A DNA stretch of 64,000 nucleotides from Dongia rigui (GTDB taxonomy: Bacteria; Pseudomonadota; Alphaproteobacteria; Dongiales; Dongiaceae), in assembly GCF_034044635.1 (NCBI RefSeq), contig NZ_JAXCLX010000001.1, forward strand, positions 1,550,001-1,614,000. Reading direction: 5' to 3'. Positions 1 through 64,000 of this stretch are shown piece after piece. Within the stretch, counting starts at the first letter, position 1. Each line of letters starts with the position of its first letter. The notes below the pieces were generated by a model. The model saw only the letters and a program-made list of their open reading frames with translations, was not told where the DNA came from and did no database searches. The translations under genes were made by a program, and so were the position numbers.

Positions 1-227
1 CCGATCTTGAAGACCAGCGCGCTCTCAATGACGCGTTCCTTGGCCAGCAGATCGGCAATGGCGCCGACACCACTGCCCTTGGGGATGACCAGGACCGTCT
101 CGTCCTGCAACGGGCCGTTGGCGTTGAAGGCGTTCCAGAACCAGGCGACGCCGCCGCCGCCCACCAGCAGAACGAGGAACAGCAACCCGCCGACGATCTC
201 CGCCAGCGTCTTGCCGCTCAATCTCAT
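1..227 (-). CDS. mltG: Endolytic murein transglycosylase MltG, N-terminal part (runs off the window)
   Basis: Only the first 75 codons or so are present; the gene continues beyond base 1. The protein starts MRLSGKTLAEIVGG, followed by one strongly hydrophobic segment (about residues 12-29) that would anchor it in the inner membrane. A stretch ending in VIPKGSGVGAIADLL resembles the LysM-like N-terminal region of MltG/YceG proteins. MltG cleaves nascent peptidoglycan strands and sets glycan length. It lies downstream of acpP-fabF, a common order in Proteobacteria. The ATG at 227 overlaps the stop of a possible 23-codon reading frame as ATGA, so translation may be coupled. The catalytic domain is outside the window, so the call rests on the N-terminus and context. 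Confidence 0.8.
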   Translation of the reverse strand, partial: MRLSGKTLAEIVGGLLFLVLLVGGGGVAWFWNAFNANGPLQDETVLVIPKGSGVGAIADLLAKERVIESALVFKI

Positions 228-295
228 GACAACACCGACAGCATCATCATCACCAGGACGATGACGGGTGCCAGCATCGGCAGGTGGCCGGTCAT
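224..295 (-). CDS. Possible 23-residue hydrophobic peptide between fabF and mltG
   Basis: A short frame starting at ATG 295 encodes MTGHLPMLAPVIVLVMMMLS plus three further residues. After residue 5 it is almost entirely hydrophobic and long enough for one membrane span. It fills the gap between the fabF stop (321) and the mltG start (227), and its TGA overlaps the mltG ATG as ATGA. A G-rich stretch lies about 8 bases before its ATG and could serve as ribosome binding site. It could be a real membrane microprotein, a translational coupler for mltG, or chance. I know of no family for it. Confidence 0.35.
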   Translation of the reverse strand: MTGHLPMLAPVIVLVMMMLSVLS

Positions 296-320
296 GGCGT
301 GCGCCCCAAAGGCCGCCGGC

Positions 321-1583
321 TCAGTTCACACCGGTGAAGATGACGCTGGCATTGGTCCCGCCAAAGCCGAAGGAATTCGACAAGGCGGCGCGGATCTTGC
401 GCGGCTTGGCCTGCTTGGGTGCCAGATCGATGTCGCAGCCCTCGCTGGGGTTGGTGAGGTTGAGGGTCGGCGGCGCCACCTGGTCGCGGATGGAGAGGAT
501 CGAGAAGATCCCTTCGACCGCACCGGCGGCCCCCAGCAGATGGCCGGTCGCTGATTTGGTCGACGACATGGTCAGCTTATAGGCGGAATCGCCGAACAGC
601 CGCTTCACCGCCCCAAGCTCGATCTCGTCACCGAGCGGCGTCGAGGTGCCATGGGCGTTGATGTAGTCGATGTCCTCGGGGTTCATCTTGGCGCGCTTCA
701 GGGCGGCGGTCATGGCGCGGAAGCCGCCATTGCCGTCTTCCGACGGCGCCGTGATGTGATAGGCATCGCCCGAGAGGCCATAGCCGACGACCTCGGCATA
801 AATCTTGGCGCCGCGCTTCTTGGCGTGTTCGTATTCCTCGAGCACGACCATGCCGGCACCTTCACCCATGACGAAGCCGTCGCGGTCCTTGTCCCAGGGG
901 CGCGAGGCAGCGGTGGGGTCGTCATTGAACGAGGTCGACATGGCACGCGCGGCGCAGAAGCCGGCATAGCCGATGCGGCCGATCGTGGCTTCGGCACCCC
1001 CGGCAACCATCACGTCGGCATCATCGAGCATGATCATGCGCGCCGCATCGCCGATGGCATGGGTGCCGGTGGCACAGGCCGTGACCACGGAATGATTGGG
1101 ACCGCGGAAGCCGTATTTGATCGAGACGTGGCCCGAGACGAGGTTGATGAGGCAGGACGGCACGAAGAACGGGCTGACGCGGCGCGGGCCCTTTTCCTTG
1201 AGGATCAGCGCTGTGTCGTAGATGCCATTGAGGCCGCCGATGCCCGAACCGATGAGGACGCCGGTACGGTCCAGGTCTTCCTGCTCGGTCGGTGCCCAGC
1301 CGGAATCCGCCACCGCCTCGGTCGCCGCGGCGATGCCCATGATGATGAACGGCTCCATCTTCTTCTGATCTTTGGTGGAGACGTATTCGTCCGGGTTGTA
1401 TTTGCCCGAAGACTTGTCACCGAGCGGCACCTGGCCGCCGATCTTGCAGGGTAAGTCGGAGACATCGAAGCTCTGGATGCCGCTGATACCGGATTCGGCA
1501 TTCAATAGCCGCTTCCAGACATGTTCCACACCAACACCCAGGGGCGATACGATACCCATTCCGGTGACGACCACGCGACGCAT
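321..1583 (-). CDS. fabF: 3-oxoacyl-[acyl-carrier-protein] synthase II (KAS II)
   Basis: A 420-residue protein of normal FabF length. It condenses malonyl-ACP with acyl-ACP in fatty-acid elongation in the cytoplasm. The KAS catalytic set is visible: Cys170 in VVTACATGTHA, His311 in NAHGTSTPLGD, and Lys343/His348 in STKSATGHLLGAAGAVEG. The glycine-rich C-terminus SNSFGFGGTNASV is typical. The start at 1583 (MRRVVVTGMG) is chosen because family members begin there; the frame stays open upstream to 1655 but that extension looks non-coding. It lies downstream of acpP, separated by 216 bases containing a strong hairpin. Confidence 0.97.
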   Translation of the reverse strand: MRRVVVTGMGIVSPLGVGVEHVWKRLLNAESGISGIQSFDVSDLPCKIGGQVPLGDKSSGKYNPDEYVSTKDQKKMEPFIIMGIAAATEAVADSGWAPTEQEDLDRTGVLIGSGIGGLNGIYDTALILKEKGPRRVSPFFVPSCLINLVSGHVSIKYGFRGPNHSVVTACATGTHAIGDAARMIMLDDADVMVAGGAEATIGRIGYAGFCAARAMSTSFNDDPTAASRPWDKDRDGFVMGEGAGMVVLEEYEHAKKRGAKIYAEVVGYGLSGDAYHITAPSEDGNGGFRAMTAALKRAKMNPEDIDYINAHGTSTPLGDEIELGAVKRLFGDSAYKLTMSSTKSATGHLLGAAGAVEGIFSILSIRDQVAPPTLNLTNPSEGCDIDLAPKQAKPRKIRAALSNSFGFGGTNASVIFTGVN

Positions 1584-1689
1584 GATGTCCTCGCTCACTC
1601 TTTGCCGTTTAACTTCACGCCTCGGTCCACGCATGCGCCGCCACAAGCGACGCAAATGTCCCGAAAATGCTCATCGCTAGAAATCGTTT

Positions 1690-1709
1690 GGGCCCCGAAA
1701 CCGGGGCCC
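1690..1709 (-). terminator. Strong GC hairpin between acpP and fabF
   Basis: A perfect 8-base-pair stem of GGGCCCCG/CGGGGCCC closes a four-base loop. In the direction of transcription it is followed by AAACGATTTCT, not a clean T-run. It may be a partial terminator or attenuator giving more acpP than fabF transcript, or an RNA-stabilising 3' end for acpP. Confidence 0.5.
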
Positions 1710-1748
1710 GCACGTGATTTCTCAATCGTTCCGGCCGCCGCCAGAGAT

Positions 1749-1777
1749 CAAATATTTGGTGATCAAATACTTGATCA
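1749..1777. promoter_or_regulatory. AT-rich palindromes downstream of acpP
   Basis: CAAATATTTG (1749-1758) is self-complementary. TGATCAA-ATAC-TTGATCA (1760-1777) is a perfect 7+4+7 inverted repeat. Both stand out in a GC-rich genome and lie 23-51 bases after the acpP stop. They could form the 3' hairpin of the acpP mRNA or bind a regulator controlling fabF; the sequence alone does not decide. Confidence 0.35.
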
Positions 1778-1799
1778 ACAGCATCGGCCGGAAAAAATC

Positions 1800-2036
1800 T
1801 TAGGCAGACTTCGACTTGATATAGTCGATGGCGTCCTTGACGGTCAGGATCTTCTCGGCGGCGTCGTCCGGAATCTCGCAACCGAATTCCTCTTCGAACG
1901 CCATCACCAGCTCGACCGTATCGAGGCTGTCCGCGCCCAGATCGTCGATGAAATTCGCACCTTCGGTGACCTTGGCTTCTTCCACGCCGAGGTGCTCGAT
2001 CACGATCTTCTTCACGCGCTCAGCAACGTCGCTCAT
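1800..2036 (-). CDS. acpP: Acyl carrier protein
   Basis: A 78-residue acidic protein with the 4'-phosphopantetheine attachment motif [18 protein letters not shown]; the modified serine is Ser37. Length and sequence are those of the primary fatty-acid-synthesis ACP, which carries acyl chains between FabD, FabG and FabF, all encoded alongside. A 226-base gap separates it from fabG and 216 bases separate it from fabF, consistent with its own promoter and high expression. Confidence 0.98.
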
Positions 2037-2262
2037 CTCTATGTCTTCCCTTGTTTGAGCCGGCCGTTTTCCTCGGCCGACGGTCCTTGCAATTGTTACC
2101 CGAATTCCGCACCCGACGAACGGTTCCGTTCTGGCCTTCGGCCCGGCTTTCGCCCCGCTTTCGAGTGAATCAGAAAGTGTCAGTCAGCGGTCACTTAACA
2201 CAACTCTCGTGGACTTGACCAGTAGCCCCAATGCTCTCCGACCCGATCACATAAAAATGTAA

Positions 2263-3000
2263 TCAGATCATGGCCATACCGCCGTTCACATGCAGCGTCT
2301 GGCCAGTCACATAGGCGGCCTCGTCGCTGGCCAAGTAGACCACGGCGGCGGCGATTTCCCCCGCATGGCCCAGGCGCCCGGCCGGAACCTTGGGCAGGAT
2401 CTGGTTGCGCTGGTCGTCAGTGAGGGCATCGGTCATCGCCGTTTCGATGAAGCCCGGCGCCACGCAATTGACCGTGATGGAACGGCTGGCCAGTTCCTGG
2501 GCCAGCGCCTTCGACATGCCGATCATGCCGGCCTTGGCGGCGGCGTAATTGGCCTGGCCCGGATTGCCGGTGACACCCACGACCGAGGTGATGCCGATGA
2601 TGCGCCCGAAGCGGCGCTTCATCATGCCGCGCATGGCGGCGCGCGCCAGGCGGAAACCGGCCGTCAAATTGACGTCGATCACCTTCTGCCATTCCTCGTC
2701 CTTCATGCGCATGGCGATGTTGTCGCGCGTCAGGCCCGCATTGTTGACGAGGATGTCGAGCTTGCCCATGGCGCCCTCGGCATCTTTGAGCAACGCCTCG
2801 GTCGAGGCGGCATCCCCAAGATCGGCGGTGAAGACATGGACGCGGTCTTTGAGTTCGCCCGCGAGCTTGTTGAGGGCGTCACGCCGCGTACCGGCGAGCG
2901 CCACCGTGGCACCCTGCGCGTGCAGCGCCGTGGCGATGGCGCCGCCGATGCCACCCGAAGCGCCCGTCACGAGCGCGGTCTTGCCGGTCAAATCGAACAT
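2263..3000 (-). CDS. fabG: 3-oxoacyl-[acyl-carrier-protein] reductase
   Basis: A 245-residue short-chain dehydrogenase reducing beta-ketoacyl-ACP with NADPH. The cofactor motif TGASGGIGG is at residues 12-20, NNAG at 86-89, and the catalytic residues are Ser139, Tyr152 and Lys156 (NYAAAKAGM). The C-terminus TGQTLHVNGGMAM matches FabG. It sits between fabD and acpP on the same strand. Upstream, between fabG and fabD, lies half of the intergenic repeat found elsewhere in this window. Confidence 0.96.
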   Translation of the reverse strand: MFDLTGKTALVTGASGGIGGAIATALHAQGATVALAGTRRDALNKLAGELKDRVHVFTADLGDAASTEALLKDAEGAMGKLDILVNNAGLTRDNIAMRMKDEEWQKVIDVNLTAGFRLARAAMRGMMKRRFGRIIGITSVVGVTGNPGQANYAAAKAGMIGMSKALAQELASRSITVNCVAPGFIETAMTDALTDDQRNQILPKVPAGRLGHAGEIAAAVVYLASDEAAYVTGQTLHVNGGMAMI

Positions 3001-3021
3001 GTTCGTGAACTCCTGTAGAAA

Positions 3022-3062
3022 CCCCCTCGCCCCGCTGGCGGGGAGAGGGTCGGGGTGAGGGG
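3022..3062. repeat. Half unit of the CCCTC/GAGGG intergenic repeat (copy 1)
   Basis: A CTCGCCCC...GGGGAGAGGG hairpin followed by the GGGGTGAGGGG arm, in the fabD-fabG gap. It corresponds to the right half of the longer elements at 12281, 17441, 28349 and 33401. Confidence 0.75.
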
Positions 3063-3088
3063 TGTATCCGCAAGCGCGGCTTGCGCTC

Positions 3089-4036
3089 TTATATCAAGAC
3101 TTTCAGCGCCGCTTCGATATCGGCCGGCTGACCGACCGATTGCGCCTCGATTTCCTTGTCGATGCGCTTCACCAGGCCGCTCAGCACTTTGCCGGCGCCC
3201 AGCTCGAAGACGTGAGACACATTGAGGCTCTTCATCTTCTGGACGCTTTCGCGCCAGCGCACGGTGCCGGTGACCTGGTCGACCAGCAGCTGGCGGATGG
3301 TGGCAGGATCGGACACGGGTGCCGCCGTCACATTGGCGATGACCGGCACCACCGGCATCTTGATATCGGTCTTGCCCAAGGCTTCCGCCATCGCGTCGGC
3401 CGCCGGCTGCATCAGCGGACAATGGAAGGGCGCAGAGACCGGCAGCATGACCGAGCGCTTGGCGCCGGCTTCCAGCGCCAAGGCACCGGCACGCTCGACC
3501 GCGGCCTTGGCGCCGGAGACGACGACTTGGCTTGGATCGTTGTCATTGGCGACCGCGCAAACCAGCTTGGTTTCCTCCGCCGCTTGCGCCGCCACCTTCA
3601 GCGCGCGCTCGAGATCGAAATTGAGGAGCGCTGCCATGGCACCCTCGCCCACTGGCACGGCCTTCTGCATCGCCTGGCCGCGCAGTTTAAGGAGGCGCGC
3701 CGTATCAGCGAGCGTAAAGGCGCCGGCAGCGGCCAGCGCCGAATATTCGCCCAGGGAATGACCAGCGACGAAGCTCGCTTTGTCGGCGAGGCGGAATTTC
3801 CCTTCCGTCTCCAGCACGCGCAACACGGCAAGGCTGACCGCCATCAGCGCCGGCTGCGCATTCTCGGTCAAGGTAAGGTCGCCTTCCGGCCCTTCGAACA
3901 TCAGCTTGGAGAGCTTCTGCCCCAGCGCGTCGTCGACTTCCTCGAAGACGAGCCGCGCGGAAGTGAACGCCTCGGCCAAAGCCTTGCCCATGCCGACGGC
4001 CTGCGACCCCTGGCCCGGGAACACGAAAGCGCGCAT
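3089..4036 (-). CDS. fabD: Malonyl-CoA:ACP transacylase
   Basis: A 315-residue protein that loads malonate from CoA onto ACP. N-terminal FPGQGSQAVGMG, nucleophile Ser94 in AGHSLGEYSALAAAG and His205 in SAPFHCPLM are the family's key residues. The start at 4036 (MRAFVFPGQG) is supported by an AGGAGG ribosome binding site 7-8 bases upstream; a longer open frame upstream is not protein-like. It is the first gene of the minus-strand fab cluster and is divergent from the GFA gene at 4167. Confidence 0.97.
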   Translation of the reverse strand: MRAFVFPGQGSQAVGMGKALAEAFTSARLVFEEVDDALGQKLSKLMFEGPEGDLTLTENAQPALMAVSLAVLRVLETEGKFRLADKASFVAGHSLGEYSALAAAGAFTLADTARLLKLRGQAMQKAVPVGEGAMAALLNFDLERALKVAAQAAEETKLVCAVANDNDPSQVVVSGAKAAVERAGALALEAGAKRSVMLPVSAPFHCPLMQPAADAMAEALGKTDIKMPVVPVIANVTAAPVSDPATIRQLLVDQVTGTVRWRESVQKMKSLNVSHVFELGAGKVLSGLVKRIDKEIEAQSVGQPADIEAALKVLI

Positions 4037-4166
4037 CAGGTTTGCCTCCTCTGGGAGATCTTGGGGAGATAGAGTGCGGGGCTTAGAGCCCAGGACCGGC
4101 CCGCTCGTCAAGCACCGGGCCGACCTGTCGGGGCGCGATACAACAAGTTCACGGAAGGAACAAATC

Positions 4167-4523
4167 ATGGACAAAACCATCCAAAACGGCAGCTGCCATT
4201 GCGGCCAGATCAGATTCGAGGTCGAAGGTAGCTTCGGCGACGTCATCGAGTGCAATTGCTCGCATTGCAGCCGCAAAGGCTATCTGCTGTGGTTCGTGCC
4301 GCGCGCCAAGCTGCGCCTTGGCGCGCCTGAGCTCCAGATGGCGACCTATAAGTTCAATAAGCACGTCATCGACCACCATTTCTGCCCGACCTGTGGCTGC
4401 GCCCCCTTCGGCTTCGGTACGGCGCCGGATGGGACGGCAACGGCCGCCATCAATGTCCGCTGCCTGGAAGGAATCGACCTGACGAAGGTTACCCGCATCC
4501 CCTATGATGGCCGGAAGACCTGA
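4167..4523 (+). CDS. GFA/CENP-V-fold zinc-binding protein
   Basis: A 118-residue protein with the cysteine pattern of the glutathione-dependent formaldehyde-activating (GFA/CENP-V) family: CHC at residues 10-12, CNCSHC at 29-34 and CPTC at 73-76. Members bind zinc, and a few handle S-hydroxymethylglutathione or related adducts, but most are uncharacterised. The start at 4167 follows GGAAGGA. It stands alone between fabD (divergent) and rpsF. A weak GGGGC-CATT-GCCCC hairpin follows the stop. The exact substrate cannot be read from sequence. Confidence 0.85.
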   Translation: MDKTIQNGSCHCGQIRFEVEGSFGDVIECNCSHCSRKGYLLWFVPRAKLRLGAPELQMATYKFNKHVIDHHFCPTCGCAPFGFGTAPDGTATAAINVRCLEGIDLTKVTRIPYDGRKT

Positions 4524-4747
4524 GGGGCCATTGCCCCGACCCTTGCCCAACCGGCACCCCCTGTGTATAACCCGCCCGTCCATAGCCCTGCCGACCCTCC
4601 GTCACTCTTTCGAGTGCCACCCGCTGACGGTGCGAGGGGATCGGCTAGGCCCGTGAAATGATTGGATTTTCCAACCAGTTCAGCTGATGCGTTGCCGATT
4701 CCCGGCAGACCAGCAGCGGGCCGCTAAGAGCCAAAGGGAGTTGCTTA
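4524..4747 (+). promoter_or_regulatory. Leader region of the rpsF-rpsR-rplI operon
   Basis: A 224-base gap that must hold the ribosomal operon promoter and 5' leader. Small self-complementary segments are visible (TTGGA-TTT-TCCAA near 4663 and a GCCG/CGGC hairpin near 4693-4705). In other bacteria an S6:S18-binding leader autoregulates rpsF; I cannot confirm that fold here by eye. The ribosome binding site AGGGAG precedes the rpsF ATG. Confidence 0.35.
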
Positions 4748-5230
4748 ATGCCGTTCTACGAGAACGTCTTTATTGCGCGCCAGGATGTCACGGCCCAGCA
4801 GGTCGACACCTTGGCCGAAACCTTCACCGGCATCATTACCGCCCAGGGCGGTTCGGTGACTAAGAAGGAATATTGGGGCCTCAAGGGTCTCACCTACCGC
4901 ATCAACAAGAACCGCAAGGGCCATTATGTTCTCCTGAACATCGATGCCCCGGCTGCCGCCATCGTCGAAGTCGAGCGCAACATGCGCCTCAACGAAGACG
5001 TGCTGCGTTACCTGACCGTGCGCGTCGATGAACTGGAAGCTGGCCCCAGCGCCATGCTGCAGTCCAAGGGCCGCGACCGCGAAGGCGGCCGTGACGATCG
5101 TCCGCGTCGCGAAGGTGGTTTCGGCGGTCGCGATCGTGACGATCGCCCGCGCCGCGAAGGTGGTTTTGGTGGTCGTGACCGTGGCGAACGCCCGGCTGTT
5201 GCTGCCGAAGGTGAAGGAGACCGTTCATGA
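4748..5230 (+). CDS. rpsF: 30S ribosomal protein S6 with Arg/Asp/Gly repeat tail
   Basis: S6 of the small-subunit platform, which binds S18 and 16S rRNA. Residues 1-100 are a normal S6 fold ([20 protein letters not shown], then [21 protein letters not shown]). The final ~55 residues are an extension with a 15-residue unit, [15 protein letters not shown], in two full tandem copies and a partial third. At 160 residues it is longer than the 95-135 usual in bacteria; charged S6 tails are known in alphaproteobacteria. Its stop overlaps the rpsR start as ATGA. Confidence 0.97.
5093..5182 (+). repeat. In-frame 45-base tandem repeat in the rpsF tail
   Basis: Two 45-base units encode [15 protein letters not shown] each, with synonymous differences, and a degenerate third follows. 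The repeat is coding; its silent differences suggest selection on the protein rather than very recent duplication. Confidence 0.8.
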
Positions 5231-5559
5231 GCGAGTTTGATCGTGGCGGCCGCGAAGGCGGTCGTGGTGGTGAAGGCGGCCGCGAAGGTGGTCGTGAGGG
5301 TGGCCGCGAAGGTGGCCGTGGTGGCGCCGGCGGTGGCCGTCGTCCGTTCTTCCGTCGCCGCAAGTCGTGCCCGTTCTCGGGCCCGAATGCCCCGAAGATC
5401 GACTATAAGGACGTCAAGCTCCTCGGCCGTTTCGTGTCCGAGCGTGGCAAGATCGTCCCCAGCCGCATCACCGCGGTCAGCACCAAGAAGCAGCGCGTTC
5501 TCGCCCAGGCGATCAAGCGCGCCCGCTTCCTCGGCCTGCTGCCCTACGTGTTGAAGTAA
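5227..5559 (+). CDS. rpsR: 30S ribosomal protein S18 with Gly/Arg/Glu-rich N-terminal tail
   Basis: From [15 protein letters not shown] (about residue 38) onward this is standard S18, which pairs with S6 on the 30S platform. In front lies an unusual ~37-residue N-terminus made of [10 protein letters not shown]-type repeats. The total is 110 residues against 70-85 usually. The start overlaps the rpsF stop (ATGA). The overlap and the lack of another suitable start make the extension likely to be translated. The composition mirrors the S6 tail encoded just upstream. Confidence 0.96.
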
Positions 5560-5572
5560 GGAGTACTTCACC

Positions 5573-6145
5573 ATGGAAATCATTTTGCTCCAGCGCGTCG
5601 AAAAGCTTGGTCACATCGGCGATGTGGTGAATGTGAAGCCGGGCTTCGCCCGCAACTTCCTTCTGCCGCAGAAGAAGGCGCTCCGCGCCACCGAAGAGAA
5701 CAAGAAGCGTTTCGAAACCCAGCGCGCCCAGATCGAAGCCAACAATCTGAAGCTCAAAGAAGAAGCGCAGAAGATTGCCGGCAAGGTCGATGGTCTGAAG
5801 ATCGTCCTCATCCGCCAGGCGTCGGAAACCGGCATCCTGTTCGGTTCGGTTTCGGGTCGTGACGTGGCCGAAGGTGTCACCAAGGCCGGCTTCACCGTCG
5901 ACCGCCGTCAGGTGGTCCTCGACAAGCCGATCAAGACCTTGGGCCTGCACCCGGTCCGCGTTGCCCTGCATCCGGAAGTCGTCGTCTCCGTGACGGCGAA
6001 CGTTGCCAAGTCGGAAGACGAAGCAGCGATGCAGGAGAAGGCCGGCGGCTTCGTCGCCAAGACGGACGACGACGATACGCCCGATCTCGACAAGCTCCTC
6101 GCCGAGGCCGCGGAAGCGACCGACGAAGCGAAGACCGAAGAGTAA
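5573..6145 (+). CDS. rplI: 50S ribosomal protein L9
   Basis: A 190-residue L9. The N-terminal domain [20 protein letters not shown] with [12 protein letters not shown] binds 23S rRNA; a lysine-rich central helix (residues 40-75) and the C-terminal domain follow. A ~40-residue acidic tail makes it longer than the ~150 of E. coli, as is frequent in alphaproteobacteria. It is the last gene of the operon, begins 13 bases after rpsR with an AAGGAG site, and is followed by a strong terminator. Confidence 0.97.
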
Positions 6146-6170
6146 GTCACGCAACTTTCAGCGTGATCGG

Positions 6171-6206
6171 AACGGCCGCCCCTTAACCAGGGCGGCCGTT
6201 TTCTTT
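6171..6206 (+). terminator. Rho-independent terminator after rplI
   Basis: A perfect 10-base stem AACGGCCGCC/GGCGGCCGTT with a 10-base loop is followed by TTCTTTT, 25 bases after the rplI stop. This is a textbook intrinsic terminator for the ribosomal operon. Confidence 0.9.
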
Positions 6207-6281
6207 TGAGGGACTGGGGCGATGCGTCGCAATCCGCTCCCCCAACTGGCGCCCGGCCGGTACAGAGGTTAGACTGCCCCC

Positions 6282-6692
6282 ATGCCGAGCCGCCCCTCAT
6301 CGTTGCGTTTCAAGCGCCGCTGGATCGCCCTCGCGGCGGGGCTCTTGGCGCTCTGCCTGCAGCTTGGCGCCCAAATCATGCCGGCCGAGGCGATGCAAGG
6401 CGCCATGCGCGCGGCTGCCCTCACCTCTGAGGAAGCGCAGAGCTTTGCCGCGACCTGCCTTGGCTTCGGCATGCCGGCGAAAGGCGAGCCTGCCAAGCCG
6501 GGCCAGCACGCTTCCTGCCCGGTCTGCTTCACCCTCGCCCAGTCGCATGGTTTCGCGGCACCCGATGTGGCCTTCAGCGTTGTCACGGCCTGGACCCGGG
6601 CCCTGCCGGTACCGCTCGCCGAGATATCGGCCCCAGCAGATACCGACGGGAGCGCCTTTTATCCGCAGGCACCGCCGGCTTTCATCGCCTGA
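6282..6692 (+). CDS. DUF2946-like exported protein in a copper-handling set
   Basis: A 136-residue protein with a basic N-terminus and hydrophobic segment (residues 14-34) acting as signal peptide or anchor, then a cysteine in TCLGFG, a HASCPVC motif near residues 77-83 and a Pro-rich C-terminus. The H...CPxC pattern and size fit DUF2946, which is often found beside copper genes. It precedes SCO1 and PCuAC on the same strand, so a role in periplasmic copper delivery, for example to cytochrome oxidase, is inferred from context. The family has no proven biochemical function that I know. Confidence 0.65.
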   Translation: MPSRPSSLRFKRRWIALAAGLLALCLQLGAQIMPAEAMQGAMRAAALTSEEAQSFAATCLGFGMPAKGEPAKPGQHASCPVCFTLAQSHGFAAPDVAFSVVTAWTRALPVPLAEISAPADTDGSAFYPQAPPAFIA

Positions 6693-6763
6693 TCCATCGC
6701 TTGCTGCTGACGCACCGCCCAACCGGCCTTGCGTTTGATCTGAATTCCATCAGGAGAAATCCC

Positions 6764-7348
6764 ATGAACCGGCGCGCTCTGCTGGTCTCCGCTGTGGCCG
6801 TTGCGGCCCTGGGCGGGCTCGGCGCCAGTTACGTTCTCAACAACCGCCATGTCGCCGACAGCCTCGCCGTCGGCGGGCCGTTCAAGCTCATTGGCACCGA
6901 CGGACAAGAGGTGACGGAAGCCGCGGTGAAGGGCAAATATTCGCTCTTCTTCTTCGGCTTCACCTTCTGCCCGGATGCCTGTCCGACAGCGCTCAACACC
7001 TTCACCTTGGTGCTGTCGAAACTTGGGGCCGATGCCGACAAGATCCAGCCGGTCTTCGTCTCGATCGATCCCGAGCGCGACAAGCCGGCGGTCTTGAAGG
7101 AATACCTCACCTCCTTCGATCCGCGCATCATGGGCCTCACCGGCACGCCGGAAGAGATCGCCGAAACGGCGAAGAAATTCCGCGTCTATTACGCCAAACA
7201 GGGCGAGGGCGAGTTCTATCTGATGGATCACAGCACGGCGATCATCGTCATGAACCCCGATTTTGAATACGCCGGCGTTCTCGCCGGCAACATGCAGCCG
7301 GATGAAATGGTCACCCGGCTCAAAGAACTTCTGGCTCAAGGAGCTTGA
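6764..7348 (+). CDS. SCO1/SenC-type copper chaperone
   Basis: A 194-residue periplasmic, membrane-anchored thioredoxin-fold protein. An N-terminal hydrophobic anchor (residues 5-25) is followed by the copper site: Cys69 and Cys73 in FTFCPDACPTALN plus His156 in LMDHSTAII. SCO proteins deliver copper to, or reduce, the CuA site of cytochrome c oxidase. The start at 6764 has an AGGAG site 8 bases upstream. The next gene, PCuAC, begins 5 bases after its stop, so the two are co-expressed. Confidence 0.93.
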   Translation: MNRRALLVSAVAVAALGGLGASYVLNNRHVADSLAVGGPFKLIGTDGQEVTEAAVKGKYSLFFFGFTFCPDACPTALNTFTLVLSKLGADADKIQPVFVSIDPERDKPAVLKEYLTSFDPRIMGLTGTPEEIAETAKKFRVYYAKQGEGEFYLMDHSTAIIVMNPDFEYAGVLAGNMQPDEMVTRLKELLAQGA

Positions 7349-7353
7349 TCATC

Positions 7354-7824
7354 ATGCAGAAACTTATCTCCCTCCTCGTCGCCGCGCTGATCGCCACCGG
7401 TGCCCTGACGACTTTTGCCGCAGCCCATGAACAGAAGCTGGGTGCGCTCATCCTCCATCACGCCTGGTCGCGGGCGACGCCGGCCGGTGCCAAGACCGGT
7501 GCCGCTTATGTGAAGATCGAGAACACCGGCGATTCGCCGGACCAGCTGCTGAGTGCCTCCTCCGACATTGCCGCCATGACGGAGGTCCATCAGATGTCGA
7601 TGGAGAATGACATGATGAAGATGGCACCGGCCGGCGCCGTCGACATTCCCCCGCATGGCGTTGTGGAACTGAAACCCCATGGCCTCCATATCATGCTGAT
7701 GGGATTGAAGAAGCCACTGGCCGAGGGCGACACCTTCCCCGTCACCCTCACCTTCGCCAAGGCCGGCAAGGTGGAACTGCAGATCGTCGTCGGCAAGGTC
7801 GACGATATGGGCGAGGAACACTGA
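7354..7824 (+). CDS. PCuAC-family periplasmic copper chaperone
   Basis: A 156-residue protein with a signal peptide (MQKLISLLVAALIATGALTT, cleaved near AAA-HEQ) and the copper motif of PCuAC/DUF461: EVHQMSMENDMMKM, then HGLHIML about 30 residues later. These His/Met ligands bind Cu(I), which PCuAC passes to SCO or directly to the oxidase CuA site. ATG 7354 is preferred over an in-frame TTG at 7345 because AAGGAG lies at good spacing. It is the last gene of the copper set. Confidence 0.93.
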   Translation: MQKLISLLVAALIATGALTTFAAAHEQKLGALILHHAWSRATPAGAKTGAAYVKIENTGDSPDQLLSASSDIAAMTEVHQMSMENDMMKMAPAGAVDIPPHGVVELKPHGLHIMLMGLKKPLAEGDTFPVTLTFAKAGKVELQIVVGKVDDMGEEH

Positions 7825-7848
7825 GGCTTTAGGCACCAATACGCCCTC

Positions 7849-7956
7849 TCTCGTCATCCTCCGCGAAGGCGGAGGACCTACTAGTTTCTGGCCGATATCC
7901 GTTAGTTAGAAACATATTCGTGGGTGGTCCGCCTGCGCGGACCATGACGACGAGGA
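7849..7956. repeat. Inverted pair of CGTCAT...CGGAGGACC repeats upstream of dnaB
   Basis: The left unit is a hairpin CCTCCGC-GAAG-GCGGAGG preceded by TCTCGTCAT. The right unit is the hairpin GGTCCGC-CTGC-GCGGACC followed by ATGACGACGAGG. The units face each other, about 55 bases apart. This looks like the REP-type doublets scattered in many alphaproteobacterial genomes. It separates the copper set from dnaB. Confidence 0.7.
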
Positions 7957-7993
7957 GCGCGTGGCGAATCATAAGATAATGCTATCATCCACG

Positions 7994-8002
7994 TTATCCA
8001 CA
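7994..8002 (+). promoter_or_regulatory. Perfect DnaA box upstream of dnaB
   Basis: TTATCCACA, the consensus DnaA-binding 9-mer, lies 47 bases before the dnaB ATG, with a looser match (CGTTCCACAG) just after it. The position suits regulation of dnaB by DnaA. One box is not evidence for a replication origin. Confidence 0.65.
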
Positions 8003-8048
8003 GCGTTCCACAGATGATCGTGGGCGATACTCTGCTAGGGTCGCCGCC

Positions 8049-9533
<1,485 letters not shown>

Positions 9534-9549
9534 GCGGGCCCAACCCAAG

Positions 9550-10671
9550 ATGCCCGATTCCTATTCTGCGGCGCTGACCATCGATATCGGCGCGATCGTC
9601 GCCAATTACCGGCTGCTGGCCGGCCGCCTTTCGCCAGCCGCCTGCGGGGCGGCGGTCAAGGCCGATTGCTATGGCCTAGGGGCCGCCATGATCGCCCCGC
9701 ATCTCAGGCGGGCCGGGTGCAACCACTTCTTCGTGGCGACGGTCGATGAAGGCCTCGGCCTGCGACCGCTGCTGCCGGGGGCCCGGATCTATCTGATGAA
9801 CGGCCTGCCGCCGGGATCGGAGCGGGATGTGGCCGGAAACGAGCTTATCCCCATCCTCAATTCCATGGCGGAGATCGAGCGCTGGCAATCGACCAGCCGC
9901 GGCATGGGGGCAAGGCCCGCCGGGCTGCAATTCGACACCGGCTTGAACCGGTTGGGCCTCTCCCACGACGAAGCGGTGCGGCTCATTGCCGACCCGCATC
10001 TCCTCGACGGCATCGACCCGGTCCTCATCATGAGCCACCTCGCCTGCGCCGACGATCCCGAGCATCCGCAGAACCGGGCGCAGCTGCGGCGCTTCCGCGA
10101 AATCACCGGCAGCCTGCGACTGCCCCCGCGCGTGGGCAGTATTGGCCGGACCTTGCGATCGCTGGCCGCCTCCTCGTCGATCTTCCTCGGCGCCGACTAT
10201 CATTTCGACCTCGCCCGGCCGGGGGCAGCGCTCTATGGCATCAACCCGGTTCTGGGGGCTGAAAACCCCCTGCGTCAAGTCGTGCGGTTGCAGGCAAAAA
10301 TCCTGCAATTACGCGAGGTTGACTTGAATATGACCGTTGGATATGGTGCCTCGCATCAGTTTCGGGGGCCGTCCGTCCTGGCCACGATCGGGGCCGGATA
10401 TGCGGACGGGATTTTCAGGTCACTGGGCAATCGGGGTGCGGTCTTCGTGGCTGGCCAGCGGGCCCCGATTGTGGGTCGCGTCTCGATGGATCTAATCACA
10501 ATCGATGTCGGTCACTTGCCGCGGGGGAGCGTTTCTCCGGGCATGAGTGTCGATTTGATCGGCCCGGAGCAGAATGTCGACGCCGTGGCGCGCGATGCCG
10601 GCACGATCGGCTATGAAATTCTCACCAATCTGGGCACACGCTTCCAGCGCCGCTATGTGGGCGCGCAATGA
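9550..10671 (+). CDS. alr: Alanine racemase
   Basis: A 373-residue PLP enzyme interconverting L- and D-alanine for peptidoglycan. The PLP lysine is Lys37 in AVKADCYGLG; the second catalytic base, Tyr265 in TVGYGASH, is present, as is VSMDLITIDV. Cys at position 40, where many homologues have Asn or Ala, is a minor variation. It lies 16 bases after dnaB and ends shortly before mlaE. Confidence 0.96.
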   Translation: MPDSYSAALTIDIGAIVANYRLLAGRLSPAACGAAVKADCYGLGAAMIAPHLRRAGCNHFFVATVDEGLGLRPLLPGARIYLMNGLPPGSERDVAGNELIPILNSMAEIERWQSTSRGMGARPAGLQFDTGLNRLGLSHDEAVRLIADPHLLDGIDPVLIMSHLACADDPEHPQNRAQLRRFREITGSLRLPPRVGSIGRTLRSLAASSSIFLGADYHFDLARPGAALYGINPVLGAENPLRQVVRLQAKILQLREVDLNMTVGYGASHQFRGPSVLATIGAGYADGIFRSLGNRGAVFVAGQRAPIVGRVSMDLITIDVGHLPRGSVSPGMSVDLIGPEQNVDAVARDAGTIGYEILTNLGTRFQRRYVGAQ

Positions 10672-10699
10672 GCGCGGTGTCCGGCATGAGGATGTGGGC

Positions 10700-11479
10700 A
10701 TGACCGTACCGGTCCTGCAGCCGGTCGGGCGGACCTTCCTGGGGAGCCTGGAATCGATCGGGCGCCTGGCGCTCTTCACGCTGAAATCGCTGCTGCATTG
10801 CCTGACGCCGCCGATCTATCCGCGCCTCATCGTGCGGCAGATGATCGAGATCGGCTTCTATTCATTGCCGGTTGTCGGCATGACCGCGGTCTTCACCGGC
10901 ATGGTGCTGGTGCTGCAAACCTATGTCGCCGTGTCGCGCCTCAACGCCGAGGCGACGATCCCTTATGTCGTCGTCATTTCGCTCACCCGCGAATTGGGCC
11001 CGGTGCTGGCCGGCCTGATGCTGGCGGGGCGCGTCGGCGCCGCCATGGCAGCCGAGATCGGCACCATGCGCGTCACTGAACAGATCGATGCCTTGCGCAC
11101 GCTCTCGACCAACCCCTTCAAATACCTGATTGCCCCGCGGCTTATCGCCGCCGTTCTGATGCTGCCCGTGCTGGTCGGCATCGCCGATATCATCGGCGTC
11201 TTCGGCGGCTATCTGGTCAGCGTCTACAAGCTGGATTTCAGCCCGTCGATCTACTTGAAGAACACGGTCGATTTCGTCGAGACGATCGACATCGTCTCCG
11301 GCCTCGTCAAGGCCGCGGCCTTCGGCTTCATCGTCGCACTGATGGGCACCTATAACGGCTTCCAATCCAAGGGCGGTGCGCAGGGTGTGGGCAAGGCGAC
11401 GACAGATGCGGTGGTCAGCGCCTCGATCCTCATTCTCGCCGCCAACTTCATCATCACCGGGATCTTCTTCAGCCGATGA
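10700..11479 (+). CDS. mlaE: MlaE-type phospholipid ABC transporter permease
   Basis: A 259-residue integral membrane protein of the MlaE (DUF140) family, with five or six hydrophobic segments and the conserved ELGPVLAGLMLAGRVGAAMAA stretch near residue 100. MlaFEDB moves phospholipids between inner and outer membranes. ATG 10700 (MTVPVLQPVG) is the most plausible start; the frame is open further upstream but inside alr. The mlaF start overlaps its stop (ATGA). No mlaD or mlaB homologue follows. Confidence 0.92.
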   Translation: MTVPVLQPVGRTFLGSLESIGRLALFTLKSLLHCLTPPIYPRLIVRQMIEIGFYSLPVVGMTAVFTGMVLVLQTYVAVSRLNAEATIPYVVVISLTRELGPVLAGLMLAGRVGAAMAAEIGTMRVTEQIDALRTLSTNPFKYLIAPRLIAAVLMLPVLVGIADIIGVFGGYLVSVYKLDFSPSIYLKNTVDFVETIDIVSGLVKAAAFGFIVALMGTYNGFQSKGGAQGVGKATTDAVVSASILILAANFIITGIFFSR

Positions 11480-12249
11480 CCGATCTCAAGATCAAGGTGC
11501 GCGGGTTAAAGAAGGCATTCGGGGCCAAGCAGGTCTTGAACGGCGTCGATCTCGACGTGCCGCGGGGCCAGTCGCTGGTGATCATCGGCGGCTCCGGCAC
11601 CGGCAAATCCGTTCTCATCAAATGCATCCTTGGCCTCATCGAGCCGGATTCGGGCTCGATCGAGATCGACGGCCAGGAAGTGGTCGGCATGAAGACCAGC
11701 CAGCGCGAAGACATCATGCGCAAGTTCGGCATGCTGTTCCAGGGTTCGGCGCTGTTCGACAGCCTGCCGGTCTGGGAGAATGTCGCCTTCGGCCTGATCT
11801 CCGGGCGCGGCATGGACCGGAAATCGGCGAAGGACGTGGCCTTGCGCAAGCTGGCCGCCGTGGGGCTTGGCGCGGAAGTGGGCGAACTGTTTCCGGCGGA
11901 GCTTTCGGGCGGCATGCAGAAGCGTGTCGCGCTGGCGCGTGCCATCGCGGTCGAGCCGGAGATCATCTTCTTCGACGAACCGACCACCGGCCTTGATCCC
12001 ATCATGGCGCAGGTGATCAACGAGCTCATCGTCAAATGCGTGCGCTCGCTGGGCGCCACGGCGCTCTCCATCACGCATGACATGCATTCCTTGCGCGCCA
12101 TCGCCGACCATGCCGCCATGATCTATGAGGGCCGCATCATCTGGTCGGGCGATGCGAAATCGGTCGATCATTCCGGCAACGCCCATGTCGAGCAATTCGT
12201 GCAAGGCCGCGCTGAGGGTCCCATCCGCATGCCCGTCCGGCCGCTCTGA
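11476..12249 (+). CDS. mlaF: MlaF-type ABC transporter ATPase
   Basis: A 257-residue ABC ATPase with Walker A GGSGTGKSV, signature LSGGMQKRVALARA, Walker B IIFFDEPTTGLDP and H-loop SITHDMHS. GMQKR instead of GQQQR is typical of MlaF. It powers the permease encoded upstream and overlaps it by four bases. It is followed by a 130-base intergenic repeat before radA. Confidence 0.94.
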   Translation: MTDLKIKVRGLKKAFGAKQVLNGVDLDVPRGQSLVIIGGSGTGKSVLIKCILGLIEPDSGSIEIDGQEVVGMKTSQREDIMRKFGMLFQGSALFDSLPVWENVAFGLISGRGMDRKSAKDVALRKLAAVGLGAEVGELFPAELSGGMQKRVALARAIAVEPEIIFFDEPTTGLDPIMAQVINELIVKCVRSLGATALSITHDMHSLRAIADHAAMIYEGRIIWSGDAKSVDHSGNAHVEQFVQGRAEGPIRMPVRPL

Positions 12250-12280
12250 GGCGGACGGTGGGAATCTGTCTGAAGGCTTC

Positions 12281-12410
12281 CCCTCACCCCAACCCCTCTC
12301 CCCAGAGGGGCGAGGGGCTTGAGGCCGGTCTCGCTCTAAACTCCCTCGCCCCACGAAGTGGGGAGAGGCCAGTCGGCGAATGCCGACATGCGTCGGCGGG
12401 GGTGAGGGGT
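12281..12410. repeat. CCCTC/GAGGG intergenic inverted repeat (copy 2)
   Basis: The outer arms CCCTCACCCCAACCCCTC and GGGTGAGGGG enclose two GC hairpins. Compared with copies 3 and 4, the right half carries an extra segment containing GTCGGCGAATGCCGAC. It lies between mlaF and radA and ends 8 bases before the radA ATG, so the right arm is in the radA leader. Confidence 0.85.
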
Positions 12411-12417
12411 ATCTTGC

Positions 12418-13908
12418 ATGGCTAAGCCCGTTCGCAATTATGTCTGCCAGTCCTGCGGTTCCGCTTTCCCGAAATGGGCGGGGAAGTGTGAGGCGTGTGG
12501 GGCGTGGAATTCGATCGTCGAGGAGCCGGTCTCCGGCGGCGATGTGCCGAAGGGCTTGTCGGGGCGGCGTGGCAAGGGTGTCACCTTCGTCGCCCTCGAT
12601 GGCGACGTGCCGCAGACCATTCGGCGGCCGACCGGCATGGCGGAGTTCGACCGCGTCACCGGCGGCGGGTTGGTGCGCGGTTCCGCGGTCCTCATCGGCG
12701 GCGATCCCGGCATCGGCAAATCGACCCTGATGCTGCAGGTGGCGACGATGCTGCGCGATGTGCGCGTCGCCTATATCTCGGGCGAAGAGGCGATCGAGCA
12801 GGTGCAGCTGCGCGCCAAGCGTTTGGGCGTCGGCGTCGACGAAAACCGCAAGGTCAGCGATATCACCACGGAACTCGCCGCCGCTACATCCTTGCGCGAC
12901 ATCATGGCGAGCCTCGACCGGCCGGATTGCCCGGAGATCGTCGTCATCGATTCCATCCAGACGCTCTATCTCGACAGCCTCGATTCGGCACCCGGCACCG
13001 TGGCGCAGGTCAGGACCTGTTCGGCCGAACTCATTCGCCTCGCCAAATCGCGCGGTTTCACCTTGCTGCTGGTCGGCCATGTCACCAAGGAAGGCCAGAT
13101 CGCCGGTCCGCGCGTGCTGGAGCACATGGTCGATACGGTGCTCTATTTCGAAGGCGAGCGCGGACATCATTTCCGGATCCTGCGTTCGGTGAAGAACCGC
13201 TTCGGCCCCGCCAATGAGATCGGCGTCTTCGAGATGTCGGACCGGGGCTTGGCCGAAGTGCCCAACCCGTCGGCCCTGTTCCTCGCCGAGCGCCACGGCA
13301 ATATCTCCGGCGTCTCGGTCTTTGCCGGCATCGAGGGCACGCGGCCCGTGCTGGTCGAGGTGCAGGCGCTGGTCTCGCCCTCGCCGCTCGCCACACCGCG
13401 CCGGGCCGTGGTGGGTTGGGACAGCGCCCGCATGGCGATGATTCTCGCCGTCCTCGAGACGCGCTGCGGCTTAGGGTTGGCCGGCAGCGAAGTCTATCTC
13501 AACATCGCCGGGGGCCTGCGCATCTCGGAGCCGGCCGCGGATCTCTCGGTCGCTCTCGCTCTCATTTCCTCGCTCTCCGACCGGCCGGCGCCCTCGGACC
13601 TCATCGCCTTTGGCGAGATCGGCCTTTCGGGCGAGGTGCGCATGGTGGCGCAGGCGGAAACGCGCCTCAAAGAAGCGGCGAAGCTGGGCTTCAAGCGGGC
13701 GATTCTCCCTAAGCGCCTCAGCCAGGCCGGCGGCAAGCCACTGAAAGTTCCGGGAATCGAGCTGATTGAAATCGGGCATCTGCAAGAGATGATCGATTGG
13801 CTCTATAATGAAGTGCGTTCCAATGCGCTGGCCGCAACCGTGACGGCCAGCCGGCAGCAGCATCAGGGACAGCAACATCAGGGGCGGGCAGGAGAGAAAA
13901 CGCGTTGA
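12418..13908 (+). CDS. radA: DNA repair protein RadA (Sms)
   Basis: A 496-residue branch-migration helicase acting in recombination. A four-cysteine zinc finger (Cys10, 13, 24, 27) is followed by a RecA-like core with Walker A GDPGIGKSTL (Lys101), the diagnostic KNRFGPANEIGVF motif and a C-terminal Lon-protease-like domain. The C-terminus adds ~30 Gln/His-rich residues beyond the usual end. The ATG is only a few bases from the upstream repeat, leaving no clear Shine-Dalgarno; GGGGTGAGGGG may serve. Its stop overlaps the TTG start of cvpA. Confidence 0.97.
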   Translation: MAKPVRNYVCQSCGSAFPKWAGKCEACGAWNSIVEEPVSGGDVPKGLSGRRGKGVTFVALDGDVPQTIRRPTGMAEFDRVTGGGLVRGSAVLIGGDPGIGKSTLMLQVATMLRDVRVAYISGEEAIEQVQLRAKRLGVGVDENRKVSDITTELAAATSLRDIMASLDRPDCPEIVVIDSIQTLYLDSLDSAPGTVAQVRTCSAELIRLAKSRGFTLLLVGHVTKEGQIAGPRVLEHMVDTVLYFEGERGHHFRILRSVKNRFGPANEIGVFEMSDRGLAEVPNPSALFLAERHGNISGVSVFAGIEGTRPVLVEVQALVSPSPLATPRRAVVGWDSARMAMILAVLETRCGLGLAGSEVYLNIAGGLRISEPAADLSVALALISSLSDRPAPSDLIAFGEIGLSGEVRMVAQAETRLKEAAKLGFKRAILPKRLSQAGGKPLKVPGIELIEIGHLQEMIDWLYNEVRSNALAATVTASRQQHQGQQHQGRAGEKTR

Positions 13909-14627
13909 ACTTCCTCGACCTCATCATCCTGGGTGTCATCGGGCTCTCGACGCTGCTCGCCTTCTCGCGCGGCTTCATCAAGGAATTGCTGTCGATTCTG
14001 GGCTGGATCGGCGCGGTGATCGCGACCGTCGCCTTCTTCACCCCGGCCCGGGCCGTCGTGCGGCAATACATCGCGGAGCCGCTGCTGGCCGACATCGCCG
14101 CCGGCATCGGCATCTTCGTGGTGACGCTGGTTCTGTGCGGCATGCTCAATCATTGGATTTCCGCCCAGGTGCGCGGCAATGGCCTGGGTGCCCTCGATCG
14201 GTCGCTGGGCCTGGTGTTCGGCCTGGTGCGCGGCTCGGTCGTCGTCTGCGCCGCCTATATCCTGATGGTCTGGGCCTTGCCAAACCCGACCGAGCGCCCA
14301 GATATGGTGAACGAAGCGCGGTTCCTGCCGGTTGTGGAACGAGGGGCGGCTTTCATGCTGAAGCTGTTGCCCGACGATATTCTCAAGACCGGCGAGGACG
14401 CCATCAACCGCTCGCTGGATGCGGTCGAGCAAGGCCAGGCCTTGGGCAATGCGCTGCAGACGATCGCGCCGAACGGCGCCTCGAATAGCACCAATGCGCA
14501 GGGCACAGAGCCTAGCAGCACAAACGGAGGTGCTGGTGCCCAAGAACCGGGTGGACAAGACGCCGGATCGGGGTATAAGGACGCCGAACGCAACGACCTA
14601 AACCGACTAATCCAGGGTTCCGAATAA
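13905..14627 (+). CDS. cvpA: CvpA family membrane protein
   Basis: A 240-residue protein with four predicted membrane spans in its first ~160 residues (NFLDLIILGVIGLSTLLAF and ELLSILGWIGAVIATVAFF are the first two) and a polar Ser/Asn/Gly-rich tail from about residue 190. It is needed for colicin V production in E. coli and widely linked to envelope and purine phenotypes. It starts with TTG 13905, preceded by GGAGAG, overlapping the radA stop. It is directly upstream of purF, the classical order. Confidence 0.93.
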   Translation: MNFLDLIILGVIGLSTLLAFSRGFIKELLSILGWIGAVIATVAFFTPARAVVRQYIAEPLLADIAAGIGIFVVTLVLCGMLNHWISAQVRGNGLGALDRSLGLVFGLVRGSVVVCAAYILMVWALPNPTERPDMVNEARFLPVVERGAAFMLKLLPDDILKTGEDAINRSLDAVEQGQALGNALQTIAPNGASNSTNAQGTEPSSTNGGAGAQEPGGQDAGSGYKDAERNDLNRLIQGSE

Positions 14628-14652
14628 CCCGGCCGGAAAAAGGTAACTGCCG

Positions 14653-16107
14653 ATGCTTACGACACACCCCTTCGATGACGACCATTTGAAGGAGGAGTGC
14701 GGCATTATTGGCATATTTGGTGTCGAAGAAGCCGCCACCCGCACCGTTCTCGGACTCCATGCCCTGCAGCATCGCGGTCAGGAAGCAGCCGGCATCGTCA
14801 GCCATGACGGTGAGGACTTCCATGCCCACCGCGCGATGGGCCATGTCGCCGACAATTTTTCCGCCGAAAGTGTCGTGGGGCCGCTGAAGGGCCGCGCCGC
14901 CATCGGCCATGTGCGCTATTCCACCACCGGTGAAACGGCGCTCAGGAATGTGCAGCCCTTCTTTGCCGAGCTCGCCTTCGGCGGCATCGCCGTCGCCCAT
15001 AACGGCAACCTCACCAATGCCTCGGCGATTCGCCGCGAGCTGGTGAAGCGCGGCTCGATCTTCCAGGCCTCCTCAGACACCGAAGTCATTCCGCACCTGA
15101 TGGCGACGCATTTGCGCGGTGGCGTGGTCGACCGCCTGATCAACGCGCTGCACCAGGTCGAAGGCGCCTATTCGATCGTCGCCATCGCCAAGGACATGGT
15201 GATCGGCGTGCGCGATCCCTTAGGGGTCCGGCCGATGGTGCTGGGGAAGCTCGGCGACGGCTATATCCTTGCCTCAGAAACCTGCGCCCTCGATATCGTC
15301 AGCGCCGAGTATATCCGCGACGTCGAAGCGGGCGAGATGGTCATTCTCGACAAGAACGGCGTCACCTCGATGCGCCCGTTCTCGCCGACCAAGCATCGCT
15401 TCTGCGTGTTCGAATACATCTATTTCGCCCGGCCCGATTCGGTGATGGAGGGTGTCAGCGTCTATGATGCGCGCAAGCGCATCGGCGCCGAGCTTGCCAA
15501 GGAAAGCGGCGTCGAGGCCGATGTCGTGATCCCGGTGCCGGATTCCGGCGTGCCGGCAGCACTGGGCTATGCCGAAGGGTCCGGCATCCCGTTCGAATAC
15601 GGCATCATCCGCAACCATTATGTCGGGCGCACTTTCATCGAGCCCACGGACCAGATCCGGCATCTCGGCGTGAAGCTGAAGCACAATGCCAACCGGGCGA
15701 AGGTCGCCGGCAAGCGCATCATCCTGGTCGACGATTCGATCGTGCGCGGCACCACCTCGAAGAAGATCGTCGAGATGATGCGCCAGGCCGGTGCCACGGA
15801 AGTGCATATGCGCATTTCCAGCCCGCCCACCTCCTATTCCTGCTTCTATGGCATCGACACGCCGGAGCGCAGCAAGCTGCTCGCTGCCAACATGACGGTC
15901 CAGGAAATGGCCGATTTCATCGGCTGCGATAGCCTCGCCTTCATCTCATTGGACGGCCTCTATCGCGCCATGGGCCATGAGGGCCGGGACAAGGCCAATC
16001 CGCAATATTGCGATGCCTGCTTCACCGGCGATTACCCGACCGAGCTCACCGACCAGAACAACGACAAGATCACGCAGCTGTCACTGCTGGCCGAAAAGAG
16101 CGCGTAG
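14653..16107 (+). CDS. purF: Amidophosphoribosyltransferase
   Basis: A 484-residue glutamine-PRPP amidotransferase catalysing the first step of purine synthesis. A short propeptide precedes the nucleophile Cys16 (EECGIIGIFG). The N-terminal Ntn glutaminase domain (HGNLTNA, SSDTEVI) and C-terminal phosphoribosyltransferase domain (IILVDDSIVRGTTSKK) are complete. It lies 25 bases after cvpA; a dehydrogenase begins 3 bases after its stop. Confidence 0.98.
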   Translation: MLTTHPFDDDHLKEECGIIGIFGVEEAATRTVLGLHALQHRGQEAAGIVSHDGEDFHAHRAMGHVADNFSAESVVGPLKGRAAIGHVRYSTTGETALRNVQPFFAELAFGGIAVAHNGNLTNASAIRRELVKRGSIFQASSDTEVIPHLMATHLRGGVVDRLINALHQVEGAYSIVAIAKDMVIGVRDPLGVRPMVLGKLGDGYILASETCALDIVSAEYIRDVEAGEMVILDKNGVTSMRPFSPTKHRFCVFEYIYFARPDSVMEGVSVYDARKRIGAELAKESGVEADVVIPVPDSGVPAALGYAEGSGIPFEYGIIRNHYVGRTFIEPTDQIRHLGVKLKHNANRAKVAGKRIILVDDSIVRGTTSKKIVEMMRQAGATEVHMRISSPPTSYSCFYGIDTPERSKLLAANMTVQEMADFIGCDSLAFISLDGLYRAMGHEGRDKANPQYCDACFTGDYPTELTDQNNDKITQLSLLAEKSA

Positions 16108-16110
16108 ATC

Positions 16111-16836
16111 ATGACCGACATCGCCGGAACCGGCCGGTTGGCCGGGAGAATTGCGCTTGTGACCGGCGCCTCGCGCGGGATCGGTGCCGCCATCGCCCGG
16201 GCCTATGCGAGCGAAGGGGCCGAGATGATCCTGACCGCCCGTACCACCGGCGGACTGGAAGAGATCGACGACGAGATCCGGCAGATCAGCGGCAAGACCA
16301 GCCTGCTGGTGCCTTTCGACCTCAAGGACTTTGACGCCATCGACCGGCTGGGCGCTGCTCTTTACGAGCGCTATGGGCGCCTCGATATCCTGGTCGGCAA
16401 TGCCGGCGTGCTCGGGACCCTCTCGCCCCTCGGTCATATTTCCCCGAAGGAATTCCAGGAGGTCATCGACCTCAACCTCACCGCCAATTGGCGCCTGCTC
16501 CGGGTCATGGACCCCTTGCTGCGCCAGTCGGAGGCGGGGCGCGCCATCTTCGTCAGTTCGGGTGCCGCCCGGGGGCCCCGGGCCTATTGGGGCACCTATG
16601 CCATCTCCAAGGCGGCCTTGGAGATGATGGTGGGCATTTATGCCCAAGAAATCCTGCAGACCAAGGTCCGGGCCAATATCATCGACCCCGGCCGCGCCCG
16701 CACCCGCATGCGCGCCAAGGCCTATCCCGGGGAAGACCCGATGAGCCTGAAGACGCCGGACGAGATCATGGCCCCCTTCGTGGCCCTCGCCGAAGCCGGC
16801 TTTGCCGGCAATGGCGAGATCGTCAAGGCGCAATAG
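16111..16836 (+). CDS. Short-chain dehydrogenase/reductase, substrate unknown
   Basis: A 241-residue classical SDR. The cofactor motif TGASRGIGAAIARAY is at residues 18-32, NAG follows, Ser is in FVSSGAARGP and Tyr/Lys are in YAISKAALEM. The gene follows purF with a 3-base gap, a co-occurrence also seen in other alphaproteobacteria, but the link to purine metabolism is unknown. The glycine-rich segment and short C-terminus do not identify a substrate. Confidence 0.88.
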   Translation: MTDIAGTGRLAGRIALVTGASRGIGAAIARAYASEGAEMILTARTTGGLEEIDDEIRQISGKTSLLVPFDLKDFDAIDRLGAALYERYGRLDILVGNAGVLGTLSPLGHISPKEFQEVIDLNLTANWRLLRVMDPLLRQSEAGRAIFVSSGAARGPRAYWGTYAISKAALEMMVGIYAQEILQTKVRANIIDPGRARTRMRAKAYPGEDPMSLKTPDEIMAPFVALAEAGFAGNGEIVKAQ

Positions 16837-17440
16837 CGGCCCCGGCAGCCCCTCTTTTTTCGGGTTCCCGCCCCCCCGATTCCGCATCCCTGCCGAATCC
16901 CCTGCCGATTCCAGTGCATTAGGTCATTTCGGGCCTTGGCGCGACCATGTGACCCCAATCACTGCAAAACCGGCGCCGTCGTCCCAATATCTAGTCGGTC
17001 GACGGCGCTACCCTTCCCCTAAGGGCACCCGTCGAGAGTTTCCCTTAGTTTGCGATTGAATATGACTTTGGGTGTTATCGGACAGGGCCCTGATGCCCCA
17101 CCCCTCAAACACCCCGCCGGCGGGACTTCATGCCCCCCAACCTTACCCGCCGGCGACCCCTTTCCTCCCCTCGCAGATGTCCTTCCCCGCAAAAGCGTCA
17201 CCGAGCCGTCATGTTGTTGCCAGAAAGATCCGGCAATGATTGTCGCCAATGATGCAGATCCAACGATCAAGAGTTCAGTCATGAGCGTCGCCGCCAAACG
17301 TGATGACGTCTGTGTGAAGCCGGTGTTGATCGGCGTGCGCGGCTGGTATTTCCAGCCTTTGGCGCAAATCAAGAGCGGCTTCCGCTCGGTGCGGGCCAGC
17401 TGCCTGATGCCGCGCCCGGCGAACGATCGGTAGGGGCAGA
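16837..17440. other. Long non-coding gap with hairpins
   Basis: About 600 bases without a convincing gene. A perfect 9-base stem GCGCCGTCG/CGACGGCGC spans 16973-17008 with an 18-base loop. CCCTTCCCCTAAGGG follows near 17011-17026. A C-rich, gene-poor stretch runs from about 17095 to 17200. A weak plus-strand frame ends at 17433. It could hold the purF-operon terminator, a small RNA, or decayed coding sequence. Confidence 0.4.
17281..17433 (+). CDS. Weak candidate small protein of 50 residues
   Basis: The frame from ATG 17281 encodes MSVAAKRDDVCVKPVLIGVR and then an aromatic and Arg-rich tail ending before 17434. Its composition is more protein-like than the Pro-rich sequence in the same frame upstream. 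There is no clear ribosome binding site and I recognise no family. It may be real, a remnant, or chance. Confidence 0.2.
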   Translation: MSVAAKRDDVCVKPVLIGVRGWYFQPLAQIKSGFRSVRASCLMPRPANDR

Positions 17441-17548
17441 CCCCTCACCCCAACCCCTCTCCCCGCAAGCGGGGCGAGGGGCTATCCATCTAGCCCGGTT
17501 GAAACTCCCTCGCCCCACGATAGTGGGGAGAGGGTGGGGTGAGGGGTG
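17441..17548. repeat. CCCTC/GAGGG intergenic inverted repeat (copy 3)
   Basis: A complete 108-base unit: CCCTCACCCCAACCCCTC arm, CTCTCCCC-GCAAGC-GGGGCGAGGGG hairpin, 20-25-base centre containing GGTTGAAA, CTCCCTCGCCCC...GGGGAGAGGG hairpin, GGGGTGAGGGG arm. It is downstream of the minus-strand gene at 17572. Confidence 0.85.
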
Positions 17549-17571
17549 TCTCCGCGAAGGCGTGAAGCCTG

Positions 17572-18474
17572 CTACAGCTTTATCTCTTTGAGGCTGTAGC
17601 CCTGGGGCAGCTTGGCTGCTTTGAGGTCGAGCTTGTCGGCGACCAGGGGGATTTCCACCACCGTTCCTTCATCCAACGTCAGGCGCAGCGTCGCGTCGGT
17701 GAAGAGGTTTTCCGGTTTGTCGAAGCGGTCGATGAAGATGCGGTCGATGCCCTTCGGGTAGGCGGCACTCACCAGGTCGATCTTCGGCATCCATTCCAGC
17801 GGCTGATCGTGTGCCATGTCGTCCGCGCTCGCGATCAGCATCACGCGCTGCAGCGGCTCGTTCTCCTTTGCATAGGTGAGGATGACGGCGCCGTTCTTCT
17901 CGTCGCCGAACAGATCGTCATCGGCTGCGGTGATCCGGGCGTGGATTGCGAAGATGCGCTCGAACGCCCAGCCGCCTTGGGCCCCCATCGTGGTCCATTG
18001 GCCCGACTGGCCCTCGCCCGTGGCGTTGAAGAGGTATTTGCCGCTTTCCAGCGAATAGACGGCGTAAGTCGGCATCTCGACGCAGCAGCCATAGCGCGTG
18101 AGGGTGAGGTAATTGCCCATCGCCGTGACGGCGTCGGCCTTGCCTTCGATGGTGAAGGCGGCGGCACCCTTGCCCTTCTCGGTCAGCGGATAGACCGTGA
18201 CCTTGGCGGTCGATTCCTCGAACGACTGTTCGGTCTGCGGCCCTTCGGTCGAGACCTGGTGCTGCTCGATCTCGAGCAATTGATAGAGCAGCAGGTTCTT
18301 CGCCTGCACCGAGGCGAGGATATTGGTCTGGTAGCGGCGGCTGTCATTGACGACGCGGAAATTCTCGCCTTGCCTGTCGACCGAGATGGTCGAGGGCGCG
18401 GATTCCTGAACCAGTGGGTCCGCGAACGCGGGCAGCGGCAGCAGGAGGGCGGCCGCCAGGATGAGCTTGCGCAT
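17572..18474 (-). CDS. Exported protein of unknown function
   Basis: A 300-residue protein with a clear signal peptide (MRKLILAAALLLPLPAFA, cleaved near residue 18). The mature part is mostly beta-prone and polar, with two adjacent cysteines in YGCCVEMPTY around residue 132 and no membrane span. I do not recognise a family. It stands alone: a repeat separates it from the plus-strand genes beyond, and 90 bases separate it from the FAD oxidase upstream on the same strand. It is predicted periplasmic. A sensor or envelope role would be a guess. Confidence 0.8.
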   Translation of the reverse strand: MRKLILAAALLLPLPAFADPLVQESAPSTISVDRQGENFRVVNDSRRYQTNILASVQAKNLLLYQLLEIEQHQVSTEGPQTEQSFEESTAKVTVYPLTEKGKGAAAFTIEGKADAVTAMGNYLTLTRYGCCVEMPTYAVYSLESGKYLFNATGEGQSGQWTTMGAQGGWAFERIFAIHARITAADDDLFGDEKNGAVILTYAKENEPLQRVMLIASADDMAHDQPLEWMPKIDLVSAAYPKGIDRIFIDRFDKPENLFTDATLRLTLDEGTVVEIPLVADKLDLKAAKLPQGYSLKEIKL

Positions 18475-18564
18475 AAGGCACCTTGTGAATGGATGGCTTG
18501 TCCCCTGAAACGAAGGGTGTCACGCCTTGGTCGCCCTCACAAGATGCCGGGTTCACCCCGCCGG

Positions 18565-19902
18565 TTACTTAAGCGCGTCCTTTATGCCGTAGGTTAGATA
18601 GGCGCCGCGCAAATAGAGCGGGCGCAGGAAGGGCAGCGGGAATTTGGGCGGCGGGCGGCGGATGAAGTTCGGCCGCTCCTCCACCCCGCCGACCATGGCG
18701 CGTGCGGCAGCACGCCCCGACCAAGTGCCCATGGCGACACCATTGCCGTGATAGCACATGGCGAAATAGACACCCGGCTGCTCGTCCCAGCTACCCACAT
18801 GCGGCACCAGATCCTGCGCCAGGCACAGCAGCCCCGACCAGCGGTGCGTGATCTCGACATGGCGCCATTCCGGGTAATAGGCGCGGAAGGCCGCCTCGAT
18901 ATTGTCCAACTGCCGATCGAGGGCGCCGGGTTCAGCCGACAAGCCACCGCGGCCGCCGAACATCATGCGGCCGTCGGGCAACAGGCGGAAGTAATGCAGC
19001 AGATAGCGGATGTCGTAGACCGGCGTGGTGCTGGTCCAGCCCTGCGCACCCAGCTCGTTCTTATTCATCGGCCGCGTCACCACGATCGACGACAGGGCCG
19101 GCATGATGCGGCCGCCGTAATCGGGATGGAGGTCTTCCGCGGTATAGGCGGCGGTGGCGATCAGCACCTTGTTGGCTTTCACGCGGCCGCGCGGGGTCAC
19201 GAGGACATGCTTCGATCCCTCGCGCGACCAGTTGATGACCTCGCTCCTGGCGTAGATCCTGGCGCCCGCGCGAGAGGCGGCGGCGGCGAGGCCGTTCACA
19301 TATTTCCACGGGTTGAGACCAAAGCCGACCGGATTGGCGACGCCGGCATGCAGGCCGGGGGAATTGAGGCCGCGCTCGACCAGTTCCTCCTTACTGACGA
19401 AAACTTCTTGCGCGCCGAAATTCTTCGCCATGAAGGCGGCGTCTTCCTTCAGCGCATCGACCAGCGTCGTCTTGTGGGCGAGCGAGATTTCACCGACACC
19501 CGTCTTGTCGATGTCCAGATTCTCGCGCTCGACGATGTCGGCCACCAGTTCGACCGACGCCTTCTGGCTGCGCCAAAAGGTCTGCGCCTCCTCAAGGCCG
19601 AATTTCTCGATCATCTTGCTCCACGGCATCTTCGAGGAGCCCATGCAGCAGAAGCCGCCATTGCGGCCCGAGGCACCCCAGCCGATATAGGACCGCTCCA
19701 GCACCACGGCCTCTACATTGTGATCGCGCTGTAGGTGATAGGCGGCGGAGAGACCGGTGAAGCCGCCGCCGATGATGGCGACATCGGTTTCGATCTCGGC
19801 CTCGAGCTGCGGGTAGTCGGGGAAATCCGTCTTCGAGTCGCGCCACCAGCTCTTGACCGGATTGTTGGGGTCGAGGGCGCTCGGATGGTAGAGGTGCTTC
19901 AT
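18565..19902 (-). CDS. FAD-dependent amine oxidoreductase (PuuB/OrdL-like)
   Basis: A 445-residue DAO-superfamily flavoprotein with the FAD-binding motif VAIIGGGFTGLSAAYHLQRD near residue 40 and the C-terminal block YHGNGVAMGTWSGRAAAR. Close relatives oxidise gamma-glutamylputrescine or similar secondary amines to aldehydes. It is the last gene of the minus-strand amine cluster, immediately after an aldehyde dehydrogenase, so an amine-to-aldehyde-to-acid route is likely. The N-terminal PNNPVKSWWRDS is typical of this group. The substrate is inferred. Confidence 0.88.
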   Translation of the reverse strand: MKHLYHPSALDPNNPVKSWWRDSKTDFPDYPQLEAEIETDVAIIGGGFTGLSAAYHLQRDHNVEAVVLERSYIGWGASGRNGGFCCMGSSKMPWSKMIEKFGLEEAQTFWRSQKASVELVADIVERENLDIDKTGVGEISLAHKTTLVDALKEDAAFMAKNFGAQEVFVSKEELVERGLNSPGLHAGVANPVGFGLNPWKYVNGLAAAASRAGARIYARSEVINWSREGSKHVLVTPRGRVKANKVLIATAAYTAEDLHPDYGGRIMPALSSIVVTRPMNKNELGAQGWTSTTPVYDIRYLLHYFRLLPDGRMMFGGRGGLSAEPGALDRQLDNIEAAFRAYYPEWRHVEITHRWSGLLCLAQDLVPHVGSWDEQPGVYFAMCYHGNGVAMGTWSGRAAARAMVGGVEERPNFIRRPPPKFPLPFLRPLYLRGAYLTYGIKDALK

Positions 19903-19915
19903 GATATGTCCGTCC

Positions 19916-21433
19916 TTAAGCCCAGCGGCCGCCGCGCTCAGTATAGAAATCCTCGGAATAAGGATACCACCAGGATTGCAGTTCCGCCTTCGGGTCCAGC
20001 ATGATCATCTTCGACTGGCGGAAAGCGTTGAGGCCCAGACGGCTTAACGAGCGCCCGAGGCCGGAGAGCTTCCACCCGCCGAAGGGCAGCGCGTCGTTGT
20101 CGCCCAGCACATTGTTGACCCAGACCATGCCGGCCTCAAGGCGGTCCGTTGCCGCAATGGCTTCATCGAGCTTCGCTGTGAAGATCGAGGCGCCGAGACC
20201 AAAGCGCGAGGCGTTGGCGAGGTCGATGGCCTCGTCGAAGCTGCGCACGCGGATGATGGGTGCGACGGGACCGAACATTTCCGCCTGCATCAAATCCATA
20301 TCCGGTGTCACACCGGTGAGGATGGTGGGTTCGTAGAACCAGCCGGTGTTGTGGGCGGGCGGAATGCGACCGCCGTACGCGATCTTGGCGCCCTGCGCCA
20401 CCGCCTGGTCGACCAGGCGCATCACCTTGGCACGCGCGGCTTCGGAGACCAGGGGGCCCAGCTCGACATTGCCGAGGCCGGGGCCGATGCGGAGTTCTTG
20501 CGTGCGCTTCACCATGGCGCCGACAAAGGCGTCATGCACTTTCTCATGCACGAAGATGCGCTCGGTCGAGGTGCAGATCTGGCCGGAGAGATGAAAGGCG
20601 CCGGTGACCGCAGCGGCGGCGGCAATCTCAGGGTCCGCGCTGTCCATGACGATCATGGGATCGGACCCGCCCGCCTCGATGACGCAGGGCTTCAGCAGTC
20701 GACCACAGGCAGCCGCCACGTCGCGGCCGGCCTCGACCGAACCGGTGAAGGCCACGGCAGCGATGCGCGCGTCGTTGATGAGGGCCTTGGCCGTCTCAAC
20801 GCCACCCGTGACACAGGAGACGATTCCGGCGGGGAGCGCCTTGAAGTGCTCCATGAAAGCGAGTGTCGAGAGCGAGGTCGCCGGTGCCGGCTTGATCACC
20901 ACGGCATTGCCGGCGGCGAGCGACGCCGCCACCGTGAAGGCCATCAGGATGATGGGGAAGTTGTAGGGGACGATATGCGCGGTGACGCCGTAGGGGTACC
21001 AGCGCGCATATTGGAGGGACCCCGGCACCGTGGGCGCTGCGACGAAGCCGCCATCTTCCCGTGCCAATTCGGCGTAGTAGCGGAAGATCGGGCCGACATT
21101 GAGGAGCTCGCCGACGGATTCGGTGAAGGGCTTGCCCATCTCGCGCGTCATCAGCTCGGCAGCGGGGCCGGCCGTCGCGTGCTCCATGGCGTCAGCGAGG
21201 CGGTGAAGGGCGGCCGCGCGGCTCTTGCCGTCGAGCTTCGCCCAATCCTTCTGCGCGGCCTTGGCTTGGGTTAGCACGGCGTCGAGCGTCGCCTGCCCAC
21301 ACTGCGCCACGTGGCCCACGGTCGAGAGATCGGCCGGGTTCTTCACCGCGGCGAGCGCTGCGCCGGGTGCAGCGACGTGATCGTTGCCGAGGAAGATCTG
21401 GCCGAGGGTTGGGTCGAAGGCTGGCATGGGCAT
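19916..21433 (-). CDS. NAD(P)-dependent aldehyde dehydrogenase
   Basis: A ~505-residue ALDH. The catalytic Cys lies in GQICTSTERIFV and the general base Glu in VIEAGGSDPMIV; the GFTGS-like motif AFTGSVEAG is present. It resembles succinate-semialdehyde/gamma-glutamyl-gamma-aminobutyraldehyde dehydrogenases. The start is at 21433 or the in-frame ATG at 21427; AGGTG favours the second slightly, and an upstream open frame is only repeat sequence. It lies between the cupins and the FAD oxidase whose aldehyde it presumably oxidises. Confidence 0.9.
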   Translation of the reverse strand: MPMPAFDPTLGQIFLGNDHVAAPGAALAAVKNPADLSTVGHVAQCGQATLDAVLTQAKAAQKDWAKLDGKSRAAALHRLADAMEHATAGPAAELMTREMGKPFTESVGELLNVGPIFRYYAELAREDGGFVAAPTVPGSLQYARWYPYGVTAHIVPYNFPIILMAFTVAASLAAGNAVVIKPAPATSLSTLAFMEHFKALPAGIVSCVTGGVETAKALINDARIAAVAFTGSVEAGRDVAAACGRLLKPCVIEAGGSDPMIVMDSADPEIAAAAAVTGAFHLSGQICTSTERIFVHEKVHDAFVGAMVKRTQELRIGPGLGNVELGPLVSEAARAKVMRLVDQAVAQGAKIAYGGRIPPAHNTGWFYEPTILTGVTPDMDLMQAEMFGPVAPIIRVRSFDEAIDLANASRFGLGASIFTAKLDEAIAATDRLEAGMVWVNNVLGDNDALPFGGWKLSGLGRSLSRLGLNAFRQSKMIMLDPKAELQSWWYPYSEDFYTERGGRWA

Positions 21434-21450
21434 CACCTGATACTCTGAAA

Positions 21451-21530
21451 CGTCATCCCCGGGCTTGACCCGGGGATCCACTGGTGCCGCTTTCGAAAGT
21501 GGATGCCCGGGTCAAGCCCGGGCATGACGA
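21451..21530. repeat. CGTCATCCCCGGGCTTGACC repeat pair
   Basis: Two facing units, each a GC hairpin around CTTGAC/GTCAAG (CCCCGGGCTTGACCCGGGG and GCCCGGGTCAAGCCCGGGC), bounded by CGTCAT and ATGACG, about 15 bases apart. This is a widespread alphaproteobacterial intergenic repeat. It lies inside the amine operon between the ALDH and the first cupin. Confidence 0.8.
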
Positions 21531-21556
21531 GAATTATTTGCGCGGCGTAGAAGAAC

Positions 21557-21901
21557 TTATCGAATCATATAGACCTTGCGCACGGTCTCGTGGACGCGGC
21601 AGGTGCCTTTCCAATCCTGGGGAAAGAAGGCGATGGTGTCGGGGTAGATCTCGATCACTTCGCCGCTTTCATGGGTGTAGGTGCAGCGGCCCAGCATGAA
21701 ATGGCAGAACTCGTCACGGGTGACGTGGCAGTTCCAGAAGCCCGGCGTGCAGATCCAGATACCGGTCTCGTTCTCTCCATTGGGGCCTTTGTGGAGGAGC
21801 ACACCGGAGGTCATGGACTGGCCTTCGATCATGGTCGGTATCGGGCCCCAATCCTTCACCTCGGTCACGGATTTCGGGTTGTAGATGACGGGTGTCGTCA
21901 T
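21557..21901 (-). CDS. Small cupin protein A (DUF861/cupin_3 type)
   Basis: A 114-residue single-domain cupin with GIWICTPGFWNCHVTRDEFCHF followed by GRCTYTHESGEVIEIYPDTI and FFPQDWKGTCRVHETVRKVYM. The core layout matches EutQ-like DUF861 cupins, such as ureidoglycolate/amine-associated proteins. The start at 21901 follows AGGAG; the frame is open beyond it only into the next gene. It is clearly paralogous to the 131-residue cupin just upstream. Confidence 0.88.
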   Translation of the reverse strand: MTTPVIYNPKSVTEVKDWGPIPTMIEGQSMTSGVLLHKGPNGENETGIWICTPGFWNCHVTRDEFCHFMLGRCTYTHESGEVIEIYPDTIAFFPQDWKGTCRVHETVRKVYMIR

Positions 21902-21914
21902 GGCGCATGCACTC

Positions 21915-22310
21915 CTATCGCAGCATATAGACGTTCCGCAGGGTCTCGTGGACCGTGCAGATGCCGGTCCAGCCGGCGGTGAAATGGACACAGGTACCGG
22001 GGCGAACCTCGATCACCTCGCCGTCGTCGCGGACATAGGTCGCGCGGCCGGCAATGAAGTGACAGAACTCGTCGCGCGGGATCGACAGCGGCCACTTGCC
22101 GGGCGTCACCACCCAGAGGCCGGTTTCCGGCGAGTTGCCGCCGACGCTGGCATCCGGCCGTTTGAACAGCAGGCGGCCGGAGGATTTCGACGGGCCGACA
22201 GGATGGTTGGCCAGGCAATCCGGCTGTTCGCCCCAATCGGCGAGGTCGTTGAAGTTGGTGGCGTCGTAGATATGCGGCGCCGAGGACGCGAGGTTCGATT
22301 TGTTGCTCAC
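21915..22310 (-). CDS. Small cupin protein B, paralogue of A
   Basis: A 131-residue DUF861-type cupin. It shares with protein A the blocks SIPRDEFCHFIAGRATYVRDDGEV-like and GWTGICTVHETLRNVYMLR-like, so the pair arose by tandem duplication. Its start overlaps the glycosyltransferase stop (22307-22310), so they are translationally coupled. No catalytic role can be assigned. Such cupins may isomerise or sense small metabolites. Confidence 0.88.
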   Translation of the reverse strand: MSNKSNLASSAPHIYDATNFNDLADWGEQPDCLANHPVGPSKSSGRLLFKRPDASVGGNSPETGLWVVTPGKWPLSIPRDEFCHFIAGRATYVRDDGEVIEVRPGTCVHFTAGWTGICTVHETLRNVYMLR

Positions 22311-23605
22311 GGCTTGAACTTTCCCGTCTCGGCAATCTCGGCGAGGATATTGGCGGCTTTCTCGGTGCCCTTGGCAGCCTGCATATGCTTGGCCACCTCG
22401 TTGAGGCGTTGTTTCATCGCCTTGTCGGCAAGCAAGCGCGCGATCATCGCGCTCAACTGCTCTTCGGTCCAGGTATAACGCGGCAATTGATCGCCATAAC
22501 CCGTGTCGTGGATGCGGGCGGCGTTGTCGAGGCCGTCCCAGCAGAAGGGCATGATGATGGCGGGTTTGCCGAAGAACAGTGCCTCGTTGAAGCTGTTATT
22601 GCCGCCGTGATGGATGAAGAGATCGACATGTGGGATGACGGCCGGCTGCGGATACCAGCTTTCGAGATGCACGTTGCCGGGCACGTCGCTGTATTCGCCG
22701 ATATAGTCGCCGACATTCATCAGGAAGCGGTAGGGGAGCTTGGCAAAGGCCTTGATGAGGTTCTTGTAGAGATCGACATCGGCCGCACCCAGTGAACCGT
22801 AGGATACATAGATCAGCGGCTTGTCGTTATGCGCCTTGAATTGCGGCACGGTGTAGGTGCCTTCGTCGCGCACACAGCCTTCGAGATACTGGAACTGCGC
22901 CGGGCTCAGCGGCACGCGGCGCTTGAAGGCCAAGGGCTTCGGGTAAAGCAGCAGGTTCATGGTGGGTGAGGCTTCGAAGAACTGGCCCAGTGGATAGGGC
23001 TTCTCGCCCTGCTTCACCATGAATTCGTTGAAGCGGGCGTGGGTGGGCTTCACCAGTTCGAGGAAGCGGTCGTCGAAGGCCTTGAAGCCGGCCTTGTCGT
23101 TCTCGTGGCAGCCGGAGAGATGCGGCGGGATATCCTCGTCAGGAATCTCGTTCTCGGAGCAGGAAATGATGCGCACCCAGGGGCAGCCGGCCTTCTTGAT
23201 GGCCGGGAACAGGATGACGTTGTCGACGGCCACCAGATCGGGCTTGATGCGGTCGAGATGCTTCTTGAGACCGTCTTCGGCGATGATCGCGGAATCGACG
23301 ATCGCTTCCCAGACCGGGATGACATAGGTCGGCAGCTGGTCGATCGGCGACAGGCGGAAATGCGGCTGCTTCTCGGCGATGAAATTGGCCCAGAACTTGG
23401 CGATCTCCTCATCCGACATGCCGCCGGACATATCGACCAGGTTCTCCTCGAAGCCGTATTTCTCGAAGACGCCCTTGAAGCCCTTGTCGCAGACGAAGAC
23501 CGGGTTGTGGCCCATGCTCTTCAAGCGCTGGGCGATGCCGACGCAATTGAGGGCGGGGCCGAAGGCCGCCTCCGGAAAGAGGACGATGGTTTTGCCTTTG
23601 CTCAT
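22307..23605 (-). CDS. Family-1 (UGT-like) glycosyltransferase in the amine cluster
   Basis: A 432-residue GT-B-fold protein. The N-terminus IVLFPEAAFGPALNCVGIAQ is the acceptor side. The C-terminal donor-binding block is DLFIHHGGNNSFNEALFFG followed by PAIIMPFCWDGLDNAARI, the GT1/UGT signature. Such enzymes move a sugar from a nucleotide-sugar to small molecules. It lies between the ABC transporter ATPase and the cupins, overlapping cupin B by four bases. A glycosyltransferase is unexpected in an amine-catabolic operon; the acceptor is unknown. Confidence 0.85.
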   Translation of the reverse strand: MSKGKTIVLFPEAAFGPALNCVGIAQRLKSMGHNPVFVCDKGFKGVFEKYGFEENLVDMSGGMSDEEIAKFWANFIAEKQPHFRLSPIDQLPTYVIPVWEAIVDSAIIAEDGLKKHLDRIKPDLVAVDNVILFPAIKKAGCPWVRIISCSENEIPDEDIPPHLSGCHENDKAGFKAFDDRFLELVKPTHARFNEFMVKQGEKPYPLGQFFEASPTMNLLLYPKPLAFKRRVPLSPAQFQYLEGCVRDEGTYTVPQFKAHNDKPLIYVSYGSLGAADVDLYKNLIKAFAKLPYRFLMNVGDYIGEYSDVPGNVHLESWYPQPAVIPHVDLFIHHGGNNSFNEALFFGKPAIIMPFCWDGLDNAARIHDTGYGDQLPRYTWTEEQLSAMIARLLADKAMKQRLNEVAKHMQAAKGTEKAANILAEIAETGKFKP

Positions 23606-23629
23606 TTTTGTCTCCCTGAACAGGTCAGC

Positions 23630-24691
23630 TTATTCGGACAGAATCAAAGAATTTGCCGCAGACCAGCCGCACCAGACTTGGCTGCCGCGCGCGATATGCG
23701 TGGTGAGCGGGTTGGCGGCCGGCATGCGCGCCACCAGCGGCTTGGCCTGGCCGGGCAATTTGAGATGCAGGATGAGGTCCTGGCCGAGATAAGCGAGACC
23801 GTCGATTTCAGCCGGCAGCGCCCCGGCCTGTTCGGTTTCGCTGATCACGACGCGTTCGGGGCGCACGGCCAGCGCCGCCTTGGTGCCCAGCGGAATGGCG
23901 GCGATATTGGCGGCATCGAAGAGCCCGAGGCCCGGCACCTCGAAGCCATTCGCCCCGCGCTGCCCTTCGAAGAAGTTCATCTGGCCGATGAAATCGGCGA
24001 CGAAGCGGTTATCGGGCCGTTCGTAGAGGGCGCGCGGCTCGCCCAGCTGGGCAATATAGCCCTGGCGCAGGAGGGCGATGCGGTCGGCCATGGTGAGCGC
24101 TTCTTCCTGGTCATGGGTCACGACCAGGAAGGCGATGCCGGTTTCCTGCTGCAGGCGCTTCAGTTCGATCTGCATCTGCTCGCGCAGCTTCTTATCAAGG
24201 GCGCCTAAGGGTTCGTCGAGGAGCAGCAGTTTCGGCCGCTTCACCAGGGCCCGCGCCAGCGCCACGCGCTGCTTCTGCCCGCCGGAGAGCTGGGCGGGCT
24301 TGCGGGCGCTGAGCGACGACAACTGCACCAATGCCAAGGCTTCGTCGACGCGGCGGCTGAGCTCGGCGCCGCGCAGGCCTTCCATTTCGAGGCCATAGGC
24401 GACGTTGCCGGCAACCGTCATATGCGGGAACAGCGCATAGGATTGGAACATCAGGTTGATCGGCCGCTTATTGGCCTTCATATCGGTGATGTCGATGCCA
24501 TCCAGCAGGATGCGGCCCTGATCGGGCTTCTCGAAACCGGCGATCATGCGCAAGAGCGTGGTCTTGCCGCAGCCGGAGGGGCCGAGCAGCGCAAAGAATT
24601 CATTGCCGCCCACGGAGATGGAGAGGTTGTCGACCGCCTTGATCGGGCCGAAGGCCTTGGTGACGCCGACGACTTCGAGAAGGGCCGTCAT
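23630..24691 (-). CDS. Polyamine-type ABC transporter ATPase (PotA/PotG-like)
   Basis: A 353-residue ATPase with Walker A GPSGCGKTT, Q-loop MFQSYALFPHMTV, signature LSGGQKQRVALARAL, Walker B LLLLDEPLGALD and a C-terminal TOBE domain. This layout is that of the spermidine/putrescine class. It follows two permeases and a binding protein, overlapping the second permease by four bases. The transporter probably imports a polyamine or related amine. Confidence 0.93.
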   Translation of the reverse strand: MTALLEVVGVTKAFGPIKAVDNLSISVGGNEFFALLGPSGCGKTTLLRMIAGFEKPDQGRILLDGIDITDMKANKRPINLMFQSYALFPHMTVAGNVAYGLEMEGLRGAELSRRVDEALALVQLSSLSARKPAQLSGGQKQRVALARALVKRPKLLLLDEPLGALDKKLREQMQIELKRLQQETGIAFLVVTHDQEEALTMADRIALLRQGYIAQLGEPRALYERPDNRFVADFIGQMNFFEGQRGANGFEVPGLGLFDAANIAAIPLGTKAALAVRPERVVISETEQAGALPAEIDGLAYLGQDLILHLKLPGQAKPLVARMPAANPLTTHIARGSQVWCGWSAANSLILSE

Positions 24692-25470
24692 GCCTCCACC
24701 TCGCGGTTGATGCGTTGCGAGAGGAAGATGAGGAAGAAGGAGACGAGCATCACGATGGTGGCCACCGCATTGACGTCCGGCGTCACACCGAAGCGGATCA
24801 TGGCGTAAATCTGCATGGGAAAGGTGATGGAAGCGGAGCTAGGCCCGCTGGTGAAATAGGCGATGATGAATTCGTCAAAGGACAGCGTGAAGCCGAGCAA
24901 GGCGGCGGCGATGACGCCCGGCGCGATCACGGGGAGTGTCACGCGGCGGAAGGTCGTGATCTCGCTGGCGCCAAGATCGATCGAGGCTTCGATGATCGAG
25001 CGGTCGAAATGCTTGAAACGCGTCCGGACCACGGCACAGACGAAGGAAATCATGAAGGCGGAGTGGCTCAAAATCACCGAATGGGCACCCAGGGTGAGCT
25101 TGATCAGCGAATAGAAGCTTAAAAGACTGATCGCCATCACGATGTCCGGGATGATCATGGGTGCGGCGATGAGTGCCTCGGTCGCGACGCGCGGGCGGCG
25201 TTCTTCCAGGCCCATCGCCAGCAGCGTGCCGATGATTGTGGAAATGACGGTCGCCACGGCGGCGATGAAGAGGGAATTGCCGACGGAATGGAGGATCTTC
25301 TGGTTCTCGAACAGCTTGCCGTACCATTCGAGCGAGAAGCCGGACCAGACCGTGGGCATGCCGGCCTTGTTGAAGGAGAGCACGACCAGCACCAGGATCG
25401 GGCCGTAAAGAAAGACATAGACCAGGCCCAGATGCGCGCCGAGCCAGCTTTTGAGTGGGGACCCGTTCAT
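24688..25470 (-). CDS. Polyamine-type ABC transporter permease (PotC/PotI-like)
   Basis: A 260-residue integral membrane protein with six predicted spans and the ATPase-contact EAA loop EASIDLGASEITTFRRVTLP. It is the second permease of the importer and overlaps the genes on both sides by four bases, so all four are translated together. Confidence 0.92.
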   Translation of the reverse strand: MNGSPLKSWLGAHLGLVYVFLYGPILVLVVLSFNKAGMPTVWSGFSLEWYGKLFENQKILHSVGNSLFIAAVATVISTIIGTLLAMGLEERRPRVATEALIAAPMIIPDIVMAISLLSFYSLIKLTLGAHSVILSHSAFMISFVCAVVRTRFKHFDRSIIEASIDLGASEITTFRRVTLPVIAPGVIAAALLGFTLSFDEFIIAYFTSGPSSASITFPMQIYAMIRFGVTPDVNAVATIVMLVSFFLIFLSQRINREVEA

Positions 25471-26318
25471 GCGGCCGGCCCCTCGCGGTCGCGGCGGTTG
25501 ACCAGGATGGCCTGCACGGTGAGGAGCAGCATCATGATGCCGATGACGATGGCGGCGATGGCCGAGCCGAAGGGCCAGTCGCGGGCGGTCAGGAACTGAT
25601 CGTAAATAAGGTTGCCGAGCATGGTGCGCTTGCCGCCGCCTAAGAGATCGGGCGTCACGAAATTGCCGACCGAGAGGACGAAGACGAAGACGGAACCAGC
25701 AGCAACGCCCGGCAGGGTCAGCGGCAGGGTCACCCGCCAGAAGGTCATGAGCGGCGAGGCACCGAGATCGGTTGAGGCTTCACGGAGTTCCGGCCCCAGC
25801 TTCGAGATCGAGCTGAAGAGGGCGAGGATCATGAACGGCACATAGGCGTAGGTAAGGCCGATGATGATGGCAAAGTCGTTATAGAGCAGGGGCAAAGGCG
25901 CATCGATCAACCCCAGCGCCAGCAGCGTCTTGTTGATGAGCCCTTCGCTGTTGAGGAGCACCATCCAGGCATAGGTGCGGATGAGATAATTCGACCACAG
26001 CGGCAGCATGACGAGGATGAGATAGGCGAGTTGCCGGCGCTTGGGCATGAGCGCGATGCAATAGGCCGCGGGGTACCCCAGGGCCAAGGAAACCAGTGTG
26101 GTAATGAGCGCCACGCGGGCCGATGACCAGAAGATCTCGGCATAGAGCGGGTCCAGCGCACGAATATAGTTTTCGGCGGTGAAGACGTAGTCGATGCCGC
26201 CATAGACGCCGCGCTCGAAGAACGAGTTCACCAGCAGCAGGGCGCAAGGGACGACCAGCAGCGCCAGGATCCAACAGATGCCTGGGCCCGTCAGTACGAT
26301 GCGGCGCGAAACGACCAT
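25467..26318 (-). CDS. Polyamine-type ABC transporter permease (PotB/PotH-like)
   Basis: A 283-residue permease with a first span at about residues 10-32 and the EAA loop REASTDLGASPLMTFWRVTL. The start is set at 26318 (MVVSRRIVLTGPG), preceded by AAGG; an upstream in-frame extension overlaps the binding-protein gene and lacks protein character. It pairs with the permease at 24688. Confidence 0.9.
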   Translation of the reverse strand: MVVSRRIVLTGPGICWILALLVVPCALLLVNSFFERGVYGGIDYVFTAENYIRALDPLYAEIFWSSARVALITTLVSLALGYPAAYCIALMPKRRQLAYLILVMLPLWSNYLIRTYAWMVLLNSEGLINKTLLALGLIDAPLPLLYNDFAIIIGLTYAYVPFMILALFSSISKLGPELREASTDLGASPLMTFWRVTLPLTLPGVAAGSVFVFVLSVGNFVTPDLLGGGKRTMLGNLIYDQFLTARDWPFGSAIAAIVIGIMMLLLTVQAILVNRRDREGPAA

Positions 26319-26386
26319 GACGACCTTATAGTAAGACGCAGAAATGGCGGGACCGAGGCCGGCCCCGCCATGCTTGAACGAGTCGA

Positions 26387-27541
26387 TCAGTTCGAGCTGG
26401 TGATCTCGGTTACCGTCTTCGACCACAGCTTCTGGCCGTCGCCAAGATCGCGCAGCTGCTCATATTTCAGCAACTCCGCTGGCGTGATGCCAAGATTGGG
26501 ATATTGGGCGATGAGCTTGGGGTCGAGCGCATCCATGGCCGCCTTGTTCGGCACCTTGTAGAGGATGTTCTCGGCCACCCAGCGGTGCACGTCGGGCTTC
26601 AGCACGTAGTTGATGAAGGCCTCGGCCGCTTCCTTGTTCTCGGAGGCGCTGGTCACGACCATGGTGTCGACCCACATGTCGCTGCCTTCCTTGGGCACGA
26701 CATATTTGATCTCCGGCTTCTCGGTGATGCCGTAATTGCACCAGCCATCCCAGGCCTCGACCATCACGGCCTCGCCATTGACCAGCTTGGTGTAGAAGGT
26801 GGTGTCGTCATAGGCGAGAAGGGTCTTCTTGGTCTCGATCAACTGCGCCTTGGCGGCTGCGATCTCGTCTTCTTTGACGGTGTTGACGGAATAGCCCGCG
26901 GCCAGCAGCGCCGGCATCATCAGCCAGCGATCGGTTGCGAGCATCGTGGTCTTGCCCTTGATCGCATCGGCGGGCTTTAGGAGGTCGTTCCAGGAGGTCG
27001 GCGCCTCCTTGATGATATCGCTGCGATAGCACAGGCCGGTGGTGCCCCAGGCATAGGGGACCGAGTAGTGCAGCCCCTCGTCATGGCTGAGCTTCATCGC
27101 CTCGGGGTAGAGATTGGCAAGGTTGGGGATCTTGGCATGATCGAGTTCGGCGGCGAGGCCGAGCTTATGGAGCGCCTCGCCGAACTGGCCGGAGACGAAC
27201 AGCACGTCATAGCCCTTGCCGCCGGAGGCCACGACCTTGCCCATGATTTCTTCATTGGTGGCATGGACGGTCATTTCCGCCTGGATGCCGGTCTCCTTGG
27301 TGAAATTCTCGAGCAGGTCCTTGGGCATGTACCCGTCCCAGTTCGAGATGACGATCTTCTTGCCGGCGGGCGCGGTGGCCGCCGCCTCACTGGTCACCGC
27401 CGGGGCCGCTTCGCTCGTGGCAGCCGAGGCCGCTTCGCTGGTTGCTGCGGGGGCAGCGCCCTCCGAGGCCGCTTCTTCCTTCTTCTCACCGCAGGCGCCG
27501 AGCGCCAGCATCATGGTGAGGGCCAATGTCTTCCGGATCAT
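26387..27541 (-). CDS. Lipoprotein polyamine-binding protein (PotD/PotF-like)
   Basis: A 384-residue substrate-binding protein. The signal ends in the lipobox LGAC with Cys17, so it should be lipid-anchored. An Ala/Ser/Thr/Glu linker with repeated TSEAA (about residues 25-60) joins it to the domain beginning IVISNWDGYMPKDLLENFTK, typical of PotD/PotF. WDGWCNYG and DTMVV are also family-like. It is the first gene of the minus-strand amine operon, with GGGAGG before the ATG. Polyamine is the likely ligand class; the exact ligand is unknown. Confidence 0.92.
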   Translation of the reverse strand: MIRKTLALTMMLALGACGEKKEEAASEGAAPAATSEAASAATSEAAPAVTSEAAATAPAGKKIVISNWDGYMPKDLLENFTKETGIQAEMTVHATNEEIMGKVVASGGKGYDVLFVSGQFGEALHKLGLAAELDHAKIPNLANLYPEAMKLSHDEGLHYSVPYAWGTTGLCYRSDIIKEAPTSWNDLLKPADAIKGKTTMLATDRWLMMPALLAAGYSVNTVKEDEIAAAKAQLIETKKTLLAYDDTTFYTKLVNGEAVMVEAWDGWCNYGITEKPEIKYVVPKEGSDMWVDTMVVTSASENKEAAEAFINYVLKPDVHRWVAENILYKVPNKAAMDALDPKLIAQYPNLGITPAELLKYEQLRDLGDGQKLWSKTVTEITSSN

Positions 27542-27713
27542 TTTTGACCTCCCTGTTTGGCCCGCGCGGCGCTCCCAGCACCATCGCGTGCGAGCCATCA
27601 GCATCACGGCTGGCCCCGGAGGCCGTCAATAGAAAAATGAAAAATCCATTGACTAATTTCACTGAAATGTTCTGAACTCGATCCTAGTTCAGCGAACGAG
27701 TCTCCAGTCAGGC
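27542..27713. promoter_or_regulatory. Divergent promoter region of the amine cluster with a palindrome
   Basis: This 172-base AT-richer gap separates the minus-strand transporter operon from the plus-strand regulator. TGAACT-CGATCCT-AGTTCA at 27673-27691 is a perfect 6+7+6 inverted repeat 22 bases before the regulator ATG. TTGACT at 27649-27654 could be a -35 element. The palindrome is a natural operator candidate for the XRE-cupin protein. Confidence 0.55.
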
Positions 27714-28340
27714 ATGCCAAAAGCTACCCAGAGAGCCGCCAAGGCACCGAAATCCAGCCCGGAAGCCGTGCCGGCGACCAAGATCGCCGATCTGTGGCTG
27801 GGCCAGCATTTGCGCGGCCTCCGGAAGATGCATGAGCTGTCGCTGGAACAGCTGGCCGAGCGTTGCGGCCTGTCGGTGGGGGCGCTCTCGCAGATCGAGC
27901 GCGGCATCACCTCGCCCACCATGCGCTCGCTGCGGCGCCTGTCCGAGGTCTTCAACGTGCCGATGTCGCAGCTCTTCCACGAGGGCGAATATCCGCCGGT
28001 CGAGGAGTTGGGCCGCATCGTGCGGGCGCAAGGTCGCCGGGTGCTCAGCCTCAACACCACCGGCGTGCAGAAGGAATTGCTGACGCCCGCCGTCTCGGGG
28101 GCACTTGAAATCTATCTCGTCACCATCGCGCCGGGCGGCTCGTCGGGGCCGGAGCTCTATACCCATAAGGGCGAGGAAGGCGGCTATGTGATGGCCGGCG
28201 AGATGGTGCTGGAGGTCGAAGACCGCGTCTTCACCTTGAAGACCGGCGATTCCTTCCGCTTCAAGAGCCAGACGCCGCATCGCTTCGCCAACAACACCGA
28301 TACCGAGACCACGGTGGTGTGGACGAATGTGGTGGGGTGA
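27714..28340 (+). CDS. XRE-cupin transcriptional regulator (PuuR-like)
   Basis: A 208-residue protein. A Xre helix-turn-helix spans about residues 30-85 (LGQHLRGLRKMHELSLEQLA, then LSVGALSQIERGITSPTMRS) and a C-terminal cupin spans 110-205 (HKGEEGGYVMAGEMVLEVED). Such regulators, including PuuR, repress amine catabolism and sense a metabolite with the cupin. It is divergent from the transporter operon and upstream of two amine oxidases, so it probably controls both directions through the palindrome before its start. Confidence 0.92.
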   Translation: MPKATQRAAKAPKSSPEAVPATKIADLWLGQHLRGLRKMHELSLEQLAERCGLSVGALSQIERGITSPTMRSLRRLSEVFNVPMSQLFHEGEYPPVEELGRIVRAQGRRVLSLNTTGVQKELLTPAVSGALEIYLVTIAPGGSSGPELYTHKGEEGGYVMAGEMVLEVEDRVFTLKTGDSFRFKSQTPHRFANNTDTETTVVWTNVVG

Positions 28341-28348
28341 GAAAGCGG

Positions 28349-28452
28349 CCCCTCACCCCAACCCCTCTCCCCGGAGGGGCGAGGGGCTTTATAGCGAACT
28401 CGGTGAAAACTCCCTCGCCCCGCGATAGCGAGGAGAGGGTTGGGGTGAGGGG
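28349..28452. repeat. CCCTC/GAGGG intergenic inverted repeat (copy 4)
   Basis: A complete ~104-base unit like copy 3, with centre TAGCGAACTCGGTGAAAA. It lies between the regulator and the first plus-strand amine oxidase. Confidence 0.85.
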
Positions 28453-28502
28453 CCGCACCGCGCGCTCTAGCCGAGCACAGTCGTCTTCGATAATCTCGCC
28501 CC

Positions 28503-29744
28503 ATGCAATCGACCTGTGATCTTGTCATCGTCGGCGCCGGGGCTGCGGGGCTTGCCGCGGCAGATGCTGCGGGCAAGGCCGGGCTCAATGTCGAGCTGCT
28601 GGAGGCGATGGACCGCATCGGCGGCCGTGCCTTTACCGACACCCTGAGCCTCCCAGCCCCTTTCGACCATGGCTGTCAGTGGCTGCATTCGGCCGGCATC
28701 AATCCGTTCCGGCAGGAGGCCGACAAGCGCGGCTTCCGCTACTGGACCGACCCGTTGCCGATCCGCATCCATGACGGTAACGGATGGCTGAACGATGACG
28801 CGAACCAGCGATACGCGGCCTTTTCCGATGCGACCTCAGACAAGATTGATGCAGCCGCTTTGGCCGGTGACGATGGGGCGGCGGCGGCCTTCATCGACCG
28901 GAACAATCCCTGGGCACAGCTCTTTGCACGCAATTACGCCGGCATTCTCGCCGTAGCGCCGGAGCGTTCTGCGACCTATGACAGTGGTCGCTACACCGAC
29001 ACCGACGAGGACTGGCCGGTCGAAAACGGTTATGGCGCCCTCATCGCCGCCACCTACGCGCATGTACCGGTCCACCTCAACTGCCCCGTGCAGTCGATCG
29101 ACTGGAGCGGAACAGAGATCATGGTGGGCACGACCAATGGCAAGATCCTCTGTCGCGCCGTCCTCGTGACGGTATCGATCCGGGTTTTGAAAGCCGGCCG
29201 CCTCAAATTCTTCCCGCAGCTTCCCGGCTGGAAGTGCCACGCGCTCGAGCGTATCGAGATGGGCTATGCCGAAAAGGTGGGATTCTGGCTGAAGCGCGAC
29301 CCCTGCCCCGACATCGGCATGCATTACGCCATGCTGAACGGGCCCGAAGCACCCGACGCCGCCTTCCTGGTAAAGCCCTATGGAAGACCGATGATCACCT
29401 TCTTCGCCGGCGCTGATTATGCCCGCGACCTGTTCGTTCAGGGCGAAGAGGCGGCTATCGTCGCGGCGAGAAAACTACTGGGTGATACGTTCGGGGCCGA
29501 AATTGCCGGCAATATCGCCGCGGCTAAGGCAACGCAATGGGTTGCCAATCCCTGGGTGGGCGGCGGCTATTCATCACTGAAGCCCGGCGGCGGCGAAGCG
29601 CGAGCGGATCTTGCAAAGCCCGTCGACAACCGCCTGTTCTTTGCCGGCGAAGCTACCTCGCCGGATGCCTTCACGACCGCTCATGGCGCGCGCAAGAGCG
29701 GTATCGACGCCGTCAACACCATCGTGGCGGCGTTATCCAATTGA
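28503..29744 (+). CDS. Flavin-containing amine oxidase, copy 1
   Basis: A 413-residue monoamine/polyamine-oxidase-family protein. The FAD dinucleotide motif DLVIVGAGAAGLAAADAAGK is near the N-terminus, RIGGRAFTD follows, and the C-terminal FAD block is FFAGEATSPDAFTTAHGARK. It oxidises a primary or secondary amine to an imine, releasing peroxide. It is highly similar throughout to the next gene (tandem duplication) and lies downstream of the XRE-cupin regulator. Confidence 0.92.
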   Translation: MQSTCDLVIVGAGAAGLAAADAAGKAGLNVELLEAMDRIGGRAFTDTLSLPAPFDHGCQWLHSAGINPFRQEADKRGFRYWTDPLPIRIHDGNGWLNDDANQRYAAFSDATSDKIDAAALAGDDGAAAAFIDRNNPWAQLFARNYAGILAVAPERSATYDSGRYTDTDEDWPVENGYGALIAATYAHVPVHLNCPVQSIDWSGTEIMVGTTNGKILCRAVLVTVSIRVLKAGRLKFFPQLPGWKCHALERIEMGYAEKVGFWLKRDPCPDIGMHYAMLNGPEAPDAAFLVKPYGRPMITFFAGADYARDLFVQGEEAAIVAARKLLGDTFGAEIAGNIAAAKATQWVANPWVGGGYSSLKPGGGEARADLAKPVDNRLFFAGEATSPDAFTTAHGARKSGIDAVNTIVAALSN

Positions 29745-29789
29745 AGGTCCGGACTAGCCCGCACCATCTCCCTCCGCTAATCTCACGCC

Positions 29790-31028
29790 ATGCAATCTTC
29801 ATGTGATTTGGTCATCATCGGCGCGGGTGCTGCGGGATTGGCCGCCGCGAGAGCCGCCCGCGACGCCGGGCTCAATATCGAAGTCGTCGAAGCCGCGTCG
29901 CGCATCGGCGGGCGCGGGTATACCGACCTGACCACGTTTCCGGCACCCTTCGACCTGGGTTGCCAATGGCTGCATGCCGCGACGATCAACCCCTATACCA
30001 AGGCCGCCGACCGCCTCGGCTTCCGCTACCGCAAGAGCAATTTCAACTACCGCATCCATGACGGCAAATGGTGGCTGAACGAGCGGCTTGTCGACGAATT
30101 CGGTCAGAGCCTCGCCGCCACCTATGACCGCATCGCCGCCGCGGGTGCTGCCGGAGATGACGGACCGGCGGCCCGTTCCATCGACCCGGCGGATGACTGG
30201 GCCCCCCTCTTCCGCCGCGCCTATACCGGTTACATGGCCTGGCCGCCCGAGGAGGTCTCGACCTACGACACCTCGCGCTTCCATTTCACCGATGAGGACT
30301 GGCCGGTCGAGGACGGCTATGGCGCGCTCATCGCCGCGGAAGGTGCCGATATCGAGGTCAATCTCGACTGCCCGGTGAAATCGATCGATTGGGGCAGCAA
30401 CGAGGTGATGGTCGGCACGGCGCGCGGCATGATCTTCTGCCGGGCTGTGCTGGTCACGGTGTCCATTGCCGTGCTGAAGGCCGAGCGGATCAAGTTTTTC
30501 CCGCTGCTACCGGATTGGAAGCTGGATGCGCTCGACCGCCTGCAGATGGGCCATGCGGAGAAGGCCGGCTTCTGGCTGAAGCGGGATATCTTTGCCGGCA
30601 TGGATCCGCATTTCGCCATGCTGAACTGGGAAGACGCCCCCACCGCCGGTTTCCTGTGCAAGCCCTTCGACCGGCCCATGGTGACGATGTTCGCGAGCGG
30701 CCCCTTTGCGCGCGATCTTTTCGCGCAAGGGTCCGATGCTGCCATCGCGGAGGCCAGATCCCTGCTCACCAAGGTCTTCGGCGCCGACATCCAGAAGGAG
30801 ATCGTCACCGCCTGCGCCACCAATTGGGTCAACGACCCCTATATCCTTGGCGCTTATTCGGTCCTCTCGCCCCATGGCGGCGAGGCCCGGGCGGAACTCG
30901 CACAGCCGATCGAGAACCGCGTCTTCTTTGCCGGCGAGGCCGCCTCCAGCGACGGCTTCTCGACCGCGCACGGCGCCTATAACAGCGGCATGGCGGCCGT
31001 CGATCTCATTACCAAGGCCTTGAAATAA
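29790..31028 (+). CDS. Flavin-containing amine oxidase, copy 2
   Basis: A 412-residue paralogue of the preceding protein. The FAD motif is DLVIIGAGAAGLAAARAARD, then RIGGRGYTD, and the C-terminus has FFAGEAASSDGFSTAHGAYN. The two share the block DEDWPVExGYGALIA and the SIDW segment but diverge elsewhere, suggesting an old duplication with possible substrate divergence. A 45-base gap separates them. Confidence 0.92.
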   Translation: MQSSCDLVIIGAGAAGLAAARAARDAGLNIEVVEAASRIGGRGYTDLTTFPAPFDLGCQWLHAATINPYTKAADRLGFRYRKSNFNYRIHDGKWWLNERLVDEFGQSLAATYDRIAAAGAAGDDGPAARSIDPADDWAPLFRRAYTGYMAWPPEEVSTYDTSRFHFTDEDWPVEDGYGALIAAEGADIEVNLDCPVKSIDWGSNEVMVGTARGMIFCRAVLVTVSIAVLKAERIKFFPLLPDWKLDALDRLQMGHAEKAGFWLKRDIFAGMDPHFAMLNWEDAPTAGFLCKPFDRPMVTMFASGPFARDLFAQGSDAAIAEARSLLTKVFGADIQKEIVTACATNWVNDPYILGAYSVLSPHGGEARAELAQPIENRVFFAGEAASSDGFSTAHGAYNSGMAAVDLITKALK

Positions 31029-31095
31029 GGCGGCCTTTCAAGACTCTGAGCCGTAATGCTAGAGTTCGCCCGTCCTTTCCGGGGGAAGACGGCGC

Positions 31096-33393
31096 ATGGG
31101 GTTCGTGAACAGCATCGGCAGCTTCTTCGGGCGCATCGCGCGCGCGAAATTCGGCCGTATTGAAGGCATCATCATCCCCATTGCCCTGCTGATGGCGGCG
31201 CTGACCTTGCGCACCTACGACCCGCCCATGGTTCAGCAGATGCGCAATATCGTGTTCGACAACTATCAGCGCATCACGCCGCGCCCTTATGACCCGACCG
31301 TGCCAATCCGCATCGGTGATATCGACGAAAAAAGCCTCAATATCTTTGGCCAATGGCCGTGGTCGCGCTCGCAGATGGCGCGCATCATCGATCGCCTGCG
31401 CGAGCTTGGCGCCGCCGTTGTGGCACTCGACATCATCTATGCCGAATCGGATCGCACCGCACCCGCGGCGGTCGCCAAGAACCTGCCGGATGACGGCAGC
31501 TTCGACGCAGCCAAGCAGATGCTGCTGAAACTGCCGGATCCCGACCAGGATCTCGCCCAGTCGCTGGCACAGATTCCGACGGTGGTTCCCTTCGCGGCCC
31601 TCGGTGCCGATCCGCAACGGCCGCAGATGCTTCCATTGCGCAAAGCGGGTTATGCCTTCGCGGGCGACAATCCGGATCAATTCATCGCGCCCTGGCGGTA
31701 TTGGGTGTCGTCGCTGCCGGAACTCGAAAAGACCGCCGCCGGCATCGGCTCGGTGAATGCCGACCCGGACCCGGACGGCATCATCCGCCAGGTGTCGCTG
31801 TTCCTGAAGCTGCCGGATCCGGGCAACCCGACGCCTTACTATCCGTCGATGGCCGCCGAAACGCTGCGCATCGCGCAAGGGCAGACGACCTATGCCATCA
31901 AATCCTCTGGTGCCAGCGGGGTGATATCCTTCGGCGAACACACCGGGATCTCGGTCGTGAAAATCGGCCAGGCCCTGGTGCCGACCACGCCCCAGGGCGC
32001 TGTAATTCTCTATGATTCCGGCCATCAGGCCGAGCGTTTCTTTTCGCTGGCCGATCTGATGTCGCCGGATTTCGATCCCAGCATCGTCGCTGGCCGGATC
32101 ATCTTCATCGGCAGTTCGGTCGAAGGTTTGAAGGATTACAAACCGACACCCAACGACGAGTCGATGACCGGGGTCGAGATCCATGCCCAGATTGCCGAGC
32201 AGATTTTCAGCAGCAAATATCTGCAGCGACCAGATTGGGCGGATGGATTGGAATGGGTCACCCTCACCGTTCTTGGTGCCGTTCTCACAATCCTCGCGCA
32301 GTTGCGGCGAGCACTTGTTGGCTTCGGCATAGCGGCCTTCGGCATCCTCGGATCCTTTGGCGCATCCTATTACATGTTTCAGTATCAGGGGTTCCTGCTC
32401 GACCCGCTCTATCCCGCCGGGGCTGCCTTCCTGATCTTCGTGACCGCGACGCTCATCGGTTATGTCCGCACCGAGCAGGAGAAGGCGCAGGTGCGCGGGG
32501 CGTTTTCGCTTTACCTGTCGCCGGTGCTGGTCGACCAGGTCTCAAAGAACCGCGAGCAGTTGAAGCTGGGTGGCGAGAATCGCGATCTCACTGTGATGTT
32601 CTGCGATATCCGCGGCTTCACCAAAATGTCGGAAGGCTTGGATCCACAGCAGCTGACTCATGTGATCAACCAGTTCCTCACCCCCATGACCGATATCATC
32701 CAGGCCAATGGCGGCACGATCGACAAGTATATCGGCGATTGCATCATGGCGTTCTGGAACGCCCCGCTCGACATTCCGCAGCATGAGCGCAAAGCCGTGC
32801 TGGCCGCCTATGGCATGCGCAGCGAACTGGTGCGATTGAACGAGACGCTGGCGGCAGAGGCGGCGGCGACGGGCGCCAAGAAGATCGAGATCAAGATCGG
32901 CATCGGCCTCAACACCGGCATCGCCTGCGTCGGCAATATGGGGTCGAAGCAGCGCTTCGGCTATTCGGCGCTGGGCGACACGGTCAACACCGCCTCGCGC
33001 CTGGAGAGCCTGTCACCGGCCTATTTCGTCGATCTGGTGCTGGGCGAGGAAACCGCAGCGGCGGCGCCCGATTTCGCCCTGCTGGAGCTGGATCAGGTGC
33101 GTGTCAAAGGCAAGAACGTGCCGGTGCGCATCTATACCGGTTTGGGTGATGAAAAGGTGGCGCAGTCCAACAGCTTCGTCGCCTTGAAGAGCCTGCACGA
33201 CGCGATGCTGGCGGCCTATCGCCACCAGTCCTGGTCATCGGCCAAGGCGTCGCTGGCGCTGGCACGCGAGGCGGCACCAGAATCGCTCGGCCGTTTCTAT
33301 GACATGTACGAAGCCCGCATCGCCGAATACGCCGCCAATCCGCCACCCGAAGATTGGGACGGCGTCTATGTGGCGATGACGAAGGGTGGGTAA
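31096..33393 (+). CDS. CHASE2-domain membrane adenylate/guanylate cyclase
   Basis: A 765-residue sensor cyclase. One N-terminal span (about residues 22-38) precedes a large periplasmic CHASE2 domain, followed by three close spans (about 380-460). The class III cyclase domain has the metal site TVMFCDIRGFTKMSEG, DKYIGDCIMAFWNAP and the catalytic SALGDTVNTASRLE. It should make cAMP (or cGMP) in response to an unknown external signal. A stand-alone cyclic-nucleotide-binding protein is encoded at 57308 in this window. Confidence 0.94.
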   Translation: MGFVNSIGSFFGRIARAKFGRIEGIIIPIALLMAALTLRTYDPPMVQQMRNIVFDNYQRITPRPYDPTVPIRIGDIDEKSLNIFGQWPWSRSQMARIIDRLRELGAAVVALDIIYAESDRTAPAAVAKNLPDDGSFDAAKQMLLKLPDPDQDLAQSLAQIPTVVPFAALGADPQRPQMLPLRKAGYAFAGDNPDQFIAPWRYWVSSLPELEKTAAGIGSVNADPDPDGIIRQVSLFLKLPDPGNPTPYYPSMAAETLRIAQGQTTYAIKSSGASGVISFGEHTGISVVKIGQALVPTTPQGAVILYDSGHQAERFFSLADLMSPDFDPSIVAGRIIFIGSSVEGLKDYKPTPNDESMTGVEIHAQIAEQIFSSKYLQRPDWADGLEWVTLTVLGAVLTILAQLRRALVGFGIAAFGILGSFGASYYMFQYQGFLLDPLYPAGAAFLIFVTATLIGYVRTEQEKAQVRGAFSLYLSPVLVDQVSKNREQLKLGGENRDLTVMFCDIRGFTKMSEGLDPQQLTHVINQFLTPMTDIIQANGGTIDKYIGDCIMAFWNAPLDIPQHERKAVLAAYGMRSELVRLNETLAAEAAATGAKKIEIKIGIGLNTGIACVGNMGSKQRFGYSALGDTVNTASRLESLSPAYFVDLVLGEETAAAAPDFALLELDQVRVKGKNVPVRIYTGLGDEKVAQSNSFVALKSLHDAMLAAYRHQSWSSAKASLALAREAAPESLGRFYDMYEARIAEYAANPPPEDWDGVYVAMTKGG

Positions 33394-33400
33394 ACGAAGG

Positions 33401-33534
33401 CCTCCTCGCCCCAACCCCTCTCCCCGCCGCCGACGAATGTCGGCCTTTGCCGACGGGCGGGGCGAGGGGCTTAGTGCCACACTCGGTCAGAACTCCCTCG
33501 CCCCACGAAGTGGGGAGAGGGTCGGGGTGAGGGG
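33401..33534. repeat. CCCTC/GAGGG intergenic inverted repeat (copy 5)
   Basis: A 134-base unit between the convergent cyclase and phoB genes. The left hairpin is lengthened by GCCGACGAATGTCGGC, a small inverted repeat resembling the extra segment in copy 2. It may act as a bidirectional 3' end. Confidence 0.85.
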
Positions 33535-33537
33535 TAC

Positions 33538-34287
33538 TTAATCCTCGATATCGAGGGCGTAACCGGCCGACCGCACCGTGCGGATGAGGTCGGGCAGGCC
33601 GTCGACATTGATGGCCTTGCGCAGGCGCCGGATATGGACGTCGACCGTGCGCGGCTCGACATAGATGTCGCGGCCCCAGACATGGTCGAGGAGCTGCTCG
33701 CGCGAGAAGACGCGGCCCTGGTTTTCCATCAGGAACTTCAGCAGGCGGAATTCCGTCGGCCCCAGATGCAGATCCTTGTTGTCGCGGCGGACACGGTGGG
33801 TCGCGAGATCCATTTCGAGATCGGCGTAGGTGAGGTTCTCGTCACCCGATTGCGGCCGGGCACGGCGCAGGGCCGCCTTGGCGCGGGCCATCAGCTCGGA
33901 GGGGCTGAAGGGCTTGGTCACATAATCATCGGCGCCGGTCTCGAGGCCGCGGATCTTGTCGGCTTCCTCGCCCTTAGCCGTCAGCATGATGATGGCGGCG
34001 GATTTCAAATCCGGCGTGCGGCGGATCTGGCGGCACACTTCGATGCCCGAGACCAGCGGCAGCATCCAGTCGAGGAGGATGAGGTCGGGCGTTTCTTCCC
34101 GCGCCTTCACCAGCGCTTCCTCGCCATTCATTGCCTCCACAACCCGGTAGCCTTCGGCTTCGAGGTTGTATTTGAGCAACGTCAGCAGGGCCGGTTCGTC
34201 TTCGACCACCAGCACGACGGGCTTGGCACGCCCGTCAGTTGCTGCGTCACCGCGCGGCATGTCGGCGCGGCGCGTGCGTTCAGCCAT
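33538..34287 (-). CDS. phoB: Phosphate regulon response regulator
   Basis: A 249-residue OmpR-family regulator. The receiver domain has VVLVVEDEPALL and the phosphorylatable Asp in DLILLDWMLP. The winged-helix domain has LGPTEFRLLKFLMENQGRVF and RTVDVHIRRLRKAI, as in PhoB. The start at 34287 (MAERTRRADM) overlaps the phoU stop by 8 bases; about 17 extra N-terminal residues precede the usual start. It is last in the pst-phoU-phoB operon. PhoR is not in the window. Confidence 0.93.
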   Translation of the reverse strand: MAERTRRADMPRGDAATDGRAKPVVLVVEDEPALLTLLKYNLEAEGYRVVEAMNGEEALVKAREETPDLILLDWMLPLVSGIEVCRQIRRTPDLKSAAIIMLTAKGEEADKIRGLETGADDYVTKPFSPSELMARAKAALRRARPQSGDENLTYADLEMDLATHRVRRDNKDLHLGPTEFRLLKFLMENQGRVFSREQLLDHVWGRDIYVEPRTVDVHIRRLRKAINVDGLPDLIRTVRSAGYALDIED

Positions 34288-34993
34288 GGATCGCAACATT
34301 GGTCGTATCTCCCTTGGGTCGGGTCTCGTCGATCGGCTTGCCATGCACCAGGAAATGGACCGTTTCGGCGATGTTCGTGGCGTGGTCGCCGATACGCTCG
34401 ATGTTCTTGGCAATGAACAGCAGATGGGTCGAGGCGCCGATATTGCGCGGGTCTTCCATCATATAGGTGAGCAGTTCGCGGAAGAGCGAGTTGTACATCT
34501 CGTCGATGCTCTCATCCGAGCGCCAGGCCGCGATCAGCCCTTCGGCATCGTCATTGGCATAGGCCGAGAGAACCGCGCTGATGAGCTTGATCGCCAGTTC
34601 GCCCATGCGCGGGATCGACCCCGTGGGCTTCAGCGGCGCCTGCTGGTTGAGCTGCAGCGTGCGCTTGGCAATGTTCTTGGCATAATCGCCGATGCGCTCG
34701 ATATCAGCCGAGATCTTGATGGCGGCGATGACTTCGCGGAGGTCCTTGGCCATCGGCTGGCGCAGCGCCAGGATCTTGAGCGAATCCTGGGCGACCGTCA
34801 TTTCCAGCGCATCGATGCCCTTGTCGCTTTCAATGACGCGCACCGCCTTGTCGGAATCGCGCCTGGCCAAGGCCTGGATGGCGTCGCCAAGCTGGGCTTC
34901 GGCGCGGCCGCCCATGGCGAGGATCTGGTCGCGCAAGCGCCGGAGTTCTTCGTCGAAGCTCTTGACGATGTGGTCGGTGGCTTTCTGGGGCAT
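34280..34993 (-). CDS. phoU: Phosphate signalling protein PhoU
   Basis: A 237-residue all-helical protein with the two PhoU repeats (metal-binding E/DxxxD patterns in RIGDYAKNIAKRT and RIGDHATNIAETV). It links Pst transport to PhoR/PhoB signalling. It lies 13 bases after pstB. Confidence 0.95.
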   Translation of the reverse strand: MPQKATDHIVKSFDEELRRLRDQILAMGGRAEAQLGDAIQALARRDSDKAVRVIESDKGIDALEMTVAQDSLKILALRQPMAKDLREVIAAIKISADIERIGDYAKNIAKRTLQLNQQAPLKPTGSIPRMGELAIKLISAVLSAYANDDAEGLIAAWRSDESIDEMYNSLFRELLTYMMEDPRNIGASTHLLFIAKNIERIGDHATNIAETVHFLVHGKPIDETRPKGDTTNVAIHG

Positions 34994-35006
34994 GCTGCTC
35001 TACTCC

Positions 35007-35783
35007 TCAGCCGAACCGGCCGGTGATATAGCCCTGGGTCCGCTCGTCCTTCGGGCTGGTGAAAATCTGTTCCGTATCGCCCCATTCGATCAGATGACCG
35101 AGATGGAAGAAGGCGGTCTTCTGGCTGACGCGGGCAGCCTGCTGCATCGAATGGGTCACGATGACGATGGTGAAGTTTTCCCGGAGTTCGTCAATCAATT
35201 CCTCGATCTTGGCCGTAGCGATCGGATCCAAGGCCGAACAGGGTTCGTCCATCAGGATCACTTCGGGGCTGACCGCAATGGCGCGGGCGATGCACAGACG
35301 CTGCTGCTGGCCGCCGGAAAGGCCGGTACCCGGCTGATCCAGGCGTTCCTTCACTTCGTTCCACAGACCCGCTTTTTCAAGGCTGGAGCGGACGATTTCG
35401 TCGAGCTCGCCCTTGGTGCCGGCCATGCCGTGGATGCGCGGGCCATAGGCGACGTTATCATAGATCGACTTCGGGAAGGGATTGGGCTTCTGGAACACCA
35501 TGCCGATCCGGGCCCGCAGCATGACGACATCGAGCTTCTGGTCGTAGATGTCCTGGCCATCGAGCGTGATCTCGCCGCCGACCTTGCAGCCGTCGATGAC
35601 GTCGTTCATGCGGTTGAGGCAGCGCAGGAAGGTCGATTTGCCGCAGCCCGACGGGCCGATGAGGGCGGTCACCATGCGTTCCGGCACGTCGAGATCGACG
35701 TCGAACAGGGCCTGCTTCTGACCGTAATGCACGGTCACCTTGCGGCCATGCATTTTCGCGAGTGAGGGAGAGATGGCGTTCAT
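35007..35783 (-). CDS. pstB: Phosphate ABC transporter ATPase
   Basis: A 258-residue ATPase with Walker [10 protein letters not shown], the PstB-typical [30 protein letters not shown], signature [14 protein letters not shown] and Walker [13 protein letters not shown]. It energises phosphate import and lies 8 bases after pstA. Confidence 0.97.
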
Positions 35784-35791
35784 GGCAACTC

Positions 35792-37090
35792 CTACCAGCG
35801 CCGCTCGAAGCGGCGACGAACAAAGATGGCGATGGCGTTCATGGAAATGAGGAAGGCGAGCAGCACCATGATGCCGGCGCTGGTCTTTTCCACAAAGGCG
35901 CGTTCCGGGCTGTCGGCCCAGAGATAGATCTGCACCGGCAGCACGGTCGCCGGATCGGTCGGTCCATGCGGCACGTCGACGATGAAGGCGACCATGCCGA
36001 TCATCAAGAGCGGCGCCGATTCACCCAAGGCGCGGGCGAGACCGATGATGGCACCGGTCATGATGCCCGGGGTGGCGAGCGGCAGGACGTGGTGCGTCAC
36101 CACCTGGAGGGGCGAGGCACCGATGCCATAGGCGGCCTCGCGGATCGAGGGCGGCACGGCTTTGAGCGCGGCGCGGGTGGCGATGATGATGGTGGGCAAG
36201 GTCATCAAAGCCAGAACCATGCCACCCACCAGCGGCGCCGAGCGCGGCAGGCCGAAGACGCCGAGGAGGACCGCGAGACCCAGCAGACCGAAGACGATCG
36301 AGGGGACGGCGGCGAGGTTGTTGATGTTGACCTCGATGATCTCGGTCAGGCGGTTCTTCGGGGCGAATTCCTCGAGATAGATGGCGCTCATGACACCCAA
36401 AGGCAGAGCGAGGATGACCGTCACCAGCATGGTGAAGATCGAACCCATCAGCGCGCCGAGGATGCCCGCCTGTTCCGGCTCGCGGCTGTCGCCGGCCGAG
36501 AGGAAGGTGCTGTTGAAGGTGGTCTTGACCTGGTCGTTGGCCACGAGTTTGTCGAACCAGGCGATCTGGGTGTCAGGCACCACGCGCTCCGCTTCCGGCA
36601 GGTCGCGCTTGATATAGCCCTTTTTCAGCATGTCGATGTCGTCGGAGGACACGACCCAGAAGCGCTGGGTCTGCCCGATGATGGCCGGATTGGCCAGCAC
36701 CGCTTTGCGAATGACGTCGCCGGCGCCGTTGCTGACCAGGGCATAGAGCAGCTTGCGGTCGCCGCGGCTGGTCACTTCCGGGAAGGCGGTCTTCAGCGCT
36801 TCCTTCACCAGGCCCTGATAGTCGGCGGCGGCCAGCGTATCGGCATCGGTCTTGCCGTCCGGCGTGATGACGGCCGGGTCCAGCACGACATCGAGCACAA
36901 TCTCGGTGCGGAAGAAGGCGCTGTAGCCCTTGCCGCAGACAGAGACCAGCAGCACGCCCAACATGGCGATGGCGAGGCCCACTGCAAACATGCCGTAGAA
37001 GCGGAAGCGGCGTTCGGCCCCGTAGCGACGCCGGATGCGCGCTTCGCTGAGATCGGGCCGACGGATCACCTGTGTCGATGTATCACTCAT
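35792..37090 (-). CDS. pstA: Phosphate ABC transporter permease PstA with long N-terminal domain
   Basis: A 432-residue protein. After an N-terminal span (about 30-50) comes a ~150-residue periplasmic domain like DUF3333 of alphaproteobacterial PstA. A six-span permease core follows, with the EAA loop [20 protein letters not shown]. Its start overlaps the upstream pstSC stop by 8 bases. Confidence 0.94.
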
Positions 37091-39428
37091 ATTGCTCTCG
37101 ATACTTCTTGACGATGCGCAGGGCGACGATGTTGAGGATCAGCGTCACGACGAAGAGGGCAAGGCCCAGGGCGAAAGCCGCGAGTGTCTTCGGGCTGTCG
37201 AATTCCTGGTCGCCCACCAGCAGGGTGACGATCTGCACGGTCACGGTGGTGACCGCTTCCAGCGGATTGGCGGTGAGGTTGGCGGTCAGACCCGCCGCCA
37301 TCACCACGATCATGGTTTCGCCGATGGCGCGGCTGACGGCCAGCAGAACGCCACCCATGATGCCGGGGAGTGCCGCCGGCACCACCACCTGGCGGATTGT
37401 TTCGGATTTGGTGGCACCGAGCGCGAAGGAACCGTCGCGCATCGCCTGCGGCACCGCGTTCATCACGTCATCGGAGAGCGACGAGATGAAGGGGATGATC
37501 ATGACGCCCATGACGAGGCCGGCGGCGAGCGCCGATTCGGACGCCACGTCGAGGCCCACGGCGGCACCGGCACCGCGGATCAGCGGGGCGACGGTCAAGG
37601 CCGCGAAGAAGCCGTAGACCACGGTCGGAATGCCGGCGAGGATTTCGATGAGCGGCTTGGCCCAGGCGCGGGTCTTGCGGCTGGCATAATCGGAGAGGTA
37701 GATCGCCGACATGAGGCCCACGGGCACCGCGACCGCCATGGCGATGACGGTGATGAGCATGGTGCCGGCAAAGACCGGGATGGCGCCGAAGGCACCCGAC
37801 TGGCCCACCTGGTCGGCGCGGATCGCCATCTGCGGCGACCATTGCAGGCCAAAGAGGAATTCGAAGGGCGAGATCTGCGCAAAGAAGCGCATGGCTTCGA
37901 ACACCAGCGACAGGACGATGCCGACGGTGGTGAGGATGGAGAGCAGCGAGCAGACGACCAGCAGCACCATGGTCATCCGTTCGACCGCGTTGCGGGCGCG
38001 GAAATTGGCGCTGATATGACGCTGCGCCCAGCCAAGGCCGATGGCGGCAGCGCCAAGCGTGGCCGCGGCAATGGCGGCCCAGATCACGTCATGGCCGGCC
38101 TTGGGATCGCCCGGCAAAAAATGGGCGATGACGGCACCGAGCAGCAGTGCCAGGGCGCCGGGCAGGAAGGCGCCGAGGCCCACATAGACGCCGTGATAGC
38201 TGGGCAGCGAATGCAGCTCGCGCGTGGCACCGCGGACGCTGGCAAAGGCGCGACGGCGGCCGAGCTGGAAGCCGACCGAGCTCAAGAGCAGCAACAGGCC
38301 GGCGGCGATCCAGGGAAGGAGCGCCGAGGTGGCGCCAAGATCGATGCCGGCACCGAGCGAGCTGGCGATCGGCAAAGCGGCGAGGACCGCGGTGGAGACG
38401 GCGGCGTGCTCGGCCTCCGGCATCGGCACCATGCCCTTGTCGGTCAGATAGCCCTGGGTGCCGGATGCCTTCTCGCTCATGAATTCGGCGACGAATTCGG
38501 CGAGGCCCGGCACAACGTCGCTGTGCTGCTTCTTCACATAGAGATAGAGCTTGCGGGCGACTTCGTAGGAGCCGTTGATGATGTTTTCTTCCGTGGGCGC
38601 CACGCCATCCATGGCGCTGCCCTGCAGCATGTCCTGGTTATCGGCGAGGAAGGAATAGCCGAGGATGCCGAAGGCATCCGGATTGCCGGCGAGCTTCTGC
38701 ACGATGAGATTGTCGTTCTCGCCGGCATCGATATAGGCGCCGTCTTCGCGCAGGGTCTGGCACTTGGCCTTCTTCACCTTGTCGTCGGTGAGTGCTGTGA
38801 TTTCCGGGAAGGTGTGGCAGGCCTTGTCCATCACCAGTTCCAGGAAGGCGTCACGCGTACCGGAGGTGGGGGGCGGCCCGAGGACTTCGATCTTCTGGGC
38901 CGGCAGGCTGGGGTTCACTTCCGACCACAGCTGATAGGGGTTGGCGAGAAGGACACCGTTGACCGGCACTTCCTTGGCCAGCGCGAGATAGAGATCGCGC
39001 ACGCTAAGGGCGCGCGATGCGCCGCCTTTGCCGGACGCCAGAACGATGCCGTCATAGCCGATCTCGACCTCGACGATGTCGGTGACGCCGTTCTGCTTGC
39101 AGGTCGCGACCTCGCCTTCCTTGATCGGGCGGGAGGCGTTGGCGATATCAGGGAAGCCTTCGCCGACCCCGCCGCAGAAGAGCTTCAGGCCGCCGCCGGT
39201 GCCGGTCGCCTCGACCACCGGCGCCTTGAAGCCGCTTTGGGCGAAATGCTCGGCGACCGCAGTCGCAAACGGATAGACGGTCGAGGAGCCGACGATATGC
39301 AGCTGTTCGCGCGCCGCCGCCCCCTGCGGCAGCAGGGCACCCAGCGCCAAAACCGCTCCGAAGACGACCGCTGAAACGGTCGGCAAACCCAACCCGGCCC
39401 GTCCTTGGGCCCCCCGCGCTGGCAACAT
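37083..39428 (-). CDS. PstS-PstC fusion: phosphate-binding domain joined to the permease
   Basis: A single 781-residue protein. Residues 1-39 are a signal sequence ending AAA. Residues ~40-340 form a PstS-type phosphate-binding domain (VGSSTVYPFA at 46-55, EATGTGGGLKLFCGG, and PTSGTRDAFLEL). Hydrophobic spans then begin and the PstC permease core follows (QWSPQMAI, VFAGTMLIT, EAA-like loop RDGSFALGATKSETIRQVVV, SRAIGETMIVVMAAG). Separate pstS and pstC are the rule. The reading frame is continuous with no shift. Start 39428 is chosen because GGGAGAGAG precedes it; 39452 is an alternative. pstA overlaps its end. Confidence 0.92.
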   Translation of the reverse strand: MLPARGAQGRAGLGLPTVSAVVFGAVLALGALLPQGAAAREQLHIVGSSTVYPFATAVAEHFAQSGFKAPVVEATGTGGGLKLFCGGVGEGFPDIANASRPIKEGEVATCKQNGVTDIVEVEIGYDGIVLASGKGGASRALSVRDLYLALAKEVPVNGVLLANPYQLWSEVNPSLPAQKIEVLGPPPTSGTRDAFLELVMDKACHTFPEITALTDDKVKKAKCQTLREDGAYIDAGENDNLIVQKLAGNPDAFGILGYSFLADNQDMLQGSAMDGVAPTEENIINGSYEVARKLYLYVKKQHSDVVPGLAEFVAEFMSEKASGTQGYLTDKGMVPMPEAEHAAVSTAVLAALPIASSLGAGIDLGATSALLPWIAAGLLLLLSSVGFQLGRRRAFASVRGATRELHSLPSYHGVYVGLGAFLPGALALLLGAVIAHFLPGDPKAGHDVIWAAIAAATLGAAAIGLGWAQRHISANFRARNAVERMTMVLLVVCSLLSILTTVGIVLSLVFEAMRFFAQISPFEFLFGLQWSPQMAIRADQVGQSGAFGAIPVFAGTMLITVIAMAVAVPVGLMSAIYLSDYASRKTRAWAKPLIEILAGIPTVVYGFFAALTVAPLIRGAGAAVGLDVASESALAAGLVMGVMIIPFISSLSDDVMNAVPQAMRDGSFALGATKSETIRQVVVPAALPGIMGGVLLAVSRAIGETMIVVMAAGLTANLTANPLEAVTTVTVQIVTLLVGDQEFDSPKTLAAFALGLALFVVTLILNIVALRIVKKYREQYE

Positions 39429-39462
39429 GATGGAAGCTCTCTCCCTTGTCATTGCCGGCTGA

Positions 39463-39482
39463 GTACGACACTAATGTTACAG
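39463..39482 (-). promoter_or_regulatory. Candidate PHO box upstream of pstSC
   Basis: On the minus strand CTGTAACATTAGTGTCGTAC shows two 7-base half sites (CTGTAAC and GTGTCGT) at 11-base spacing, as in PhoB binding sites (CTGTNAN). It is 34 bases before the chosen start, so the RNA start would lie very close to the ATG. The match is partial. Confidence 0.5.
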
Positions 39483-39597
39483 CTTGATGAACCCGATAAA
39501 AAGACGCATCTGCAATGGGTTAGTTTGGTCGGGACTTGACGCCACGGCTCGGAATCGGCCAGTTTCGACGGAATTCACCTGATGGAAGGCGCCCACC

Positions 39598-39963
39598 ATG
39601 GCCTATGACAGCAATAATATTTTCGCCCGCATCCTCCGCGGCGAAATCCCTTGCGACAAGGTCTATGAGGATTCCCATGTCCTCGCCTTCCGCGATATCC
39701 GCCCCCATGCCAAGGTGCATGTGCTGCTGATCCCCAAGGGCCCCTATGTGTCGCTCGAGGATTTTTCGGCCCGCGCCTCCGAGGCGGAAATCGTCGCCTT
39801 TCACCGCGCCATTCCGAAGATCACGGCCGAGTTGGGGGTGGCCGTCACAGGCTACCGCGCCATCGCCAATAGCGGCGCCGACAGCCATCAGGAAGTGCCG
39901 CATTACCACCTGCATCTGCTAGGCGGCCAGCGTTTGGGGCCGCTTCTGAGCCTGCCGCACTGA
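39598..39963 (+). CDS. HIT-family nucleotide hydrolase (HinT-like)
   Basis: A 121-residue histidine-triad protein. The triad is at His102, 104 and 106 in VPHYHLHLLGG; the N-terminal NIFARILRGEIPCDKVYED is typical of HinT. These enzymes hydrolyse nucleoside phosphoramidates such as aminoacyl-AMP. It is divergent from pstSC and followed by a strong hairpin. Confidence 0.94.
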   Translation: MAYDSNNIFARILRGEIPCDKVYEDSHVLAFRDIRPHAKVHVLLIPKGPYVSLEDFSARASEAEIVAFHRAIPKITAELGVAVTGYRAIANSGADSHQEVPHYHLHLLGGQRLGPLLSLPH

Positions 39964-39971
39964 GTCACTGC

Positions 39972-40012
39972 CAGCAGCTGTGAGCAGGATTCACAGCTGC
40001 TGTTCCATTTGA
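39972..40012 (+). terminator. Hairpin after the HIT gene
   Basis: A perfect 12-base stem CAGCAGCTGTGA/TCACAGCTGCTG with a 7-base loop begins 9 bases after the HIT stop and is followed by TTCCATTTGAT. It is probably a terminator, although the T-run is imperfect. Confidence 0.65.
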
Positions 40013-40079
40013 TCGGTTGCACCTCCGCGCGCGACACGCCATGAACGGCGCGCGGTGATCTTGCCAACGAGGGAACGCG

Positions 40080-40682
40080 ATGCTGACGCTCTACGACAGT
40101 GCCATTTCAGGGAACGCCTATAAGGTCAGGCTGCTTCTCAGCCATCTCGGCATCCCCCTGAAGCGCATCGAGATGAATGTAGATGATGGTTCCACCCGCA
40201 CGCCGGATTTCCTCAAAGTGAATCGCAACGGCAAGGTGCCGGCGATCGTGCTGGAAGATGGCACAGCGCTCTCGGAATCGGACGCCATCCTCTATTACTT
40301 CGCCGAGGGTACGCGCTATTGGCCAAGCGACAGGCTGGGTCGCGCGCGGGTGCTGCAATGGATGTTCTTCGAGCAGTACAACCACGAACCGACCATCGCC
40401 GTGGTGCGGCATTGGGTGGCGCATCTGGGGAAGACGCCGGAGAGCGAGCCGGCCCTGCCCGCCAAGATCGCCGCTGGCTACCTGGCCCTCGACGTGATGG
40501 AAGACCAGCTGCAGCGCAGCGACTATTTCGTTGGCAACAGCTATACCATCGCCGACATCGCGCTCTATGCCTACAGCCACGTGGCGCATGAGGGCGGCTT
40601 CGACCTCGGCCGCTATCCGGCGATCGGCGCTTGGCTGAAGCGCGTGGCCGCGCAGCCCGGCCACATCCGCATCACGGATTGA
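40080..40682 (+). CDS. Glutathione S-transferase family protein
   Basis: A 200-residue GST with an N-terminal thioredoxin-like domain (MLTLYDSAISGNAYKVRLLL, then NGKVPAIVLEDGTALSESDAIL with the cis-Pro and the glutathione-contact Glu-Ser) and a C-terminal helical domain (YTIADIALYAYSHVA). It conjugates or reduces with glutathione; the substrate is unknown. It is a single gene, convergent with the lipoproteins that follow. Confidence 0.9.
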   Translation: MLTLYDSAISGNAYKVRLLLSHLGIPLKRIEMNVDDGSTRTPDFLKVNRNGKVPAIVLEDGTALSESDAILYYFAEGTRYWPSDRLGRARVLQWMFFEQYNHEPTIAVVRHWVAHLGKTPESEPALPAKIAAGYLALDVMEDQLQRSDYFVGNSYTIADIALYAYSHVAHEGGFDLGRYPAIGAWLKRVAAQPGHIRITD

Positions 40683-40691
40683 GACGGCGCC

Positions 40692-41051
40692 TCAATCGAC
40701 GATTTCGTAATCGACCTTGATCGTGGTGCCGAAGGCGAAAACGATGCATTTCATGCCGGCATTTTCGCACAGCTGCAGCGCATGCTGGGTGAAGCTGCCG
40801 GGACGGCAGCGATCGCCCGGGCAATAGGAATAGCCCGAGGCGAGGCCGTCTTCGGTGACGACGAAGACGCCGCCGCCGCGGCCGAGCTTCAGCTTGTAGG
40901 CCTCGAAATTCTCCCACACCGAATGGGCGATGCGCAGCGTCTCGTCATTCGCCACATTGACGCGCGTTGGCGATGGCGTGCAGGCAGCGAGCATTGCGCC
41001 GCAGATCAGGGCCATGATTGGCAGGAGGCGGCTTGATCGCGTCAGGACCAT
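40692..41051 (-). CDS. Small cysteine-rich lipoprotein A, function unknown
   Basis: A 119-residue protein whose signal ends in the lipobox LAAC. The mature part has paired cysteines in YCPGDRC and LCENAGMKCIVFAFG near the C-terminus, the layout of small secreted domains with two disulfides. It is a tandem paralogue of the gene upstream (same SYC/YC, C, CxxxGxKCIVFA order) and begins 6 bases after it. I do not recognise a named family. Confidence 0.8.
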   Translation of the reverse strand: MVLTRSSRLLPIMALICGAMLAACTPSPTRVNVANDETLRIAHSVWENFEAYKLKLGRGGGVFVVTEDGLASGYSYCPGDRCRPGSFTQHALQLCENAGMKCIVFAFGTTIKVDYEIVD

Positions 41052-41057
41052 GACGTG

Positions 41058-41408
41058 CTACTCCGCGATCTCAAAGGGAATGACGACGTCGTCGTCCTTG
41101 GCGAAGACGATGCATTTATAGCCCTTGGACTGGCAGCTTTTGATCGCTTCGTTCGAATAGTTGATGTTGTAGTAGCAGCCTTGCGCCATGACGCAGTAGT
41201 GATAGGTGGCATAATAGCCATCCTCGGATACGGCAAAGGCACCACGGCCGCCGCCGGCGATGTCCTGCAGATACTTCTGGTAATAGTCCCAGGTCCCGCG
41301 CGCGATAACGAACTTCTCATCGGGCTTCAGTTGGACGCGGCCTTCCTGTGGCTGGCACCCGGCGACCGCTGTCGCCAGCATGGCAACGATCAATGCAATT
41401 TTCGTCAA
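41058..41408 (-). CDS. Small cysteine-rich lipoprotein B, function unknown
   Basis: A 116-residue protein with lipobox VAGC after MTKIALIVAMLATA. Mature cysteines lie in YCVMAQGC and SCQSKGYKCIVFAKDD, matching the neighbouring paralogue. The two diverge in the linker but keep the WEN/WDY aromatic stretch and the Gly-Gly-Arg-Gly loop. It is the first gene of the pair. Confidence 0.8.
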   Translation of the reverse strand: MTKIALIVAMLATAVAGCQPQEGRVQLKPDEKFVIARGTWDYYQKYLQDIAGGGRGAFAVSEDGYYATYHYCVMAQGCYYNINYSNEAIKSCQSKGYKCIVFAKDDDVVIPFEIAE

Positions 41409-41488
41409 TTCTTGCGCCCCATTGGTTTAGTTACCCATGGGACGCTCGCATTTTCCGCGCAGCCTGCCAAGCGCTTTTGCTGCTGTGA

Positions 41489-42679
41489 TCAGCGATAGGG
41501 ATCCGCCGCATCGCGCAGGCCGTCGCCGAGGAAGTTGAAGGCCAGCACCACGATGATGACGGGGAGGATCGGCAGCATCAGCCAGGGATAGAGCGCCACC
41601 ACATTGATGTTCTGCGCCTCGTTGAGGAGCACGCCCCAGGACGTGATCGGCGCGCGGATGCCGAGCCCCAGGAACGACAGCGCGGTCTCGCCGAGGATCA
41701 TGCCGGGAATGGCCAGCGTGGCCGAGGCGATGAGATGGCTCATGAAACTCGGCATCAAATGGCGGAAGATGATGCGGCCGGGCGAGGCGCCCATCAATTG
41801 TGCCGCGACGCAGAAATCTTCTTCGCGCAAGGAGAGGAGCCGCGAGCGCACGGCCCGCGCCAGGCCCGTCCAATCGATGAGGCCGAGAATGATGGTGATG
41901 CCGAAATAGACCAACATCGGCGACCAGGTGACAGGCAGAATCGCCGCCAGCGCCAGCCACAGCGGCAGATGCGGGATGGAGCGCAGCACCTCGATCGAGC
42001 GCTGCAGCAGATCGTCGACCCAGCCGCCGTAATAGCCGGCGAGACCCCCGAAGGTCATGCCGAGGATAAAGCTGACCGCCACGCCAAAAAGGCCGATGGT
42101 GAGCGAAATGCGCATGCCGTAGAGAACGCGCGAGAGCATGTCGCGCCCGAGACGGTCGGAGCCGAAGAAGAACAATGGCGTGTACTTGTCCGGCGGGCAG
42201 ACGAGATGCGTATTACCCTCGATGAGGCCCCAGAATTTGTAAGGATCGCCTTCGCAGAAGAAGCGGAGCGGCCGCGGCTCGACCACGTTTTCGGTGTAGA
42301 TGCGCTGCAGATTCTCCATGTCGAGCTTGTAGTCGAGCGCATAGACAAAGGGGCCGACGAATTCGCCCTGATGCACCCAATGCACCTTCTGCGGCGGCGC
42401 ATAGATATAGTCGACATTGCGCGAATGCTGGCCATAGGGCGCCAGGAATTCGACGAAGAGAATGGCCGCATACATGACGGCCAGCACGAGACCGGCAGCG
42501 ACCGCCACTTTGTGGCGGCGGAAGCGCAGCCACATCATGCGCCATTGCGACGCCATGTAGATCTTCTCGAGCGCCGGATTGACGCTGTCGATGGCGTAAG
42601 GGTCGAACGGCGCCTGGCTGACGAAATGCGGCAGGCCGCCGCCCGCAGGCGCGCCGGAGCGGTTGGTAAGGTCGGTCAT
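41489..42679 (-). CDS. Peptide/oligosaccharide ABC transporter permease (DppC-like) with periplasmic insert
   Basis: A 396-residue permease. After the first span (about residues 60-80) a ~100-residue extracytoplasmic segment contains FCEGDPYKFWGLIEGNTHLV and leads to DRLGRDMLSRVLYGMRISL, the usual DppC start of the core. The EAA loop is AAQLMGASPGRIIFRHLMPS. Long inserts of this type occur in permeases for large peptides or oligosaccharides. It overlaps the preceding permease by four bases. Confidence 0.9.
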   Translation of the reverse strand: MTDLTNRSGAPAGGGLPHFVSQAPFDPYAIDSVNPALEKIYMASQWRMMWLRFRRHKVAVAAGLVLAVMYAAILFVEFLAPYGQHSRNVDYIYAPPQKVHWVHQGEFVGPFVYALDYKLDMENLQRIYTENVVEPRPLRFFCEGDPYKFWGLIEGNTHLVCPPDKYTPLFFFGSDRLGRDMLSRVLYGMRISLTIGLFGVAVSFILGMTFGGLAGYYGGWVDDLLQRSIEVLRSIPHLPLWLALAAILPVTWSPMLVYFGITIILGLIDWTGLARAVRSRLLSLREEDFCVAAQLMGASPGRIIFRHLMPSFMSHLIASATLAIPGMILGETALSFLGLGIRAPITSWGVLLNEAQNINVVALYPWLMLPILPVIIVVLAFNFLGDGLRDAADPYR

Positions 42680-43707
42680 TTTTCGGCCCCCGCGCCCAAG
42701 CGAATTCTGGGATCCAGCAAGGCCAGCAGCACGTCGGAGACGAATATGCCGATGACGGTGAGGAACGCCATGAACATCAGGAACGAGCCGGCGAGATACA
42801 TGTCCTGCGAGCGCAAGGCCGAGAGCAGCATCGGCCCGGTGATGGGCAGCGACATCACCACCGAGACGATGACCGAGCCGGAAATCAGTTCCGGCAGCAG
42901 CGAGCCGATATCGGCGATGAAGGGATTCAATGAAATGCGCAGCGGATAGCGCAACAGCAGTTTGAGCGGCGGCAGGCCCTTGGCGCGCCCGGTCGTCACA
43001 TATTGCTTGTTGAGTTCATCGAGCAGGTTGGCGCGCAGGCGCCGGATCATGCCGGCAGTCCCGGGCAGGCCGATCACCAGCACGGCGATCCACATATGCT
43101 CGAGCACGCTCATCACCTTGGCCAGCGACCAGGGCTGGCCGACATAGGCCGCATCCATCATGCCACCGATCGACGTCCCGAAATAGATATTGGCGAAATA
43201 GAGCAGCACCAGGGCGATGAGGAAGCTGGGTGTCGCGAGGCCGATATAGCCGAGGAAGGTAAAGACGTAGTCGAAGATCGAGTATTGATGCGTCGCGGAA
43301 TAGACGGCGATCGGAAATGAGACGATCCAGACGAACAGGATCGACGCCAGCGAGACGACGACGGTGAGCATCAGACGGTCGCCCACCACTTCGGAAACCG
43401 GCAGGTTGTGCTCGAAGGAATAGCCAAGGTCGCCGAACAGCAGACCGCCGCTCTTGTGCTCGAAGCCTTCCCAGCGGCCGAACATCCAATGCACGTATTG
43501 CACATATGTCGGCTCGTCGAGGCCATAGGTCTTGCGCAGGAAATCCATCTTGTCCTGGTCCATGTTCTCGCCGCGCGACTGCATCTCGGCCATCATGGTC
43601 TCGAGGAAGTCGCCGGGCGGGGCCTGGATGATGGCGAAGACCAGCATGCTGATGACGAGCAGGGTCGGAACCATGACCAGCACGCGCTGAATGAGATAGC
43701 GAAGCAT
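42676..43707 (-). CDS. Peptide/oligosaccharide ABC transporter permease (DppB-like)
   Basis: A 343-residue DppB-type permease starting MLRYLIQRVLVMVPTLLVIS, with an EAA-type loop around VTTGRAKGLPPLKLLLRYPL. It is the first of the two permeases and begins 13 bases after the binding protein. Confidence 0.92.
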   Translation of the reverse strand: MLRYLIQRVLVMVPTLLVISMLVFAIIQAPPGDFLETMMAEMQSRGENMDQDKMDFLRKTYGLDEPTYVQYVHWMFGRWEGFEHKSGGLLFGDLGYSFEHNLPVSEVVGDRLMLTVVVSLASILFVWIVSFPIAVYSATHQYSIFDYVFTFLGYIGLATPSFLIALVLLYFANIYFGTSIGGMMDAAYVGQPWSLAKVMSVLEHMWIAVLVIGLPGTAGMIRRLRANLLDELNKQYVTTGRAKGLPPLKLLLRYPLRISLNPFIADIGSLLPELISGSVIVSVVMSLPITGPMLLSALRSQDMYLAGSFLMFMAFLTVIGIFVSDVLLALLDPRIRLGAGAEK

Positions 43708-43720
43708 GAGTGCCGGTTTC

Positions 43721-45655
43721 CTATTGCAGCCGGTTTTCGACGGGGCTCAGTTCCTTCGGGTTCTCTTCCCAGAAACTGTCCGGCTTGTAGAGGCCGAAAT
43801 GCGCCCCCGGCTCCCAGGACCAGATGCCCTTGGCCGGAACGTTGTGGAAGCCCTTGGCGACAATCACGGGCTGGGGGATATTGGCGACGGTACCGATGGT
43901 GAAGACCTGCTCGGACCAGATCTGCAGGATCTCGCCCCAGATTCCAGCCCGGGCCTGCGTGTCGGTCGATTCACGCCATGCCTTTAGCAAGGCGGCCAGC
44001 TTCTGCGCCTCGGGCAGGTCGATATCCGTGCCGTTCATGCCGCCGGTCTCGATATACTGGCCCCATTTTGGCCACATCAGCTGCTGCTGCGTCGAGGGGG
44101 CGAATTCCTGCGGACTCATGTCGGGGGTGGGCAGGCCGTTATCGACGCCAAAGAAGACCGACATGACGCTGTCGCCGGCAAAGACGCGATCGCGGAACAC
44201 TTCGCGCTGCGACGGCTTCACGAACATGTCGATGCCGATCTCGCGCCAGCTGTCCTTGATGAGTTCGAGGATGTCGGATTCCTCGGTCGACTCACCCGCC
44301 GTGTCGACGATGATTGTCATCCGCCGGCCATCGGGCAGGGTGCGGAAATTCTCGTCGTCGCGCTGGGTCAGGCCCATCTCGTCGAGCAGGCGGTTGGCGG
44401 TCGAGACGTCATAGCTCGACCACGCCGTCTGGTAATGCGGCTTGAACAGCGGCGACAGCGACTGGATCGTGTTGGCGCTTTCCTTGCCCAGACCGTAATA
44501 GATGGCCTGGTTGATTTCGTGACGGTCGATACCCAGCGAGAGGGCACGGCGGAAACGCACATCGCGGTTGACCGCGCGCCAGCCCTCATCGTTGCAGTTG
44601 AGGTTGGGGTAGAGCGCGAAATTGGAGCCGCGGCTGTCGTCCCACAGATAGAGCTTGAAGCGCCCGTTCTTTTCCGCCTGTTTCAGGAACGTATAGTTGT
44701 CGAAGCGGATGTAGCGCGCCTGGAGATCCGTTTCGCCGGCACCGGCCTTGGCCGGAATGAGCTTGCCCTCGGCCACATCAAAGACGACCTGGTCGAGATA
44801 GGGCAATTGCTGGCCCTGCGCATCGACCCGGTAGTAATAGGGATTGCGCACGAAGACCAGGCGGTCCGCCGGCGGCTTCACGCGCAGGACCCATGGATCG
44901 AGTGTCGGCAGCTTTGGATTGTCGTTGCGGTACTGATTGCCGCGCCGGTTGAGGAGCGCTGCCCAGCTCGGCTGGCCGCTGTCCTTCACCGCGGCCTCAA
45001 GCTCGGCCGGGTCGGCATATTTCTGATGGAATTTTTTGAGATATTTCGACGGCGCGTAGATGTAGAGCGGGCCGGCGGCGGCAAGCGCCGGCAGGAAATC
45101 CGTGTTGGCCTTGGACCAGCTATAGCGCACCGTCGTTTCGTCGATGATTTCGACCTTGGGCTTCTCGCCATCCACCAGCAGGATGCGCGGCGGGCCGGCC
45201 GGCATCAGATCGGCGTTGTTGGCGACATCTTCCCACCAGAAGCGGAAGTCCTCACTGGTGAAGGCCTTGCCGTTGGACCATCTGTGGCCCTTCCTGAGAT
45301 GGAAGGTGAAGATGCGGCCTTCCTGGACGTCGTAGCTTTCCAGCAGGTCCGGGACGATCTTGTACTGGCGGTCATAGCCGACGAGACGGGCGTAGGAATA
45401 GGCGACGAGGATGCGGCTGTCCTTGGGGCTCGCCATCAACATGCGCATCTCGCCGCCCTGGCGGCCAGGCTCGTCCATCGTGGCGACGGACGGGTGATCT
45501 GGCAGGCGTTCGTTCACCGGCGGCAGGTCGCCCTTGGCCTCGGCGTCCGCGAAGTAAGGCGGGCTCACATAGCTGCCGACTTCCGCCGCGGATGCCAGCG
45601 GTGCCATCAACGCCCATGCAGCCGCGAGACCGGCCGTCAGCAGGATCCTCTTCAT
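43721..45655 (-). CDS. Large substrate-binding protein (SBP family 5)
   Basis: A 644-residue periplasmic protein with a signal peptide ending ASAAE near residue 25. FTFHLRKGHRWSNGKAFTSE and DVRFRRALSLGIDRHEINQA are the hallmarks of family-5 (Dpp/Opp/AgpA) binding proteins. It is longer than DppA (~535), resembling the larger opine/alpha-galactoside group. The start at 45655 ([10 protein letters not shown]) overlaps the ATPase stop. The ligand could be a peptide, oligosaccharide or opine. Confidence 0.9.
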   Translation of the reverse strand: MKRILLTAGLAAAWALMAPLASAAEVGSYVSPPYFADAEAKGDLPPVNERLPDHPSVATMDEPGRQGGEMRMLMASPKDSRILVAYSYARLVGYDRQYKIVPDLLESYDVQEGRIFTFHLRKGHRWSNGKAFTSEDFRFWWEDVANNADLMPAGPPRILLVDGEKPKVEIIDETTVRYSWSKANTDFLPALAAAGPLYIYAPSKYLKKFHQKYADPAELEAAVKDSGQPSWAALLNRRGNQYRNDNPKLPTLDPWVLRVKPPADRLVFVRNPYYYRVDAQGQQLPYLDQVVFDVAEGKLIPAKAGAGETDLQARYIRFDNYTFLKQAEKNGRFKLYLWDDSRGSNFALYPNLNCNDEGWRAVNRDVRFRRALSLGIDRHEINQAIYYGLGKESANTIQSLSPLFKPHYQTAWSSYDVSTANRLLDEMGLTQRDDENFRTLPDGRRMTIIVDTAGESTEESDILELIKDSWREIGIDMFVKPSQREVFRDRVFAGDSVMSVFFGVDNGLPTPDMSPQEFAPSTQQQLMWPKWGQYIETGGMNGTDIDLPEAQKLAALLKAWRESTDTQARAGIWGEILQIWSEQVFTIGTVANIPQPVIVAKGFHNVPAKGIWSWEPGAHFGLYKPDSFWEENPKELSPVENRLQ

Positions 45656-47556
45656 GCTGCAATGCTCCGGATCGAGAGCGCGGCGCGCACCCAATGCCCA
45701 TTGCCGATATCGACCAGGGTCGGCTGATTGTCGGCGTCGATCGTGAAAGGTGCGGCCCAAGCCGATGGCAGCGAGGTCTTGCCTTCCATGACGCGGTTGA
45801 AATCGAGCGGATTGTCGAGCGACGGGTTGGGCACGGCGGCGAGCAACGCCTTGGTATAGGGATGGACCGGGTTGCGGAACAATTCGGCGGTGGGCGCCAG
45901 TTCCACCACGCGCCCGGCGCACATCACCATGATGCGGTCGGCGACGTAATCGACCACCGCCAGATTGTGCGAGATGAAGATGTAGGTGAGGCCCAGCTTG
46001 GCCTTCAAATCTCGCAATAAATTGAGGACCTGGGCCTGGATCGAGACGTCGAGTGCCGAGACAGGCTCGTCACAGATGATGAGATCGGGCCTGAGGGCCA
46101 GCGCGCGGGCGATGCCGATGCGCTGGCGCTGGCCACCGGAGAAGCTGTGCGGATAGCGGCGCAGATGCCGGATATCGAGGCCGACCAGTGCCATCAACTC
46201 CTTGACCATCTCCTTGCGCGATTCCGGCGTGCCGACATTATGGATGACCAATGGCTCGCTGATGATATCAAACACCGTCATGCGCGGATTGAGCGAGCCG
46301 ATCGGATCCTGGAACACGAACTGCACGCGCTTGCGGTATTCGGCGAGGTCCGCGGCCTTCATGTGCCGCACGTCGAGCGAGCGGCCGCGGTCGTTGAAGC
46401 GGATCTCCCCGCTATCGGGCGACAGCGCCTTCATGATGATCTTGGAAAGCGTGGTCTTGCCGCAGCCGGATTCACCCACGAGCCCCAAGCACTCGCCGCG
46501 CTGCACGTCGAAACTGACATCCGAGACGGCCATCACCGATTTTTGCGACGGTCCGGAAAAGAAGCCGCTTTTGCGTATCGTAAAAGCCTTGGACACATGG
46601 CTGACGCTGAGCAGCGGCCCGGCCTCGTCGGCATTCTGCGGCCAGGGTTTCTTGTCGGCAAAGAGCGGCCCGGCTTCGCTCTTGATCTCGCGAATGGGGA
46701 CCAGGCGCTCGTCCGCGCGCATGCCGAAGCGCGGCACGGCGTGGAGCAGCGCCTTCAGATAGGGGTGTTCCGGCGCCCGGAAAATATCTTCGACCGATCC
46801 CGATTCCATCACCTCGCCCTGATACATCACCACCACTTCATCGGCGATGTTGGCGACGACGCCGAGATCATGCGTGATCATCAGCATGGCCATGCCGAGT
46901 TCGGATTGCAGATCGGCCATCAATTTCAGTATCTGCGCCTGGATGGTGACATCGAGCGCCGTGGTCGGCTCGTCGGCGATGAGCAAGGCCGGCTTGCACA
47001 CCAGTGCCATCGCGATCATCGCGCGCTGCCGCAGGCCCCCGGAAAGCTCGAAGGGATAGGTCTTGAGCGCCCGCTCCGGGTCCGGGAAGCCGACCGCGCG
47101 CAGCATCGCGGCGACGCGCTCCTTGCCTTCGGCGTCGGACATTTTCGAGTGCAGGTGCAGCGCCTCGCAGATCTGATGCCCGATCGTGTGGACGGGCGAG
47201 AGCGAGGTCATCGGTTCCTGGAAGATGATCGAGATCGAGCCGCCACGAATGGCGCGCATCTCCGGACCGTTGCGGTCAAGCTTGGCGATGTCGACGATGC
47301 CGCCCTTGGCGCCCCAATCGCCGCCGCTGCCAGCGCGCCGGTCGAACAGAATTTCGCCCGAGCGGATCGCGGCCGATTTCGGCAGCAGGCCCATGATCGC
47401 CTGCGCGCAGACCGATTTGCCGGAGCCGGATTCGCCCACCAGGGCCACGGTCTTGCCGGCGGGCACGCGAAAACTGGCGCCGCGCACGGCATGGACGTTG
47501 CCGCCTTCCAGCGCAAAATCCACCGCCAGATTGCGGACGGAGAGCAGATCGGTCAT
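45652..47556 (-). CDS. Fused double ATPase of the importer (DppD-DppF type)
   Basis: A 634-residue protein with two complete ABC domains. The N-terminal half has [27 protein letters not shown] and [12 protein letters not shown]; the C-terminal half has [27 protein letters not shown] and [12 protein letters not shown]. Both end with the Opp/Dpp C-terminal HPYxKALL sequence. A single fused protein replaces the usual DppD and DppF. It overlaps the genes on both sides by four bases. Confidence 0.94.
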
Positions 47557-48047
47557 GCCGGCACCTCGATTCCCAGCGACAGCAGGTTATGCGCCGTATA
47601 GGCATCGACCAGGACGCCGTTTTGCTTGGCGACGAGGGCCGCCTTGGTGACCAGGCTCTGGAAATGCGGCAGATCGGAATCGACGCTGATGGTGCTCCCA
47701 TTCCCCGATTTCAGCTTCAACGTCATCCAGCCCCCCTTATTGCGCCCCAGCACGGATCGTACCGCGTAAAAGCGCAAACTCAACCCTTTGAGGTCTTGCC
47801 AGGCGATGAAACGGGACATCCAGGGCCCGGAACGGATGCCATCTTCACCGACTGTGATGCGCGTCACATGCCGATTGGCCGCGTTGCCGGTGACGATGAC
47901 GAAGAAGGCCGCAAGACCGCAGAAAAACCAGAAGATGCCGGTACCCATTTCGGTGGCGGACAATATCTGGACGGATGCGGCAAGGCCCAGAACTCCCAGA
48001 AGGTAATCCTTGACCAATGCCGAGAGCGGATACCGGAACTCAAGCAT
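47553..48047 (-). CDS. Small membrane protein with PH-like domain, upstream of the importer
   Basis: A 164-residue protein. Two hydrophobic segments near the N-terminus (about 12-30 and 35-52) are followed by a soluble part with TVGEDGIRSGPWMSRFIAWQ, reminiscent of bacterial PH-like (bPH) domains. I do not recognise a specific family. Its stop overlaps the ATPase start, so it belongs to the importer operon; a 33-base gap separates it from the deacetylase gene upstream. A role in regulating the transporter is conceivable but unproven. Confidence 0.75.
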   Translation of the reverse strand: MLEFRYPLSALVKDYLLGVLGLAASVQILSATEMGTGIFWFFCGLAAFFVIVTGNAANRHVTRITVGEDGIRSGPWMSRFIAWQDLKGLSLRFYAVRSVLGRNKGGWMTLKLKSGNGSTISVDSDLPHFQSLVTKAALVAKQNGVLVDAYTAHNLLSLGIEVPA

Positions 48048-48080
48048 GGAACGCCAACCCCTAACCCCATTTTCGCCGCT

Positions 48081-48884
48081 TCAAGGCAACGGCCACAAGG
48101 CGCGGGGATCCTGGAATACACCCAGTTCCCCCCGCCGGGCGAGCCAATCTTGCAGGTTCTCAAGAAATCGCCAAGTGGCGGTATCATGAACGAGGTGATG
48201 GGTGAGGATTCCGGTGGGCAGGCCGGGGTCAACGACGCCCTGGCGCCGTGCCGACAGATGGGCCACCAGCCAACCCAAAGCCGGCTCCGCGCCCACGAAG
48301 CCCCGGGTGCCGCGCCAGTCAATGACATCGATCTGGGTGTTAATTTCGCGAAACGGGGGAAGTCGCGGCAGTTCCGGGGTCTTTGCCACATAGGGAAACG
48401 CGTCGAACCGGCTCACGCCGTGAAAGCCCAGGCGCAGCAGCAATTCCAAAGCAGGCGCGCCAATCCGGTTCCAGGGCGGGGTCAGGACCGGCAGCACGTC
48501 CGGCCCCAAGGTGTCGCGCAGGAAGGTGGCGGCGACGGTGAGGGCCAGTTCGATCTCGCCCAAGGCGCGGGTCGCCGGAAACTCGCTTTTCTTGGCGCCT
48601 GCCGGGGCATGGTTAAGATGCCCGACGCCGTGTTGCAGCACCCGCACCTGCCCCCAGTTCCGCAGATAGGGGCCGAGCCGTTCCTGTAAGGGCCGCTCCA
48701 GCGCCATCGGAATGACGGCCAATGCCAGCGGCACCCGCGCCACGCGGCGCAACTCATCGAGGGCCGGGGTTACATCGACGGCGTCGTCATCCCGCCACCA
48801 CAGGGTGGGCTGACGATCATCCGCGCGCCACAGGTCCCATTCACGGGCCAGCGCATCCCAATCCGCCACGGGCTTATCCGCCAT
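48081..48884 (-). CDS. NodB-fold polysaccharide-deacetylase-like protein
   Basis: A 267-residue protein resembling NodB-fold deacetylases: metal Asp pair in WWRDDDAVDV, histidines in LQHGVGHLNH and the TPPWNRIG motif. It probably removes an acyl group from a sugar of the glycan made by the neighbouring glycosyltransferases. The start at 48884 (MADKPVADWD) overlaps the upstream glycosyltransferase stop; a GTG at 48893 is an alternative. Confidence 0.8.
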   Translation of the reverse strand: MADKPVADWDALAREWDLWRADDRQPTLWWRDDDAVDVTPALDELRRVARVPLALAVIPMALERPLQERLGPYLRNWGQVRVLQHGVGHLNHAPAGAKKSEFPATRALGEIELALTVAATFLRDTLGPDVLPVLTPPWNRIGAPALELLLRLGFHGVSRFDAFPYVAKTPELPRLPPFREINTQIDVIDWRGTRGFVGAEPALGWLVAHLSARRQGVVDPGLPTGILTHHLVHDTATWRFLENLQDWLARRGELGVFQDPRALWPLP

Positions 48885-50043
48885 GCTGACCACGTTTTTT
48901 CACCAGGGCGGCCAGCGTGATCTCGGCCGAATGCCGCGCTCCGTCGAGATCGAGGTCCATCGGCAGCGCCCCCGCCTGCGCCCGGCGCGTCAGGGTTGCC
49001 GCCAGCAGGGCCGGGTCGAGATTGTCGCCATCCAGCATGTCGAGCGCACCGCGTTCGGCGAGCAGCGCTGCGCGCAAGGCCTGCTCGCTTTCCTGCCCCT
49101 CCGCAAAGGGGATGATGACCGCCGGCGTGCGCAATGCCAGCAACTCCATCACCGTGTTGTAGCCGCCCTGGCTCAAGGATACATGGCAGGACGCCAGCAA
49201 TAGGGTGAAGTCGGCGCGAAAGCGATCGGCGACGATGCCGGGATCGATCCGCGCCGCTTCCTCGAGCAACGCAAAATCCGCATCTGGCAGGTTGCGCCCG
49301 GCGACGAAGCGCCAGGGCCGTTCCTTCAAAGTGGAGAGACGCCGCGCCGCCAGGGCCGCCTTGAACAGCGGGCCGCCCACGGCGCCGCCACCGGCCGAGA
49401 CCAGCACCTCGCCATTGGCCCGATCGGCCGCCGGGACCGCTGCCGGTCTTTCGACCACATAACCGGTATAGGTGAGCTTGTCGGCAATGGATGGGGCGCG
49501 CGGAAAGGTACGCTCGAACGGCACCAGGCGCGGATCGCCATGCACCAGCACCAGGTCGAAGTAGCGCCGCACCAGATCCGCCGCCTCGAGCACGCGGTCG
49601 TCGCGGCCCTTGTCGACCAGGATGTCGCGCACGGAGCTCACCACCAACAGGCCGCCATTCTGCGCCCAATAGACCAGCGGCAGCAGCTCGAAGCGGAATT
49701 GACGGCGGCCGAAGGGATACATTTCGATGATGAGCGCATCGGGCTTGAAGGCCGCGGTCTCCTTCAGCAGCAATTCGCGGCGCCGGTCCTTCCACTCGCT
49801 GTCGATGACGCGGCCACTTTCGTCGAGCAGCGCGGAAAAGGCCGAATCGGCGGCAAGACAGGGCGGCAGCTGCAGCACCTGCGCTGCGCCGAAATCGACA
49901 TCGGCGACCTTGATCCCACCGGAGAGGACCAGGACCTTGGCACCGACCCCGCTCAAGGCGCGGGCCAGCGCCGCCGCCCGGCGCAGATGACCGATGCCGA
50001 GCAGGTGCTGGACATAAAGGGCGATGCGCGGTGCCTCAGCCAT
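48874..50043 (-). CDS. Predicted GT-B glycosyltransferase (COG4671/MurG-like), member 1
   Basis: A 389-residue protein starting with RIALYVQHLLGIGHLRRAAA, the GHLRR motif of the COG4671 predicted glycosyltransferases, and with CHVSLSQGGYNTVMELLALR near residue 280, a MurG-like nucleotide-sugar site. Donor and acceptor are unknown. It is related to the protein at 53062 in the same cluster, with overlaps on both sides. Confidence 0.82.
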   Translation of the reverse strand: MAEAPRIALYVQHLLGIGHLRRAAALARALSGVGAKVLVLSGGIKVADVDFGAAQVLQLPPCLAADSAFSALLDESGRVIDSEWKDRRRELLLKETAAFKPDALIIEMYPFGRRQFRFELLPLVYWAQNGGLLVVSSVRDILVDKGRDDRVLEAADLVRRYFDLVLVHGDPRLVPFERTFPRAPSIADKLTYTGYVVERPAAVPAADRANGEVLVSAGGGAVGGPLFKAALAARRLSTLKERPWRFVAGRNLPDADFALLEEAARIDPGIVADRFRADFTLLLASCHVSLSQGGYNTVMELLALRTPAVIIPFAEGQESEQALRAALLAERGALDMLDGDNLDPALLAATLTRRAQAGALPMDLDLDGARHSAEITLAALVKKRGQHGG

Positions 50044-50635
50044 GGTGACCCAGATCGATATTCAGTTCGACGACATCTGGCCTGCCGTCACTACCCAGGT
50101 GAAAGAGATGCGCGCGGCCGTCCTTCAATTTGACCGGCGGCTTTTCCGTCATTTGCCAACCGGTGGCAAGGGCATAGAGCGCCCGCTGCACCGCCTTGTG
50201 GCTGACCAGCACGACATCGCGTCCCTCCCCGCAAAGACGCGAGAGCAAGGGCAAGAGACGCTGCTGCACCTCGCGCGGGCTTTCTCCATTGGGCGCACGG
50301 AAATCGAGGCCCATCGCCTCGCGACTTTCGGCGTCGGACCCCGGTGCCCCGCGCAGGGCATCGAGACTCTGTCCTTCCCAATCGCCGAAGCTCATCTCGC
50401 GCAAGGCCGGTTCGATCTCGGCGGTTGCGGTGGGAAAGAGGATCGCCGCCGTCTCCCGCGCGCGGGTCAAGGGGCTGGTGAGCACGCGCCAATCCTGCCA
50501 GTCCGCCGGCACGGACCAGCTGGCGGCAGCGATGCGCCCTTCCGGGCCGAGGCCGATATCGGTCCGCCCCTGCAAGCGCTTCTCGACATTCCATTTGGTC
50601 GGCGCATGGCGAATGATCGCGCAGCGCACGCTCAT
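50036..50635 (-). CDS. Histidine phosphatase superfamily protein
   Basis: A 199-residue phosphoglycerate-mutase-like phosphatase. The nucleophile is His10 in AIIRHAPTKWN (RHA instead of RHG), then LTRARETAAI, a central Glu in MSFGDWEGQS and the second His in VVLVSHKAVQRAL. It sits between two glycosyltransferases with overlapping ends, so it may dephosphorylate a sugar or lipid-linked intermediate. Confidence 0.88.
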   Translation of the reverse strand: MSVRCAIIRHAPTKWNVEKRLQGRTDIGLGPEGRIAAASWSVPADWQDWRVLTSPLTRARETAAILFPTATAEIEPALREMSFGDWEGQSLDALRGAPGSDAESREAMGLDFRAPNGESPREVQQRLLPLLSRLCGEGRDVVLVSHKAVQRALYALATGWQMTEKPPVKLKDGRAHLFHLGSDGRPDVVELNIDLGHHG

Positions 50636-51783
50636 GTGGTCACCTTTTCACCAGTGACTTTCTCAAGCGTCTTCTTCAGCGTCGCGGCGGCCGCGGCGAT
50701 ATCGTGGAACTTGCGCGCATGCGCGGCGGTCACCAGGCGGATGGGGGCCATTTCCCGCTCCAGCGCGAAATCGACATCGGCGGCGAAGGCCGTGGTGTCG
50801 CCGGGTGCCGACAGCCAGCCGGTCTCGCCATCCGCCACGATGCCGGGAACACCACCGGAGGCACCGGCGATGACCGGCGTGCCGCAGGCCTGCGCCTCAA
50901 GGAGCGCCATGCCGAAGGCTTCGTTGATCGCCGGCCAGACGAAGAGATCGGCACTGGCATAAATCTCGGGAAGGTGTTCAGCCGGCTTCTGCCTCAGCCA
51001 GACCACGCGCTTGGCGATCGGCGTGAAAGCCGCCTCGACCTCGGCCCTTGCCGGCCCGTCGCCCACCACCAGCACCTGATAGGCCCGGGTCACATGCCGC
51101 AATGCCTCGGCCAATGCGTGGTAGGAGGCGAGCTTGTCGCCCTTGCGCATCATGCCCACGGCCAGCAGCCAGGGCATATCGGGATCGAGCCGGTACTGCT
51201 GCGAGAGTTTGAGGCGCCCCAGTCCCCGGTCCGGCCCGCGCGGATTGCCGGCAAGAAAGGCATCGATATCGAGAAAGGGCGGCAGGTCGATCAATTTCTT
51301 GGCAGCGACAATGCCGTGCAGGCATTCCTTGTCGACGGGATTGAGACAGAAGATCGCCGCGGCCTGCTTCATCGCTGCCTCGGCGGCGTCATGCGAGAAG
51401 AGGAACGGGCCCTTAGCGCGCTTTGGCGCATGGCTTGCCTCGGCCACCAGATAAGGAATGTCGAGGGCGGAGGCGACCTCTGGCCCGATCCAATCCACCG
51501 CCTTGTAATAGAGATGATAGGTGAGCCAGGCCCGGGGCCGCGCCGCCTTGGGCAGCTTCCTGTATTTGGCAATGAGCCGCGCCGCCGTGGCCTTGCCCTT
51601 GGCGGCGAATTTCTTCTGCTCGGCCAGGCTGTCGCCACTGAGGCGTGATCGAAGGCGGCTGGCGATAACCGGCGTGAAGCCACCCCGGCGCAATGCCGCC
51701 AACAGCAGCCGCCCCACGGTACGGTCACCGGAGGGATCGGGATGATCGGGGGCCTTCAAAGGCGCATAAAAGGCGATTTTCAT
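50632..51783 (-). CDS. Family-4 glycosyltransferase, member A
   Basis: A 383-residue GT4. The C-terminal donor site is FVWPAINEAFGMALLEAQAC followed by GTPVIAGASGGVPGIV. The N-terminal domain is MKIAFYAPLKAPDHPDPSGD. It overlaps the phosphatase start by four bases. It likely transfers a sugar in the synthesis of an envelope glycan or glycolipid. Confidence 0.9.
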   Translation of the reverse strand: MKIAFYAPLKAPDHPDPSGDRTVGRLLLAALRRGGFTPVIASRLRSRLSGDSLAEQKKFAAKGKATAARLIAKYRKLPKAARPRAWLTYHLYYKAVDWIGPEVASALDIPYLVAEASHAPKRAKGPFLFSHDAAEAAMKQAAAIFCLNPVDKECLHGIVAAKKLIDLPPFLDIDAFLAGNPRGPDRGLGRLKLSQQYRLDPDMPWLLAVGMMRKGDKLASYHALAEALRHVTRAYQVLVVGDGPARAEVEAAFTPIAKRVVWLRQKPAEHLPEIYASADLFVWPAINEAFGMALLEAQACGTPVIAGASGGVPGIVADGETGWLSAPGDTTAFAADVDFALEREMAPIRLVTAAHARKFHDIAAAAATLKKTLEKVTGEKVTT

Positions 51784-51831
51784 GGCCCGGATGGTGCCCT
51801 TGCGATGCGGCCAGGGTCCAGGAAAAAGTGA

Positions 51832-53046
51832 TTAGCGGAGGTCCATGCAGAAGCGCCGGTCGAGATCGTTGATGCCGGCATCCATGGCGAAATGGGCGTG
51901 GAGGCGCTCAAAGCCGGCATCGGCAAGGTGCTGGCGCCGCGCGGGGTCGCTGATGAGGGATTGCAGCGCGTTTGAAAGAGCTGCCGGATCTTCCGGCGGC
52001 ACGAGGAGGCCGGTTTCGCCGTCACGGATCAGTTCGGGAATGCCGGAGATATTGGTGGCGATGCAAGCGAGGCGCTGGCTTTGCGCTTCCATCAGGACAT
52101 TAGGGAGGCCATCGCGGTCGCCATCGGCGGCGATCTGGGCGGCCAGCACGAAGAGATCGGAGCGGCGATAGGCGGCGAGCACTTGTTCCTGCGGCAAGGC
52201 GCCCAGCCACTGGATGCGCGCGGCGATGCCCAATGTCTCGGCCTGGGCCTTGAGCGCTCCATCGAGTGGACCGCCGCCGATATGGGTGAGGCGCCAATCG
52301 CTTGTCGGCGGCAGCTGCGCCAGGGCATCGAGCAGCGTCGGATAGCCCTTCTTCTCGACCAGGCGGCCGACGGACAGTATCTCGACCGGGCCTGTGCGGG
52401 CATCGCGCGGCGGCGGTTCCGGGAAGCGGCGGAAATCGAGACCGTGATAGACCAGCGCCACCTTGGCCTTGTCGTCGACCAGGGTCTCAAGATGGGCATG
52501 CCCGCTGGCCGTGCAGGTCACCAGCCAGTCGAGGCTTTGGAGCTTTTCGCGCTTGTCCCATTCGGGTGAGGTCCAGATATCCTTGGCATGGGCCGAGCAG
52601 GACCAGGGGGTGCCGGCCATCAGATGGGCGTAATAGGCGACCGCCGCCGGCGTGTGCATGAAATGGGCATGGAGGCGCACGGTATCGGCCGGCATTTCCG
52701 CCACCAGCACGCAGGCCTGGCCGAAACGGCGGCCGCGATTGGGTGTCGGATCGCGGATGAGGTCTTTCAGCCATTGCCACAGGGCGCGGCCAAATCCAGG
52801 GAGACGCACGGCACGCAACAGTCCACGAAAGACGCGCCCCGGCTCCTGATAGAGATATTCCGGCAGGTAGGTGACCTTTGCCTTGATCTCGTCATGAACC
52901 GGATGGCGGTACTTGTCGGTCGGGAAGCGCAGGCTCCAGATTTCCAATGGAATGCCGCGTTGCTCCAACGCTTTGATCTCTTGCGCGATGAAGGTTTCGG
53001 AAAGGCGCGGATAGCCTTTCAGCAGGAAAAGGATTTTGCCGGTCAC
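51832..53046 (-). CDS. Family-4 glycosyltransferase, member B
   Basis: A 404-residue GT4 with IEILSVGRLVEKKGYPTLLD-type nucleotide-sugar domain, SDLFVLAAQIAADGDRDGLP and NVLMEAQSQRLACIATNISG at the donor site. It resembles colanic-acid-type transferases. It begins 15 bases after the COG4671-like gene and is followed by a 48-base gap. Confidence 0.9.
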   Translation of the reverse strand: MTGKILFLLKGYPRLSETFIAQEIKALEQRGIPLEIWSLRFPTDKYRHPVHDEIKAKVTYLPEYLYQEPGRVFRGLLRAVRLPGFGRALWQWLKDLIRDPTPNRGRRFGQACVLVAEMPADTVRLHAHFMHTPAAVAYYAHLMAGTPWSCSAHAKDIWTSPEWDKREKLQSLDWLVTCTASGHAHLETLVDDKAKVALVYHGLDFRRFPEPPPRDARTGPVEILSVGRLVEKKGYPTLLDALAQLPPTSDWRLTHIGGGPLDGALKAQAETLGIAARIQWLGALPQEQVLAAYRRSDLFVLAAQIAADGDRDGLPNVLMEAQSQRLACIATNISGIPELIRDGETGLLVPPEDPAALSNALQSLISDPARRQHLADAGFERLHAHFAMDAGINDLDRRFCMDLR

Positions 53047-53061
53047 AGGATCAGTCGAAAG

Positions 53062-54279
53062 TTAGCGCTTGCGTTGCGCGAGGCGGAGCGAGGCCGGGCG
53101 GCGGCCGCGTTCGAGTGCCTGCTGAGCGAGGCGGTTGACGTTGTTGAGGCCGTCGAGCAGGCCCGGGACCACCACCTCGGACGGGAGCGATTGCTGCGGC
53201 AATTGCCGCAGAGCCGTCGCCATCTTGCGCCAGTCGCGCACCCCGTCGTCTTCCAGCATGCCAACGAGGCCCAGTTCCTCGGCCTTGGCAGCGCGGATAA
53301 ACTGTTCCATGCGCGGGCGCGTGCGCGGCACGATGAGGGCGCGCTTGTCGAACGACACGATCTCGCAAAAGGTATTGTAGCCGCCCATGGCGACGACGCC
53401 GATGGCACGGTCCATGACATGTTCCATCTGCGCGTCGAAGGTGATGGCCTCGACCTTGTCGAGCTTGGCGGCGCGCGCCAGGAATTCCGCCTGGCGGTCG
53501 GAATGCATGAACGGCCCCAGCACGAGGAGGGCCGGATAAGGCAGGCGCTTGTCGTTTTCATAGGCGCGGATGACCCAATCGACCACGTCCTCGCCATCGC
53601 CGCCGCCACCGGTCGTGACCAGCAGATAAGGGGCGTCAATCTTCTGCAGCGGCATGGGCGCACCCGGGCCTTGCGGCAGCGAGCGGTGCAGATAGCCGGT
53701 ATAGATCATCTTGCGCTGGACCGATTTCGGGAGATCAATCCCTTCCAGCGGCTCGCATATCTGCGGCAGGCCATAGATCCAGATCTGGTCGTAAAGGTCG
53801 CGGAGCGCCGGCACGACATTCTTGCGCCGCCATTCCGGCACCAGGGCGGCCGGTTCGTCCATGATATCGCGAAGCCCTAAGACCAGATGCGTGCCCCGCT
53901 CCTTGAGCATTTCCAGCGTCTCGGTCACCTCGCCGCGCAGGCCCAGGGGTTCCTTGTCGACGATGAAGATGTCCGGATCGAAGATTTCGGCGGTATGCTT
54001 GATGATGGAGGAACGCAGGGCCAGCGTCTCTTCGGTATCGATCAGGAGCGACAGCGAGGTGTAATCGCCAGAACGCAGCTTGATGACCCCGGGAATGCGG
54101 ACGAAATCGACGCGCGCCCGGAAATTAAAGCTGCCGATGATGGGCGACCCGGTCAGGATGATGACCGACATGTCCTTGTTCTGCTCGACCAGCCAATGGG
54201 CAATGGTCTGGCAGCGGCGCAAATGGCCGAGACCGAACGTGTCATGCGAATAAATAAGGACGCGGGCGCCCCTGGTCAT
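53062..54279 (-). CDS. Predicted GT-B glycosyltransferase (COG4671/MurG-like), member 2
   Basis: A 405-residue protein beginning RVLIYSHDTFGLGHLRRCQT, with the same GHLRR motif as the protein at 48874 and VVAMGGYNTFCEIVSFDKRA at the nucleotide-sugar site. It is the first gene of the long minus-strand series. The start at 54279 has GGAAG before it; an in-frame ATG at 54291 is an alternative. A further upstream extension is unsupported. Confidence 0.85.
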   Translation of the reverse strand: MTRGARVLIYSHDTFGLGHLRRCQTIAHWLVEQNKDMSVIILTGSPIIGSFNFRARVDFVRIPGVIKLRSGDYTSLSLLIDTEETLALRSSIIKHTAEIFDPDIFIVDKEPLGLRGEVTETLEMLKERGTHLVLGLRDIMDEPAALVPEWRRKNVVPALRDLYDQIWIYGLPQICEPLEGIDLPKSVQRKMIYTGYLHRSLPQGPGAPMPLQKIDAPYLLVTTGGGGDGEDVVDWVIRAYENDKRLPYPALLVLGPFMHSDRQAEFLARAAKLDKVEAITFDAQMEHVMDRAIGVVAMGGYNTFCEIVSFDKRALIVPRTRPRMEQFIRAAKAEELGLVGMLEDDGVRDWRKMATALRQLPQQSLPSEVVVPGLLDGLNNVNRLAQQALERGRRPASLRLAQRKR

Positions 54280-54516
54280 GGCGTCTTCCATTTGCACGCG
54301 GCCCGATCCCCCCGAACACTGTGCGCCGTGTTTTCGGGCACCAACCCACCCGACGGGGCGAGTATGGCACAGGAGAAATAAGCCTCGAAAGGCAAAGTTT
54401 GGTGACTGCACGCGAATGGTCGCGCAGCCCAAGACATTGACATGGCGGGATAATTCGGCTCCATTGCTGGATGGCCGGGGTGGGCTGGGGACATCTTTCG
54501 GGGAAAAGCCGGGGTC
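54280..54516. promoter_or_regulatory. Divergent intergenic region of the glycan/ABC locus
   Basis: This 237-base gap between the minus-strand glycosyltransferase series and the plus-strand ABC gene should hold promoters for both. I see no strong palindrome or clear promoter elements; GGGGAAAAGCCGGGGTC lies just before the ABC start. Confidence 0.4.
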
Positions 54517-57237
54517 ATGGAGCCAAAACTATTTAAATATATCTGGCGCCATTCCTGGCGCGATCAGATCCCCATCCTGGCAATCGTCGTCGTTGCGCAG
54601 GTGATGTATCTCGTCTCACTCGATTTGCCCAAGCGAATTGTGAACGATGCCATCCAGGGCAAGGCCTTCGAGGGCAAAGCGGTTGCCGACTTTCTGAAAC
54701 TCACCCTGCCCTTGCCGGATTTCCTCGGCGGGCCGGTGCGCCTCTTCTCCGGATTTCAGTTCGACCAGCTCCATTACCTTTTCGCGCTGTGCTTTTCCTA
54801 CCTGTTCTTCGTCGTCCTCAATGGCTGGCTGAAGCAGACGGTCAACACGGAAAAAGGGCGCCTGGGCGAGCGCATGCTGCGCCGCCTGCGCTTCGAACTG
54901 TTCGACCGCGTCCTTCACTTTCCGCTGCTGCAATTCCGCAAGGTGAAACAGGCCGAGATCGCCACCATGATCAAGGATGAGGTGGAGCCGCTGGGCGGCT
55001 TCATCGGCGACGCCTTCATCACCCCGGCCTATCTCGGCGGTCTTGCCGCCACGGCATTGCTGTTCATCTTCATGCAGAACATGTCGATGGGCTTTGTGAC
55101 CATCGCCATGCTGGCGGTGCAGATCGTCGTCATCCCGAAACTGCGCGTCAAAATCCTGATGCTGGGCAAGCAGCGCCAGATCACCGCACGCCAACTGGCC
55201 GGTCGTATTGCCGAAAGCGTCGACGGCGCCATCGAGATCCATGCCAACGACACGTCGAACTACGAGCGCGCCGACATCATTCATCGCCTGGGCCGCATCT
55301 TCCAGATCCGCTTCGAGCTCTATCAGCGGAAGTTCTTCGTCAAATACATCAACAACATGTTGGCGCAGACGACGCCGTTTCTCTATTTCCTGATCGGCGG
55401 CTATTACGCGCTGAAAGGCGAGTTCGATGTCGGTACGCTGCTGGCCGTCATCAGCGCCTATAAGGACCTGCCGTCACCGATCAAGGAACTGATCGATTGG
55501 GACCAGCAGCGCCAGGATGTGCAGATCAAATATGACCAGGTGATCGAGCAGTTCACGCCGCCGGGCATGATGGACGCGCGCCTGCAGCACATCGACAACG
55601 AGAACGCGATCGACCCCGCGCCGGTGAAGCTGGAGCGCGTCACCTATCATGATGAAAGTGGTGCAGCACTCGCCGAGGACATCTCGCTGGAAATTGCGCC
55701 GGGCGAGCATCTGGCCATCGTCGGTGGCAACAACAGCGGCAAGGAGGCGGTCGCCGCCCTATTGGCGCGGCTGGTGCGCCCATTCAGCGGCAATCTGCGG
55801 TATGGCGAGCGGGACCTGCTCGATCTTCCCGAATCCATCACCGGCCGGCGCTTTGCCTATCTTGGCGAGGAGACCTACCTGCTGCCGGTGTCGCTGGAGG
55901 AAAACCTCCTTTACAGCCTGAAGCATCGGCCAGTGCGCCAAGCCGTCTATGAAGGCGCCGATCTCGTGGCTTATGAACGGCGCCTTTACGAGACCAAGCG
56001 CGCCGGTAGCCCGACTTTCGACTATTTCGCCGATTGGATCGATTATGACGGCGCAGGCGTGGCCGACCGCGCCGCGCTGGAGGAGCGCGTCCGCGCCCTG
56101 CTGATCACGGTCGAGTTCGAGGAAGATGTCTATCAGTTCGGCCTGCGCGGCCGGATCGAATCAAAGAGCCATAACGGGTTGACGGGGCAGTTCCTGGAAG
56201 CCCGCGCTGCGGTGCGTGCGCGTCTTGCCGAACCGCAATTTGCCAGCCTGGTCGAGCCCTTCGACCCAGCGCACTACAACCGCAACATGACGGTGGCCGA
56301 GAATATCCTTTTCGGCACCGCGCTCGATGCGACCTTCGCACCGGATGCACTGGCCACGAACACCCATCTTTCCGGCGTGCTGAGTGCCGCGGAGGTGACC
56401 AACAACCTCATCGCCCTTGGCCAGCAGATCGCCTCGACCATGGTGGAACTCTTTGCCGACCTGCCGGCGGGTCATCCCTTCTTCGAGCAGTTCAGCTTCA
56501 TCTCGGCCGAGGATCTGCCGCACTTCCAGCAATTGGTGACACGCCTGCAGCGAACTGGCGTTGAAGCCGCAACGGCGGAGGATAAGAGCCGGCTGATCGC
56601 CCTCACCTTCCCCTATATCGAGGCGCGGCACCGCTTGGGGCTCATTGACGACGCGCTGGAGGGAAAGCTGCTGAAGGCGCGCCAGCTGTTCCGGGAATTG
56701 CTGCCCAAGGCCCAGGCCGAGGCGATCGAATTCTATGGCCCGGACCGCTACAACGCCGCCGCAACGGTACAGGACAACATCCTCTTCGGGCGTCTGGTTT
56801 ACGGCCAGGCCCAGGCCGCACAGAAGATCGGCGCGGTGCTTTCCGAGGTCATCGACAGCCTGGACCTGCGACCCCAAGTGATCGCCGTGGGCCTGACCTT
56901 CAATGTGGGGGCCGCCGGCAAGAAACTGTCCTTTGCCCAGCGCCAGAAGGCGGGGCTGATCCGCGCCTTGCTGAAACGCCCGCAGCTTGTCATTCTCAAC
57001 AACACATTGTCGGCCTTTGACGAGGCGAGCCAGCGCCGGCTTCTGGTTGGGATCCGCGCGGATCTAAAGGGCGCCGCCCTGGTTTTTATTACCCATACGG
57101 CGGCCCTGGCGCGCAGCTTCGACCGGATCGTGGTGATGCAGAACGCGCGCATCGTCGAAACGGGCAAGCCCGCCGATCTCGATCGGGCAAATTCAAAATT
57201 CCAGGCGCTGTTGGGTGCGCCGGAGGCCGTGGGATAA
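54517..57237 (+). CDS. Exporter-like ABC protein with degenerate, expanded ATPase domain
   Basis: A 906-residue protein. Residues ~1-330 form an ABC-exporter-like membrane domain with about six spans. The ATPase domain begins near 370. Walker A is VGGNNSGKEAVA, with Glu where Ser/Thr binds magnesium. The signature is KKLSFAQRQKAG, and Walker B reads LVILNNTLSAFD, with Asn-Asn instead of Asp-Glu. Lys409 of Walker A and Walker B (828-829) are ~420 residues apart against ~120 normally. The ENxLxG element recurs three times (about 461, 594, 752). ATPase activity is doubtful. Confidence 0.88.
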   Translation: MEPKLFKYIWRHSWRDQIPILAIVVVAQVMYLVSLDLPKRIVNDAIQGKAFEGKAVADFLKLTLPLPDFLGGPVRLFSGFQFDQLHYLFALCFSYLFFVVLNGWLKQTVNTEKGRLGERMLRRLRFELFDRVLHFPLLQFRKVKQAEIATMIKDEVEPLGGFIGDAFITPAYLGGLAATALLFIFMQNMSMGFVTIAMLAVQIVVIPKLRVKILMLGKQRQITARQLAGRIAESVDGAIEIHANDTSNYERADIIHRLGRIFQIRFELYQRKFFVKYINNMLAQTTPFLYFLIGGYYALKGEFDVGTLLAVISAYKDLPSPIKELIDWDQQRQDVQIKYDQVIEQFTPPGMMDARLQHIDNENAIDPAPVKLERVTYHDESGAALAEDISLEIAPGEHLAIVGGNNSGKEAVAALLARLVRPFSGNLRYGERDLLDLPESITGRRFAYLGEETYLLPVSLEENLLYSLKHRPVRQAVYEGADLVAYERRLYETKRAGSPTFDYFADWIDYDGAGVADRAALEERVRALLITVEFEEDVYQFGLRGRIESKSHNGLTGQFLEARAAVRARLAEPQFASLVEPFDPAHYNRNMTVAENILFGTALDATFAPDALATNTHLSGVLSAAEVTNNLIALGQQIASTMVELFADLPAGHPFFEQFSFISAEDLPHFQQLVTRLQRTGVEAATAEDKSRLIALTFPYIEARHRLGLIDDALEGKLLKARQLFRELLPKAQAEAIEFYGPDRYNAAATVQDNILFGRLVYGQAQAAQKIGAVLSEVIDSLDLRPQVIAVGLTFNVGAAGKKLSFAQRQKAGLIRALLKRPQLVILNNTLSAFDEASQRRLLVGIRADLKGAALVFITHTAALARSFDRIVVMQNARIVETGKPADLDRANSKFQALLGAPEAVG

Positions 57238-57307
57238 TTCGCGCCGGCATCCTTATCGGGACTGCCGGGTTAGATTGACGTGTTACGTTGCTATCGGGAT
57301 GGATGCG

Positions 57308-57760
57308 ATGAGTATTCAGGAAGACGTCGAGGCGCTAAAGCGCATACCGCTTTTCGCCAAGGTGGAGCCGGCCAAGTTGAAGCTGATGGCCTTCGCCAGC
57401 GAGCGCGCGCAATATCAGCCGGGCGATTTGCTGTTCCATCAAGGCGATACGGCCGATGCCGCCTACATCATCCTGGCCGGTGCCGCCGACATTCTGGTCG
57501 AGACCGAGAACGGCCCGCTGAAGGTGGCCGATGTTGGCACCGGCGCCTTCGTGGGCGAGATCGGCATCCTGATGGATGTGCCGCGCACCGCCACCATCCG
57601 CGCTACCGAGAAGATGACCGTCCTCAAGATCACCAAGGAGCTGTTCTTCCGCATGGTGACGGATTTCCCCTCGATCGGCATCGAGGTCATGCGCGTCCTT
57701 GCACAACGCATCGAGCATATGAACGTCCAGCTGCGCGAAGCGGTGGCGGCCAGGAAGTGA
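57308..57760 (+). CDS. Stand-alone cyclic-nucleotide-binding-domain protein
   Basis: A 150-residue protein formed almost entirely of one cNMP-binding fold (LFAKVEPAKLKLMAF, PGDLLFHQGDTADAAYIILA, GAFVGEIGILMDVPRTATIR), without a DNA-binding helix-turn-helix. The phosphate-binding cassette contains GEIGILMDVPRTATI; the conserved Glu and Arg are present. It may sense cAMP made by cyclases such as that at 31096, or act as a structural module for the ABC protein encoded 70 bases upstream. ATG 57299 is an alternative start. Confidence 0.85.
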   Translation: MSIQEDVEALKRIPLFAKVEPAKLKLMAFASERAQYQPGDLLFHQGDTADAAYIILAGAADILVETENGPLKVADVGTGAFVGEIGILMDVPRTATIRATEKMTVLKITKELFFRMVTDFPSIGIEVMRVLAQRIEHMNVQLREAVAARK

Positions 57761-57794
57761 GCGGGCCTGGATTCGGCCGGGAGGGCCTGGAAGG

Positions 57795-58289
57795 ATGAGC
57801 CGCCTGGACAGTTTCATCCGCCGCCTGGAAGCGCAGCGCAGCTGCCTCGCCGATGCCGCCAGGCGGTCACGGGAGACCAGGGGTGTTGTCCTCGAACTCG
57901 GCCTCGGCAATGGCCGCACCTTCGATCATCTGCGCGAAATCTGCGCTGGGCGTGACATCTATGTCTTCGACCGCCAGGTCGCTGCCCATCCCGATTGCAT
58001 CCCGGCGCCCGACCGGATGTTCCTTGGCGACTTTACCCAGACGCTGAAAGATGCCCGGGCAAAATTGGGCGACAACGCCGCCGCCATGATCCATGTCGAT
58101 CTCGGCAGCGGCGATGCGGCAGCAAGCCTGGCGCTGGCCGCGCGCCTTGCCCCGGATATCGCCGCCCTGATGGCGCCACGGGCGGTCTTGGTCAGTGACC
58201 AGCCGGTCGAGGCACCGGACCTTGCTGCACTCCCCTTGCCCGAGGGTGTTCGACCCGGGCGCTATTTCATGGCCGAGAAGCGGGGCTGA
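57795..58289 (+). CDS. Small class I SAM-dependent methyltransferase-like protein
   Basis: A 164-residue protein with SAM-binding motif I VVLELGLGNGRTFDHL near residues 33-48, and FDRQ and MIHVDLGSGD further on. It lacks a large substrate domain. It lies 34 bases after the cNMP-binding gene in the plus-strand arm of the glycan/ABC locus, so it might methylate the product. The target is unknown. Confidence 0.78.
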   Translation: MSRLDSFIRRLEAQRSCLADAARRSRETRGVVLELGLGNGRTFDHLREICAGRDIYVFDRQVAAHPDCIPAPDRMFLGDFTQTLKDARAKLGDNAAAMIHVDLGSGDAAASLALAARLAPDIAALMAPRAVLVSDQPVEAPDLAALPLPEGVRPGRYFMAEKRG

Positions 58290-58375
58290 TGCGCGCTTGG
58301 CCCAACAAGGCAGCCCCAATTCTGCCACGAAACCAGGGCACGATTCCGCCTCAACGCCAGACACCGGAAACCTAG

Positions 58376-60478
58376 ATGCGCCCCACAACCCTTCCCCGCG
58401 CCCTCCTGACCACCCTCGCTTGCCTGTTCATGCTGTGCCATGCAGCCACGGCCAAGGTGGCCGACGACCGGGTCACCCTGCCGCGCGAAAAAGGCACGCC
58501 GATGGGGGCTGTTGGCATGGTGCTGCATCTGGGTGCCGATGGCTCGGCGCTTGGCACCGGTTTCCTGGTATCGCCCTGCCATGTGCTGACCGCCGCCCAT
58601 GTCGTCTCGGAGCCGGAAGGCATTTCGGCAGATCAGGTGCTGCTGTTCTTCATCGGCAGCGGCAATCTGGGGCCGGAATATTACGAAGCCAATTCCTTTG
58701 CCGAATTGAGCCCGGCGCGCCCCGTGGTCTGGGGCGAATCCCGGCAGCTGCACAAGGGATCGACCGCCGACCGGCGCGAAGCCTGGCAGAAGGCCGGCTG
58801 GGACGATTGGGCGCTCCTCAAGCTCGACAAATGCCTGGGCGACGAGGGCTACGGCTATCTCAACCTGCTGCCCATCGCCACCAGGGATTTCACGCGTGAC
58901 GGCAATACCCGGCCGATCACCTCGATCGGCCTGCCGGCCGACCACAACAACGAGAAGCTCACCATCGACCCGGCCTGCACGCTCTTCGGCCAGGTCGACA
59001 GCACCGGCTGGCAGCATGATTGCACCAGCATGCCGGGGAATTCCGGCGGGCCGATCCTTGCCGCCAAGCCGGAGGGTGATGAGAAATGGCCGCGGGTCAT
59101 GGGCATCACCGTGATCTCGACCAGCGAGCATCCGGAAGAATTGAAGCCGATGATCAACGACCCGGAGGCGCCTGACTATCTCGGCAATCTGCCGACCGCC
59201 GTGCCGGTTTCCGCCTTCATCGACAAGATCGCGCCTTATCTCCCGAAAGACCCGGTGGTCTCCGCCTATCTTGCCAAGCATCCCAATGCCGATCGCGGCT
59301 ACAGCATCGACAACACCAAGGAGCCGATTGCCGACCTCACCGCGGCCATTGCCAAGAAGCCGCGCTCGGCCTTGCTGTTGACCTTGCGCGGCTCGTGGCT
59401 GGAGGCGGCCAAGGACGAGGCGGCGGCACTGGTCGATTATTCGGCGGCCCTGCGCGCTGATCCCAAATTCGCGCCGGCGCTCTATGCCCGGGCGCAGCTC
59501 CGCGGCTATCGCGATGACAAGATGCAAGGCGATGCCAAGGCGGCCCTTGCCGATCTCGAGGTGCTCATCAAGCGCTTTCCGGATGATCCCAGCCTGCGTA
59601 TCACCCGCGGCGCCCTGCTGTCCGGCGCCTATGATTATCGTGCGGCACTGGTCGATTACGATGCCGCCCTGAAGCTCGACCCCAGCAACATCTCGGCCCG
59701 CCTGACCCGTGCCAATGCCCGGGTGGAGCTGGGCGACATGAAGGGGGCGAAGGCGGATTTCGACGCCGCCATCGCGGCCCGGTCCGACAATGCCTATCTG
59801 CTGGTCGAGCGCGCCAATTATCAGCTAAGGGCCGGCGATCACAAACGCGCCTTCGACGACATCGAGGCCGCGCTGAAGATCGAGCCGGACATGCCGACGG
59901 CGTTGAATGCCCGCGCCATCGTCCATCTCGATCTGGGTGAGATCGACAAGGCACTGATCGATGCCAACCGCACGATCGGCCTCGACCCGGATCCGTCGAG
60001 CGGCCACATCGCGTTGCGTGGCACGATTCACCACATCAAGGGCGATCTCGACGCCGCGATCGCCGATTACCGCGAGGCGGAGAAACTCAATCCGACCGAG
60101 CCCTTCGACGCGTTGATGCTCTATATCGCCCTGGGCGAAGCCGGGCGGATGAACGAGGCCAAGGAAGAACTGCGCCAGTTGCTGAAGCGCTGGCCGACCA
60201 CCGAATGGCCGAGCCCGCTTGCCGAACATCTGCTCGGTGAGAATTCGGAAGCGGAGCTGAAGAAGGCGGCGATGGCGGGCACCGAAGTGCTGCGCAAATA
60301 CCAGGATTTCGACTGGCATTTCTATCTCGGTGCCCAGGCCATGCTGCAGGGCGACAAGAAGAAGGCCAAGACTTATTTCCAGCATGTCGTCGACACCGAC
60401 ATGCGCCAGTTCCTGGAATACAACCTCGCCCGCATCTTCCTGGAACGGTTGGGCGGCGACAGCTACGTCAAGGGCTGA
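58376..60478 (+). CDS. Exported trypsin-like serine protease with TPR domain
   Basis: A 700-residue protein. Signal peptide 1-26 (ends AATA-K). The chymotrypsin-fold domain has His75 (LTAAHVV), Asp144 (DDWALLKL) and Ser223 (MPGNSGGP). From about residue 310 a series of ~34-residue TPR repeats (ALVDYSAALRADPKFAPALY, then similar units) runs to the end. A periplasmic or secreted protease with TPR protein-binding repeats is suggested. It faces the sulfatase-fold gene convergently. Confidence 0.9.
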   Translation: MRPTTLPRALLTTLACLFMLCHAATAKVADDRVTLPREKGTPMGAVGMVLHLGADGSALGTGFLVSPCHVLTAAHVVSEPEGISADQVLLFFIGSGNLGPEYYEANSFAELSPARPVVWGESRQLHKGSTADRREAWQKAGWDDWALLKLDKCLGDEGYGYLNLLPIATRDFTRDGNTRPITSIGLPADHNNEKLTIDPACTLFGQVDSTGWQHDCTSMPGNSGGPILAAKPEGDEKWPRVMGITVISTSEHPEELKPMINDPEAPDYLGNLPTAVPVSAFIDKIAPYLPKDPVVSAYLAKHPNADRGYSIDNTKEPIADLTAAIAKKPRSALLLTLRGSWLEAAKDEAAALVDYSAALRADPKFAPALYARAQLRGYRDDKMQGDAKAALADLEVLIKRFPDDPSLRITRGALLSGAYDYRAALVDYDAALKLDPSNISARLTRANARVELGDMKGAKADFDAAIAARSDNAYLLVERANYQLRAGDHKRAFDDIEAALKIEPDMPTALNARAIVHLDLGEIDKALIDANRTIGLDPDPSSGHIALRGTIHHIKGDLDAAIADYREAEKLNPTEPFDALMLYIALGEAGRMNEAKEELRQLLKRWPTTEWPSPLAEHLLGENSEAELKKAAMAGTEVLRKYQDFDWHFYLGAQAMLQGDKKKAKTYFQHVVDTDMRQFLEYNLARIFLERLGGDSYVKG

Positions 60479-60495
60479 TAGCAGATCAGCTTTTT

Positions 60496-60553
60496 GGGCA
60501 CAGCTTTAAGGAATTCAGCCCTTCGGGCACAGCTTTGCGGGATTCAGCCCTTC
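60496..60553. repeat. Two 29-base tandem repeats between convergent genes
   Basis: GGGCACAGCTTT...ATTCAGCCCTTC occurs twice at a 29-base period, differing at three positions. The second copy runs over the stop codon of the minus-strand gene, and TCAGCCC-TTC-GGGCTGA at 60543-60559 forms a 7-base hairpin. It may act as a shared 3' end; it suggests a small local duplication. Confidence 0.6.
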
Positions 60554-61872
60554 GGGCTGAGGCGGAACCAGCTGACCTGGCGCGGCGTGAAAAGATCGCG
60601 CGCCTTGCGGTACCAGAGCGGCGGGGCGTGGTCGCCAACGATCAGGATCTCGGTCGGTGGTACGTCCGCCGCCGCAAACGCCTTGGCGATGGTTTCCAGC
60701 AGTTCGATCCAGGCATCGGTCATGATGCAGACCTCGCGCTCCGGCACCACTGACCCGCGCCGACTGCAATCGAGGTGGTGATAGCCCTGGTCGACGATCA
60801 CCGGCACATGGGTGTTGAAGGTCAGCAGATAATTGAATTGCGGGCTCGTGGCCGCCTTGAACTGTGCGGCGAGATCGCGCACCAGCTTCGGGTCGCAGAT
60901 GCCGACGAAGACGTCGCCACACAGCTTGTCGCCGGGCTGCATCAGGTCCTCGCCGAAATGGCGCTGGGTAAAGCCGATATGCGGCCACCATTTCGACCGC
61001 TCGAACATCTCGCCGGAGAAGCCGTGATAGCCGCCGGTGGTATAGCCGGCCGCCGACATCTTGAACGGCAGGCAATCGGGCCGGGGCCGGTCGAGGTTGT
61101 CGAGATAGGAGTCGCGCGTCTGGCAGAACTCGCGCATCTCGGCCGACGTCGTGCCACCGATGAAGCCGTTGGTGCCGCTGGTGACGGTATAGCGCTGCTC
61201 GACGCCGCCGGCACGGATCGCCTGCTCCAACAGGCCCTGCATTTTTGGATCCGCAAAATGCCCCATCGCCTCGACAATGACGACCAGCATGTGCCGGCCG
61301 TTGGGCTGTTCGACCAGCTTGATAAAACCGGAATTGCCGATCGCGGAATCGAAGGGCAGATCCTGACCAAGCTTCAGCCACACGGTCGAATCACGCGGTG
61401 TGTTGAGCCAGAGGTCGACGGGCAGCGCCACGATTCCCAGGCACAGCATGATCGTCGCCCGGGCGCGGCGCAGCGTGGCGCCTTGCTTGAGCAACAGATA
61501 GGAGATGAGCGCGAAAATACCGCCCAGGAGCAGGATGAGGACGATATAGAGTTTCGAGCTGAGGATATCGAGTTCGTTGATGAAGCGCAGGGCGAACACC
61601 GCCTCGGTCAGGGTCAGCCCGAAAAGCTGTGTCGCACAGAACATGACATCGAAGGAAAAGGCGGCGATGAAGGCCGCGACCACGGCCCAGCCGGGCAGGA
61701 AGCGGATGCTGATCGCCGCCAGCAGGTAAAGGATGATCGGCAGCGACCTGGGCGGCACGCTGATGCCGGCCAGCGACAGGGCGACGAAGGCGACATTGGG
61801 CAGGACAAGACCCACCAGCACCAGAAGGACACCAGGCCGCCGCAGCCAGTCGATCATTGCCCTGCCAGCCAT
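60544..61872 (-). CDS. Membrane-anchored sulfatase/phosphoethanolamine-transferase-fold protein
   Basis: A 442-residue protein. About five spans occupy residues 10-165. A large extracytoplasmic domain follows with VVIVEAMGHF and GTNGFIGGTTSAEMREFCQT (candidate nucleophile Thr) and VGDHAPPLWY near the end, metal-site features of the alkaline-phosphatase/LtaS/EptA superfamily. It could transfer a phospho-group to an envelope glycan or lipid. It begins 10 bases after the deacetylase gene. Start 61872 or 61857. Confidence 0.82.
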   Translation of the reverse strand: MAGRAMIDWLRRPGVLLVLVGLVLPNVAFVALSLAGISVPPRSLPIILYLLAAISIRFLPGWAVVAAFIAAFSFDVMFCATQLFGLTLTEAVFALRFINELDILSSKLYIVLILLLGGIFALISYLLLKQGATLRRARATIMLCLGIVALPVDLWLNTPRDSTVWLKLGQDLPFDSAIGNSGFIKLVEQPNGRHMLVVIVEAMGHFADPKMQGLLEQAIRAGGVEQRYTVTSGTNGFIGGTTSAEMREFCQTRDSYLDNLDRPRPDCLPFKMSAAGYTTGGYHGFSGEMFERSKWWPHIGFTQRHFGEDLMQPGDKLCGDVFVGICDPKLVRDLAAQFKAATSPQFNYLLTFNTHVPVIVDQGYHHLDCSRRGSVVPEREVCIMTDAWIELLETIAKAFAAADVPPTEILIVGDHAPPLWYRKARDLFTPRQVSWFRLSPKG

Positions 61873-61882
61873 CCCCTCACCT

Positions 61883-62911
61883 CTAGCGCTGCTCGAAACC
61901 CATCAGCACATTCACCGTGTTGACGCCCAGGGCTTCGACGGCATAGCCACCCTCCATCACGAAAAGCGTGGGCAGATCGGCCCACGCGATGCGTTCGCCA
62001 AGGCGATGGTAATCCGCCTCGGCCAATTTGAAGCGCGAGATCGGGTCATGCTCGAAAGTGTCGAGGCCGAGCGAGATGACCAGGGCCTCGGCGCCATATT
62101 GCGCGATCCGCTTCAAGGCATGGTCGAGTGCTTCCGTATAGCGCTGCCAATCGGTGCCCCAGGGCAGCGGCAGGTTCATGTGATAACCCTCGCCGGCCCC
62201 CGCGCCGATCTCATCGGCATAGCCGAGGAAATAGGGGAATTCCTGCTTCGGATCGGCGTGGAGCGAGATGGTGAGCACGTCGTCACGCGCGAAGAACATC
62301 TGCTGGGTGCCGTTGCCATGGTGATAGTCGACATCGAGGATGGCGACACGCTTTGCCCCCTGGTCGCGGAAGGCTTGTGCCGCGATGCCGGCATTGTTCA
62401 AGAAACAATAGCCGCCATAGAAGTCGCTGCCGGCGTGGTGTCCCGGCGGGCGGCAAAGGGCGAAGGCCGATTTCTCGCCGGTCGCCACCAGCTTCTGCGC
62501 GGTGAGAGCCACATTGGCCGATGAGAGTACGGCGCGCCAGGTCCCCGGCGTGATCGGCGTCCCCGCATCGATGGCGTAATAGCCGAGCTTGCCATCGATG
62601 CTGTCGGAAAGCCGGCGCCCCAAGCCGGGAACCGGCCAGACATGCGGCAGGGCATCGAAGGTACGGCCCGTCGCCGCCCATTCGTCCCAGGCAACGCGCA
62701 GGAACTCGACCAGGCCCCGGTCATGCACTTTCAGGATCGGATCGAGGCCGAAGTCCTGGGGCCCCAGCACCTCGCCGAGCTTGGTCGAGCGCACCCGGTC
62801 GATGACGATCTCGGCCCGACGCGGCATCTCATGGGCCTTCATGAACTGCCCTTCGAGCAGTTCGAACTTGCCGTCCTGCAGGCGATGATCTTCGCTGTAA
62901 ACCGTACGCAT
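61883..62911 (-). CDS. HDAC-family deacetylase, acetylpolyamine amidohydrolase-like
   Basis: A 342-residue zinc hydrolase of the arginase/deacetylase fold. The catalytic His-His is in CRPPGHHAGSDFYGGYCFLN and the zinc ligands in ILDVDYHHGNGTQQMFF and LGLDTFEHDP. The N-terminus MRTVYSEDHRLQD and the EMPRRAE block are typical of bacterial acetylpolyamine amidohydrolases (AphA/AphB). It would remove acetyl groups from acetylated polyamines. It starts 6 bases after the amidase stop. Confidence 0.92.
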   Translation of the reverse strand: MRTVYSEDHRLQDGKFELLEGQFMKAHEMPRRAEIVIDRVRSTKLGEVLGPQDFGLDPILKVHDRGLVEFLRVAWDEWAATGRTFDALPHVWPVPGLGRRLSDSIDGKLGYYAIDAGTPITPGTWRAVLSSANVALTAQKLVATGEKSAFALCRPPGHHAGSDFYGGYCFLNNAGIAAQAFRDQGAKRVAILDVDYHHGNGTQQMFFARDDVLTISLHADPKQEFPYFLGYADEIGAGAGEGYHMNLPLPWGTDWQRYTEALDHALKRIAQYGAEALVISLGLDTFEHDPISRFKLAEADYHRLGERIAWADLPTLFVMEGGYAVEALGVNTVNVLMGFEQR

Positions 62912-62917
62912 GATCGT

Positions 62918-64000
62918 TCAGAGATCCGGGCGCGAGCGGCGCGCGTTGTACCAGCCACCCACCGCCGTCTCAAAGGCCATGCCGGCGCGGAAGACGTCGG
63001 CATCGGCATAGGTGCGGCCGATGAGTTGCATCGAGGTGGGGACACCATTCGTCGCATGCCCCGTCGGCACCGCAAGCACCGGGCAGCGGCTGAGCGTGTT
63101 GAACGGTGTCGTCATGCACCAGGCCAGCACCTTGGGCAGCGGCGAGACCTTGCCGTTGATCCTGACCACGTCCTTGTTCTCGTTGAAATCGGCCTTCACG
63201 GCCGGGAGCGCGGTCGTCGGACAGATGAAGAGATCGTATTTCTCCATCATGGGGCCGAAGGTCGCGTACATCTTCACCGCGCCTTCCATCGACTTGAAAT
63301 ACTGGTCGGCGGTCGACTTCGCCCCTTTGCGGGCGAAGTTGCGGGCATAATTGGTCATGAGATGGCCGTATTTCTTGGCCGTCTGGTTGAGCTGCGTGCC
63401 GAAGAGATGTTCGAGATGGCGCATGCCGGTGTCGATGGCGTCACGCGTCCACCCCAGATCCACTTCCTCGACCGTGGCGCCGAGGCTCTTGAATACGCGC
63501 AGCGCCTTTTTCAGATTGGCGACCACATCCTTGTCGACCTCATAGAGGCCAAGATCGAAGGAATAGGCGATCTTCCAGCCCTTGATCGGCTTGTAATCGG
63601 TGGGCAGGCGCAGCTTGGGCCGCAGCGAGGCGATATCGAGCGGGCTGGGCCCGGAGATGACGTTCTGCAGCAGAATGGCGTCGGCGATCGTCCGCGTCAT
63701 CGGTCCGGTATGGCAATAGGGATCGAGGTTGAAGGGCGGATCGTCCGGGTTGCGGCCATAAGGCGGCTTGAAGCCGACGACGCCGCAGGCCGCGGCCGGG
63801 ATGCGGATCGAGCCACCGATATCGGAACCCATGGCGAGCGGTGCTGTGCCGGCCGCGAGCGAGGCACCAGACCCACCCGAGGAGCCGCCGGTGGTGAACT
63901 TGCGGTTCCACGGATTGCGCGTCACACCCCAAAGCCTGGAATGGGTCCAGGACGCACAGGAGAATTCCGGCGTCGCGGTGCGGGCATGGACGATGCCGCC
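62918..64000 (-). CDS. Amidase signature family hydrolase (N-terminal part missing)
   Basis: At least 360 residues; the frame continues beyond the right edge, with HARTATPEFSCASWTHSRLW before TRNPWNRKFTTGGSSGG. The serine-rich core GGSSGGSGASLAAGTAPLAM and the nucleophile in GSDIGGSIRIPAA are present. The catalytic Lys lies outside the window. AS-family amidases hydrolyse simple amides. It precedes the acetylpolyamine-type deacetylase, suggesting joint breakdown of amides or acylated amines. Confidence 0.93.
   Translation of the reverse strand, partial: GGIVHARTATPEFSCASWTHSRLWGVTRNPWNRKFTTGGSSGGSGASLAAGTAPLAMGSDIGGSIRIPAAACGVVGFKPPYGRNPDDPPFNLDPYCHTGPMTRTIADAILLQNVISGPSPLDIASLRPKLRLPTDYKPIKGWKIAYSFDLGLYEVDKDVVANLKKALRVFKSLGATVEEVDLGWTRDAIDTGMRHLEHLFGTQLNQTAKKYGHLMTNYARNFARKGAKSTADQYFKSMEGAVKMYATFGPMMEKYDLFICPTTALPAVKADFNENKDVVRINGKVSPLPKVLAWCMTTPFNTLSRCPVLAVPTGHATNGVPTSMQLIGRTYADADVFRAGMAFETAVGGWYNARRSRPDL

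Follow-up and report, generated by a model that had tools for sequence, protein, structure and literature searches.

Can a protein that is built like an ABC exporter still work as an ATP-driven pump when its ATPase motifs have decayed, and what might operate it otherwise? ABC transporters are textbook ATP motors. The question is raised by a gene of Dongia rigui, which we analysed together with its surroundings in a window of 64,000 nucleotides, as the encoded protein has a type IV exporter fold and lacks the intact motifs of an ABC ATPase. Its homologues show it to be a member of a conserved and widespread alphaproteobacterial family of ABC exporter-fold proteins, which is apparently unnamed. 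The decayed motor, a repeated element that has been kept and a partner protein with a cyclic-nucleotide-binding (CNB) domain together suggest a transporter that is switched by a small signal molecule and not by the usual ATP drive. The features discussed below are listed in Table 1.

Table 1. Features of the ABC exporter-fold gene and of its conserved neighbours (positions in the window).
Feature	Position	Strand	Remark
Pseudo-ATPase ABC exporter-fold protein, 906 aa (putative)	54517..57237	+	ATG start
Transmembrane domain, residues 1-345, type IV exporter fold	54517..55551	+	sister to NBD-less clade
Walker A GGNNSGKE, residues 403-410	55723..55746	+	acid in place of Ser/Thr after Lys
Q-loop region and first EN element ENLLYS, residues 446-467	55852..55917	+	Q-loop Gln is Glu451
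Conserved insert, residues 471-748, Q-loop to signature interval	55927..56760	+	
Repeat module A, residues ~553-637, second EN element ENILFG at 595-600	56173..56427	+	
Repeat module B, residues ~712-794, third element DNILFG at 753-758	56650..56898	+	continues into remaining helical subdomain
Degenerate signature LSFAQ, residues 804-808	56926..56940	+	
Walker B VILNN, residues 825-829	56989..57003	+	
H-loop His860	57094..57096	+	present in this protein, lost in most relatives
Stand-alone CNB domain protein; phosphate-binding cassette GEIGILMDVPRTATIRA	57299..57760	+	
Methyltransf_17 SAM-dependent methyltransferase, third gene of conserved block	57795..58289	+	
Divergent glycosyltransferase, GT28-like/MJ1255-type, ORF limits	53062..54432	-	neighbour in 113/172 loci
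GT4-type glycosyltransferase, conserved neighbour	51832..53046	-	
GT4-type glycosyltransferase, conserved neighbour	50632..51783	-	
Histidine phosphatase (branch 1), conserved neighbour	50036..50635	-	
MurG/PseG/MJ1255-like glycosyltransferase, conserved neighbour	48874..50043	-	

As in the type IV exporters MsbA, TmrAB, TM287/288 and Atm1, a six-helix transmembrane domain (TMD) is followed by a nucleotide-binding domain (NBD) in one chain, and sequence and fold match these proteins over the TMD and the NBD core. The Pfam domain ABC_membrane (PF00664) was found above cut-off at residues 83-313 (E 1.7e-13), fused to ABC_tran (PF00005), which also scored above cut-off but reaches residue 478 only. 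Similarly, alignments with many exporters (phmmer, NCBIfam) cover the interval from Walker A to the Q-loop and that from the signature to the end, and skip the middle. AlphaFold modelled the full chain well (pLDDT 83, pTM 0.76), and Foldseek matched this model to whole exporters, namely MsbA, TmrB and Atm1; its low-confidence parts, residues 155-175 and 319-329, are both strongly conserved. A search of the PDB with the TMD alone (phmmer, 1e-12) gave no match, and an assignment as the MsbA lipid A flippase equivalog was rejected, with a TIGR02203 score of 158.5 bits against a cut-off of 602. What sets the family apart from the type IV exporters is the decay of Walker A, Walker B, signature and H-loop within one chain, an insert of about 280 residues with a duplicated Q-loop/EN module, and a near-universal CNB neighbour.

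The preliminary description of this DNA had reported a Glu after the Walker A Lys, Asn-Asn for the Walker B Asp-Glu and a distance of about 420 residues between the two motifs, and all three were confirmed. Walker A reads GGNNSGKEA (K409, E410) and departs from GxxGxGK[ST], Walker B reads VILNN (N828, N829) and lies 419 residues from K409, and the signature is LSFAQ instead of LSGGQ; the canonical exporters encoded in the same genome have GK[ST], SGGQ and DE all intact. Counts for the ATP site and the EN residues were taken from an alignment of 173 full-length homologues. Position 409 is Lys in 120 and Arg in 35 of them (K/R together in 155/173), and the following residue is Asp in 75 or Glu in 71 (D/E in 146/173) and Ser/Thr in 11. 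The first Walker B Asp (position 828) is lost in 149/173, with Asn in 123, and kept in 24, while the second position (829) is Glu in 105, Asp in 23 and Asn in 13. N829 is typical of the protein's own clade only (13/173), and its Asn-Asn pair is a local extreme; most relatives have lost only the first Asp and retain the Glu. His860 of the H-loop is present in the D. rigui protein but in only 28/173 relatives and lost in 145/173, Asp835 of the D-loop is kept in 156/173, and the middle positions of the signature are degenerate across the family. In Roseobacter-type members, the whole Walker A motif is unrecognisable, yet the EN elements or their Asn are retained. The loss of hydrolysis chemistry, as claimed earlier, is a trait of the family across the 173 homologues and not that of one bad copy.

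These counts bear on the main rival explanation, according to which ATP would still be used: the metal-site acid would have moved from Walker B to Walker A, and ATP binding or slow hydrolysis would drive or gate the protein, with the CNB partner only modulating it. An acid at position 410 occurs without Asp828 in 140 of the 173 sequences, Asp828 without the acid in 18, both in 6 and neither in 9, a pattern that looks like an acid swapped between the two motifs. On a tree built without these two columns, about 5.7 of 10 independent contrasts were concordant and 0.1 discordant (sign test, median p 0.03). Such acid-swapped sites could coordinate Mg2+ by another route, but the covariation may preserve just a hydrogen bond rather than metal binding. 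As K/R409 is present in 155/173 and Glu829 in 105/173 homologues, nucleotide may still bind, and the frequent Asp835 likewise speaks for this rival. ABC proteins are also known in which ATP still drives opening despite degenerate sites, and this counts against a pseudo-ATPase. On the other hand, the H-loop His has gone from most sequences, the signature is not LSGGQ, the catalytic Glu is missing in the D. rigui protein, Walker A has disappeared in some lineages, and a sister clade described below has no NBD. Taken together, we consider a moved metal site rather unlikely, and we rank two further alternatives, discussed below, beneath it. A single degenerate copy or pseudogene, as might be suspected from the mutated ATPase motifs, has a negligible probability: the features are shared by 173 like homologues under purifying selection, with a dN/dS of 0.04-0.30 across every part of the protein, the insert too, and with invariant Asn residues in the repeats.

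The expansion of about 300 residues noted in the preliminary description corresponds to the insert of about 280 residues, which lies between the Q-loop and the signature, is common to the 173 full-length homologues and is carried at the nearest 80 loci; of the two features whose conservation an alignment was to settle, the insert is conserved and Asn-Asn is not. Three EN-type elements are present, as had been described, at residues 462 (ENLLYS), 595 (ENILFG) and 753 (DNILFG), but the third begins with D and not with E; the first ends in S and not in G. Their Asn is invariant in the second and third element (Asn596 and Asn754, 173/173) and found in 170/173 homologues in the first (Asn463). The pattern [ED]N[ILV][LIV][FY][GS] matches the protein three times and not one of 20,000 shuffled proteins reached even two matches, which rules out a chance origin of the motifs.

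A comparison of the profiles of residues 545-655 and 703-805 aligned the segments ~553-637 and 712-794 over 83 columns (probability 99.15%, E 3.7e-19); the score was 101.6, and none of 50 column shuffles exceeded 16. The duplicated unit consists of a helix (LLxAR), a strand (VExFDPxxYN), the EN helix, an FG strand and helices. Since the stretch with the Q-loop and the first EN element aligns to both module copies (81% and 88%), the Q-loop/EN segment is present three times in the protein. The partial internal duplication proposed earlier was thus upheld, but its unit is the Q-loop strand, the EN helix and the following helices and not the whole helical subdomain. Module B passes into the true helical subdomain, for which the comparison with canonical NBDs gave a match of 99.5%. 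Compared directly with canonical NBDs, the insert profile is placed in the correct register at the EN element with a score at about shuffle level, and we therefore argue for descent from an NBD via module B, which is plainly NBD. For the rest of the insert, no relative was recognised by sequence or fold; AlphaFold models the insert alone with a pLDDT of 85, but PDB fold matches with E below 0.001 are absent.

The TMD is the most conserved large region of the protein (mean 0.63) and contains many near-invariant charged residues. A highly conserved Gly/acid-rich stretch, KDEVEPLGGFIGDAF..P, at residues ~153-170 (54973-55026) marks the start of TM3 and is possibly a broken helix; this part of the model has low confidence. 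The D. rigui genome also encodes a TMD-only protein of about 314 residues with the Pfam domain ABC_membrane (L193:6545-7489, minus strand; G000:C1:1340047-1340988), and NBD-less TMD proteins of ~310-340 residues occur in several other alphaproteobacterial families. Together, these proteins are sister to the family's TMD, with 95-115 bits as against 20 bits or less for canonical exporters; the tree was a quick one with long canonical branches, and the sister relation rests equally on these scores. E155, E157, G161-F162, G164, P170, P207 and other residues are common to both groups, and the sister clade is also without the insert. Within ~3.9 kb around six NBD-less copies, no canonical NBD gene was found. 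The TMD lineage hence exists without an attached motor, and given the analogy with SbmA/BacA, no other finding points as clearly to a TMD that may function without ATP hydrolysis. SbmA/BacA (SLiPT) peptide transporters combine an ABC-type TMD without an NBD with secondary, proton-driven transport, and an origin by NBD loss has been proposed for them (PMC13316013). Membership of the D. rigui protein in this group was rejected: SLiPTs have neither an NBD nor coupling helices and rely on a glutamate ladder, whereas this family has a conserved and elaborated pseudo-NBD.

Directly downstream of the ABC gene and in the same direction, a gene for a CNB protein of ~155 residues is found in 150/172 loci, with a median gap of ~36 bp, and in 16/172 loci the ABC protein itself ends in a C-terminally fused CNB domain; adjacent or fused, this domain is present in 166/172 loci and absent from 6. 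WP_223118636.1, a Ruegeria plasmid protein, is one homologue with a natural fusion. The D. rigui CNB reading frame opens at 57215, with a likely ATG at 57299 or 57308. The phosphate-binding cassette, with the consensus GEIxILxDxPRTATxxA, contains its Glu in 104, its Arg in 114 and its Thr in 99 of 114 sequences, and both Glu and Arg are present in the D. rigui partner. The Thr after the Arg is the residue seen in cGMP-type sites. The best PDB matches of the partner are CNB domains, cGMP-dependent kinases among them. The cassette (GE...R-T-A-T) is like that of the PKG/PKA regulatory domains and of stand-alone bacterial CNB proteins, but a DNA-binding or kinase domain is absent, and the partner is paired or fused with an ABC protein. 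Together, fusion and near-universal adjacency are strong evidence that the ABC and CNB proteins work together. The preliminary description, which had proposed a gated channel or a scaffold among its readings, did not include this partner, and its near-universal presence makes ligand gating more likely. The D. rigui genome encodes ten class III cyclase domains. One class III adenylate/guanylate cyclase domain lies in the window (32584-33117, plus strand), within an open reading frame of ~776 aa.

Alternatively, the protein could pair with a canonical ABC half-transporter and serve as the regulatory half of the resulting heterodimer, and the preliminary description had likewise considered a half in need of another ATPase. 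Deviating nucleotide-site motifs are also found in TM287/288, TAP1/2, TmrAB and CFTR, and the D. rigui genome does encode other exporters. Heterodimeric exporters often have one degenerate site and keep the other canonical (PMC7756269), whereas here the Walker motifs and the signature all deviate in one chain, and no canonical partner is linked. Another canonical ABC ATPase is near the ABC gene in only 19/172 loci, which argues against the earlier suggestion, and as a rule there is one family copy per genome. We consider a heterodimer half, with a partner possibly encoded elsewhere in the genome, very unlikely.

In Rhodospirillales, the ABC-CNB pair is followed by the Methyltransf_17 gene and lies opposite a divergent block of glycosyltransferase and histidine phosphatase genes. 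In Rhizobiaceae, namely on pRL11 of Rhizobium johnstonii and pSymB of Sinorhizobium, the pair also adjoins glycosyltransferase genes. For R. johnstonii pRL11 (L129), the 'O-antigen' gene pRL110056 has been reported to be important for root colonisation, and it may be the glycosyltransferase gene next to the ABC homologue, with the locus-tag mapping unproven. In only the closest relatives, the block is adjoined by a gene for a protein with a trypsin-like peptidase domain followed by TPR repeats (58376-60478, plus strand, in the window). The glycosyltransferase cluster was not found near the ABC gene in about one third of the loci, for example the Roseobacter-type locus, and the link to glycans may thus hold for part of the family only. 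This linkage, the decayed motor, the signal-binding partner and the enlarged cytoplasmic insert could also be explained by a non-transporting platform or sensor, in which the CNB protein and the pseudo-ABC protein would regulate the adjoining glycosyltransferases or another transporter, like SUR for KATP channels. The high conservation of the TMD with its near-invariant charged residues speaks against such a role, as does the lack of the cluster in some members, and we regard it as improbable.

The sequences themselves show the architecture and its conservation, the decay of the motifs, the duplication, the pairing and fusion with the CNB domain and the NBD-less sister clade. For the ABC-CNB pair, we propose a mechanism in which homodimeric state, docking, gating, ligand, substrate and energy source are inferred from the above. 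In it, the ABC exporter-fold protein with its decayed motor is a pseudo-ATPase, presumably a homodimer. A Q-loop/EN module of ~85 residues was duplicated inside the NBD and gave rise to the three EN elements and the insert, with which the surface between NBD and TMD has probably become larger. The CNB domain, encoded downstream or fused C-terminally, most likely uses this enlarged pseudo-NBD as its docking site, and a cyclic nucleotide bound to the CNB domain would switch the TMD. Rather than pumping by ATP hydrolysis, the ABC protein would then be a ligand-gated conduit, a flippase or a secondary transporter; CFTR is an example of an ABC fold that works as a gated channel. In D. rigui, the adjacent glycosyltransferase and methyltransferase genes are likely to supply the cargo or the controlled process, in the form of a glycolipid or surface glycan. 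We give about even weight to the general proposal of a homodimeric pseudo-ATPase whose TMD is gated by a CNB protein docked on the pseudo-NBD, with a glycan-linked cargo or process. More tentatively, and below even chances, we speculate that CNB control acting on the triplicated Q-loop/EN surface has replaced ATP hydrolysis, making the protein a cyclic-nucleotide-gated conduit or secondary transporter. If this is true, the family shows how a motor domain was turned into a ligand-operated regulator, and cyclic nucleotides in Alphaproteobacteria gain a membrane-transport target.

A genome-wide scan returned 194 relatives, of which the best 80 are nearly all full length (~905 aa) and collinear, and the 173 full-length homologues are alphaproteobacterial as far as named. 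The insert profile matched 131/385 genomes in a class-wide sample (118/315 of those of good quality) and 31/398 in a search confined to the phylum, all of them Alphaproteobacteria. A description of the family was not found in one library of open-access literature, which was searched for degenerate Walker motifs, CNB with ABC, inactive sites, R. centenum cGMP and Methyltransf_17 with glycosyltransferase. The family is present in 262 plasmid records, chiefly replicons of Rhizobium and Sinorhizobium, two genera that are easy to handle in the laboratory, under generic product names such as 'ABC transporter ATP-binding protein'. One genome of a Roseobacter-type lineage (G154) encodes three paralogues (L109, L110, L111), all of which are CNB-fused and have lost Walker A.
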